A stretch of 42,895 nt of DNA, taken from assembly GCA_030531085.1 (NCBI GenBank), contig JAUNOM010000021.1, forward strand, positions 1 through 42,895. Direction: 5' to 3'. Positions within the stretch are counted from its first letter, which is position 1; each line of letters opens with the position of its first letter. Made by a program: the position numbers and the translations under genes. Positions 1 to 42,895 of the stretch are shown piece by piece. The notes under the pieces are model-generated. The model was given only the letters and a program-made list of their open reading frames with translations. It was not told where the DNA came from and searched no databases. Source of the stretch: Prevotellaceae bacterium (GTDB lineage: Bacteria > Bacteroidota > Bacteroidia > Bacteroidales > Bacteroidaceae).

Positions 1-39
1 AAAAATCTAACGTCCACAGGAAAAAATCTAACGTCCACA
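1..39. repeat. two-copy tandem repeat, period 21
   Basis: An 18-base word (AAAAATCTAACGTCCACA) occurs at 1-18 and again, identically, at 22-39. The array is cut by the window edge, so there may be more copies to the left. It lies outside any gene, about 215 bases beyond the stop codon of ddh. Function unknown. Confidence 0.8.
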
Positions 40-107
40 TTTGGCAAAACACCGTCAACTACGGGGGCATATACGGTCTTTTCGCATCAATATACGCAAT
101 TTTCGGT

Positions 108-164
108 ACAAAATCACCGTAACTAAGGAAACTTTAACAATAGCGGAGGAGGCGTTTTAACATT
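108..164 (-). repeat. post-terminator repeat, copy 1 (inverted relative to copy at 9950)
   Basis: Read on the minus strand this segment begins AATGTTAAAACGC and contains TTGTTAAAGTTTCCTTA followed by a GGTGATTTTGTA-like end. The same order of words occurs on the plus strand at 9950-10008. In both places the element lies roughly 90-115 bases beyond the stop codon of the upstream gene, just after its terminator hairpin, and in the same orientation relative to that gene. Confidence 0.7.
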
Positions 165-190
165 CCCGACACCTGTATGGACACATAAAA

Positions 191-230
191 ATACAGGCAG
201 GCCGTAACCTTGATGGTACAGCCTGCCTGT
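191..230 (-). terminator. intrinsic terminator of ddh
   Basis: The arms ACAGGCAGGC (193-202) and GCCTGCCTGT (221-230) are perfectly complementary. On the minus strand the hairpin is followed by ATTTTTAT. It lies 25 bases beyond the ddh stop codon. Confidence 0.8.
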
Positions 231-254
231 CTGTATTCTGCGATGTCCGATGCC

Positions 255-1154
255 TTACACGAGGTGTGCGATGAGATCCTCACGCTCACCGTCAAGATAG
301 TCTATCACAGGTATCTCAACCATAGTGTAGCATCCCGGCTGCTGACGCATGGAGGCGCGGGCCACATTGACAAGAACCTGCGCTGTGAGGGCAGGGTTAT
401 TTATCTTCATGTTGAACTCGAACAGCTGGTTGTGCGTCTTTCCGCTCACTCCCTTGCGCACGAGGTTTACGCCGTGGCCCACATCGTTGATGTCGTCAAC
501 GCTTGCCACCTGGAACACGTGTGTCTCGTCATTTGCGAAGTACGGGTCTGCCTTGATGTCCGCTGTAACCTTCTTCAGGTCCGCGCCCTCCTCAAGTTCA
601 ACGTACACCATGCGGCGGTGTATTCCCTCGCCGAGAGGTATTGTCATGGAGAGAGCGTCCTTCACGCCCTCCTTTGAGCGCACGCATACGGAGTGCCCCA
701 TAGAGCGGCCGGGGCCGAAGTTGGTGTATGACAGTCCTTTTGGCGCGAGGCTCTGCATCAGGGTGCGGACTACGGAGTCTGAACCCGGATCCCATCCTGC
801 GGCAATGACGGCCACCGTGCCGTGCTCCTTACATACGGCCATGAGGTCGCGGCGGTAGTCAACGATGGAGGTGTGTATGTCGAATGAGTCAACTGTATTT
901 ATTCCCATGGCGAGAATCTTCTCTGCATATTCCTGACATGAGCGTGTCGGGGTGGAAAGGATGGCCACATCCACGTCCTTAAGCTCCGTGATGTCCTTCA
1001 CCACGTCATACTGTGCCAGCTCGGCAGGCTTGTTCTCAGCGCCGTTGCGGCGTACTATTCCTGCAATCTCGAAATCCTTTGCGGCCTCGAGAGCCTCGAT
1101 GGTAAACTTACCAATGTTGCCGTATCCCACTACGGCTGCTCTGATTTTTTTCAT
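255..1154 (-). CDS. ddh: meso-diaminopimelate D-dehydrogenase
   Basis: This 299-residue protein fits the diaminopimelate dehydrogenase family (NADPH-dependent, EC 1.4.1.16), which makes meso-diaminopimelate from tetrahydrodipicolinate in one step for lysine and peptidoglycan synthesis. A Rossmann dinucleotide-binding loop (GYGNIG, residues about 10-15) is at the N-terminus, followed by STPTRSC and the family stretch around AAGWDPGSDS. Length is close to the family norm (about 300-325). It is the last gene of a minus-strand unit, 32 bases after the UPF0210 gene, and ends at a clear terminator. The link to its two upstream neighbours is positional only. Confidence 0.9.
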   Translation of the reverse strand: MKKIRAAVVGYGNIGKFTIEALEAAKDFEIAGIVRRNGAENKPAELAQYDVVKDITELKDVDVAILSTPTRSCQEYAEKILAMGINTVDSFDIHTSIVDYRRDLMAVCKEHGTVAVIAAGWDPGSDSVVRTLMQSLAPKGLSYTNFGPGRSMGHSVCVRSKEGVKDALSMTIPLGEGIHRRMVYVELEEGADLKKVTADIKADPYFANDETHVFQVASVDDINDVGHGVNLVRKGVSGKTHNQLFEFNMKINNPALTAQVLVNVARASMRQQPGCYTMVEIPVIDYLDGEREDLIAHLV

Positions 1155-1186
1155 TGTTGTTTGGTTGTTGTTATTGTTATAATATG

Positions 1187-2587
1187 TCAGTTCTTAAAGC
1201 TGTGTATCGGTGCCGGTATGCGTCCTCCACGGTTTACGAGGCGGTCGCATGAGAAAGTGTTGACGGGCATTATCGGCGCGTAGCCCAACAGTCCGCCGAA
1301 CTCCACGGTATCTCCAACCTTCTTGTCTATCACAGGTATGATGCGCACGGCCGTAGTCTTCTGGTTCACCATGCCGATGGCGCTCTCGTCGGCTATGATA
1401 CCGGCAATGGTGGTGGCTGGAGTGTCGCCTGGGATGGCTATCATGTCCAGTCCCACGGAGCAGACGCACGTCATGGCCTCCAGTTTCTCTATTGTCAGCG
1501 CGCCCTCCATGGCCGCGTCAATCATGCCCTGGTCCTCCGATACGGGAATGAAGGCGCCCGAGAGTCCGCCCACGTACGACGATGCCATCACGCCGCCCTT
1601 CTTCACTTGGTCGTTCAACAGCGCCAGTGCGGCGGTGGTACCCGGCGCTCCCGCACGCTCAAGGCCTATGCACTGGAGTATGTCCGCCACGGAATCGCCC
1701 ACCGCAGGGGTCGGCGCCAGTGACAGGTCTATGATGCCGAAAGGTATTCCGAGACGCTTTGATGCCTCCTGCGCCACAAGCTGGCCCACACGCGTAATCT
1801 TGAAGGCGGTCTTCTTGATGGTCTCGCAGAGCACCTCGAAGTTTGCCAGTCCGCAGCCCGTAGCAGGATTGACGGCGGCCTGGCTGTCCATCTGCTCCAG
1901 AGCGTACTTCACCACGCCCGGGCCGGACACGCCCACGTTGATGATAGCGTCCGACTCGCTGACGCCGTGGAACGCTCCTGCCATGAAAGGATTGTCGTCC
2001 GGCGCGTTGCACAGCACCACAAGCTTGGCACATCCTAATGAGTCCTGCTCCTTGGTGTACTCCGCCGTCTGTATTATAATGTCACCCATAAGCCTCACAG
2101 CGTCCATGTTGATGCCCGTCTTCGTAGAGCCCACATTGACACTTGAGCATATACGCTCCGTCTCCGCCATGGCCTGCGGTATGGAGCGTATGAGAAGCTC
2201 GTCGCTCTTTGTCATGCCCTTGCTGACAATGGCGCTGTAACCTCCAAGGAAATTGACCCCAACCTCCTTGGCGGCCCTGTCAAGGGTCTTGGCTATCACT
2301 ACATAGTCAGCCGGTATCTTGCAGCATGAGGAGCCTACAAGTGATATTGGTGTGATGGATATGCGCTTGTTTACAATGGGTATGGCGAATTCCCGGCTTA
2401 TCTCCTCGCCTGTCTTCACGAGGTCGCGGGCCAGAGTGGTGATCTTGTTGTATATCTTCTCGCACGTGACGTCAAGTGACCTGTCGGCGCAGTCCAGCAG
2501 ACTGATGCCCATGGTTATTGTACGCACGTCCAGATTCTCACGCTCGATCATGTTGTTTGTCTCGAGCACCTCTGATATGTTTATCAT
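1187..2587 (-). CDS. UPF0210 (DUF711) PFL-like family protein
   Basis: The 466-residue product matches the UPF0210/DUF711 family, whose fold is related to pyruvate formate-lyase-type proteins but whose biochemical role is not established. Recognisable stretches are the N-terminal [11 protein letters not shown], the glycine-rich [10 protein letters not shown], and the C-terminal [17 protein letters not shown]. Full length for the family (about 450). It lies downstream of an ACT-domain gene (2709-2981); UPF0210 and UPF0237 ACT proteins are frequent genomic partners, so the ACT protein is probably a small-molecule sensor for this one. A perfect 15-base inverted repeat lies in the gap between them. 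Confidence 0.88.
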
Positions 2588-2591
2588 TTGG

Positions 2592-2687
2592 CTGGTTGTT
2601 TAGTTGTTTAGTGATTTCGTGGTCTGGTGGTTGGATTGCCCGGTTTAACATTGTCTGGGCATAAGGCCCATACAACTAAACAACCAG
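2592..2687. repeat. 15-base inverted repeat between ACT and UPF0210 genes
   Basis: CTGGTTGTTTAGTTG (2592-2606) is the exact reverse complement of 2673-2687. The enclosed sequence has further short inverted words (GGTGGTT / AACCACC). It occupies nearly all of the 121-base gap between two co-oriented genes. Neither arm is followed by a good U-run, so an mRNA stem or processing site is more likely than a terminator. Confidence 0.6.
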
Positions 2688-2708
2688 ACAGCTAAACCAC
2701 CACACGGA

Positions 2709-2981
2709 CTAAATGCGGTGCATCTTGTCGAAGATGTCCTCAAGCTGGCATTTCACCTGCACTCCCATCGTGGAGCCTATGGCGTAGAGGTCGTCGGACA
2801 CCTGGTCGAAAGCAGTGTTGCAGCGTGACATATCGACAATCATCATCATATTGAAGTAGTCCTGGACGATAGTCTGTGAGATGTCGAGAATGTTTATCTG
2901 ACTGTCAGCAAGGTATGTGCATACTTTGGCTATGATACCGACGGTGTCCTTGCCTACGACTGTTATGATAGCGCGTGTCAT
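2709..2981 (-). CDS. ACT domain protein (UPF0237)
   Basis: A 90-residue single-domain protein beginning TRAIITVVGKDTVGIIAKV, the standard first strand, loop and helix of ACT domains of the UPF0237 group. Such proteins bind amino acids or similar small molecules; the ligand is unknown here. It is preceded by a well-formed Bacteroidetes promoter and is the first gene of ACT - UPF0210 - ddh. The start is the ATG giving the complete ACT beta strand. Confidence 0.88.
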   Translation of the reverse strand: MTRAIITVVGKDTVGIIAKVCTYLADSQINILDISQTIVQDYFNMMMIVDMSRCNTAFDQVSDDLYAIGSTMGVQVKCQLEDIFDKMHRI

Positions 2982-3016
2982 TTGTGTTTTATTGTTATTT
3001 TGTTATTATTATTTTG

Positions 3017-3048
3017 CAAAGTTAAACAAATCTGATGACATTACCAAA
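3017..3048 (-). promoter_or_regulatory. Bacteroidetes-type promoter for the ACT-UPF0210-ddh unit
   Basis: On the minus strand a TTTG (3045-3048) is followed after 20 bases by TAACTTTG (3017-3024). The -7 box ends about 35 bases before the ACT gene start codon. Confidence 0.75.
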
Positions 3049-3085
3049 TTATTTGTGTAAAAGTCTTTTCCTGCCTTTATAAAGG

Positions 3086-3949
3086 CTATATGCTGACGGC
3101 CTCCGCCCTGCGGCGCTTCACCATCCCCACGTATATCAGGAGTATGACGTTCATCATCAGTGCGTAGATGATGGCCGGCACGGCTATGGCCCCGTTGTTG
3201 AATACAAACGGGCTTGAGGCAATGGCTATGGCCTGGGCGGCGTTCTGCATTCCCACCTCTATCACTATGGTGCGGCACTCGCTCACATTCAGCGCGCAGG
3301 CCCTCGCTCCTCCGTACGCCATCACTACGGAAAGGATTATAAGGAGTGTTATACACAGTCCGAGCGCGGTGAAGTTGTCCGCTATGGTACTCTGATGCTG
3401 TATGAAGAATATCCCTGCCAGGAACACCAGCGCGGGGAACGCGCACTTGGAGAGAACACGGTCTATCCTTGCGGCGGCCGTTCTCCAGTAGTGTCTGACC
3501 GTAATGCCGGCCATGATTGGAACAAGCATGGTGAACAGGTTTTGCAGCAGCAGACTGCCAACAGGCAGCCTTATCCCCACCGCCTCGCCGGCATTGGCCG
3601 TAGCCCATTGCATTATGACGGGCACTGTGACAAGTGTTATGACGGAGCTGAGTGCTGTCAGCGATACAGACAGCGCCACATCCCCCTTGGCAAGCATGGA
3701 GAATATGTTGCTTGAGGACCCACCTGGGCAGCAGGCTATCAATATCACCCCTATATATAAATAAGGTGTAAGGCCGAATGCCGTAGCGAGGGCGAACGCT
3801 ATGGCCGGCAGCAGCACCAGTTGTCCCAACAGTCCGACCAGTATCGCACGCGACCTCCTTGCAATAAAGAAATCCTGAGGCTGCAATGTCAACCCAAGGT
3901 CAAACATCAACAGCGTCAGGATTGGTAAAACTATGAAAATACTGTTCAT
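3086..3949 (-). CDS. bile acid:sodium symporter (BASS) family transporter
   Basis: The 287-residue protein is almost wholly hydrophobic, with eight to ten predicted membrane segments. It carries the two BASS landmarks: ACCPGGSSSN (about residues 72-81) and IEVGMQNAA near the C-terminus, the sodium-binding crossover regions. BASS proteins move organic anions or small acids with sodium across the inner membrane; the substrate cannot be read from sequence. It follows the purF-like gene by 27 bases. A second paralogue lies at 21800-22795. Confidence 0.88.
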   Translation of the reverse strand: MNSIFIVLPILTLLMFDLGLTLQPQDFFIARRSRAILVGLLGQLVLLPAIAFALATAFGLTPYLYIGVILIACCPGGSSSNIFSMLAKGDVALSVSLTALSSVITLVTVPVIMQWATANAGEAVGIRLPVGSLLLQNLFTMLVPIMAGITVRHYWRTAAARIDRVLSKCAFPALVFLAGIFFIQHQSTIADNFTALGLCITLLIILSVVMAYGGARACALNVSECRTIVIEVGMQNAAQAIAIASSPFVFNNGAIAVPAIIYALMMNVILLIYVGMVKRRRAEAVSI

Positions 3950-3976
3950 TATAGATGTTATATTCTGACAGAAGAT

Positions 3977-5443
3977 TTACAGCGTATGTGACGAACTGCC
4001 GTCAAAGCAGTGTGTGCAGACCTTGCACTTAGGCAGTCCTATGGCCTCTATTATAGTCTCTATCTTGGCATATTTCAGCGAGTCAAGGTCCAGACGCTTC
4101 GCTATCTCCTCTACCAGCGCGTTGTATTCCGGTGAGCCCGTGGTGGCATACGCCTTCAGTCTCTCCTCCGGTATGCTTACACACTGCGTGGTATGCGCAT
4201 CCGCCAGCTTTGTCATCGTATCCTTGCCCGTCTCCAGGTCCATGATGACACGGCGGGCTATTAGTTCCAGCTCACTCTTTGAAGCGGAGAAATTGATGAA
4301 CGGGCAGCCCCATATCAGCGGCGGACAGGCAATGCGCATGTGTACCTCCTTGGCCCCAAGCTCCTTCAAAGTGCGTGAGTTCTCCCTAAGCTGTGTGCCG
4401 CGCACTATCGAGTCGTCACAGAAAAGGCATCGCTTTCCCTTCAGCATGGACTTGTTCGGGATGAGCTTCATCTTGGCAACAAGATTGCGCATCTCCTGAT
4501 TAGCAGGCATAAAGCTGCGCGGCCATGTCGGTGTATACTTTGATATGCAACGCTGATAAGGAACCTTATGGCCGGCGGCATAGCCCGTAGCCATACCAAG
4601 TCCGGAGTCAGGAATGCCACCTGCATTGTCCACCTCCGTCTCATCCTCCTCGCCCATCACATATCCTGTCTGGTAACGCATCTCCTCAACGTTCTTCCCC
4701 TCATAGAATGAGGTTGGGAAACCGTAGTAAATCCACAGGAACGAGCATACCTGCATATTCTCCTCTGCCTTACGCAGCACCTCCATGCCGTCTGGTTTCA
4801 GGCGCACTATCTCGCCCGGTCCCACATAATGCATTATGTCATATCCCAGATTAGGGAACGCCGTGGACTCGGAGGTGGCCGCCATGGCCCCGTCCTTCTT
4901 TCCTATTATCACGGGCGTGCGTCCCCAGAAGTCTCTGGCCGCGATGATGCCGTCCTCCGTAAGCAGCAGCATGGAGCATGAGCCCTTCACCGTGCGGTAC
5001 ACATTCTCTATGCCCTCCACAAAGTTCCTGCCTTTAAGTATCAGCAGTCCCACAAGCTCTGTAGGGTTAATCTTACCGGACGAGAATTCGGAAAGGTGCA
5101 TATTCTCGCTAAGCAGGTGCTGCGCTATCTCCTCCTCATTGTTAATCTTGGCTACAGTAACGAGGGCAAAGCGGCCGAGATGCGAGTTGTACAGCATAGG
5201 CTGCGCGTCTGTATCGCTTATGACTCCGATGCCGCTGCTGCCGTCAAACTTGTCCAGCTCCTCCTCGAAGCGTGAGCGGAAATAGCTGTTTTCCAGTTTG
5301 TGTATGCGGCGCACGAACCCAGTCTCCTTGTTGTAAGTGGCCATACCGCCACGGCGAGTGCCGAGATGCGACTGGTAGTCTGTTCCATAAAATAGGTCTG
5401 CTGTACACCTCTTGTGCGAAATAGTTCCGAAAAAGCCTCCCAT
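3977..5443 (-). CDS. amidophosphoribosyltransferase paralogue lacking the N-terminal nucleophile Cys
   Basis: The 488-residue protein has the PurF layout: an N-terminal class II glutamine amidotransferase-like domain (residues 1 to about 240) and a C-terminal PRPP-binding phosphoribosyltransferase domain with the type I signature CDDSIVRGT (342-350). PurF makes 5-phosphoribosylamine, the first committed step of purine synthesis. Here the residue after Met, which must be the nucleophilic Cys in the glutaminase domain, is Gly (MGGFFG), and the next Cys is at 13. The C-terminus has a CKVCTHC cluster. It could be ammonia-dependent, regulatory, or a divergent paralogue. It lies 30 bases after fabI and 27 before the BASS gene, probably one operon. 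Confidence 0.8.
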   Translation of the reverse strand: MGGFFGTISHKRCTADLFYGTDYQSHLGTRRGGMATYNKETGFVRRIHKLENSYFRSRFEEELDKFDGSSGIGVISDTDAQPMLYNSHLGRFALVTVAKINNEEEIAQHLLSENMHLSEFSSGKINPTELVGLLILKGRNFVEGIENVYRTVKGSCSMLLLTEDGIIAARDFWGRTPVIIGKKDGAMAATSESTAFPNLGYDIMHYVGPGEIVRLKPDGMEVLRKAEENMQVCSFLWIYYGFPTSFYEGKNVEEMRYQTGYVMGEEDETEVDNAGGIPDSGLGMATGYAAGHKVPYQRCISKYTPTWPRSFMPANQEMRNLVAKMKLIPNKSMLKGKRCLFCDDSIVRGTQLRENSRTLKELGAKEVHMRIACPPLIWGCPFINFSASKSELELIARRVIMDLETGKDTMTKLADAHTTQCVSIPEERLKAYATTGSPEYNALVEEIAKRLDLDSLKYAKIETIIEAIGLPKCKVCTHCFDGSSSHTL

Positions 5444-5473
5444 CTGTATGTCTCTGTATGTGGTTAAAGATTC

Positions 5474-6334
5474 TTAGCCGTAGATAATCTTACCGTTCTC
5501 GTCCGTATTCTCGGCGATGAAGCTCTTGTTATACTGTGTCATGCCGCGTAGAGACATACCCATATTCGAGAAACCTCCATCATGGAAGAGCGTCTGCATG
5601 GTGACCTTCCTTGTCAGGTCAGAGAACATTACAATGCAATAGTCCGCACATTCGTCCGCAGTGGCGTTGCCCAGTGGCGACATTCTGTCCGAATAGTCCA
5701 CCATACCGTCAAATCCCTTTATTCCGGAACCCGCTGTTGTCACCGTCGGCGACTGTGATATGGTGTTCACTCTCACTCCCTTCTCGCGGCCATATATGTA
5801 TCCGAAGCTCCTGGCAATGGACTCAAGCAGGGCCTTTGCATCCGCCATGTCGTTGTAACCGAAGAATGTCCTGTGGCTTGCAACGTAGGTCAGGGCGAGT
5901 ATGGAGCCGTTCTCTGCTATGGCATCCAGTTTCTTTGCCGTCTGTATCATCTTGTGAAAGGATATGGCTGATATGTCAAGCGTCTTGTCAAGGAAGCCAT
6001 AGTCCAGATCATCGTATGTGCGTTTCTTACGCATATTAACTGACATGGCACATGAATGCAGCACGAAGTCTATCTGTCCGCCAAGTACCTTCTGCGCTTC
6101 TACAAAAAGATTCTCAAGGTCAGTCACGCTTGTGGCATCGGCAGGGATGACAGTGGCGCCCGTCTTCTGTGCCAGCTCGTCTATCGTTCCCATACGGCAG
6201 GCCACGGCAGTATTGGTTAACACTATCTCCGCACCTTCCTCTACAGCGCGCTCCGCCACCTTCCATGCAATAGACTGATTGTTAAGTGCACCAAAGATGA
6301 TGCCTCTCTTTCCTTTAAGTAAATTGTAAGCCAT
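5474..6334 (-). CDS. fabI: enoyl-[acyl-carrier-protein] reductase (NADH)
   Basis: A 286-residue FabI: short-chain dehydrogenase fold catalysing the last reduction in each round of type II fatty acid elongation, in the cytoplasm. The FabI-type cofactor loop GALNNQSIAW (about 16-25) and the catalytic Tyr-x6-Lys pair in YNDMADAK are intact. The C-terminal tail (about residues 255-286) is somewhat longer than in E. coli FabI. It starts the fabI - purF-like - BASS unit and is transcribed divergently from a phosphopantetheinyl transferase, which activates the ACP that FabI works on. Confidence 0.93.
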   Translation of the reverse strand: MAYNLLKGKRGIIFGALNNQSIAWKVAERAVEEGAEIVLTNTAVACRMGTIDELAQKTGATVIPADATSVTDLENLFVEAQKVLGGQIDFVLHSCAMSVNMRKKRTYDDLDYGFLDKTLDISAISFHKMIQTAKKLDAIAENGSILALTYVASHRTFFGYNDMADAKALLESIARSFGYIYGREKGVRVNTISQSPTVTTAGSGIKGFDGMVDYSDRMSPLGNATADECADYCIVMFSDLTRKVTMQTLFHDGGFSNMGMSLRGMTQYNKSFIAENTDENGKIIYG

Positions 6335-6372
6335 TTTTCAGTTGTGTACGTTTGTTTTGTAATATTCCGTTG

Positions 6373-6403
6373 CAAAATTACTAATATCATACGAATTATA
6401 CAA
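6373..6403 (-). promoter_or_regulatory. promoter of fabI
   Basis: On the minus strand TTG (6401-6403) precedes TAATTTTG (6373-6380) by 20 bases, matching the Bacteroidetes -33/-7 pattern. The -7 box ends about 38 bases before the fabI start codon. Confidence 0.65.
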
Positions 6404-6475
6404 TAAAAATTAGAAAAAAAACTCCGTTCGGTTAAATTCTCTTATCATATATTATTTTATTAGAAAAATATTTAT

Positions 6476-6483
6476 TACCTTTG
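6476..6483 (+). promoter_or_regulatory. -7 box for the phosphopantetheinyl transferase gene
   Basis: TACCTTTG at 6476-6483 ends only 14 bases before the start codon at 6498, so the predicted transcript has a leader of roughly ten bases and no room for a Shine-Dalgarno site. The -33 region is only AT-rich and lacks a clear TTTG. Confidence 0.6.
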
Positions 6484-6497
6484 AACACAGAAAAAAG

Positions 6498-7112
6498 ATG
6501 ACGACTTACCGCATAATAGACGACATTGACATTGCCGGCGACAGGCTGTCGGCAATGATAAGGTTGTTGCCCCAGTGGCGGCAGGATGCCGCCATGAGGT
6601 TCAGGCATGAGTCCGGACGCCGGGAATGCTGTCTTTCCTACCTGCTGCTGTGCGACATTCTGCGACATGATTTCGGCATCACGCTCCAGCCGGATTTTGT
6701 CATCGGCGAGCATGGCAAGCCCTCACTGGCCTTTGACGGTGACATTCCATGCAGGCCCCTGACGTTCAGCATCTCGCACTGCCGGTGCGCCATAGCCTGC
6801 GCAGTGAGTGACGAGGCGGATGTAGGCATGGATGTGGAGCGTACAGGCCGCTACTCCGCCCCATTGGCAGAATACAGCATGAGTGAGGAGGAGCTACAAC
6901 GCATAGCAGGAGCCGCTAATCCGGACGCGGAGTTCACCATGCTGTGGACCAGGAAGGAGGCTTTGCTGAAACTGACGGGCGAGGGCATCACCGATGACCT
7001 GAAGAATGTGCTGACATCCAAACGCGCCAACGGAGTGGAAATACAGACCTGCTGCAGCAAAGACAAGGGATATGCCTGGAGCATGGCGGTAAGGAAACTG
7101 AAACAACTATAA
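6498..7112 (+). CDS. 4'-phosphopantetheinyl transferase (Sfp type)
   Basis: The 204-residue protein transfers 4'-phosphopantetheine from coenzyme A to a carrier-protein serine. Sfp-family motifs are complete: FSISHC (about 90-95), VGMDVE with magnesium ligands Asp112 and Glu114, and WTRKEALLKLTGEG (about 150-163). No AcpS-type gene is in the window, so this may serve fatty acid synthase ACP as well as secondary pathways. It is divergent from fabI and 10 bases upstream of the M64 peptidase gene, so it probably heads a four-gene run to 9837. Confidence 0.9.
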   Translation: MTTYRIIDDIDIAGDRLSAMIRLLPQWRQDAAMRFRHESGRRECCLSYLLLCDILRHDFGITLQPDFVIGEHGKPSLAFDGDIPCRPLTFSISHCRCAIACAVSDEADVGMDVERTGRYSAPLAEYSMSEEELQRIAGAANPDAEFTMLWTRKEALLKLTGEGITDDLKNVLTSKRANGVEIQTCCSKDKGYAWSMAVRKLKQL

Positions 7113-7122
7113 AGATAAATAT

Positions 7123-8409
7123 ATGAAGAAGAAACATTTTCTCCCATTCATATCATTGCTGATGTGTATGGCCTCGTGCAATTCCGGCAATGAAGAACAG
7201 ATTACTATCATTGACCACAGGAATCCTACAGACAAGCCTAATGAGGAAGTGCCGGATGGAAAGACTCCGGAAGTGCTGTATGCAGACTCCATAGCCAAGC
7301 TGTCTAATGTGACAATGCTGCAGCAACACACCAAGGGTGACGGGTTCCATATTGTGATTATGGCCGACGGATACACCAAGGAGGATATAAACAACGGCAG
7401 ATACCGTAATGCGGTGCTCGCCGCCAAGAACGCAATATTTGCACAGAAGCCGATGCGCGACCTCGAGGAATATGTCGACATCATCGAGGTGATGGTGCCG
7501 TCACTGCACAGCGGCGTGGACTATACCAAGCGCCAGACTGGTCTGCGTACAAGCCTGCAGCAGGGTAACAGCACAAATGTCTACGGTGACTCCCTGACCA
7601 TACTGCAATGTGCATGGACCGCCCTACGGAAGACATACAATAACTTTAACAACTCACAGGCAGAGGGTGAGAGAAGATTAGGAAACACGCTGGTACTTGC
7701 ATTGCTCAACACCAATGTCTACAAGGGTGTCACGCTGTTGGCAGACGACAAGGAAGCTACGGACAAGATACCCGGCGGCTATTCTCTGTCCTACGTCCCC
7801 GCATACGCCACGGTACAGGGGCGCAATGTGTTTGCCGACCTTGTGCGACATGAGGGCGTGGGCCATGGCATAGCGAAGCTGGGCGACGAGTATCACTATG
7901 ACGAGGCGCCGTATAACAGTGTGCCGCAGAAGGATGTTGCGCGCTTCACGGAAGGTCAGAAGATTGGTTTCTTCATGAACATCGGCTATGATGCCACGGG
8001 CAGCGGCGACGTTGAGGGACGGCATCCCATAGAGGCCACATCATGGCTGTACCCCTTCACGCAGATGGCGGAATACGCCGGCGAGGACCTGCATTGGTAT
8101 AAAGGGGCGTTCGAGTATTCAACGGGCTTCTACCGCAGTTCCAACCACAGCATAATGAACGCTACTACCGAGGCCGGCAACGAGACATTCAACGTGGCCT
8201 CAAGGGCAATGATATACAAGCGCATAATGCGTGCGGCGTATGGCAAGTCATGGCAGTTTGACTATAATGCCTTCCGCACCTTTGACAGCCCTGCCGCAAC
8301 GCCCGCACTGCATACCGCAAGGGCCGCCAGAGCTATACCGTCGGTAGTCAAGGCACCGATGCTTGAGGCACCAAGGTTCATCAAGATAGAGAAATTCAAT
8401 ATAAAGTAA
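7123..8409 (+). CDS. M64 family (IgA peptidase-like) metallopeptidase lipoprotein
   Basis: A 428-residue exported protein. A hydrophobic N-terminus ends in a lipobox (CMASC, Cys at about 19), so it is probably anchored in the envelope. The catalytic region reads RHEGVGHGIAKLGDEY around residues 242-257, which fits the M64 active-site block ending in DEY, and a later SIMN may supply the Met-turn. The zinc motif has three residues between Glu and the second His (HEXXGH, as in dipeptidyl peptidase III) rather than HEXXH. Substrate unknown; the IgA specificity of the namesake enzyme should not be assumed. Confidence 0.82.
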   Translation: MKKKHFLPFISLLMCMASCNSGNEEQITIIDHRNPTDKPNEEVPDGKTPEVLYADSIAKLSNVTMLQQHTKGDGFHIVIMADGYTKEDINNGRYRNAVLAAKNAIFAQKPMRDLEEYVDIIEVMVPSLHSGVDYTKRQTGLRTSLQQGNSTNVYGDSLTILQCAWTALRKTYNNFNNSQAEGERRLGNTLVLALLNTNVYKGVTLLADDKEATDKIPGGYSLSYVPAYATVQGRNVFADLVRHEGVGHGIAKLGDEYHYDEAPYNSVPQKDVARFTEGQKIGFFMNIGYDATGSGDVEGRHPIEATSWLYPFTQMAEYAGEDLHWYKGAFEYSTGFYRSSNHSIMNATTEAGNETFNVASRAMIYKRIMRAAYGKSWQFDYNAFRTFDSPAATPALHTARAARAIPSVVKAPMLEAPRFIKIEKFNIK

Positions 8410-8418
8410 ACATACAGT

Positions 8419-8928
8419 ATGGCAATAATAAAGACCGTTTACGGCAAGACGCCCAAATGGGGCGAGGGCTGCTATTTCAGCGAGACGGCCGCTATCGTCG
8501 GCGAGGTGACCATGGGCAGCGAGTGCTCCGTGTGGTTCAGTGCCGTGGTGAGGGGCGATGTGGCTCCAATCACCATGGGCAACAGGTGCAATGTGCAGGA
8601 TGGAGCCTGCGTACACGTTACCAACACCACCGGACCCACGGTGATGGAGGATGATGTCACTATAGGACACAACGCCACCGTGCACGCCTGCACTTTGAAG
8701 AAAGGCTGCCTCATTGGCATGGGGGCAACAGTGCTCGACCATGCCGTGGTGGGCCAAGGGGCCATTGTGGCGGCTGGAGCACTGGTACTCGGCGGCACAA
8801 AGATTGGAGACCATGAGATATGGGGCGGAGTTCCGGCGAAGTTCATAAAGAAGACAGCACCGGGACAGGCGGAAAACTTTGCCGCACACTATGCACAGTA
8901 TGCCGCAGACTATCTGAAAGAGGAATAA
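8419..8928 (+). CDS. gamma-class carbonic anhydrase-like hexapeptide protein
   Basis: A 169-residue left-handed beta-helix protein built from hexapeptide repeats (for example VRGDVAPITMGNRCNVQDGA and IGHNATVHACTLKKGCLIGM). The GHNATVH stretch supplies two of the zinc-ligand histidines expected in gamma carbonic anhydrases of the YrdA/PaaY type. Many such proteins bind metal but have weak or no measured activity, so the reaction is uncertain. It lies 9 bases after the M64 gene and 39 bases before an outer-membrane protein gene, in the same direction. Confidence 0.85.
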   Translation: MAIIKTVYGKTPKWGEGCYFSETAAIVGEVTMGSECSVWFSAVVRGDVAPITMGNRCNVQDGACVHVTNTTGPTVMEDDVTIGHNATVHACTLKKGCLIGMGATVLDHAVVGQGAIVAAGALVLGGTKIGDHEIWGGVPAKFIKKTAPGQAENFAAHYAQYAADYLKEE

Positions 8929-8967
8929 TCACAACTTTATTTAATCAAAAACTAAAATCAGAAAACA

Positions 8968-9837
8968 ATGAGGACAAAAAGGTTTTTCACGGTATTATGT
9001 GCCATCGCACTTACCGTAGGCGCGTCAGCACAGATTGACGAGAACGACAAGCAGATATTTAACCACGTCGGTGCAGGCGTAAGTGTAGGTCTGGACGGTA
9101 TCGGTTTCAATGTGGCAACCACCATCACCCCGTATGTGCAGGCACGCGCCGGCATCAGCTTCATGCCTAAAATAGAGGTGAACGACATTGATGTGGACCT
9201 GAACATCGGCGACAACGAGGTGCAGCAGGCCAACGCATTCATCGACCAGTACAATCAGTTAGGCTTAGGCAACGGACCAATCAGCCACATCAATCCGCCA
9301 AAGGAGCTGAGTATGTCAGCCAAGCTGAACATGACTGACTTCAAATTGCTGTTCGACATCTATCCTACCAAGACATCACCATGGCGCCTTACCGTAGGCT
9401 TCTACGCAGGAAAGTCACAGCTGTTGGAGGCTTGGACCACTAATTGCGAGACGGAACTGCAGGCTATAACTCAATATAACACGGCACTGCAAGAACACAA
9501 AGCCCTTGCCGACCAGTTCAATCTCAATCCAATAGGCCTTGAAGTGGGCGAGTATCTCATACAGCCTAACGGCGACCAGGCCCGCGCCTTCCTTAAGGTC
9601 AACGGCTTCAAGCCATACATAGGCATCGGCTCCGGCCGCGCCATATCCTCAAAGCACCGCTTCTCATTCGCATGGGACCTCGGATGCCAGTTCTGGGGCA
9701 CACCGACCATTTACGTTATGGACAAGCCACTTGACAAAGACTCCAGCATTGACGGCGATGGAGACATCATCAAGACCGTATCCAAGATTACCGTTTATCC
9801 TACACTCAGCTTCCGCTTCAACGGCAGGATACTCTAA
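8968..9837 (+). CDS. exported outer-membrane beta-barrel-like protein
   Basis: The 289-residue product has a cleavable signal peptide (MRTKRFFTVL to GASAQ, about residues 1-22). The mature part alternates polar and hydrophobic residues in strand-like segments and ends in TLSFRFNGRIL, a barrel-type final strand with an aromatic near the end. No specific family was recognised. It is the last gene before a strong terminator at 9866-9928. Confidence 0.75.
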   Translation: MRTKRFFTVLCAIALTVGASAQIDENDKQIFNHVGAGVSVGLDGIGFNVATTITPYVQARAGISFMPKIEVNDIDVDLNIGDNEVQQANAFIDQYNQLGLGNGPISHINPPKELSMSAKLNMTDFKLLFDIYPTKTSPWRLTVGFYAGKSQLLEAWTTNCETELQAITQYNTALQEHKALADQFNLNPIGLEVGEYLIQPNGDQARAFLKVNGFKPYIGIGSGRAISSKHRFSFAWDLGCQFWGTPTIYVMDKPLDKDSSIDGDGDIIKTVSKITVYPTLSFRFNGRIL

Positions 9838-9865
9838 AGGCTGACACACCTTATTATAATATATA

Positions 9866-9928
9866 GGCGACATTCCTCCTGGACCTTGCAGTTCCGTCCG
9901 CATTGTCAAGGGGGATGTCGCCTTTTTT
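9866..9928 (+). terminator. intrinsic terminator after the outer-membrane protein gene
   Basis: GGCGACAT (9866-9873) pairs with ATGTCGCC (9915-9922), flanking a second inner pairing (CCTCCT/ gggg), and is followed directly by six T (9923-9928). Confidence 0.8.
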
Positions 9929-9949
9929 ATGCGTTTTTGGACCGCCACA

Positions 9950-10008
9950 AATGTTAAAACGCGCTCCGCCCAAATGTTAAAGTTTCCTTAATCTTGGTGA
10001 TATTGATA
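9950..10008 (+). repeat. post-terminator repeat, copy 2
   Basis: Contains AATGTTAAAACGC, then AATGTTAAAGTTTCCTTA, then TTGGTGATATTG, the same words in the same order as the reverse complement of 108-164. It starts 22 bases after the T-run of the preceding terminator. Confidence 0.7.
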
Positions 10009-10053
10009 TTCAGAACTGCCCTTTTAGCACACGCCAAGGCCGTTTTGCGCTGC

Positions 10054-10134
10054 GATTAATGCCATATTGCGCTGCAATCACTATCACATTACCTCGTGAT
10101 TTGATAGTGATTGCACGGTGAAAGCATACAGATT
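10054..10134. repeat. diverged member of the 17-base block repeat family
   Basis: The central blocks AATCACTATCACATTAC (10076-10092) and GTGATTTGATAGTGATT (10096-10112) are near-perfect inverted copies starting 20 bases apart, the same central spacing as in the elements at 21516 and 34117, and share the CTATCA-ATTAC / GTGATTTGATAG cores. Outer blocks (10054-10070 and 10118-10134, with AAAGCATACAGATT) are more divergent. Confidence 0.5.
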
Positions 10135-10363
10135 GCGCGCTAAACGCAACTTTTTTGAATTTCAGAAAAACGCCGTTCCGTTTTTGCCGCCTTACAGGCT
10201 CTCTGACGAGGTCACCCCGTCAGTGACACAATGTCCCACAGACCACAATTTAACACGTTAGAATGAGTTTTCTATATAACAGGTTCAAAAAGGCTGACAC
10301 GCCCTCACCGCCATACATGACAAACACTTTTTCCCGGGAAACCAGAAAAATCCATGGAGAATA

Positions 10364-10394
10364 TTTGTTGTTTAAAATATTTTTATTACCTTTG
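10364..10394 (+). promoter_or_regulatory. promoter of the BACON-C10 operon
   Basis: TTTG (10364-10367) and TACCTTTG (10387-10394) are separated by 19 bases, an almost ideal Bacteroidetes promoter. Transcription from it would make a 5' leader of about 525 bases. A weaker -7 box, TAACTTTG, at 10687-10694 could start a shorter transcript 35 bases before the structured RNA. Confidence 0.7.
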
Positions 10395-10729
10395 CCCTGT
10401 TATTAGGATTATCTCGCATACTTCCATATCGCGGCAGACGGTAATGCGAAAGGGTCCAATACGGCCACAGCGTCTTAAAATTATGCTGAACAGGCCTTTA
10501 GAAATAATGTCAAACAATGATGCCGCGAAAGAAAGGAACACAGAGCCTCCGCAAATGCGAGGCAGAAAAAACAGACAGTAGAATACATACGAACGGTGAG
10601 TAGAGAACATTGCTTCTTCTCCCAACTTCCTCCAAAGAGTATCACGCCTGCTCTGTCTTTTACAGACTAAAAAAGGCAAATATCATTAACTTTGAAGGAA
10701 GCTAACATCTGTTCGACATACATATACAT

Positions 10730-10927
10730 GAGCTTTCGCTCCTGTTCTCTTATCTGAAAACCGCCAAAAGAAGATTTGGAAAGAACAAGACAGCGATTGG
10801 CTCACGTCCCGTATAGGGGCGTGACCTTTTGTCTTACTTGTTTTCCAATAAGGTGCTTGGCGGTACCCCAGATAAGGATGAGTAATCGGACAAGGTTGCG
10901 CTCCTTCTCTTATTCTTATTTTATCAA
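10730..10927 (+). promoter_or_regulatory. structured leader RNA, copy 1
   Basis: A small hairpin (GAGC-TTTC-GCTC, 10730-10741) is followed by a long rod: CTTATCTG 10749-10756 with CAGATAAG 10869-10876; ACCGCCAA 10760-10767 with TTGGCGGT 10857-10864; TTGGAAA 10776-10782 with TTTCCAA 10842-10848; and an apical hairpin TCACGTCCC 10802-10810 with 10816-10824. The apical 3' arm GGGGCGTGACC (10816-10826) can instead pair with GGTTGCGCTCC (10894-10904), extended by TTGTC 10829-10833 with GACAA 10889-10893. A U-rich stretch then runs to the ATG at 10928. The same architecture occurs at 37744-37929. I know of no named family that I can assign it to; Rfam (for example the Bacteroidales-1 model) should be checked. 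Confidence 0.75.
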
Positions 10928-12136
10928 ATGAAAAAATTTCGTTTATGGAGTCTTATTACCATGATAACCCTGATTTGTGTAGGAAATATGCTCGTCGCCT
11001 GTGGTGGTGATGACAATGGAGATACACCTCCACCACCTGCCACAAAGATAGTAGTCTCACCGACAGCAGAGCTGTTAGGCAATGTAAGCAGCACTACTAC
11101 TGTATCTGTAAGCATCCAGTCCGATGAGATGTGGACTATCAGCGGTGTGCCGGAATGGTTGAGTCTGAACAGGTCCGGTGTAGGTCCTTCCAGCGTTCTG
11201 ATAACAGCCACACAGGAAAACTTCTCTGATACGGAGAGAGAAGCGGAACTTGTCTTCAGCACTTCCGACGGTTCCTCAACAGCAACCTGTAAAGTCAGCC
11301 AAAAGGGTGTGCTGGCCAAAAACTGCAGAGTCAACCTTGGCGAGACAACAGTTATGTGGGACGGCTTTGTAACGGACTTAGGGTTTGACGCCAACTGCAA
11401 AGGATACCGTGAGGCATTTTTCACTGCCAGGGCAGTAGATGACATGACAGAACGCGACATCTACAATATGCTTATGGAGAAGACCGAATACAGCAAGAAG
11501 GCAGATTACACGTTCTCACCAATCGTTACGGAAGAAGGATTGGAAATAGTATACTGCGTTGCGGCGTATGGTAGTGAGGCAAACACAGACGGTTCGCATA
11601 AATACGGCCCTATGACAATGAAACATATCAAGCTGCCCATGAAGACTCCCGAAAGCACTATGTACCTTAACTTGTCCTACACCTCATCAACTTGGAGCGT
11701 CAACGCATTACGCGAAGGCCGTTATGGGCAGAAATGTGACGAGTACTATTATGCAGCATGGGAGGGAGAAGCAGCATCCGAATTCCACAGTTTAACTATA
11801 ATGAATTCCGCCTTAATTGCCCATGCAATCAAGAAAGAGATTGCAAAGGATGGATATACATCAAACTACAAATACGGTCCGCAGAAAATGTCATGGAGCA
11901 GAAACTCTAACACCTTCTTCTGTGCAACATGGGGCAAGAACAAGGATACCAAAGAGTTCTCCACATTATTAGGTTATGTATACAAGAATATGTCCTCAAA
12001 CAGCTATAACGGCACCATTATGAAGTCTGACTTGAAAGACAAGACGATAGATTTGAGAGAGAAATATCCTTTGATGAAGGACCTGCTCAAACAGGTTTCC
12101 GTAACAGTCATGACGGACAAAAACGCCATCAAGTAG
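10928..12136 (+). CDS. BACON domain lipoprotein
   Basis: A 402-residue surface-type lipoprotein. The signal peptide ends in a lipobox (LVACGGDD, Cys at about 26); acidic residues right after Cys resemble the Bacteroidetes lipoprotein surface-export signal. Residues about 40-130 form a BACON domain, with the typical WTISGVPEWLSL and strand pattern ending VSQKG. BACON domains are all-beta modules often tied to carbohydrate or mucin binding. Residues about 130-402 are unassigned. First gene of an operon with the C10 peptidase, which suggests it could act with, tether or be cleaved by that enzyme (inference). It begins right after the structured leader. Confidence 0.82.
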   Translation: MKKFRLWSLITMITLICVGNMLVACGGDDNGDTPPPPATKIVVSPTAELLGNVSSTTTVSVSIQSDEMWTISGVPEWLSLNRSGVGPSSVLITATQENFSDTEREAELVFSTSDGSSTATCKVSQKGVLAKNCRVNLGETTVMWDGFVTDLGFDANCKGYREAFFTARAVDDMTERDIYNMLMEKTEYSKKADYTFSPIVTEEGLEIVYCVAAYGSEANTDGSHKYGPMTMKHIKLPMKTPESTMYLNLSYTSSTWSVNALREGRYGQKCDEYYYAAWEGEAASEFHSLTIMNSALIAHAIKKEIAKDGYTSNYKYGPQKMSWSRNSNTFFCATWGKNKDTKEFSTLLGYVYKNMSSNSYNGTIMKSDLKDKTIDLREKYPLMKDLLKQVSVTVMTDKNAIK

Positions 12137-12148
12137 TATTGTAAAATG

Positions 12149-12184
12149 TTTCAGAGAGGGCTGCCATGACAGCTCTCTCTGAAA
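12149..12184 (+). repeat. hairpin between BACON and C10 genes
   Basis: TTTCAGAGAG (12149-12158) pairs with CTCTCTGAAA (12175-12184), with an inner GCTG/CAGC pairing. No T-run follows (next bases are ATAAATG), so it is not a typical terminator; it could set the ratio of the two products by mRNA stabilisation or by hindering initiation at 12189. Confidence 0.6.
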
Positions 12185-12188
12185 ATAA

Positions 12189-14312
12189 ATGATTATTATG
12201 GCTTTCAGAAATCACTTTATATTATTACTCCTGCTGTTCTGTGGCGGTGCAGCGTATGCCCAGCAGCGTTCCGAGGCAGAGATAGAAGAAATATTGCTTA
12301 ACAACAAAAGCCTTTTAAACATATCACAAAAGCTGTCGTTAAAGGAGAAATCGTCAACATTGTTAAAAGACTGTGACATCACAGATGGCAAAGAATCCTT
12401 TTATGTCTACACATCAGGCACCAAAGGCAAGGAGTCTTTCGTCATTATCTCTGGAGACAAGAGAATGCCCGCGGTGTTAGGATATTCTGACAGTAATGCT
12501 TTTGACCCGGACAACATACCGCCCGCATTGAGAAATTGGCTGAAGGAGTACACCAAACTGTACCTTGGAACAAGTACTGTGAACCACTCCTCCACCCTGC
12601 CCTCAAGCATAAGACAGGACGGTGTGGAGCCTTTGCTTGGGACAAACAAGTGGGGACAGTCCCACCCTTATAATGACAAGTGCCCTTCTGTACGAAACAC
12701 CAAGACACTGGTGGGCTGCGTGGCTACCGCTATGGCACAGGTTATGAAGTATCACTCATACCCTGAAAGAGCCAAAGGCAACGTATCATATACCACCAGG
12801 ACCAACAGGCTGAACATACGTCATGATTTTTCCAATGACAGATTTGAATGGAACAGTATGCTTCCAGACTACTCTGGCTCCTATTCTGACGAGGAGAAAG
12901 ACGCGGTGGCAACCCTAATGTTCAGCTGTGCGGCAGCGGTAGAGATGGATTTCGGACTGACAAACCAGGGCGGAAGCGGTGCATACCAGTCGGACTTGCT
13001 TAATGGATATATAGAAAACTATGGTTATGACCGTGATGCCGCATTGATTGTAAAGAACTATTGTTCTACCGAAGACTGGCATTCATTACTTGTCAATGAG
13101 CTGAACGAAGGCAGACCGGTGAACTATGCCGGCTCAAGCATACGTGACGGAGGGCATTCCTTCGTGCTGGACGGTTATAAAATCAGCAGTAACACATATC
13201 CGGACTATCATGTCAACTGGGGATGGAACGGCTCATGTGACGGTTATTATCAGATTGCGAACCTACATCCTCATGATGGAGACATTGATGCGACAATAGA
13301 CGCATTCAGCCAAAGCCAGCAGATGACAATAGGCATAAAGCCTGAAGATGGTGTGGACATGGGACGGTATATGCTCCTTTCATCTAAACTGAACTGTTCT
13401 TTGTCCAAGGTTAAGACCAATGGGACACTGTCATTTAATGTTTCTTCTTTATACAACTGCTCGTATAATCGGTTTTCCGGCGTCATATCTGTATGTCTGA
13501 TTGATGACAATGGCAATATGATTACTCTCGGAACAGGCAACAGGTATGAATTGAAATATTTGGAGGGTAGCGGTAATCAGAGTTACACCTGTGTACTACC
13601 AGACGAGGTTCATGTTGGTAAATACAAGGCTTCACTGGCATACAGACCTGCCAGTTCGGATGAATGGAGAACGGTATATTCAAGTTCATACCCCACAATC
13701 GAGGTTACCGCATCAGAGAATGTAGGGCCTGCCGATGAAGAATGGGCGGAGGTTGGATGTTCGGAGGTGGAAATCGCACAGCCGAAAGACAGACATACCA
13801 TAACAGCGAATGTTTATGAACTGATAAACCTGCAGCAGGAATCGTTTAAAGGAACCATACAACTGACGATGGCGGACGAGAATGGCTTCCCATTATTTAG
13901 CTTTGGAGAGCCACTTGAGATACCGGAATTAGGATATTACGACTATCTTTCAGAAGCGGTACAGATAACTGGCATCGTTGACAGAATGCTCTCGGACGGA
14001 TACTACAGACTGTATGTGTCCGCAAAGAAGCACAATAAGAACATAAATTCCTATGTGGTATTGAACGACTTGGCTAAGCCGGGCACACAGACAACGGAGT
14101 TCTTCTACAAGGTTACAGTGAGAAATGGCGTTATGACTATAGATGACAAACAGTATGACTGTCTGCCGACAAGCGTAAAACAAATAAAAGACAGTAAGGA
14201 ACACATTAAAGGCCTATACGATATATACGGAAGAGAATTACCCAAAAGAGACATTCTTAAAAAAGGAATATATGTAGACGGTGACTCAAGAAAGGTGTTT
14301 CTGTCTGAATAA
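12189..14312 (+). CDS. C10 family (streptopain-like) exported cysteine peptidase
   Basis: A 707-residue exported peptidase. After a signal peptide (to about AYAQQ) a Spi-type inhibitory propeptide is expected up to about residue 150. The C10 catalytic core shows Cys177 in VGCVATAMAQVMKYHSYP, His323 in GGHSFVLDGY, and the conserved NWGWNG. Residues about 390-660 look like beta-sandwich repeats. The last 35 residues (LYDIYGRELP ... GIYVDGDSRKVF) resemble the C-terminal tails on Bacteroidetes secreted proteins, related to type A sorting domains. Two possible ATGs, 12189 and 12198, are equally usable. Streptopain homologues in gut and oral Bacteroidales degrade host or microbial proteins. Confidence 0.88.
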   Translation: MIIMAFRNHFILLLLLFCGGAAYAQQRSEAEIEEILLNNKSLLNISQKLSLKEKSSTLLKDCDITDGKESFYVYTSGTKGKESFVIISGDKRMPAVLGYSDSNAFDPDNIPPALRNWLKEYTKLYLGTSTVNHSSTLPSSIRQDGVEPLLGTNKWGQSHPYNDKCPSVRNTKTLVGCVATAMAQVMKYHSYPERAKGNVSYTTRTNRLNIRHDFSNDRFEWNSMLPDYSGSYSDEEKDAVATLMFSCAAAVEMDFGLTNQGGSGAYQSDLLNGYIENYGYDRDAALIVKNYCSTEDWHSLLVNELNEGRPVNYAGSSIRDGGHSFVLDGYKISSNTYPDYHVNWGWNGSCDGYYQIANLHPHDGDIDATIDAFSQSQQMTIGIKPEDGVDMGRYMLLSSKLNCSLSKVKTNGTLSFNVSSLYNCSYNRFSGVISVCLIDDNGNMITLGTGNRYELKYLEGSGNQSYTCVLPDEVHVGKYKASLAYRPASSDEWRTVYSSSYPTIEVTASENVGPADEEWAEVGCSEVEIAQPKDRHTITANVYELINLQQESFKGTIQLTMADENGFPLFSFGEPLEIPELGYYDYLSEAVQITGIVDRMLSDGYYRLYVSAKKHNKNINSYVVLNDLAKPGTQTTEFFYKVTVRNGVMTIDDKQYDCLPTSVKQIKDSKEHIKGLYDIYGRELPKRDILKKGIYVDGDSRKVFLSE

Positions 14313-14350
14313 CTGATTAAATAATCGCGTAACGCATATTCGACAATCTG

Positions 14351-14388
14351 AAAATAGCCGGCTATCATAAACGACAGCCGGCTATTTT
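14351..14388. terminator. bidirectional terminator between C10 gene and acyl-CoA dehydrogenase gene
   Basis: AAAATAGCCGGCT (14351-14363) and AGCCGGCTATTTT (14376-14388) form a perfect 13-base stem, A-rich on one side and T-rich on the other, between two convergent genes. It can serve both strands. Confidence 0.85.
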
Positions 14389-14420
14389 CTGGTTTGATAT
14401 GTTCTGATATATCCGTGAAC

Positions 14421-16175
14421 TTACTTGCGATAGTCCGCAAGGTCAGCAGGTGTGGCGGACATAACGAAGTCGTAGTGCTTCTCCACCTCTGCCGCAACAT
14501 AGCGTGTATATACGCGTGCGGACTTGCCGAACAGCTCCGGTGCCTTGCTGGCGTCACCGATAAGGAGGAGGGCCATGATGCAGTCAGCGGCAATCTCATA
14601 GAGATGGCGTATGGCGAAGTCCTTGAACTCATCGTCCTTCTGCTCGTTGACAAATGCCACAGCGGCGTTGTACTTCTCCGCCATAGCCTCAACACGCGCC
14701 TTGAGCGGTGCAAACTCCTCCGCACACCAGTCCTCACTGCCAATGCTTGCAGGCGCCTGTCCGTACTGAAGCATATCCGCTATCACCTGACTGTAATAGC
14801 CATTGGTGATGTAACGTCCCGCTGCCACGGTCTGCAACTGTGTCGTTCCCTCATAGATAGTAAGGATACGCGCATCGCGATAGAGGCGCTGACAGGCGTA
14901 CTCAAGCATAAATCCTGAACCGCCATGCACCTGAATGCCGTCGTATGTGTTAAGGTTGGCATACTCGGAAGTCATACCCTTTGCCAGAGGAGTGAAGGCA
15001 TCAGCCAGCTTAGAGAATGTCTTGCACTCGCTACGCTCCTCTGCTGTCAGCTTCTCACCGCTCTGTTTGCGCTCGCGCTCTATGTCCTCAAGGATCTTGT
15101 ACACGTCAACGTAACGGCTTGTAGCATACAGCAGCGCGCGGCCTGCGTCAAGACGTGCCTTCATTATGGACAGCATATCATACACGGCAGGGAACTCTAT
15201 GATTGCCTTACCGAACTGCTTGCGCTCCTTGGCGTATGCCAGGGCCTCGTTATATGCCATCTGGCTCACACCCGTGCTCTGCCCCGCGATGCCGAGACGC
15301 GCGCCGTTCATAAGGCCCATGACATACTTTATCAGTCCCATCTTGCGTGAGCCGCACAGCTCTGCCTTAGCGTTCTTGTAGACAAGCTCACACGTTGGCG
15401 AGCCATGTATGCCGAGTTTGTTCTCCAGTCGGCGCACGTCAACACCGCCATTGCGCTTGTCATAGATGAACATTGACAGTCCGCGGCCATCGCGTGTGCC
15501 CTCTTCTGAACGTGCCAGAACAAGGTGTATGTCCGAGTCTCCGTTCGTTATGAAACGCTTACAGCCGTTAAGTCTCCAGCAGTTTTCCTTCTCGTCGAAC
15601 GTGGCCTTAAGCATTACGGACTGCAAATCAGAACCTGCGTCAGGCTCAGTAAGGTCCATTGACATTGTCTCTCCCTCGCAAACACGCGGCACAAAACGCT
15701 GGCGCTGGTCCTCATCACCGAACTCATAGAGTGTCTCTATGCAGTCCTGCAGCGACCAGATGTTCTCAAAACCGGTATCGGCAGCGGCCACCATCTCGTT
15801 GATGGCGGAATAAACAGCCATCGGGAAGTTGAGACCACCGTAGCGGCGTGGCATTGTGACACCGTTAAGGCCTGCCTTTATCACCGCATCCAGGTTCTCG
15901 TATGTCTTTGATGCGTATATCATGCGGTTGTTCTCCAGATGAGGGCCTTCCGCGTCCACGGCCTCTGCGTTGGGCGCAACGACGTTAGCCATGACGTCAC
16001 CTGTCAGTTCAAGCACTCTCTCGTATGAGTCAATGGCATCCTCGAAGTTCTCCGGTGCATAGTCATACTTGTCCTTATCGGCATAGTTACGTTCCTTGAG
16101 TTCCACAATGTGCTCAAGTAACGGATGGCTGAGATGAAACTTTATCTCAGGATTCTCTGTATAGAAATTAGACAT
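14421..16175 (-). CDS. acyl-CoA dehydrogenase, long-form
   Basis: A 584-residue flavoprotein dehydrogenase, longer than classical short-chain enzymes (about 380) because of an additional C-terminal helical region, as in the DmdC-like group. The FAD/substrate loop is visible in MDLTEPDAGSDLQ, and the catalytic base sits in the standard LTIYEGTTQLQ motif. It oxidises an acyl-CoA thioester and passes electrons to ETF, whose two subunits are encoded immediately upstream in the same operon. The acyl substrate is unknown. Confidence 0.88.
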   Translation of the reverse strand: MSNFYTENPEIKFHLSHPLLEHIVELKERNYADKDKYDYAPENFEDAIDSYERVLELTGDVMANVVAPNAEAVDAEGPHLENNRMIYASKTYENLDAVIKAGLNGVTMPRRYGGLNFPMAVYSAINEMVAAADTGFENIWSLQDCIETLYEFGDEDQRQRFVPRVCEGETMSMDLTEPDAGSDLQSVMLKATFDEKENCWRLNGCKRFITNGDSDIHLVLARSEEGTRDGRGLSMFIYDKRNGGVDVRRLENKLGIHGSPTCELVYKNAKAELCGSRKMGLIKYVMGLMNGARLGIAGQSTGVSQMAYNEALAYAKERKQFGKAIIEFPAVYDMLSIMKARLDAGRALLYATSRYVDVYKILEDIERERKQSGEKLTAEERSECKTFSKLADAFTPLAKGMTSEYANLNTYDGIQVHGGSGFMLEYACQRLYRDARILTIYEGTTQLQTVAAGRYITNGYYSQVIADMLQYGQAPASIGSEDWCAEEFAPLKARVEAMAEKYNAAVAFVNEQKDDEFKDFAIRHLYEIAADCIMALLLIGDASKAPELFGKSARVYTRYVAAEVEKHYDFVMSATPADLADYRK

Positions 16176-16193
16176 ATTATTCTAAAAAAGAAG

Positions 16194-17234
16194 TTACTTC
16201 GTATTCTGCTTGTAATACTTTATCAGCTTTGGCACCACCTCCTCTACAGTACCGTTGATCACATAGTCCGCGATAGTGTTGATAGGAGCCTCGGGGTCGC
16301 TGTTGATTGATATGATTATGCCGGAGTCCTGCATACCGGCTATATGCTGTATCTGTCCTGATATGCCGCAGGCTATGTACACCTTCGGCCGCACAGTGAC
16401 ACCAGTCTGGCCTATCTGACGGTCATTGTCTATCCAACCAGCATCAACTGCGGCACGGCTTGCGCCCACCTCGGCGTGCAGTTCCTTAGCGAGTTCAAAG
16501 AGCTGGGCGAACCCTTCCCTTGAACCAACGCCATAACCGCCGGCCACAACGATAGTGGCTCCTTTAAGATTGTGCTTGGCTTCCTGCACATGACGGTCCA
16601 GAACCTTCACCACATACTCCGTCTCCGGCACGTACTTGGCAACGTCGTGGCGGATGACCTCGCCCTTGTAATCCTCCGCAAGGATCTCCTTCTTCATCAC
16701 GCCCTCACGCACTGTCGCCATCTGTGGACGGTGTTCGGGGTTCACGATTGTAGCAACGATGTTGCCACCGAATGCAGGACGTATCTGATAAAGCTGCTGC
16801 TCGTAATGCTTTGACACCAGCTCTCCGGCCTCGTTCTTCACCTTCATGTCGAAATCGCCGATCTCCAGCTCCGTACAGTCAGCCGTAAGACCGCTGAACA
16901 ATGCAGAGGATACGCGCGGACCAAGGTCACGGCCTATCACAGTGGCACCCATAAGGCATATCTGCGGCTGCTCCTCCTTGAAGAGATTAACCATCAGTGC
17001 GGTATGAGGATTGGAGGTATACGGGAAGAGTCCCGGCGCGTCAAAGACATGAACCTTGTCCACGCCATACTTCATAACCTGCTTCTCCACCCCGTCAAGG
17101 CCTGTGCCTGCTATGACACATTCAAGCTGTGCGCCAAGAGTATTGGCCAGTTTGCGTCCTTTTGTCAGGAGTTCCAGAGACACATCCTTCACTTTTGTGC
17201 CTTCTATCTCGCAATATACAAAAACGTTATTCAT
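16194..17234 (-). CDS. etfA: electron transfer flavoprotein alpha subunit
   Basis: A 346-residue ETF alpha chain. The C-terminal FAD-binding domain is intact, with VGASRAAVDAGW, GQTGVTVRPKVYIACGISG and the SINSDPEAPI stretch. With EtfB it carries electrons from acyl-CoA dehydrogenase. It lies 11 bases after etfB and 18 bases before the dehydrogenase gene. Whether the complex bifurcates electrons cannot be decided from these motifs alone. Confidence 0.93.
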   Translation of the reverse strand: MNNVFVYCEIEGTKVKDVSLELLTKGRKLANTLGAQLECVIAGTGLDGVEKQVMKYGVDKVHVFDAPGLFPYTSNPHTALMVNLFKEEQPQICLMGATVIGRDLGPRVSSALFSGLTADCTELEIGDFDMKVKNEAGELVSKHYEQQLYQIRPAFGGNIVATIVNPEHRPQMATVREGVMKKEILAEDYKGEVIRHDVAKYVPETEYVVKVLDRHVQEAKHNLKGATIVVAGGYGVGSREGFAQLFELAKELHAEVGASRAAVDAGWIDNDRQIGQTGVTVRPKVYIACGISGQIQHIAGMQDSGIIISINSDPEAPINTIADYVINGTVEEVVPKLIKYYKQNTK

Positions 17235-17245
17235 AATGTTTACAA

Positions 17246-18127
17246 TCAGCCAATAATCTTATCGTTCAACAATTCAACCATCAGGTTGTTTATATCTTCA
17301 TCAGAACCTGACATTGTACGGCTCTCCTTTGCCTTGAACACGATGTTCTTCACGGCCTTTACATTTGTCGGTGAACCCGCCTTACCTATCTGCTTAGGGT
17401 CACAGTCTATGTCAGCCGCTCCCCACTGCGTAATGTTCAGATACGGCTTCTTGGCTATCAGCTCCGCAACACGCTCCGCCTCCTCTGGAGTACGCTCTGC
17501 CGGCACTGTGGCGCGCTTGTACTTCATGAGCAGCTTGGCATTACGCGGACGGCAAGGTGCCGCACTGCCATTCACAGTCACCACAAGTGGCAGCGGTGCC
17601 TCAACGGTCTCCACTCCACCGTCAATGTGACGGCGTATGACAATCTTCCTTGCAGCCTCGTCAAGGGATAGTATCTCCTCCGCGTATGTGACCTGTGTAA
17701 GGCCCAGCTTCTCTGCTATCTGCGGTCCGACCTGTGCTGTATCGCCGTCAATAGCCTGCCGGCCGCCAATGATAAGGTCAAAGTCACCTATCTTCTTTAT
17801 TGCCTGTGCAAGGGTATATGACGTGGCAAGGGTATCCGCACCGCCCAAAGGACGGTCTGTCACAACATATCCACAGTCCGCACCACGGTAAAGCGCCTCA
17901 CGTATCACCTCCGCTGACTTTGGCAATCCCATCGTTACAACAGAAATAGTGGAGCCCGGGAACTTATCCTTCAGGATGAGAGCCTGCTCTAAAGCGTTCA
18001 GATCGTCCGGATTGAACACTGCAGGAAGGGCGCTGCGGTTCACAGTCCCTTCTGGAGTCATCGCATCTGGACCTACATTACGTGTGTCTGGTACCTGCTT
18101 TGCAAGTACTACGATTTTCAAACTCAT
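17246..18127 (-). CDS. etfB: electron transfer flavoprotein beta subunit
   Basis: A 293-residue ETF beta chain, starting KIVVLAKQVPDT and carrying the nucleotide-binding stretch GRQAIDGDTAQVGPQ (about 126-140), characteristic of the subunit that holds AMP or a second FAD. It is the first gene of etfB - etfA - acyl-CoA dehydrogenase, read from a promoter near 18199. Confidence 0.93.
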   Translation of the reverse strand: MSLKIVVLAKQVPDTRNVGPDAMTPEGTVNRSALPAVFNPDDLNALEQALILKDKFPGSTISVVTMGLPKSAEVIREALYRGADCGYVVTDRPLGGADTLATSYTLAQAIKKIGDFDLIIGGRQAIDGDTAQVGPQIAEKLGLTQVTYAEEILSLDEAARKIVIRRHIDGGVETVEAPLPLVVTVNGSAAPCRPRNAKLLMKYKRATVPAERTPEEAERVAELIAKKPYLNITQWGAADIDCDPKQIGKAGSPTNVKAVKNIVFKAKESRTMSGSDEDINNLMVELLNDKIIG

Positions 18128-18198
18128 AATTTGTTCTTTATATATAAAATGTGTATTCGCTATTATGTTTAGTCTGTTTAGTCCAATATAACTGACCG

Positions 18199-18229
18199 CA
18201 AAGGTAAGATTTTTTTTTCATTCAGGCAA
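18199..18229 (-). promoter_or_regulatory. promoter of the etfBA-dehydrogenase operon
   Basis: On the minus strand TTG (18227-18229) and TACCTTTG (18199-18206) are 20 bases apart. The leader to etfB is about 65 bases. Confidence 0.7.
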
Positions 18230-18354
18230 GACTATTACTGGAAAATTGCCCAATCGACTTCAAATTGTGCACAATAAAGCGCACAAAAATAAGGCATTCT
18301 CAATTTTTTGTTACAATTATTCACATTTAATTTCATCAGAAAGAGAAAAGTTTA

Positions 18355-18362
18355 TACCTTTG
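18355..18362 (+). promoter_or_regulatory. -7 box of the GH10 gene
   Basis: TACCTTTG at 18355-18362, 34 bases before the GH10 start codon. No clear TTTG is found at the expected -33 position, which reads TTTC. Confidence 0.6.
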
Positions 18363-18395
18363 TAGCCCGATAACTATAAACATTCATAATACCCC

Positions 18396-21300
18396 ATGAA
18401 CAAGAAACAGTTGTTTTGTATCGCCGCCGGCATGGCCCTCGCGGCGAGTGTAGACGCATCGCCACTCATGGTATGCGACTTTGAGAATTACGCCATTGGT
18501 ACGCAATGGCCCTTATGGCAGCGGTATGGAGGTGACGGATCATCCACAGCCACAGTGGTGGCCGACCCTCAGAACCCGGGCAATAAGGTGTTACATATAG
18601 TATTAAAAGAGTGGAACTGCTACCCACTGTTCACTCTTCCAACCGAGTTGCGCGGCAATGCCATCACTGACAGGTATCCCATGGTACGCTGCAAGCTGTA
18701 CCGCAGTGACAGTGACGCAAACGACTGGAAGCAGCTTGCGGCCTTCATCGGCGACCAGGAAGTGTACCGTGACGAGGGATATCCACACCAGGGTGACAAG
18801 AACACATGGCAGACAAGGACATATACAATGACTGCCGTAGGGGCGGACAATGCCTCTGACAGGCTAAGCATAGGCCTGCACAGCGACGCTTCAGACTATT
18901 ACATTGATGATCTGCAACTGTTCGGACCATACGATGACTATATCACCGCCGAGGACGGTGCAACCCTTGACTACTGTGTCAGCAACACCTCGTCGTCATA
19001 CAAGAGCATCCCGGACAACATCTACATCCCCGAGAACACCACTGTCAACGTGAACACATCACGTTACAGCGAATGGACGGGCATAGTGGCAGGCAGCGGA
19101 ACCCTTAACATCTACGCTGGCGGCGAGCGTTCATACATAGGCACGAAGGACAGCAAGGGCGCAACATATCCTGACTGGAGCGGCATGACAGGCGATGTGC
19201 ACGTATATCCATACAAGGAAGTGGCCTCCAGCTGCGGCTTCTACGGTCTGTTGATGCAGAGCGGCACTTTCTCTCCTGATGACATCAACGGCACACGCAG
19301 CAACACTGTCTTCGCAAACAAGACCTTCGTGCTGCATGATGGCGCCACATTAGCTGTAGAGTCCGGCACAAGAGGCATCAGATTCGGCGAGCTGCAAACA
19401 GAGACAGGTTCTGTGCTCAGCGGATATTACAAGAACAGCAACGCCAAGTCCTACTACATTTTCGGCGCAAAGAACACCGACGCAGTACTGGCTGGAAAGA
19501 TTGCGCCATCCAATTCCGGCAACTCTGTCGGCCTGATCAAGGAAGGAACAGGCACATACCGCATCACGGGCAATGACAACAACATCAACGGAGACATAAG
19601 GCTGATGGAAGGAACGCTGATGGTTGAGAACGACATCGAGGCGGCACAGGCGGGCAAGAAAAGCGGAGCGACAGGCAGCGCAGGCAAGATGATGGTGTTC
19701 AAGGGTGCCACATTGGGTGGTAATGGCAGCATTGCGGCTAACACAGAGGTATACGGAACCCTGATGCCTGGCAGCAAATCAGCCGGTACACTGCACTTTG
19801 CCAACTATGCTACGGCCACTTCCGGCGTGAACGTCACACTGCATCCTGAGGCTAACATTGTATGCAGAGTAAAGAATGCCAGTGAATACAGCACATTAGA
19901 GATAAACGGTATCCTGACATACAGCAGCAAGACACAGGACTTTGAGGACTCAGAACTCAAGCCACGTCTTACTATCTCCCTTGAGAAGGGTGCGGAACTC
20001 GCGGTCAATGACGAGGTGACACTACTCACCGCCACAGGCAAAAACGCCACGGAATGGGATTTCCGATACCGATATCCAAAGCAGTACACATGGACAATAG
20101 AACGCAGAGAGGGCGAGAACGGCGCCTACATCATCGTTGCCAAGGTGACATCGCTCGACTACAGCGGACAGGGCGACATAGAGGATGATGACAACGAGGA
20201 GCAGAACAAGGGCGAGTATCCTGATGATGACTGGACAGCAGACATCACAGACAACACTCCTCTGCGCACATACGCCGGCAAACTGGGCAAGAGCATCGGC
20301 GTGGCCGGGGCAAGCTACCGCTACGATTGCAGCAAGGATGATGGCGAGGCCGGGCTCATAGGCCGTGAATTCAACATCATTGTAGGTGAGAACGAGATGA
20401 AGTTTGACGCAACAGAGCCGCAGCAGAACGTATTCAACTACGGAGGTTCCGACGCTATAATGTGGCTTGCAGAGCGCAACAATGCGGAGGTGAGAGGACA
20501 CACACTGGCATGGCACTCACAAGTGGCGTCATGGGTAAGCCAGGACGGCAAGAAGAACAATAACAACTTCACAAGGAGACAGTTGCTTGACATCCTGAAA
20601 AACCATATATACAACGTTGTAGGAAAGTACAAGGGCAGGATACGCGAATGGGATGTATGCAACGAAGTGCTTGACGATGACCAGAGCATAGTGCGCACTA
20701 ACCCTAACGCCTATAAGCTGCGCCCGTCCATCTGGTCCACATATATCGGCGAGGAGTTCATCGACTCCGCCTTTGTATGGGCACACGAGGCTGACCCCGA
20801 GGCAAAACTCTACATCAATGACTATGGAACCGAGTTCATGGGCAGCACAAAGGCCGAGGCATATTACAACCTTGTGAAAAGGCTCCAGAAAGACAACAGG
20901 CCGATAGACGGCTGCGGTCTGCAGTGCCACCTTACCACTGGAGAGCTTGACACGCTCAAACTCGAGAGGAACATACAGCGCTATGCCGCCATAGGCCTTA
21001 ACTGCATCATCACCGAACTTGACATTGCTCTGGCTAATCCATACGCCGCCGACGCCCTGGACAGGCAGGCAAAGGAGTACGGAGCCATCACAAGGATATT
21101 CCTAAGGAATGACAACTGCCCGACAATGCTGTTGTGGGGAATATCTGACAACCACTCATGGCGACAGAACCAGCCACTGGTATTCGACAGTTCTCTGCAG
21201 CCTAAGCCGGCATACTACAACATCCACGCACAGATGAGAATGGCAACGGAGAAGGCTACAGCTGTAGAGCAGGTGAAGCCGGAGGCAGGACAGACAGGAA

Positions 21301-21419
21301 TACTGCGCAAGACCTACACTACCCTCAACGGAATACAGACCAAGACACCAAAGGGAGTGGTGATAGAGCAGACCATATACTCTGACGGAACTGTCAGAAC
21401 AGTAAAAAAGGCATACTGA
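18396..21419 (+). CDS. modular GH10 endo-beta-1,4-xylanase
   Basis: A 1007-residue exported enzyme. After a signal peptide (1-22), residues about 25-190 form a beta-sandwich, carbohydrate-binding-like module. Residues about 195-460 form a beta-solenoid with an autotransporter-associated strand repeat (GLIKEGTGTYRITG ... GTLMVEN). An acidic linker (about 590-610) leads to the GH10 domain from about 620, with acid/base Glu757 in WDVCNEVL, nucleophile Glu874 in ITELDI, and LLWGISDNHSW. The last 40 residues are a C-terminal tail like those of nearby secreted proteins. GH10 enzymes hydrolyse xylan backbones. No SusC/SusD pair lies beside it. Confidence 0.92.
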   Translation: MNKKQLFCIAAGMALAASVDASPLMVCDFENYAIGTQWPLWQRYGGDGSSTATVVADPQNPGNKVLHIVLKEWNCYPLFTLPTELRGNAITDRYPMVRCKLYRSDSDANDWKQLAAFIGDQEVYRDEGYPHQGDKNTWQTRTYTMTAVGADNASDRLSIGLHSDASDYYIDDLQLFGPYDDYITAEDGATLDYCVSNTSSSYKSIPDNIYIPENTTVNVNTSRYSEWTGIVAGSGTLNIYAGGERSYIGTKDSKGATYPDWSGMTGDVHVYPYKEVASSCGFYGLLMQSGTFSPDDINGTRSNTVFANKTFVLHDGATLAVESGTRGIRFGELQTETGSVLSGYYKNSNAKSYYIFGAKNTDAVLAGKIAPSNSGNSVGLIKEGTGTYRITGNDNNINGDIRLMEGTLMVENDIEAAQAGKKSGATGSAGKMMVFKGATLGGNGSIAANTEVYGTLMPGSKSAGTLHFANYATATSGVNVTLHPEANIVCRVKNASEYSTLEINGILTYSSKTQDFEDSELKPRLTISLEKGAELAVNDEVTLLTATGKNATEWDFRYRYPKQYTWTIERREGENGAYIIVAKVTSLDYSGQGDIEDDDNEEQNKGEYPDDDWTADITDNTPLRTYAGKLGKSIGVAGASYRYDCSKDDGEAGLIGREFNIIVGENEMKFDATEPQQNVFNYGGSDAIMWLAERNNAEVRGHTLAWHSQVASWVSQDGKKNNNNFTRRQLLDILKNHIYNVVGKYKGRIREWDVCNEVLDDDQSIVRTNPNAYKLRPSIWSTYIGEEFIDSAFVWAHEADPEAKLYINDYGTEFMGSTKAEAYYNLVKRLQKDNRPIDGCGLQCHLTTGELDTLKLERNIQRYAAIGLNCIITELDIALANPYAADALDRQAKEYGAITRIFLRNDNCPTMLLWGISDNHSWRQNQPLVFDSSLQPKPAYYNIHAQMRMATEKATAVEQVKPEAGQTGILRKTYTTLNGIQTKTPKGVVIEQTIYSDGTVRTVKKAY

Positions 21420-21442
21420 AAACTATACTAAACAACACACAT

Positions 21443-21480
21443 AAAAGCAGGCTACGGACCACTCCCGACAGCCTGCTTTT
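21443..21480 (+). terminator. intrinsic terminator of the GH10 gene
   Basis: AAAAGCAGGC (21443-21452) pairs with GCCTGCTTTT (21471-21480), which ends in a T-run, 24 bases after the stop codon. Confidence 0.8.
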
Positions 21481-21515
21481 GTATATGTTTTACAAACGCT
21501 ATCAAGTACCAAAAC

Positions 21516-21596
21516 AAAAGCATAGAGATTACCCTGTAAAAGCTATCAAATTACAGTGTAATCTCTATGCTTTTACAAGGTAATCAGATAGCTTTT
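21516..21596. repeat. four-block interleaved inverted repeat, copy 1
   Basis: Four 17-base blocks: X AAAAGCATAGAGATTAC (21516-21532), Y AAAAGCTATCAAATTAC (21538-21554), X' (21558-21574, exact reverse complement of X), Y' GTAATCAGATAGCTTTT (21580-21596, reverse complement of Y with two mismatches). Block starts are 22, 20 and 22 bases apart, about two DNA turns. A right flank (AACAGGTTACAGGCAGGCCAAATTC near 21624-21651) is shared with copy 2. Confidence 0.8.
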
Positions 21597-21737
21597 GTAA
21601 CGGCATCAATTCGCCTCTGATTCTCAACAGGTTACAGGCAGGCCAAATTCTTTTCCGCATCACGTCAACGCTGCTCCGTTCCATCATGCGGAAAGGGAAC
21701 AAAATCCTACCTATATTAACGCATTTGAACAGAAAGA

Positions 21738-21769
21738 TTTGTCAGACTCTGAAAAATGTTGTAATTTTG
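21738..21769 (+). promoter_or_regulatory. promoter of the second BASS transporter gene
   Basis: TTTG (21738-21741) and TAATTTTG (21762-21769) are 20 bases apart. Their position rules out the longer in-frame start at 21686 and supports translation from the ATG at 21800. Confidence 0.7.
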
Positions 21770-21799
21770 CAGGCGTATTCCATAATCCAACAAGACATC

Positions 21800-22795
21800 A
21801 TGTATAACGCACTTGTAAAATTCAGTAACTGGCTGTCCAGCTACACCTCATGGTTCATCATCGCCATAGCCATCATAACGTACTTCATCCCGTCCCTTTT
21901 CACTTGGGTACATGGCAACACGCAGTCGTGCATACTCGGCTTCATCATGCTAACCATGGGCCTGACGCTGACCGTACAGGACGTGCGCGTTCTGGCCTCA
22001 AGGCCATGGGACATACTTATCGGCACGGGAGCGCAGTTCACTCTGATGCCGCTCATAGCATGGACACTCACAGTCGGGCTGTCATCGCTTGGTGTTCCCA
22101 TCCCAAAGCCCGTCACCGTAGGCATAATCCTCGTGGGCTGCTGTCCCGGTGGGGTGTCAAGCAACATAATGTCATACCTGTGCCGCGGCGATGTGGCCTT
22201 TTCCGTAGGCATGACAACGGCATCCACCCTACTCGCTCCTGTCATTACCCCGCTCCTCGTGCTGTGGCTGGCAGGCGAACAGGTTGAAGTGGACGCGCTC
22301 GGTATGTTCCAGAACATACTCATCGTAACCCTTGCGCCGGTTACAGTGGGCTTCTTCTCAAACCTGTTCCTTGGAGACAATGACACTTTCAAGAGGACCC
22401 AGGCCGTAATGCCTGCCTTCAGCGTGCTTGGCCTGGCCTGCATCGTGGGTGGAGTGATATCCACTGTACACGACAAGCTGCTGCTTGAGGGTCTGACTTT
22501 CTTCATGATAGTGTTCGCCGTAGTACTGGCCCACAACTCCTTAGGCTATCTTACAGGCTACACTGTAGGCAGCCTGTTCCACTTCTCCAAGGCCAAGAAG
22601 CGCACCATATCCATAGAGGTAGGTATGCAGAACGCCGGTCTGGCCACGGTACTGGCATCAACATTCTTCGTAGCGACGTGCCCGTTGGCGGTAATTCCGT
22701 GCGCTCTAAGCTGCGCATGGCATTCAATATCCGGGACTATTCTTGCAACATGGTTTCGCAGTCGTGACAAGGCTGCACTGAATACGCCTGCCTGA
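21800..22795 (+). CDS. bile acid:sodium symporter (BASS) family transporter
   Basis: A 331-residue inner-membrane protein with the BASS signatures GCCPGGVSSN and ISIEVGMQNAGLA and about ten hydrophobic segments. The start at 21800 is chosen because the promoter lies at 21738-21769 and the frame upstream of it lacks membrane-protein character. It is a paralogue of 3086-3949 but clearly distinct in sequence and longer at the N-terminus. The substrate is unknown; neither BASS gene sits with a recognisable catabolic pathway. Confidence 0.88.
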   Translation: MYNALVKFSNWLSSYTSWFIIAIAIITYFIPSLFTWVHGNTQSCILGFIMLTMGLTLTVQDVRVLASRPWDILIGTGAQFTLMPLIAWTLTVGLSSLGVPIPKPVTVGIILVGCCPGGVSSNIMSYLCRGDVAFSVGMTTASTLLAPVITPLLVLWLAGEQVEVDALGMFQNILIVTLAPVTVGFFSNLFLGDNDTFKRTQAVMPAFSVLGLACIVGGVISTVHDKLLLEGLTFFMIVFAVVLAHNSLGYLTGYTVGSLFHFSKAKKRTISIEVGMQNAGLATVLASTFFVATCPLAVIPCALSCAWHSISGTILATWFRSRDKAALNTPA

Positions 22796-22821
22796 CCTAC
22801 ACATTATATTATATATGAAAA

Positions 22822-22855
22822 GTATGGCCCACGGGAACATTCCCATGGGCCATAC
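22822..22855. terminator. hairpin between convergent BASS and thioredoxin genes
   Basis: GTATGGCCCA (22822-22831) pairs with TGGGCCATAC (22846-22855), with GGGAA/TTCCC inside. On the minus strand TTTT follows directly, so it is best as the thioredoxin terminator; on the plus strand the T-run is weak. Confidence 0.7.
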
Positions 22856-22917
22856 GCTTATCTTGTCCCAACGGTGCGCAACCGCTGTCGCCTTACACTG
22901 CCTGCATTCTCTCTCCG

Positions 22918-23217
22918 CTACGCAAGGAAGGGGTCAACGGTCGTCATCAGGTCAGCCCTTGACATTGCCCCACTCTGTCTCCACAGCACCTCTCCATCCC
23001 TGAAGAGCATCAGCGTGGGCACAGACCTTATGTTATACAGGCCGGCAATGTCACCATGCTGATCCACATCAATCTTCACAATGCGGAGCTTGTCACCGTA
23101 TGCCGCCTTAACCTGTTCCAATACAGGGTGCATCATCTTACATGGCTGGCACCATGTAGCAAAGAAATCAACCAGTACAAGCTGGTTACCAGAAATCACA
23201 TCATTAAACATTTCCAT
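22918..23217 (-). CDS. thioredoxin
   Basis: A 99-residue single-domain cytoplasmic thioredoxin with active site WCQPC (22-26) and the cis-proline loop SVPTLMLF. The residue between the cysteines is Gln instead of the usual Gly, which can shift redox potential or partner choice. No signal peptide. It lies 9 bases after the yccF gene and is probably co-transcribed with it. Confidence 0.9.
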   Translation of the reverse strand: MEMFNDVISGNQLVLVDFFATWCQPCKMMHPVLEQVKAAYGDKLRIVKIDVDQHGDIAGLYNIRSVPTLMLFRDGEVLWRQSGAMSRADLMTTVDPFLA

Positions 23218-23226
23218 AGTCTATCA

Positions 23227-23604
23227 TTACCAATTAAGTTCGACATCTTTTCCAAAAGGCGCAAGAGACAATCCCGCCATCTTGAAATGCTGCTTTGCAA
23301 ACGGGATGCCTATAATCGTTATAAACAGCAGTACCCCAAAGATTATATGCATCAGGCAGGCCCATAGGCCTCCGAATATTATCCACAGGATGTTCAATGG
23401 AATACGTATGCATCCCGTCAGGCTGTCAGTATCCTTTACCTCCGCACCAAAAGGCCACAGGCACAGCAGACCAATCTTGAACGTCTGGAATGCAACAGGA
23501 ATGCCGATAATGGTTACAGCCATGGCAAGACTACCAGTAAAATAGCCTATCGCGGCCTCAAGACCTCCAAAGAGCCACCATACTATGTTTCCTAATATAC
23601 GCAT
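23227..23604 (-). CDS. yccF: YccF family inner-membrane protein
   Basis: A 125-residue membrane protein with the two-fold repeated YccF pattern: ILGNIVWWLFGG ... IIGIPVAFQTFKIGLLCLWPFG, then LNILWIIFGG ... IIGIPFAKQHFKMAGLSLAPFG. Function is not established for the family. It has an unusually strong ribosome-binding site for this window (AGGAGG eight bases before the ATG), which fixes the start. Confidence 0.88.
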   Translation of the reverse strand: MRILGNIVWWLFGGLEAAIGYFTGSLAMAVTIIGIPVAFQTFKIGLLCLWPFGAEVKDTDSLTGCIRIPLNILWIIFGGLWACLMHIIFGVLLFITIIGIPFAKQHFKMAGLSLAPFGKDVELNW

Positions 23605-23609
23605 AATAG

Positions 23610-23618
23610 TCCTCCTTC
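23610..23618 (-). promoter_or_regulatory. strong Shine-Dalgarno site of yccF
   Basis: On the minus strand AAGGAGGAC precedes the ATG by about six bases. Nearly all other genes here have AT-rich leaders without such a site. Confidence 0.6.
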
Positions 23619-23657
23619 TTTTTTTAGTTAAACAAAAGCATTAATAAAATCTATCCG

Positions 23658-23665
23658 CAAAGATA
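23658..23665 (-). promoter_or_regulatory. -7 box of yccF-thioredoxin
   Basis: TATCTTTG on the minus strand, about 53 bases before the yccF start. The -33 region has no clear TTTG. Confidence 0.5.
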
Positions 23666-23808
23666 AGACTTTATTTTGGAAAAACCATCATACTTAAAAG
23701 AATATCACACCTTTTTTATTTTATTATCTATAAACCCACAAATTAATTTTTATTACCCCTAAGAACGAAAAAACTCAAAAAGAGCTTCATTATATCAGAT
23801 ATTTTTCC

Positions 23809-23816
23809 TAACTTTG
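23809..23816 (+). promoter_or_regulatory. -7 box of dnaX
   Basis: TAACTTTG at 23809-23816, 28 bases before the dnaX start codon. The -33 region is weak. Confidence 0.5.
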
Positions 23817-23844
23817 TGACATAATACATAAAGAAACACAGAAT

Positions 23845-25647
23845 ATGTCTGAATACATAGTATCGGCAAGGAAATACCGTCCTATGACATTTGACAGCGT
23901 AGTGGGTCAGTCTTCACTGACAACTACGCTGAAGAATGCCGTAGCCACAGGCAAACTGGCGCACGCCTACCTGTTCTGCGGCCCACGGGGAGTGGGCAAG
24001 ACCACCTGTGCACGCATCTTTGCCAAAGTAATAAACTGCCTTTCCCTAACCCCTACAGGCGATGCCTGCGGACAGTGTGAGAGTTGCCGTGCCTTTGACG
24101 AGGGACGCTCACTGAACATATTTGAGCTTGACGCCGCATCAAACAATGGTGTGGAGCATATAAAGGCGCTCATGGAGCAGACAAGGATACCGCCACAGTC
24201 CGGAAGATACAAGGTGTTCATCATTGACGAGGTGCACATGCTGTCCACAGCAGCGTTCAACGCATTCCTAAAGACTCTGGAAGAACCGCCAGCACACGTG
24301 ATATTCATACTCGCCACCACGGAGAAACACAAGATACTGCCAACCATAATCTCACGCTGTCAGATATATGACTTCGAGAGAATGACGGTTCAGGACATCA
24401 CGGAACATCTGAAGTTCGTGGCGGACAAGGAGGGTATAGCATACGAGGATCTTGCTCTGAACGTTATTGCGGAGAAGGCAGACGGGGGTATGCGCGATGC
24501 TCTGTCAATTTTTGATCAGGCCGCTTCCTTCTGTCAGGGGAACATAACCTATCAGAAAGTACTTGAAGACCTTAACGTACTGGATGCAGACAACTACTTC
24601 AACATCATTGACAAGTGTCTGGAGAACAATGTGACGGAGGTGATGCTACTGCTGAACGGGATACTGTCACGCGGATTTGACGGAGGCCAGACAGTCAACG
24701 GACTGGCCGCACACATCAGGAACGTGCTCATGGCCGCAGACCCTCAGACAACAAAGCTGATAGAAGCCAGCGAGACACAGCGCAAAAGGTATGCGGAACA
24801 GGCCAAACGATGCACGCCGAGGTTCCTGTACACCGCGCTGAAGATACTGAACCAATGTGACGTGAACTACAAGCAAAGCAGCAACAAGCGCCTGCTTGTA
24901 GAGCTGTCACTGATACAGGTGGCGCAGATTACGCAGGAAGACAGTGACGATAACAGTGCGGGGCGCAGGCCCTGCAGACGTCTTAAATCTCTGTTCAGGA
25001 AACTGATGGCGGAGGCTGGAGCCGTTAACACCAGCACAGCCACCCACTCCAAGGGAGAGGGGCAGAACCAAACAAGCATTAACGACACAAAGAATGTAGC
25101 AGAGGTGGCAAACACTGACTCTGCCACCACACAGCAGACGGAGAAGAATGTGACTGAACCGCGTCCGAGGGTGAAGCTGAACAGCATAGGCGTATCATTC
25201 CACAATATAATGAACAGGAACACCCAGGCGAGGAAACAGGACGAGCAGCCATCATTGGGAGAGGCAGCAAATGAGTCAAACGCATTTACTGAAGACGACA
25301 TCCGTCGCGAATGGCTGGCCATGTGCAACAGGATGATGCAGGGAAAGGAGCATAACGCCCTTGCCAAACGCATGATGAACGTACAGCTGAGGATTACTGA
25401 CTTCCCACACATAGAGGCTATTGTGGAGAACAGCATACTGCAACACGACATTGGGGAGATACTGCCAAGGGTGCAGGTCACCATGGCGCAGTACCTGCAT
25501 AATGGTTCTGTGACGGTATCACTGCGCCTGGCGGAGCAGAAAGAGATCGTACGCCAGTTATCACCTCGTGAGTTTGTACAGAAACTGATAGACATGAACC
25601 CGGACTTCGCAACTATGCAGAAGGAACTGAAGCTGGAGGTGGAATGA
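23845..25647 (+). CDS. dnaX: DNA polymerase III subunit gamma/tau
   Basis: A 600-residue clamp-loader ATPase. Walker A is GPRGVGKT (46-53), the zinc cysteines are at 65, 75, 78 and 81, and the Walker B region is FIIDEVHML (about 125-133), followed by the sensor segment ILATTEKHKILPTIISRC. Domain III runs to about residue 370; a variable, Ser/Thr/Glu-rich linker follows (about 370-490) and a short C-terminal domain of about 110 residues. It loads the beta clamp and couples polymerase with helicase. I see no obvious frameshift slippery site producing a short form. Confidence 0.95.
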   Translation: MSEYIVSARKYRPMTFDSVVGQSSLTTTLKNAVATGKLAHAYLFCGPRGVGKTTCARIFAKVINCLSLTPTGDACGQCESCRAFDEGRSLNIFELDAASNNGVEHIKALMEQTRIPPQSGRYKVFIIDEVHMLSTAAFNAFLKTLEEPPAHVIFILATTEKHKILPTIISRCQIYDFERMTVQDITEHLKFVADKEGIAYEDLALNVIAEKADGGMRDALSIFDQAASFCQGNITYQKVLEDLNVLDADNYFNIIDKCLENNVTEVMLLLNGILSRGFDGGQTVNGLAAHIRNVLMAADPQTTKLIEASETQRKRYAEQAKRCTPRFLYTALKILNQCDVNYKQSSNKRLLVELSLIQVAQITQEDSDDNSAGRRPCRRLKSLFRKLMAEAGAVNTSTATHSKGEGQNQTSINDTKNVAEVANTDSATTQQTEKNVTEPRPRVKLNSIGVSFHNIMNRNTQARKQDEQPSLGEAANESNAFTEDDIRREWLAMCNRMMQGKEHNALAKRMMNVQLRITDFPHIEAIVENSILQHDIGEILPRVQVTMAQYLHNGSVTVSLRLAEQKEIVRQLSPREFVQKLIDMNPDFATMQKELKLEVE

Positions 25648-25680
25648 ATGGACGGTGTGTCAAGACCGTCACTACAATGA

Positions 25681-25740
25681 ATGCAGGCAGACTCAATGGA
25701 ACAATCCATGAGGGTCTGCCTGCATTCCTTATCTTAAAAA
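25681..25740 (+). terminator. intrinsic terminator of dnaX
   Basis: ATGCAGGCAGAC (25681-25692) pairs with GTCTGCCTGCAT (25714-25725), followed by TCCTTATCTT. It also lies between convergent genes. Confidence 0.75.
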
Positions 25741-25754
25741 AAACTTAATATCGC

Positions 25755-26198
25755 TTAATCAACATCTACATCCACCAGCTGTAACTTGGCGTTGAACTTC
25801 AGTTCCACACCGTTTGACAGCTTGACCTCATAGCCCTTCTTGTCCTTCTCTATCTTTCTCACCTTCTCTCCCGGATAGTTAGCCTTGACATACCGCATGA
25901 TGGCTGCAGGAACGATGGATGATGGAACTGCGGACTTACGGCATTCTATCTCCTCCCAATAACCTTTCCTGTCGAATTTCATACTGCATCCATTAGCCAG
26001 CAATACGGTGTAGTCCTTATCAAAGACATCTTTATCCTGCTTCACGACAGACATCTTGACGCCAGAAAAATGCCTTTTCAGGAACTGTTGCGTGATGGCA
26101 GGAAGCTCTTTTACCTGTATCAGCCTGTCACTGTCAGCACACGCCATCGTTGCACACACACTAAGAATGCCTAAAAACAGTAGCTTTAATCTTCTCAT
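25755..26198 (-). CDS. periplasmic PepSY-like protein, two repeats
   Basis: A 147-residue exported protein with a signal peptide ending near MACADS. Two similar units follow, each with a helix (LPAITQQFLKRHF; VPAAIMRYVKANYPG) and a beta meander containing a LANG/LSNG turn and a [MF]KF strand (GCSMKFDRKG; GVELKFNAKL). This is the pattern of Bacteroidetes PepSY-like (DUF2874) proteins, of unknown ligand. Its ATG is 33 bases after the priA stop codon on the same strand, so co-transcription is possible. Confidence 0.8.
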   Translation of the reverse strand: MRRLKLLFLGILSVCATMACADSDRLIQVKELPAITQQFLKRHFSGVKMSVVKQDKDVFDKDYTVLLANGCSMKFDRKGYWEEIECRKSAVPSSIVPAAIMRYVKANYPGEKVRKIEKDKKGYEVKLSNGVELKFNAKLQLVDVDVD

Positions 26199-26231
26199 AC
26201 TTAATAGTTTTTATTGGTTAAACATTATAAA

Positions 26232-28505
26232 TCATGCAGGATCCACATCGAACGACACCATAAGCTGCTTATAGCGCACATCCTTCAACAGTCCTTCCGT
26301 AGCCTGACTGATACGCTGACGCACAGGAAGCACACCGAGCTGCGGCTCCAGTTTCAGCACTATCTTACGTATAAAGAGCGTCTTGATACGCGACACGGCC
26401 GGTTTGTCCGGTCCAAGGACACGGTCACCGAAGAACTGGCGCAGTCTGCAGCCCAGCTCTATGGCCGCACTGTTAACCACAGAATCATCCTTATGCTTCA
26501 GATACACATCCACAAGGCGTGTGAATGGAGGATAGCGGAACTGTTTTCTCTCCGCCATCAGCCCACGGAAGAAGCCTTGGAAGTCTCCATTCACTATCTG
26601 GCGTATCACCGGCAGTGACGGTCTGGTGGTCTGCAATATCACACGTCCGCGCCTTCCCTTGCGCCCTGCACGCCCCGCCACCTGTGTCATCATCATGAAG
26701 GAATGCTCATACGCCCGGAAATCAGGCTGGTTCAGCATGGTATCAGCAGACAGTATGCCCACGACACTAACATTGTCAAAGTCCAGTCCCTTAGTAACCA
26801 TCTGCGTACCTATAAGCAGATTGGTACGTCCTTCAGAGAAGTCTGTTATTATCCTCTCATAAGCATTACGCGTATGTGTGGTGTCGAGGTCCATGCGCGC
26901 TATCCTCGCGGTCGGAAATGTCTCTGCTATCATGTCCTCCACTTTCTCTGTCCCTGCTCCACGGTCATGCAGATCACGGTTGCCGCAGTCCGGACATACA
27001 GGCGGCATCTGGTAAGTATATCCACAATAATGGCACGTCAGTGCCGCCTGGGTCTTGTGATAGGTCAGAGACACATCACAATTAGGGCATTTGGATGTCC
27101 ATCCACACTGGTGGCATTCCACAACAGAGGAGAAACCGCGGCGGTTCTGGAAGATGATAGCCTGCTCTCCGTTTGCCAAAGCCTCCGCGACAGCCTCCTT
27201 CAACTGCGGAGACAACATACCGCGCATTATCTTCCTGCGGCGCAAATCCTTCACATCCACAACCTCTATCCGTGGCAGCTGCAGGTCATTGTATCTCTGT
27301 GTCATCGTGACAAGATTGTACTTACCCTGCATAGCAAGGAAATAACTTTCAGCGGAAGGGGTGGCAGTACCAAGAATGACCCTCGCCCCACTCCATTTTG
27401 CCATCATCAGAGCCACAGAACGGGCATGATAGCGCGGTGAAGGATCATACTGCTTGAAATTATTCTCGTGTTCCTCGTCTATTATCACCAATCCTAAGCG
27501 CTGATATGGAAGGAATACTGCAGAACGTGCACCAAGTATTACATCATAAGGAGCATCCGACAGCTGTTTCTGCCATATCTCCACCCTTTCCGCATCCGAG
27601 TATTTGGAATGATAGATGCCCAGACGATTACCGAAAACACGCCGAAGCCGCTGCGTCATCTGCACAGTTAGCGCTATCTCCGGCAACAGATACATCACCT
27701 GTTTACCGTTATTTATGGCCTCTTGTATAAGATGTATGTACACTTCTGTCTTGCCTGACGACGTAACACCATGCAACAGGGTTATGCCAGAACCTGTACC
27801 GTCATGCTCAAGCTCACGTTTTGCCTGCTCCTGCACTGCACTTAGCGGCCTGATATTCTCGGGATGCGCCTCGCCGCCCTCTCCTATCCTGCTCACCTCA
27901 ACGTCATACAGCCTCAACATACCCTTGTCAACCAGCGCATGCATCACCGGGACAGTGGAATGTGACACATTCATCAGTTCCTCGCGGGTAACCTCCCTCA
28001 CCACGTTTCCTGCATTATTTACAGCCTTATCCCAATGTGACAGTGTGAGATACTGTGAAAATACGGCCTGCTGCCTTACTGAACGCCGAAGCATCTCCAT
28101 GGCATTACGCAGCGACTGCTCTGTGCGGAAGGTATCACCAAGCGTGACATAGGTTTCCATTCGCGGCCTGTAACCGCTCTCCTTCTTCATGCCCTGAGGC
28201 AGGGCGGCCTTCAATATATCACCCATTGGAGACATATAGTACTCAGATATCCACTGCCATAGGCGGTACTGCTTTGGCAAAAGCACCGGCCGCCTGTCAA
28301 GAACACTTATCAATGACTTCACAACTATGTCCCCATCAGGAGCATCCTCATGCACACGCACCACAAGAGCCGTATGTGTCTTGGTAAGTCCGAAAGGCAC
28401 CTTGACCCTGACGTATGGCACTAACCCATCCTCCATATCCTGTGGTACAGAATATGTGAAAAGGCCATGAAGCGGCAAAGGCAGTATGACATCAACGTAA
28501 GTCAT
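26232..28505 (-). CDS. priA: primosomal protein N' (replication restart helicase)
   Basis: A 757-residue PriA. The N-terminal DNA-binding domain (about 1-200) is followed by a superfamily 2 helicase with Walker A GVTSSGKT (246-253) and DEEH box (343-346), a zinc region with CHQCGWTSKCPNC and CHYCGY...CPDCG, and the C-terminal helicase motifs including QVAGRAGRKGRRG. It reloads the replisome at stalled forks. A -7 box is upstream on the minus strand at 28544-28551. Confidence 0.95.
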   Translation of the reverse strand: MTYVDVILPLPLHGLFTYSVPQDMEDGLVPYVRVKVPFGLTKTHTALVVRVHEDAPDGDIVVKSLISVLDRRPVLLPKQYRLWQWISEYYMSPMGDILKAALPQGMKKESGYRPRMETYVTLGDTFRTEQSLRNAMEMLRRSVRQQAVFSQYLTLSHWDKAVNNAGNVVREVTREELMNVSHSTVPVMHALVDKGMLRLYDVEVSRIGEGGEAHPENIRPLSAVQEQAKRELEHDGTGSGITLLHGVTSSGKTEVYIHLIQEAINNGKQVMYLLPEIALTVQMTQRLRRVFGNRLGIYHSKYSDAERVEIWQKQLSDAPYDVILGARSAVFLPYQRLGLVIIDEEHENNFKQYDPSPRYHARSVALMMAKWSGARVILGTATPSAESYFLAMQGKYNLVTMTQRYNDLQLPRIEVVDVKDLRRRKIMRGMLSPQLKEAVAEALANGEQAIIFQNRRGFSSVVECHQCGWTSKCPNCDVSLTYHKTQAALTCHYCGYTYQMPPVCPDCGNRDLHDRGAGTEKVEDMIAETFPTARIARMDLDTTHTRNAYERIITDFSEGRTNLLIGTQMVTKGLDFDNVSVVGILSADTMLNQPDFRAYEHSFMMMTQVAGRAGRKGRRGRVILQTTRPSLPVIRQIVNGDFQGFFRGLMAERKQFRYPPFTRLVDVYLKHKDDSVVNSAAIELGCRLRQFFGDRVLGPDKPAVSRIKTLFIRKIVLKLEPQLGVLPVRQRISQATEGLLKDVRYKQLMVSFDVDPA

Positions 28506-28543
28506 ATTATACAGTAATGATGATAAACCATTATTAGTGCAGG

Positions 28544-28551
28544 CAAATTTA
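28544..28551 (-). promoter_or_regulatory. -7 box of priA
   Basis: TAAATTTG on the minus strand, 38 bases before the priA start codon; the -33 element is not clear. Confidence 0.5.
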
Positions 28552-28602
28552 CTAAAAAAAATCTTTCTGACGGATATTTTTCACAAAGTTTCATGCAAAG
28601 AC

Positions 28603-28633
28603 TTGGCTTTTTCAATTCTTTTAGCTACCTTTG
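28603..28633 (+). promoter_or_regulatory. promoter of the glycosyltransferase-PL11 unit
   Basis: TTGG (28603-28606) and TACCTTTG (28626-28633) are 19 bases apart. Their position places the upstream in-frame ATG (28537) outside the transcript and supports the start at 28663. Confidence 0.7.
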
Positions 28634-28662
28634 TACACAAAACTAACATTCAAAACCGACAG

Positions 28663-29733
28663 ATGACACGCATAGGATACGATGCAAAAAGGTACTTCCA
28701 CAACAATACGGGACTGGGCAACTACAGCCGCACTTTGGTTCAGGCCATAAAAAGGGCATATCCCAGTGTGGACACAGTATTGTATGACTGCAAAAGCATA
28801 GAACGCACCTTCAGACTGGGACGCAGGGCGGCCAAGGAAGGATGCAAACTGTTTCACGGCCTGTCCAATGAGCTGCCGCGTGACATTGTGAAAGCAGGCA
28901 TACCATCAATAGTAACAGTCCACGATGTGGCATGGCGCACATTCCCGGATATGTATTCTGCCATAGACCGCCACATCTATGACATCAAATATGGATGGTC
29001 GGCACAGAATGCAACACACGTTGTATGTATCAGCCAGTCAACCAAACGTGACGTAATGCGTATATACAACGTTCCGGAAGAGCGTATATCTGTAATATAC
29101 CAGCCCGTTCAACAGACATTCTACACACCGATGGACAAGGACGAGGCCAAAGCGTTATGCGACATGATACTGCCATACACCTCCGGCAGAGAGTTCATCC
29201 TGACAGTAGGTTCCATCAACAGCCGCAAGAACCTTTTAGGAATAGTCAAGGCGCTCCATGCCATAGCGCCGGAACGCCGTCCACTACTCGTGGCAGTAGG
29301 TAACGGAAGAGCATATAGAAAGAAGGTGGAGCAGTACATCAGCGAACATCATCTGCGCAACTTCGTGAGGATTGAGTCCGGAATACATGACGCGCACACG
29401 CTGCAGGCACTGTACACCTGCGCACGCTGCATGATTTACCCCTCTTTCTATGAAGGCTTCGGACTGCCGGTGGTGGAGGCGGCGCTGCAACACTGTCCTG
29501 TCATCACAAGCAACGTGTCCTCTTTACCCGAGGCGGCAGGCCCGTCAGCAATACTGGTAGACCCGAATGCTGTCAGTCAGATGACAAATGCCATCTGCAG
29601 ACTGATGGACTCACCGGAAGAGCGCATGGCCCGCAGTGAGGCATCCTACAACTATTGCAGTACACACTTTGCGCCAGAAGCACTGACAAGACAGATGTAT
29701 GACCTTTACAACACAATCATAAACAACAACTAA
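28663..29733 (+). CDS. GT4 family glycosyltransferase
   Basis: A 356-residue cytoplasmic GT-B glycosyltransferase beginning MTRIGYDAKRYFHNNTGLGN. The C-terminal nucleotide-sugar domain shows ILTVGSINSRKNLLG (about 225) and the E-x7-E motif in YEGFGLPVVEA. Acceptor and donor are unknown; relatives build polysaccharides or glycolipids. The start at 28663 is set by the promoter at 28603-28633. It ends 14 bases before the PL11 gene, so a biosynthetic enzyme shares a transcript with a degradative one. Confidence 0.88.
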   Translation: MTRIGYDAKRYFHNNTGLGNYSRTLVQAIKRAYPSVDTVLYDCKSIERTFRLGRRAAKEGCKLFHGLSNELPRDIVKAGIPSIVTVHDVAWRTFPDMYSAIDRHIYDIKYGWSAQNATHVVCISQSTKRDVMRIYNVPEERISVIYQPVQQTFYTPMDKDEAKALCDMILPYTSGREFILTVGSINSRKNLLGIVKALHAIAPERRPLLVAVGNGRAYRKKVEQYISEHHLRNFVRIESGIHDAHTLQALYTCARCMIYPSFYEGFGLPVVEAALQHCPVITSNVSSLPEAAGPSAILVDPNAVSQMTNAICRLMDSPEERMARSEASYNYCSTHFAPEALTRQMYDLYNTIINNN

Positions 29734-29747
29734 CAAAATAACTTTAT

Positions 29748-32396
29748 ATGAAGAAGACCTTACTATCACTATCCCTTGCAGCCATGACGCTGCTGCCTGC
29801 AGATGCCATACAGGTAAGGGAGACACTGAACCGCGCGCCTGTCGCCGTGTCTACCAGGACGGGCATACTGGTATCCTGGCGCGCTTTGACCGCAGATGCC
29901 TCCGGAACGAGTTTCAACGTATACCGTGACGGTGTGTCAATAGCCAAAGGACTTACCTCCAAGACCAATTTCCTTGACAAGGCGGGCAAGGCAGGAGCCA
30001 AATACACCATCGAGACAGTGGTGAACGGAAGCGTAACAGAGACAAGCGAGACAACTGCATGGGACAATATGTTCACTACAATAAAGGTTAACCGCCCTGC
30101 CGCACAGCCTGCCGCCAACGGTACCATGGGACACTACAGGCCTGATGACATAAGTGTGGGCGACCTGGACGGCGACGGTAACTACGAGCTTGTATTGAAG
30201 TGGATGCCGGACAACCAGCAGGACAACGGATTTAACGGCTATACTTCTCCCTGCATAATTGACGCATTCCGCATGGACGGCACACAGCTATGGCGCATAA
30301 ACCTCGGTCTGAACATACGATCCGGCAACCATTACACACAGTTTCTTGTATATGACTTTGACGGTGACGGCAAGGCGGAGATGATCTGTAAGACCGCCCC
30401 CGGCTCAAAGGACGGCAAGGGCGAGTTTGTAAGTAAGGCTGGAACGGAGGCAAGTGTCACCGGGATTGACAACACTAAGACATACGTCAACTCCAACGGA
30501 CGCATAAGCGGAGGAGAGGAACTGCTCACGGTGTTCAACGGTATCACAGGAGCGGCCATGCACACCATATTCTATTCCCCAAGCCGTTCAGGCACAGACT
30601 TCGCCACAAGCGCCACAAGCTACAGTTCATCTGCATGGGGTGACAGCAACTATAACCGCGGAAACCGATACAACGCGGCCGTAGCGTATCTTGACGGCAC
30701 TGACAATCTGCCTTCAGCCATTATGCAGCGTGGTTACTACACACGCTGTTACCTATGGGCCGTGGACTGGGACGGAAGCTCTTTGTCCACACGCTGGCTG
30801 CATAAGGGCACAGGTGCCAACGCATGGATGACCGTAGACGCTAACGGCAAGACTACAAGCTGGGGCAGCAAGATGTCAAGCTACGGCCAGGGAGTACACG
30901 GCATAAGTGTAGGCGACGTGGACGGTGATGGAAAGGATGACATAGTGACAGGCGGCGCTACTATAGCGCATGACGGCTCCCTGCTATGCTCTACAGGTAT
31001 GGGACACGGGGACGCCATACACCTTGCAGACCTGTGTCCTGACCGTAAGGGACTGGAGATAATGATGCCACACGAGGAAAGTCCGTTCGGATATGACGTG
31101 CACGACGCCACCACGGGAGAGATAATAGTCAGCGCCACAAGCAGCGAGGACAACGGACGCGGCCTGGCAGCAGACTTTATCCCAGGCAACAGAGGATATG
31201 AGTTCTGGTCCTCGGCAGATGGAAGCATACGCTCTTGCGCCACAGGCGAGGCCCTATCCGGCAGCAAGCCAGACACCAATTTCCGCATATACTGGACAGG
31301 AGATCCTTACGACCAGACTTTTGACGGACGGTACAACAGCCAAACCGGCACGTGCTCACCACGTATTCGCAACTACAATACGGCGAAAAAGAATATAAGC
31401 ACATTCCAGGAGTTTGCCGCATACGGCTCTCCATCCACCTGCAACACCACAAAGGCCACACCATGCCTGCAGGCAGACCTGCTCGGTGACTGGCGTGAGG
31501 AGATTATAATGTACCAGCATGAAGATGACTACTCGTCAGACCAGTGCACCCTTATGCTGTTCTCCACACCTGAAGAGACGCAGTACAAGGTTCCATGCCT
31601 TATGGAGGACCACCTGTACAGGATGGGAATAGCATGGCAGAACTCCTCATACAACCAGCCGCCCCACCTTGGATACAGCCTGCCTGACTATCTGAACATA
31701 AACGGTTCGGCATACACCACACACACTTCAAGCAACGCCCCCGAAGCTCCGAAGCCGGAAACGCCCGACACACCGGAGGAACCTGGCGTAGAACAGACAG
31801 AACAGCTGGCCGTGCCTGCCGCTGACAAAGGCAGCGTAAGCGGTATATGCTATACCGCAGGCGTACACCAGGAGCTTACAGCATCCAAATCCGGAGAATA
31901 TCTGAAGATACGCACAGGCAACAATGGCGGCACTCTCACATTCAACGTTAACAGTGGATATGTGATAACAGGAATAAAGGTTGAGGCCTACAGCAACAAC
32001 AAGTCCACAACGGCTGACCGCTCAATAACCCTCACCGACATCAACATTGACGACCAGGAGCAGTCCGTACTTGCTGCGCCTGTGGTATTGCCGGGTGGAA
32101 CAAAAGGCAGCACCCCTGTCATTGCGGAGGCTGACGGATTCAAGGCCTCAAAGAGTGTCGTACTGAAGTTTGACAACTCACTCATCACAACTTCTGACGT
32201 TGACGCCAACGGCAAGAACAAGCAGATAATGGCAATCATCACCTTCACATACTGTAAGGCTACAGCCATTACTGGAACGAAGGATGAACAGAAAGGAGAC
32301 ACCGACAGAGCTATATACGAACTCAATGGACGCAGGGTGAATACGCCGCAAAAGGGCAACATATACATTATTAATAATAAGGCATACGCATTCTAA
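29748..32396 (+). CDS. PL11 rhamnogalacturonan lyase
   Basis: An 882-residue exported lyase. After the signal peptide (to about residue 20), residues 22-110 form a fibronectin III-like domain; the PL11 eight-bladed propeller follows, with calcium-binding DGDG loops (VGDLDGDGNYELVLKW; YDFDGDGKAEMICK; VGDVDGDGKDDIV) and RPDDISV. PL11 enzymes cleave the rhamnogalacturonan I backbone of pectin. A Pro/Glu-rich linker (about 665-685) leads to a beta domain (about 690-840), then a C-terminal tail (IYELNGRRV ... GNIYIINNKAYAF). Predicted to act outside the cell or on its surface. Confidence 0.9.
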   Translation: MKKTLLSLSLAAMTLLPADAIQVRETLNRAPVAVSTRTGILVSWRALTADASGTSFNVYRDGVSIAKGLTSKTNFLDKAGKAGAKYTIETVVNGSVTETSETTAWDNMFTTIKVNRPAAQPAANGTMGHYRPDDISVGDLDGDGNYELVLKWMPDNQQDNGFNGYTSPCIIDAFRMDGTQLWRINLGLNIRSGNHYTQFLVYDFDGDGKAEMICKTAPGSKDGKGEFVSKAGTEASVTGIDNTKTYVNSNGRISGGEELLTVFNGITGAAMHTIFYSPSRSGTDFATSATSYSSSAWGDSNYNRGNRYNAAVAYLDGTDNLPSAIMQRGYYTRCYLWAVDWDGSSLSTRWLHKGTGANAWMTVDANGKTTSWGSKMSSYGQGVHGISVGDVDGDGKDDIVTGGATIAHDGSLLCSTGMGHGDAIHLADLCPDRKGLEIMMPHEESPFGYDVHDATTGEIIVSATSSEDNGRGLAADFIPGNRGYEFWSSADGSIRSCATGEALSGSKPDTNFRIYWTGDPYDQTFDGRYNSQTGTCSPRIRNYNTAKKNISTFQEFAAYGSPSTCNTTKATPCLQADLLGDWREEIIMYQHEDDYSSDQCTLMLFSTPEETQYKVPCLMEDHLYRMGIAWQNSSYNQPPHLGYSLPDYLNINGSAYTTHTSSNAPEAPKPETPDTPEEPGVEQTEQLAVPAADKGSVSGICYTAGVHQELTASKSGEYLKIRTGNNGGTLTFNVNSGYVITGIKVEAYSNNKSTTADRSITLTDINIDDQEQSVLAAPVVLPGGTKGSTPVIAEADGFKASKSVVLKFDNSLITTSDVDANGKNKQIMAIITFTYCKATAITGTKDEQKGDTDRAIYELNGRRVNTPQKGNIYIINNKAYAF

Positions 32397-32407
32397 GCGA
32401 TATACCG

Positions 32408-32470
32408 GATGGCCGCCAGATGTCAGAACAGTAGAAAGGGGAAAACTCTGACTGACACATGGCGGCCATC
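32408..32470 (+). terminator. terminator hairpin of the PL11 gene
   Basis: GATGGCCGCC (32408-32417) pairs with GGCGGCCATC (32461-32470), with an inner TGTCAG/CTGACA-type pairing. The downstream T content is low (ATTGTAT), so termination may be partial. Confidence 0.6.
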
Positions 32471-32572
32471 ATTGTATATCAACAGATAACAAATCTTTTT
32501 ATGTAAGATAAGTATTACCGAAAACTCATTCGTATATAAGTACGAATTAAACATTAAACAACACCTAACGAC

Positions 32573-34069
32573 ATGAGAAAACTATTAACCATCATTGCCA
32601 TTGCTGCCTGCACCGCAGCATCGGCACAGAAATTCAACCATTTCTCCACAACAGAGAAAGCGGTATGGCAGCAGGGAAAGAACCTAAGCATGAGCAAAAA
32701 GGCGGGAGCACAGCCTGCACTGGATGTCAAAGGCAACGAGCAGGGACACACCTTCAAGGCATGGGGCACCTGTTTCAATGAGCTGGACCTTGACGCGATA
32801 AGCCTGCTTGGGGAGAAAGAGCAGCAGGAAGTGATGCGCCGCCTGTTCGCTCCAGACGGTGACCTGCGCTTCACACGAGGCAGACTGACAATGAACGCCA
32901 ACGACTACAGCCGCGCATGGTATTCATGCGACACCGTGGCAGGCGACTTCCAGTTGCGCTATTTCAACATAGAGCACGACAAACAGAACGTCATACGCCT
33001 GATACGCATGGCACAGCGCTACCAGCCCAACCTTACATTCTGGATGTCTCCATGGTGTCCGCCGGCATGGATGAAGATAAACAACGACTATCCTGTGGTG
33101 TCAAGCCAGTTCAACAAGCAGCCAAAGGAAAAGGACTACCTGCTGTTTGACGGCATAGGAGAGATAAACGAGGACGAGGTGAAGATGGCCGGACAGCAGA
33201 AAGGCAAGTTCCCTTACAGACTGGCTGTGCAGAACTACATGATACAAGACCCACGCTACCTGCAGGCCTATGCCGATATGTTCTGCAAATTCATTGAGCT
33301 GTACGCCAAGGAGAACATACCTATAGACATGGTGATGTACCAGAACGAGGCTTACTCATACACTCCGTATCCGGGATGCGCATGGACTGCCGACGGCACA
33401 ATCACCTTCAACCGCGACTACCTCATCCCCACCCTGCGCAAGAAGATGCCAAACGTAAAGGCATACATAGGCACATTCAACACAAACCGCAAGGAATATG
33501 TGGAGAAAATCATAGACGGACTGAAGAATGATGTACAGGGAGTGGGACTACAATGGGAAGGCCGAGACAACATCAAGGCCCTGAGACAGCGTTATCCGGA
33601 TATGCACTTCATATCATCAGAGAGCGAGTGCGGCAACGGTTCTATGGACTGGCGCGCAGGAGAGCACACCTTCCACCTGTTATGCGACTATATCGGCAAC
33701 GGATGTGATGAGTACTACATCTGGAACTTCATACTGTGCGACAACGGACGCTCACCATGGGGATGGTCACAGGACGCACTGATACAGGTAGACTCTAAGA
33801 CAAAGAAGCACCGTTACACCGCAGAGTTCTATGCAGTGAAGCACTTTGCCAACCTGATACCTGCCGGCAGTAAGGTGATTGCATACAAGAGCCGCGAGGA
33901 GAACAACGGCGTTGCAGTCATTGCCTTTGTACGTCCGGACAAGAAACGCGTAGTGATAGCTGGAAACTTCACAGATAAATCCCGTATGACAACAGCAAAG
34001 ATAGGGAATAAATATCTGAACATTCCAACACAACCACACTCTTTCAACACCTGCGTAGAGGCTAAATAA
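32573..34069 (+). CDS. GH30 family glycosidase
   Basis: A 498-residue exported enzyme (signal peptide to about SAQ, residue 19). GH30 core: FKAWGTCFNELD, LRFTRGRLTMNANDYS, WMSPWCPPAWMK, acid/base Glu259 in MYQNEAYS, and predicted nucleophile Glu350 in ISSESECG, then YYIWNF and the C-terminal beta-sandwich typical of the family. GH30 includes beta-1,6-glucanases, glucosylceramidases, xylanases and fucosidases; the subgroup cannot be fixed here. With the PL11 and GH10 genes it fits plant cell wall or fungal/algal glycan degradation. No terminator was found, but the block repeat follows within 50 bases. Confidence 0.87.
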   Translation: MRKLLTIIAIAACTAASAQKFNHFSTTEKAVWQQGKNLSMSKKAGAQPALDVKGNEQGHTFKAWGTCFNELDLDAISLLGEKEQQEVMRRLFAPDGDLRFTRGRLTMNANDYSRAWYSCDTVAGDFQLRYFNIEHDKQNVIRLIRMAQRYQPNLTFWMSPWCPPAWMKINNDYPVVSSQFNKQPKEKDYLLFDGIGEINEDEVKMAGQQKGKFPYRLAVQNYMIQDPRYLQAYADMFCKFIELYAKENIPIDMVMYQNEAYSYTPYPGCAWTADGTITFNRDYLIPTLRKKMPNVKAYIGTFNTNRKEYVEKIIDGLKNDVQGVGLQWEGRDNIKALRQRYPDMHFISSESECGNGSMDWRAGEHTFHLLCDYIGNGCDEYYIWNFILCDNGRSPWGWSQDALIQVDSKTKKHRYTAEFYAVKHFANLIPAGSKVIAYKSREENNGVAVIAFVRPDKKRVVIAGNFTDKSRMTTAKIGNKYLNIPTQPHSFNTCVEAK

Positions 34070-34116
34070 AACAGTCACATTCTATACGAATTTTGAACTG
34101 TATCTATACCCAAAAC

Positions 34117-34197
34117 AAAAGCTATCAGATTACACGGTAAAAGCATAGAGATTACATGGTAATTTGATAGCTTTTACTGTGTAATCTCTATGCTTTT
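34117..34197. repeat. four-block interleaved inverted repeat, copy 2
   Basis: Blocks: Y AAAAGCTATCAGATTAC (34117-34133), X AAAAGCATAGAGATTAC (34139-34155), Y' GTAATTTGATAGCTTTT (34159-34175), X' GTAATCTCTATGCTTTT (34181-34197). Spacing of starts is again 22, 20, 22. The order is that of copy 1 read on the opposite strand: 67 of 68 block bases agree after inversion, while spacers differ. The right flank (AATAGGTTACAGACGCGACCAAAT near 34228) is in the same orientation as in copy 1. Confidence 0.8.
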
Positions 34198-34301
34198 ACA
34201 ACACCCCTGCTACATTATTGATTTCCAATAGGTTACAGACGCGACCAAATCTCCGTCACACATACGTTTAGCCAATCAATTTTCTGATGATGACAATGCG
34301 G

Positions 34302-34334
34302 CTTGTAAGTGAAAAAACACGTTTCATTTACAAG
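34302..34334. repeat. 13-base hairpin upstream of the Nudix regulator
   Basis: CTTGTAAGTGAAA (34302-34314) pairs with TTTCATTTACAAG (34322-34334) with one G-T wobble and a 7-base loop. It lies about 140 bases upstream of the promoter; an operator or the remains of a terminator are possible. Confidence 0.55.
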
Positions 34335-34472
34335 TCGTAAATTATAAACTGTGCCGTATGTGATGGCATGAGGAAAACTGTCTATATCTGACAGAAGACA
34401 CGGAAGGGAAACAAAGGAAAACAGTGAGTTATAAGAAAAACTTAGATTTTGGTGTATTTTTTACGCAAAATA

Positions 34473-34504
34473 TTTGGAGGTTTAAAATAATTGCATTACC
34501 TTTG
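34473..34504 (+). promoter_or_regulatory. promoter of the Nudix regulator
   Basis: TTTG (34473-34476) and TACCTTTG (34497-34504) are 20 bases apart. The leader to the ATG at 34546 is about 35 bases; the GTG at 34504 is part of the promoter and not a start. Confidence 0.75.
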
Positions 34505-34545
34505 TGGTGTTTTTTTTACACAACGATATTTTAATAGATATAAAT

Positions 34546-35244
34546 ATGGAAAACGAAGAGTTGAAATACTGTTACAAATACCCTCATCCAAGCGTGACAA
34601 CGGACTGCATTATATTCGGTTTCGATGGCACAAAACTGAGGGTTCTGCTGGTACAGAGAGGGCTGGAGCCTTACAAAGGGCGGTGGGCCTTTCCCGGTGG
34701 CTTCATGAAGATGGACGAGAGTGCGGAGGAGGGTGCATTACGCGAGCTGAAGGAGGAGACGGGACTGGACGCCGCATATATCCGACAGTTCCACACTTTC
34801 ACCGCTCCGCAGCGCGACCCTCGTGAGCGTGTCATCACCATTGCATATTACGCGCTGGTGAGAATGCAGGAGGTTAAGGGCGGTGACGATGCTGATGACG
34901 CCAGATGGTTTGCCTTGGACGAAGTGCCGCAACTGGCTTTTGACCACGACCAGATACTCCGTAAGGCAGAGCAGGCACTGCGGCAGCAGATACACTTCGA
35001 GCCTGTGGGATTTGAACTGCTGCCAGAGCTGTTCACCATCAAGGAGCTGCAGAACCTGTACGAGGCTATACTCGACGTGCGTTTTGACCGCCGCAACTTC
35101 TACAACAAGATGAAGCGGCTGGGGATGTTGGAGCAGACGGACGAGACGGTTAACCCATCGCAGAAAAAGGAGGCATACCTCTTCCGCTTCAACAAGGGCA
35201 AGTATGAGGAGCTGAAGCAGAAAGGCTTCAGGCTGGAATTTTAA
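34546..35244 (+). CDS. Nudix domain / winged-helix transcriptional regulator (NrtR-like)
   Basis: A 232-residue protein with an N-terminal Nudix domain and a C-terminal winged helix (about 150-232, with ELLPELFTIKELQNLYEAIL and FDRRNFYNKMKRLGML). The Nudix box G-x5-E-x7-RE-L-x-EE-x-G-L is complete (about 52-74), so hydrolysis or at least ligand binding is possible. This architecture is that of NrtR-type regulators; in Bacteroidetes relatives are known to control pentose (arabinose/xylose) genes. Standing after GH10, PL11 and GH30 genes, it may sense a sugar-derived nucleotide (inference). Confidence 0.85.
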   Translation: MENEELKYCYKYPHPSVTTDCIIFGFDGTKLRVLLVQRGLEPYKGRWAFPGGFMKMDESAEEGALRELKEETGLDAAYIRQFHTFTAPQRDPRERVITIAYYALVRMQEVKGGDDADDARWFALDEVPQLAFDHDQILRKAEQALRQQIHFEPVGFELLPELFTIKELQNLYEAILDVRFDRRNFYNKMKRLGMLEQTDETVNPSQKKEAYLFRFNKGKYEELKQKGFRLEF

Positions 35245-35262
35245 ATATAAAATATTATCACT

Positions 35263-35991
35263 ATGGACAACCGACTTAAAATTACCCCTTCGACAGTAAT
35301 AACAAGCGAACGCCTGAAATTACTATGTAACCGTTACCACCATGAACTCTGCTATGGCCTCAGACCAAGTTGTATGCCGAAAATCCGCATCAGATATGTA
35401 GAAGACAAAGGAAAATTCGGTTATGCAGAGTTTGGGGACTTCTTTTTCTTCGCAGACGACTTGTATGTATGGAGGCAGGAAGAGGAATACGCAGATGATC
35501 ACAGTCAAGATGTGGTCGATGGTACATTTGATGAGAAATGCACAAGGCAGGGATATGCCTGCCGTTTCTTATACGCGGGAGCGGACACCAATTATGTTGA
35601 CTGCAATGGCGAGCATATCTTTGTAGGCGATGTGATAGAGCTAAAAGAGAAACATAGTGAGACACAGCTGGCACTGGGGTACTTTCCCTACCTTGAGAGT
35701 AAAGGAATGAGATACTGTTTCGTACTCGACAACCACTCACTCGCTCTTGAAGACTGTGCCGGCAGAAAGGATATACGTCTCACTCGCATAGGAACGACCT
35801 ACTTTCAATTGGATCTGAATTACGAGATAGAAGACATGAATCAGAAAGTCCGTGACTTCAATGGCTGGCATGACACCAATGAGGAACATGAAGAAAAAGT
35901 ACTCATGGCGAGATATACCCCTAATTTCGACCAAGAGCCATGGAAATACCACGGGCTGGAGATATTAGGAGCGGAATTTGACTGGAGATAA
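35263..35991 (+). CDS. uncharacterised protein with a YopX-like motif
   Basis: A 242-residue, acidic, cysteine-containing protein without signal peptide. I did not recognise the whole protein. The central CNGEHIFVGDVIEL (about 127-140) resembles the turn found in phage YopX proteins (DKNGxEIxxGDIV). The N-terminal FGYAEFGDFFFFADDLYVW and C-terminal FNGWHDTNEEHEE stretches are unassigned. It lies 18 bases after the Nudix gene and 34 bases before a GIY-YIG nuclease gene in the same direction. Confidence 0.7.
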   Translation: MDNRLKITPSTVITSERLKLLCNRYHHELCYGLRPSCMPKIRIRYVEDKGKFGYAEFGDFFFFADDLYVWRQEEEYADDHSQDVVDGTFDEKCTRQGYACRFLYAGADTNYVDCNGEHIFVGDVIELKEKHSETQLALGYFPYLESKGMRYCFVLDNHSLALEDCAGRKDIRLTRIGTTYFQLDLNYEIEDMNQKVRDFNGWHDTNEEHEEKVLMARYTPNFDQEPWKYHGLEILGAEFDWR

Positions 35992-36025
35992 TAACTAACC
36001 AAAAACAAATAAAATTTTTACACTT

Positions 36026-36928
36026 ATGGAAAAAACAGATTATACCGCAACCATTCAAGAGTTGCTAAAAGGAATTGACAGTGAATTTGACAACACAAAT
36101 CCACGACACATTAAAATGATACGCCATGCGGACAAGCGTACAAAACTGGGCAAGGATCAGGAACAAACACAGTTGTTTATTCGCGACAATCCTTTCCCAT
36201 CCAATATTACAAGCATATACGCTCTTTACGTATACCGCAAAGATCTCTTTCTACAATACCAAAGCGAACAGTTAGCTTGCAATATGAAAAACATAAAATA
36301 CCTTGTTTCTTTTATTGGAGAAAAGAATACAACAGCAAGGTTCGTTGGTGTATATAGAATAAACAGTAAAAGGGATAATCCAAGAGTAGAGGGCGAAGTA
36401 ATTTTAGATTTGGAGCGAATAAAGGCTTTTGAGCATTTAGAAAAGAGAATTGTAATAGATTGGGGATTTCCAGCCAATGCATGGCATCAGTACTATTATA
36501 AAGAAAAGAAAGCGAGAATAGAAGAGTATATACAGGAACAAAGCAAAGCGCCATTGTTTAAATCATATTTAGAAGTAAATGTAAATCATGCTCAGTTGCA
36601 AGTGGCTGTTCAACATCCTGATTGGGTGACAATGCTAAAGGATGTAAATTGCATATACTGCATATTGGATACATCTAACGGTAAGCAATATGTTGGTTCC
36701 ACCTACAATAAACAGGGGATACTGGGACGATGGTCTCAATATGCTGCAACAGGTCACGGAGGCGACTTAGATCTTGAGAAGAAAGGAGAAAATTACTGCA
36801 AAACCAATTTAAAATGGTCTATTCTGGAAACTCTACCGTTAGATATTTCTGCCCATGATGCCATAGAACGAGAAACGTTGTGGAAAGAAAAACTGGGTGT
36901 TAAAAGATTTGGCTATTGCAATAACTAA
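36026..36928 (+). CDS. GIY-YIG nuclease domain protein
   Basis: A 300-residue protein. The last 95 residues form a GIY-YIG nuclease: IYCI (210-213), YVGS (222-225), the catalytic Arg235 in GRW, and a Glu in IERETLWKEKLG (about 280-291) for metal binding. The N-terminal 200 residues are an unrecognised domain that may recognise DNA or a modification. Such stand-alone nucleases occur in restriction-like, repair and mobile contexts. Codon use is AT-rich compared with genes to the left of 35200, suggesting acquisition. Confidence 0.8.
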   Translation: MEKTDYTATIQELLKGIDSEFDNTNPRHIKMIRHADKRTKLGKDQEQTQLFIRDNPFPSNITSIYALYVYRKDLFLQYQSEQLACNMKNIKYLVSFIGEKNTTARFVGVYRINSKRDNPRVEGEVILDLERIKAFEHLEKRIVIDWGFPANAWHQYYYKEKKARIEEYIQEQSKAPLFKSYLEVNVNHAQLQVAVQHPDWVTMLKDVNCIYCILDTSNGKQYVGSTYNKQGILGRWSQYAATGHGGDLDLEKKGENYCKTNLKWSILETLPLDISAHDAIERETLWKEKLGVKRFGYCNN

Positions 36929-36937
36929 TCATTCATT

Positions 36938-37342
36938 ATGTACAATAGAGAATATACCCCCGAATTTATCTCGGAGTTAAAGGGAAACGAGATATTTGTG
37001 TTTGGAAGTAACCTTGCTGGCGCTCACGGTGGAGGTGCGGCACGGGTGGCATTCAGACAGTTTGGGGCAGTATGGGGTAAAGGTGTAGGTCTTCAAGGAA
37101 AGACATATGCCATCCCTACGATGCAGGGCGGAGTGGAAACCATCCGCCCATACGTTGACGAGTTTATCCAATTTGCCAAAGAGCATAAGGAACAGACATT
37201 TTTGGTGACACGCATAGGCTGTGGCATAGCAGGATTCAAAGACGAGGAAATAGCCCCACTGTTCAAAGAAGCAGAAAGCATTGACAATATACTTCTGCCA
37301 CAGGAGTTCGTTGAATGTATTCAAACAACAGGAAAATCATAA
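36938..37342 (+). CDS. A1S_2505-like phage-type protein
   Basis: A 134-residue protein with the pattern FVFGSNLAGAHGGGAARVAFRQFGA, GKTYAIPTMQ, FLVTRIGCGIAGF and IAPLF, matching the A1S_2505-type family seen in phages and bacteria and resembling macro-domain-type nucleotide-binding loops. Function unknown; ADP-ribose or nucleotide binding is plausible from the glycine-rich loops. It starts 9 bases after the GIY-YIG gene, so the two are very likely co-expressed. Confidence 0.78.
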   Translation: MYNREYTPEFISELKGNEIFVFGSNLAGAHGGGAARVAFRQFGAVWGKGVGLQGKTYAIPTMQGGVETIRPYVDEFIQFAKEHKEQTFLVTRIGCGIAGFKDEEIAPLFKEAESIDNILLPQEFVECIQTTGKS

Positions 37343-37468
37343 TATCTGTCTTCCGCATTTTGCAGGGCCTTACAGGAAAAGTTCAAGAAATAAGTATATA
37401 ATATTTAAGCTAATATCTACTTTCAAAATCTGATAATGTCCTGATATAAAAAGAAAAAACGAAATTTA

Positions 37469-37500
37469 TTGCAGAATTTAAGATTTTATGAGTACCTTTG
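37469..37500 (+). promoter_or_regulatory. promoter of the caspase operon
   Basis: TTG (37469-37471) and TACCTTTG (37493-37500) are 21 bases apart. Transcription would give a leader of about 420 bases ending at the lipoprotein ATG. Confidence 0.65.
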
Positions 37501-37743
37501 CAAGAGAAAATATAAAGTAGGGACACGTATTCATTCCTACAAACCAATAATGAGACATAGACAGAATACAAGGTAAAACTAAATCAAGATAATACGAAAC
37601 AGACATTGATACGCAAACAGAAACGCTTTCGGTAATTTGCAACCAGCAAAATTATCCACAGAAGAAGACAACTGGGCAAAGCCTCAAACCATTTACTTGG
37701 CGTTTCCGTTCTATACTTGATAACGAACATACATTATTATATT

Positions 37744-37929
37744 GAGCTTTTAGCTCTTGTTCTCTAATCTCGAATACCGCCAATATTCATCCACGAGAAC
37801 AAGTAGACCGAAGGTTCACGCTTATAGGGCGTGAACCATTCTGTGCTTGTTGTGGATATGGTCACTTGGCGGTAACCAGAGATTAGACAAGTTACAGAAT
37901 GGTTGCACGCCTACTTTTTATTCTATCTA
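37744..37929 (+). promoter_or_regulatory. structured leader RNA, copy 2
   Basis: Small hairpin GAGC-TTTTA-GCTC (37744-37756), then a rod: TCTAATCT 37763-37770 with AGATTAGA 37880-37887; TACCGCCAA 37775-37783 with TTGGCGGTA 37866-37874; ATCCAC 37789-37794 with GTGGAT 37852-37857; AACAAG 37798-37803 with CTTGTT 37846-37851; apical GGTTCACGC 37813-37821 with GCGTGAACC 37829-37837. Alternatively GGCGTGAACCATTCTGT (37828-37844) pairs with ACAGAATGGTTGCACGCC (37894-37911) over 17 pairs with one bulged G. A U-rich stretch then leads to the ATG at 37930. Compared with copy 1, the outer stem shows a compensatory T-A to A-T change and the middle stem has different sequence but is still paired. Confidence 0.78.
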
Positions 37930-38493
37930 ATGAAAAAGCTACATTTTATTTTATACCTATTTTATGCGTGTTGGTTATTAGGATGTATAGGATGTGCATC
38001 CTTATACAGAACACAACATAACAAAGATTTTCATCAATCAGAGGATTCTGTCATTCTGTCAAAATGGGGAGAAACTGGCAAAGTCCTTACTGAATACAAA
38101 AACTTTGGTAGAATTTATAAACTTAATCCACTAACCAATTCATCTAAAAACAATTCAATAGCAGGCTTCCTGGTTACAGACACCCTGCAGAGTGTTAACT
38201 CTATACAAAGTTCTGCACTTCTATTCGCACTACAATCCCCATTTTTTTACGCAGCAGACAGTACTTCCTTTAAAAGTGTTTTTGCTCCATTTATAGCCAT
38301 AGAGATACAAGGCAAAAATAAAACTAAACAATATTTACTGCTGAGCTATAATAATAGGGAATTAGCATTGGCCTCTGATTCCATGGTTATAAAAAGAAGG
38401 AAATACGATAACCATAAATTTTTCTTGTCATTAGGCCTCAGTCTGCTCCCAAATGACAATTATTTGAAAACTAACTACGAATTAAGTAAATAA
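37930..38493 (+). CDS. small lipoprotein, first gene of the caspase operon
   Basis: A 187-residue protein starting MKKLHFILYLFYACWLLGC. It has lipobox candidates at LLGC and IGC, so it is probably lipidated. I did not recognise a domain. The start at 37930 is preferred over 37903 because the conserved leader RNA ends exactly there, as at 10928 in the other copy, and the shorter form begins with a proper signal sequence. It is 12 bases upstream of the caspase gene. Confidence 0.75.
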   Translation: MKKLHFILYLFYACWLLGCIGCASLYRTQHNKDFHQSEDSVILSKWGETGKVLTEYKNFGRIYKLNPLTNSSKNNSIAGFLVTDTLQSVNSIQSSALLFALQSPFFYAADSTSFKSVFAPFIAIEIQGKNKTKQYLLLSYNNRELALASDSMVIKRRKYDNHKFFLSLGLSLLPNDNYLKTNYELSK

Positions 38494-38505
38494 GAGTGTT
38501 AAGCT

Positions 38506-39651
38506 ATGAAGAAAATCATTTTAAACTGTCTATTTGTTGTTATGATTGTCTGTTGGGCTATAGTGCCCGCAAAATCACAAACCCTTCATGCCATAGTGTT
38601 TGCAGACACCCAAGATAATAATATTGGCATCTATGATAAGCAAGACTTTGTCAATATTACTTTAGAGCTGAATACAATAGCTTCGGCAACCGGCTTGAAA
38701 TTAAAGCAATATTACTACAAAGACACTCAATGTAACAACAGCAATTTAGTCTCGGTATTATCGAACATAAAGACTTCCACTAATGATGTGGTCTTTTTTT
38801 ACTATTCAGGGCATGGAACACGCTCTACGACCGACAACTCCGAATTTCCACAGATATGTTTGGGAAGTCATTATGAACAGGATTTCTATCCATTGGAAAA
38901 AGTTCTAAGCAAACTTTCTATGCTACCAGCAAGACTGAAAATTGTAATAGGTGACTGCTGTAACTCTATAGCTCCTGGAGTCACATCTAAAGACTATGCA
39001 ACAAAAGGTCCAACAATTTTAACAAAAGAGCCGGTCAATGTATATTGTAATCTTTTCTTAGGTAGTGAAGGTACCATCATTGCGTCAGGAAGCAGAAAAG
39101 GAGAGAATTCAAGTACTATTAGTTATACAGACGGTAATCCTGCTGGTGGAATTTTCACTGTGACATTACTTGAGGTCATGCAAACTGTATCACAAAAAGG
39201 GTTAGATGCCAGCTGGGATAATATATTTGCAGCAACAAAAACGATGACATACAAACTACGACAGCAAACGCCTGTATATAACATACAGATAAAAAATAAT
39301 GAAGAAAACTCCTCAAGCTATTCTGCGCCTGCCAACACTGCTACAGCTGACGAGGGAGGAATTAGCATTATCCAAATGCTTACTGCGATAGCCAACGAGA
39401 ATATCTCTGTGGAAAAAAGAGTAAAAGTCATCGAGGAAGCATTACAACTGGCTTTTAGCTCTCCTGATGTTAAAGTTGAAATTGTAGGGCGCAATGGTAT
39501 CACAGTTGTCGCAACAGAAAAAGCAAGCGACTTTGTCCTACGACTATGCACAACCCATAATCTGGTTAACCTTGTTGAGGTGGATGGAACGAAGGATGAC
39601 AATGGGCGATACAAATATTTGAAAGTACATGAAATTTACAAAAACTATTAA
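38506..39651 (+). CDS. exported caspase family (C14) peptidase
   Basis: A 381-residue protein with a signal peptide (MKKIILNCLFVVMIVCWA to about AKSQ), so it is periplasmic or secreted. The caspase fold follows at about 26-270, with catalytic His103 in FFYYSGHGTRS and Cys152 in VIGDCCNS. The S1-type specificity cannot be assigned. A Ser/Ala-rich linker (about 275-290) leads to a 95-residue C-terminal domain with IVGRNGITVV and a final LKVHEIY. Bacterial metacaspase-type enzymes usually cut after Arg or Lys and often act on proteins encoded next to them, so the neighbouring exported proteins are candidate substrates (inference). Confidence 0.87.
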   Translation: MKKIILNCLFVVMIVCWAIVPAKSQTLHAIVFADTQDNNIGIYDKQDFVNITLELNTIASATGLKLKQYYYKDTQCNNSNLVSVLSNIKTSTNDVVFFYYSGHGTRSTTDNSEFPQICLGSHYEQDFYPLEKVLSKLSMLPARLKIVIGDCCNSIAPGVTSKDYATKGPTILTKEPVNVYCNLFLGSEGTIIASGSRKGENSSTISYTDGNPAGGIFTVTLLEVMQTVSQKGLDASWDNIFAATKTMTYKLRQQTPVYNIQIKNNEENSSSYSAPANTATADEGGISIIQMLTAIANENISVEKRVKVIEEALQLAFSSPDVKVEIVGRNGITVVATEKASDFVLRLCTTHNLVNLVEVDGTKDDNGRYKYLKVHEIYKNY

Positions 39652-39668
39652 TCATAACATATACAACA

Positions 39669-40283
39669 ATGAAAAGGATTTTAATATTATTTTGCAGTAT
39701 TACAATGTTTTTGTCTGCAAACGCACAGGTAAACGATCTGTCCGAAAGTGATATTCAATCATTTAAAGATAGGGCTGGAGAGATTATAGATATGTTTCAA
39801 AATAACTTGTCTATTTTAGCCGGGAAAAAATACTCCATGAAAGTGAAGACTGTTTACAAGAAAAGTGTCCTGAAACTATTCATAGGAGAAGGTGAGCCAT
39901 ACACAGACCCTGATGGAGTGAAGCACACTGGCGTACAAATGCAAGTGTCAAAACTAAGAAATGGGAAAGAAGTAAAAAACAGAATATTGCTAAGCACATA
40001 CCTTGATAATCTGATAAAGCTTCCATACGCCGAAATCAGACTGACTAAAGCCGACACATACAGAATAAGTAATATATATAAAGTGGGAGACCATTACGAA
40101 GCTACAGCCACAATATTCCAACGTTTTGAAGGCTTTAGCAAAAATGAACAGACTAAACTTTACAGTGATGTGACCCAAAAGAATATAAAGGTATACATTA
40201 TTCCAGAAAACGACTATGTGTTGGGCCAACATTGGAGTGTCAGGCTCGGAGACATAGAAGTAGTTGACACAACAGACTTATAA
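39669..40283 (+). CDS. exported protein of the caspase operon, unknown domain
   Basis: A 204-residue protein with a signal peptide ending NAQ (residues 1-20). A helix (FKDRAGEIIDMFQNNLSILA) is followed by a beta-rich region containing YLDNLIKLPYAEIRLTKADTYRIS, YEATATIFQRFEGF, YSDVTQKNIKVYI and WSVRLGDIEVV. The helix-then-curved-sheet order is reminiscent of NTF2-like folds, but this is inference. It starts 17 bases after the caspase gene. Confidence 0.78.
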   Translation: MKRILILFCSITMFLSANAQVNDLSESDIQSFKDRAGEIIDMFQNNLSILAGKKYSMKVKTVYKKSVLKLFIGEGEPYTDPDGVKHTGVQMQVSKLRNGKEVKNRILLSTYLDNLIKLPYAEIRLTKADTYRISNIYKVGDHYEATATIFQRFEGFSKNEQTKLYSDVTQKNIKVYIIPENDYVLGQHWSVRLGDIEVVDTTDL

Positions 40284-40300
40284 TATAGATATCAAGAATT

Positions 40301-41098
40301 ATGCAAAAATGGATTTCTGTGTGGATACTGTTACAAATGATAAGTGTTCATGTGATCTCGCAGACACTTTGCGTTGATTTCAAGGAAGACTTGCTAAAAG
40401 GCAGGGTAAAACAAATAGACGAGTTCATGTGCCGTTTCAATATGGAAGAAACTTGGGATGGAAAGAAAATCACAGATAAAGGCGATAAGGATTTACGCAG
40501 AAAATATATAAAGACACTATTTGATAATGATACATTTAGAAGAAGTGACGGGACTTTCTCTCCAATAATTGAAAAATTTGCCAATACTATTACAGATAAT
40601 GGATATACATTGCATTATGAAGACAGCACATGGACTGCAGTTGTAAAATGCAACGCAACAATCTGCAACAGAAGTGAAAGCATAACACTATATCTACAAA
40701 CCAGACAACAGGCTAAAGGTGAGTTTGTATGGATAATAAAAGATGTCAAAGGAAAGTTGTTTGCATACCTGTCAGACAGTTCTGATGACAATAAACCGCA
40801 TCTTTTTATCTCACCTATGGAACACGAGATAGGTTTCGTGGGAATATTGGACAAGCCTTATCGTGGAGCTGATTTAAGAAAAATGGTAGCAGATGACCGC
40901 ACAACAAGCCGGCTGTCAATGTTGACAATGTTATTGGAATCAGGCCTGCTGAAACTTAATACCATACAACACGTATCGTTTAAATTCTCCACCGTTCCTG
41001 GATGGTCTTTTACTGTCAATAGAAAAGAGAAGAAAGGGTCTTATAACACAGGATGGCTCATAACAGAGATTATGGACATCAAACAATCTGACAAATGA
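40301..41098 (+). CDS. exported protein of the caspase operon, NTF2-like pattern
   Basis: A 265-residue protein with a signal peptide ending VISQ (about residue 21). An N-terminal helical part (VDFKEDLLKGRVKQIDEFMCRF) is followed by strands including YEDSTWTAVVKCNATI, SITLYLQTRQ and FVWIIKDVKGKLF, then a second half (about 165-265) with FVGILDKPYRGADLRKM and IQHVSFKFSTVPGWSFTV. The first half has the order of helices and strands of an NTF2-like fold (inference). No catalytic motif seen. It lies 17 bases after the previous gene and 7 bases before the next. Confidence 0.75.
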   Translation: MQKWISVWILLQMISVHVISQTLCVDFKEDLLKGRVKQIDEFMCRFNMEETWDGKKITDKGDKDLRRKYIKTLFDNDTFRRSDGTFSPIIEKFANTITDNGYTLHYEDSTWTAVVKCNATICNRSESITLYLQTRQQAKGEFVWIIKDVKGKLFAYLSDSSDDNKPHLFISPMEHEIGFVGILDKPYRGADLRKMVADDRTTSRLSMLTMLLESGLLKLNTIQHVSFKFSTVPGWSFTVNRKEKKGSYNTGWLITEIMDIKQSDK

Positions 41099-41105
41099 TA
41101 ATAAT

Positions 41106-42895
41106 ATGAAAAGATTTTTTATAATAATATGCAGCCTACTTATTTGCGGTGCCAATTCGGCTGCTGTAAAATTGTTACCAGAGGATAGGGATCTCCTTAT
41201 AAAGTATGTACAACAATATTGTGAGTTACTGAAGGATTTCTCATGTAATATGGAGAATGTCACTCTGATGGACTCAATAGTGGCAAAGTGTGAAAACAAT
41301 AAGGTGCAGACGTTCAATGATCTTACTACTGTACACTCGAAAAGCGAGATAGAATACAATTCTGTTCCGCTGTTCCAATACCTGCAAAACATTACAACGA
41401 AATATGACAATGAGCTGGAAATGTCGTTTTCCGATTTCAAATGCGAGAAGACTGTAACAGAAGCATCCGTGGATACCTCATTGCAGACTTCCTATGCCAT
41501 CATTCATGTTCTAAAAAAGATAAAGGGCAAGAATCTTAATGTGACAATACCACTAAGAATAACAATCAACACCTCAAACCTTAAAATAGGGGGAACAGTA
41601 TCAGAGGAATATGAGGACCCTCATTCCCTATACTTGCGTGGACTCGAGTTTAATCAAGACGGGAAAACGGCCAAGGCGATAGAATGCTTTAAGAAGTGTA
41701 CCACATACCGCACTTACTCTGGTAGATATAGGGCAATGACTATGATTGGCTTATCATATATCTTTGAAAAACGATGGAAAGAAGCTATAGAGATACTCAC
41801 AAAAGCATCTGAAAATGACCCTGTCGGTGGTATTCAATTGGCAGCGGTATTATGTAATGGCGAGCTACCGATAGAACTGCGCAATTTTCAAAAGGCGTTA
41901 TTGTTGTTAGAAAGATATGCCAGTGTTAGAGATAAGGATTTTCCCACTATGCAGCCTTTGGCTAAATATATGTTAGGTACGTTATATTTTGTGGGAACTG
42001 TAATACCTGCTGACAAAGAAAAGGCAAGAAAATATATAGAAGAGGCAAGTGATTTGGCTGCAAAAGAAAGTGAATTTACAATTATGGCATTATCTAATAT
42101 CGCTTATATAGCATCACTTATAGGTGAACATTCCGATCCAGAACACGATTTGAAACTGTTAAATAATATTGAAAGAATAATACAATTAATTCAAACAAAG
42201 GAAATTCAGAATAAATTTTATTGGAATATTAATAAAGCGAGGGCCTTATTACATTGTAGTTTGAAACAGTACGAAGAGGCTTTAAATACGGCAATGAAAT
42301 TGAAAGAATATGATCCTGCAAGCGGAAATGCCATTATAGCTAAAATATACAAAGAAACACAGCGGTATGAATTGGCTTTACAGCATTATAAGATTGCCGC
42401 AGACATGGGCGAGCCAGAAAGTTGCTACGTGGTTTGTTGCTATTATTATCCTTTTGAAAATTTAAACGAAGCAAATCTTGATGATTTCGGTAAATTTCTC
42501 CATCTGTCACATACGAACAAGAACAAGGAAAAAGCCATTCATTATATGAAAAAATCGGCAGAGAATGGCAATTTAGATGCCATGTTCAATTTGGCATTAA
42601 TGTACTCCGATCCCAAATACGGTATGGTTGATTACAGCGAAATGGTGAAATGGGCACTTTTAAGAAATGATAATGGTCGTTCTTATAATGATTTGCAAGC
42701 TAATCAAGCTTTAATTTTGATTGCAATTTATACCATTGATAAAAAGCATTACGAGATAGTAGACATATTGAAACAATATGCCATAAATGGTGCAAGCGCC
42801 AACCTTATGTTATCAGAGATATATAGAGCAGACGAGTTTCCACAGAAAGATTCTCTCATATCTTTTGAATATATAAAAAAAGCAGCAGAGTTAGG
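41106..42895 (+). CDS. exported Sel1/TPR-repeat protein, 3' end outside window
   Basis: An open frame of at least 596 codons from ATG 41106 to the window edge with no stop. It begins MKRFFIIICSLLICGANS, a signal peptide. Residues about 20-170 form a domain like that of the 39669 gene product (LFQYLQNITTKYDNELEMSF). From about 180 onward come helical repeats: TPR-like (LYLRGLEFNQDGKTAKAIECF; YEEALNTAMKLKEY) and Sel1-like (MKKSAENGNLDAMFNLALMYSD, about residue 481). These repeats bind proteins, so it could be a scaffold or receptor for the caspase system. Partial at the 3' end. Confidence 0.82.
   Translation, partial: MKRFFIIICSLLICGANSAAVKLLPEDRDLLIKYVQQYCELLKDFSCNMENVTLMDSIVAKCENNKVQTFNDLTTVHSKSEIEYNSVPLFQYLQNITTKYDNELEMSFSDFKCEKTVTEASVDTSLQTSYAIIHVLKKIKGKNLNVTIPLRITINTSNLKIGGTVSEEYEDPHSLYLRGLEFNQDGKTAKAIECFKKCTTYRTYSGRYRAMTMIGLSYIFEKRWKEAIEILTKASENDPVGGIQLAAVLCNGELPIELRNFQKALLLLERYASVRDKDFPTMQPLAKYMLGTLYFVGTVIPADKEKARKYIEEASDLAAKESEFTIMALSNIAYIASLIGEHSDPEHDLKLLNNIERIIQLIQTKEIQNKFYWNINKARALLHCSLKQYEEALNTAMKLKEYDPASGNAIIAKIYKETQRYELALQHYKIAADMGEPESCYVVCCYYYPFENLNEANLDDFGKFLHLSHTNKNKEKAIHYMKKSAENGNLDAMFNLALMYSDPKYGMVDYSEMVKWALLRNDNGRSYNDLQANQALILIAIYTIDKKHYEIVDILKQYAINGASANLMLSEIYRADEFPQKDSLISFEYIKKAAEL

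Follow-up and report, generated by a model that had tools for sequence, protein, structure and literature searches.

The leader attenuators of trp and T-box genes and the expression platforms of metabolite riboswitches are built from a terminator and an antiterminator. The element that we describe here shares with them a pair of mutually exclusive folds in a 5' leader, one terminator-like and one antiterminator-like, with a U-run behind one of the two. However, in its candidate antiterminator, a rod, the 5' half is paired over most of its length with the greater part of the 3' half, and the element has no recognised aptamer, leader peptide or metabolic theme and precedes unrelated accessory cargo. 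The processive antitermination RNAs put and EAR act on the polymerase without a terminator of their own. Like them, the element is a cis RNA located before operons of surface or accessory genes, but it includes a competing terminator-like hairpin itself, which would set it apart from them.

The element also resembles the FopS and GibS small RNAs of Bacteroides in being a multicopy RNA family of the same phylum (PMC11697453, accessible part). According to the accessible part of the same paper, FopS consists of a single-stranded 5' stretch and a terminator hairpin, acts in trans and is stated to have been deposited in Rfam (PMC11697453). We do not assign the element to FopS/GibS, as its architecture differs from a terminator hairpin with an unstructured 5' seed and it has no Rfam match; cmscan gave no match to FopS, which may or may not be included in the Rfam copy used. 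Flavo-1 (RF01705) has 76 positions against 172 in the element and matched none of 20 loci scanned, nor anything in the genome of the window, the latter being weak evidence as the control of that scan also matched nowhere. Membership in 6S RNA was likewise set aside, there being no Rfam 6S match. In the literature searched, including the accessible parts of PMC8632094, PMC11109978, PMC9723704 and PMC11697453, no description of the element was found. The accessible part of PMC8040213 reports thousands of candidates from the human microbiome, some of them palindromic and from Bacteroidetes, and an unnamed earlier listing is possible. A leader attenuator is a known kind of element, and it is the self-annealing, near-full-length antiterminator, the breadth of the family and its cargo that are new as far as the searched, partly accessible literature goes.

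The window analysed is a stretch of 42,895 nucleotides of Prevotellaceae DNA. An earlier note had proposed, from its letters, a structured RNA present twice, at 10730-10927 and 37744-37929, with each copy abutting an exported cysteine-peptidase operon. Both copies are located where the note placed them, and their structured nature, their cis position before open reading frames (ORFs) and the unrelatedness of the genes downstream are all supported. Two covariance models were used: R1, from 31 oriented elements including both window copies (172 positions, 48 pairs), and R2, for which 94 order sequences were taken. The features of the two copies are as follows; TAnnTTTG and TAnnTTTGC are motifs that we take to be promoter-like from their consensus, their function being presumed.

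37493..37501, + strand: promoter-like TAnnTTTGC of copy 2, by sequence match
37699..37711, + strand: P1 5' strand GGCGTTTCCGTTC of copy 2, a second possible partner for the tail, seen only in the genus set
37743-37913, + strand: core element, copy 2, by covariance model match
37744..37756, + strand: GAGC/GCTC hairpin (helix 1), 98.9% of cells paired, 4/4 pairs changed on both sides
37756..37826, + strand: 5' half, putative antiterminator strand, which alone can fold as a CTTGTTCTC...GAGAACAAG hairpin
within 37756..37826, + strand: 5'-half inner stem GAATA-CCGCCAA-TATTC, covariation z -6.2
37813..37837, + strand: apical rod hairpin GGTTCACGC / GCGTGAACC (helix 8), 9/10 pairs changed on both sides, z -11.5
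37828..37911, + strand: 3' half, which by itself folds (-43.0 kcal/mol) into a long terminator-like hairpin
37894..37911, + strand: tail ACAGAATGGTTGCACGCC, pairing with 37828-37844 or, at the family level, with 37699-37711
37915..37919, + strand: U-run TTTTT of copy 2, three bases (TAC) behind the stem
37930..38493, + strand: gene directly following copy 2, by eye lipoprotein-like and without a Pfam family
38506..39651, + strand: second gene behind copy 2, caspase-fold Peptidase_C14 (Pfam E 6.2e-10)
starts 10387, + strand: second promoter-like box TACCTTTGC of copy 1, by sequence match, function presumed
10687..10694, + strand: promoter-like box TAACTTTG of copy 1, by sequence match, function presumed
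10695..10715, + strand: P1 5' strand of copy 1, which pairs with the tail region in the minimum-energy fold; tested at the family level
10729-10906, + strand: core element, copy 1, 99 bits with R1 and 102 bits with R2, copy 1 being in the building set of both
10818..10904, + strand: 3' half of copy 1, terminator-like hairpin, -31.8 kcal/mol alone
10928..12136, + strand: gene directly following copy 1, by eye lipoprotein-like, with a BACON domain (Pfam E 1.6e-6)
12189..14312, + strand: second gene behind copy 1, C10 cysteine peptidase with inhibitor pro-domain (Pfam E 1.7e-61)

The GAGC/GCTC hairpin, the stem ACCGCCAA/TTGGCGGT and the apical CACG/CGTG hairpin can be seen in both copies. The stem had been called invariant, and it is not, as this helix covaries throughout the family and also occurs as TCTGGTAA/TTACCAGA and ACGGCCAA/TTGGCCGT. 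The span given earlier is too short as well, since the family test indicates that in the genus a 5' strand located upstream (about 37699-37711 and about 10695-10715) can pair with the tail. Of the U-rich run described as leading into the ATG, copy 2 has TTTTT, 10 nt before the ATG at 37930, and copy 1 has only an interrupted U-rich tract between the 3' hairpin and the ATG at 10928. The long 3' hairpin of copy 2 is built of the apical 3' arm paired with the tail, GCTTGTT paired with AACAAG, and an inner stem around TTGGCGG. An ORF call with a TTG start at 37903 begins inside the RNA tail, and the ATG at 37930 is the likelier start. Both regions fold better than dinucleotide shuffles (copy 2, 37708-37914, z -6.1; copy 1, 10695-10910, z -6.7), with 0/200 shuffles as good in either case. 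R1 scores copy 2 at 176 bits and copy 1 at 99 bits; however, both are among the 31 sequences from which R1 was built, so these scores are not independent, and the independent evidence comes from homologues in other genomes.

Such homologues are numerous, the covariance-model searches having returned well over a hundred further copies of the RNA, which is about 172 nt long. A blast search of the window's own genome with copy 2 detects two further copies besides itself, and R2 brings the total to six rather than the two first described; several copies per genome are a feature of the family. Within the genus, blast with copy 2 matches 34/100 genomes and R1 matches 107/200 when weak matches are included (E<=1e-4), 35/85 among genomes of good quality, and 68/200 reach E<=1e-15. 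Across the order, R1 matches 79/295 genomes (E<=1e-3) spread over 54/184 genera. In 296 genomes sampled across the phylum, R2 matches 35 (E<=1e-5) in 20/140 genera, where R1 found 8; the genome counts for both models include the window's own genome. As the element is a near-palindrome, its antisense strand also scores, up to 48.6 bits with R1, which leaves R1 matches of around 50 bits uncertain. For R2, no antisense match was seen in the window genome at E<=1e-5, and scores of up to 42.9 bits arose in a laxer search, so the weakest phylum matches (46-50 bits) are uncertain. The element also occurs in records titled Bacillota or Clostridium (L202, L238, which is G144, and L242); the titles of L202 and L238 look wrong, as both seem to belong to a genome placed in the window's genus. 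Named carriers among the matches listed for a 5' pattern of the element include Phocaeicola massiliensis DSM 17679, Paraprevotella clara YIT 11840 and Xylanibacter caecicola PCHR. A plasmid search gave one record, from Phocaeicola massiliensis, covering 48% of the query at 73.7% identity.

The earlier note could not match the element to a named riboswitch, and no Rfam family was found to account for it. A scan of the window against Rfam 15 at the gathering score, with 6S, Bacteroidales-1 and Flavo-1 included, gave 0 matches; a scan of 20 loci inside and outside the order detected one tRNA only, and a scan of seven loci at E<=1 gave one microRNA match, located outside the element.

The long rod that had been read from the two window copies covaries strongly. 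In 93 distinct sequences of the 94, 93.2% of cells are paired and 43/48 pairs are changed on both sides, with a covariation of 0.588 against 0.217 in shuffled alignments (0/500) and at most 0.079 when the pairing is slid. The alignment used, A4, leans to the rod because it had been fitted to that model; nevertheless, the rod is hardly in doubt, given how large the effect is and how varied the central helix. When the element is divided into four strands, the pairs that make up the rod covary (#2 with #3, z -8.3; #1 with #4, z -3.5), and TCTC and GAGA, which bulge out of the rod, are complementary and change in step with one another (z 3.3, 8/5000). The rod is the minimum-energy fold in 84/91 cores, copy 1 among them, and there it is more stable than the two halves folded separately, the median difference being 10.1 kcal/mol. 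A state of two hairpins is the minimum-energy fold in the other 7/91, copy 2 among them; in these counts of 91, three of the 94 elements that have no recognisable U-run were left out.

However, the long rod is not the only conserved fold, as a second one, incompatible with it, also covaries. The competing pairings were tested by permutation, each sequence with its own against swapped partners, a procedure that does not fully remove relatedness. The apical 3' arm pairs with the tail at -19.6 kcal/mol against -15.0 kcal/mol when swapped (z about -15.0, 94 sequences); the 39 loci of the order search give z -9.7 (0/3000 permutations), and the distal part of the arm alone gives z -12.5. Likewise, the local strands covary (#1 with #2, z -9.5; #3 with #4, z -10.2; 0/5000 each). 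Four elements (L118, L209, L233 and L270) retain the local pairs, #1 with #2 at -9.7 to -10.4 kcal/mol and #3 with #4 at -2.9 to -7.5, and have nearly lost the rod partners, #1 with #4 at 0 to -0.2 and #2 with #3 at -1.3 to -2.3; L209, L233 and L270 are low-scoring members (65-69 bits), and the local and rod energies are not like for like, with #1/#2 carrying four extra bases. Overall, 21/93 elements favour the local pairs and 1 favours the rod pairs, under thresholds that are not symmetric. Both sets of pairs, those of the rod and those of the competing fold, are conserved by covariation.

Folded alone, the 3' half forms a long hairpin that contains the pairs between arm and tail in 88/91 elements (mean z -5.2). 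The U-run behind this hairpin is at least four long in 84/94 and at least five in 66/94, a clean run of five being absent in 28/94. Two marks of an attenuator, mutually exclusive conserved folds and a terminator-like hairpin followed by a U-run, were thus found; of a third, a place between a promoter and a co-directional gene, the gene is seen, together with an enriched promoter-like motif. An attractive alternative was one pseudoknotted or cloverleaf fold in which CCGCCAA and TTGGCGG would be kissing loops, as inner stems on both sides covary (z -6.2 and -3.9); however, pairing over more than 20 bp between the loops of two closed hairpins is awkward in its topology, and the inner stems are therefore read as parts of the alternative state or as a nucleating contact. 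Pairing of the tail with the sequence behind the U-run was unconvincing in the 39 order loci (z -1.3 to -2.1). By eye, the tails of L312, L314, L122 and L129 (AGTTCC, AGTCCC, CAGTTCCC) complement a stretch that lies a little before the start codon (GGAACT, GGGACT, GGGGAACTG), and an order-wide test of this was not significant.

In the window's genus, a further strand takes part. The P1 strand, located upstream of the GAGC hairpin, pairs with the tail in the genus set at z -7.3 (0/3000, n=84) against +2.2 for a reverse-complement control, in a test that left out loci lacking enough flank; in 39 order loci the pairing was not clear (z -1.9). Addition of 62 nt of upstream sequence raises the number of genus cores that fold as a rod from 78 to 83 of 84, and copy 2 becomes one of them. 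P1 may thus compete for the tail in this genus and tip the balance to the rod. Pairing of a strand further upstream in the leader with P1 or the tail was dropped (z -1.9 and +2.1).

The promoter-like motifs are distributed differently inside and outside the genus. The 650 nt upstream of the element contain 63 occurrences of TAnnTTTGC over 89 genus loci, where base shuffling predicts 4.1, and 47 of the 63 are at 150-350 nt from the element. Within 110 nt, TAnnTTTG is found in 33/94 loci of the A4 (order) set and in 7/8 loci outside the order (3.9 and 0.6 expected, respectively), but in only 9/91 genus loci (3.8 expected), all by base shuffling. Several features of the intervening leader were also observed. 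A conserved block, GCCAATGACATAGAAACAGAACGAA, lies at about -135 to -216 from the element in genus loci such as L016, L029 and L137; 20 of its 23 best matches keep ATG-NNN-TAG/TAA with a varying middle codon, a possible start-codon-stop minigene, although many of these loci share the flank by descent. By eye, a GAGGCTCAGCCT hairpin lies in the extra leader between the promoter-like box and the element in L137, L143 and L016, and an AAGGAGG box upstream of P1 in others (L138, L147, L142).

The position relative to the following gene is nearly fixed. The genus set comprises 92 distinct elements, with L031, L032 (partial) and eight loci from outside the order left out; the next gene is in view in 88, is co-directional in 87/88, and starts within 110 nt in 80, at a median of 19 nt. 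The corresponding order/named set has 93 elements, of which 89 have a next gene, co-directional in 86/89 and starting within 110 nt in 76. Outside the order, some copies lie far from a downstream gene (L313 at +381, L315 at +232, and none found for L318). By a crude signal-peptide rule, 62/80 genus first genes score against 107/397 other ORFs of the same loci (Fisher P 4e-17), and in the order/named set the figures are 31/76 against 142/585. The link to cysteine-peptidase operons is unsupported, as the commonest Pfam family among the 80 genus first genes is BspA-type LRR (15), followed among the first 25 of 30 families by a sorting domain (5) and DUF4468 (4). In the window itself the peptidases are second in line behind lipoprotein-like genes, and they are two of many cargoes. 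Among 77 first genes of the other set, the first 25 of 62 families include HTH_26 (8), LRR_8 (6), N6_Mtase (5), BACON (4) and N6_N4_Mtase (3), and no metabolic theme is seen among the first 25 families of either set. The element thus precedes diverse exported proteins in the genus, to which restriction-modification genes or a small HTH protein are added elsewhere. By motif, the first gene in 22/84 encodes such an HTH protein, with a HIGxxI-type start. HTH-like proteins of 66-90 aa lie directly behind the RNA in L100, L107, L115, L172 and L231, often followed, by eye, by a lipoprotein-like gene; four of five tested have no Pfam or NCBIfam family at E<=0.01.

The gene behind the leader differs between otherwise related loci. 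In 36 pairs of genus loci whose upstream flanks are shared over 300 nt or more, and that are not independent of one another, homologous DNA lies directly behind the element in only 2/36; of the 28 pairs with both first proteins, one pair is clearly homologous and one matches over 16 residues. The clearest case of exchange is a spot behind a gene that we take, from its sequence, to be frdB. In several genus genomes (L321-L331) the element lies just behind this frdB-like gene with a different gene behind it. The next 10 kb of these loci mostly differ too, except for three protein families common to two loci each, and general rearrangement therefore contributes. In contig C20 of genome G035, part of the frdB-like gene is present twice (133664-134001 and 135755-135902), flanking the element and its gene. 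In some loci a gene that is presumably RAYT-like, named from a motif, lies between the frdB-like gene and the element.

How might such an RNA work? We consider it likely, though by no means certain, that it is a cis-acting leader operating as a two-state transcription attenuator, as this explains most simply why a promoter-like motif and a gene should have between them two conserved folds that exclude each other, one of them a hairpin with a U-run. Transcription would start at promoter-like motifs tens to a few hundred bases upstream, and the two halves of the leader would then compete. In one state the 5' half would anneal along the 3' half, forming the rod as an antiterminator; the terminator's arm would be held in the apical hairpin of the rod, and the polymerase would read on into the gene. 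In the other, each half would fold on itself, the 3' half would form its long hairpin before the U-run, and transcription would stop. We infer the use of both folds for termination from this arrangement. With the rod being the minimum-energy fold in 84/91 cores, readthrough is the likely default, and the terminating state would have to be explained by kinetics or by a bound factor. The gene would then be switched off by a signal, be it a protein, a small molecule or another RNA, that occupies the 5' half, and no conserved ligand site or leader peptide was identified in the core element. Copy 1, without a clean U-run, would be a weaker terminator.

Several other readings deserve weight. The element could be a multicopy, trans-acting small RNA whose own transcript ends at the U-run and for which the downstream gene is merely a neighbour. 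The promoter-like box close upstream in many loci (33/94, and 7/8 outside the order), the terminator-like 3' end, the several copies per genome and the existence of multicopy small RNAs in Bacteroides (FopS; PMC11697453, accessible part) are consistent with this. Nevertheless, we regard it as unlikely: the near-fixed orientation and the short distance to the next ORF leave little room for another promoter outside the element, a seed-type RNA does not need covariation along a whole rod, and inspection of the alignments by eye showed no conserved seed left unpaired. Alternatively, the leader could act on translation or mRNA stability rather than termination, through 5' protection or an AU-rich initiation region. 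Stabilising leaders typically have a long closed structure at the 5' end, and in many loci only a short distance separates the U-run from the ATG. However, the arm and tail covary as strongly where the ORF starts at least 40 nt away (z -9.3, n=39) as where it is nearer (z -8.9, n=43), so the switch does not need to hide the start codon, and stability needs no U-run; this reading therefore strikes us as quite unlikely.

It is also conceivable that the conserved object is the DNA, a palindromic mobile element or recombination site of REP/RAYT or attC-like type that happens to be transcribed. The long imperfect palindrome, the persistence of the upstream flank where the gene behind differs, and the RAYT-like gene near some copies could all be understood in this way. 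However, a RAYT-like protein query against 362 sequences, in which a distant RAYT would be missed, matched only loci with the frdB-side flank, and in three of these (L344, L348 and L349) the RAYT-like gene is present with no element within about 3 kb; on this one query there is no regular association with a RAYT transposase, and a REP/RAYT palindrome is not supported. A narrow test, one 5' pattern against viral contigs, gave 0 exact matches, and a DNA site would need neither a U-run nor competing RNA folds. As compensatory change keeps the structure and the orientation to the next gene is nearly fixed, a mobile element is not favoured, and we think this reading very unlikely.

Beyond the two-state attenuator itself, a more far-reaching and distinctly doubtful idea is that of a phylum-wide 'expression-site' system, in which a fixed promoter and a self-annealing two-state leader stay in place and the exported, restriction or regulator gene behind them is exchanged. 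Annealing between the 5' half of one copy and the 3' half of another is possible in principle, so several leaders in one cell may set each other's state. If this were so, they may coordinate or exclude the expression of surface proteins.

If the attenuator reading is right, many Bacteroidota would carry an unannotated RNA switch before genes for surface proteins, lipoproteins and restriction systems. Genes of these kinds shape interactions with host and phage, and the covariance model can be used to annotate the set.
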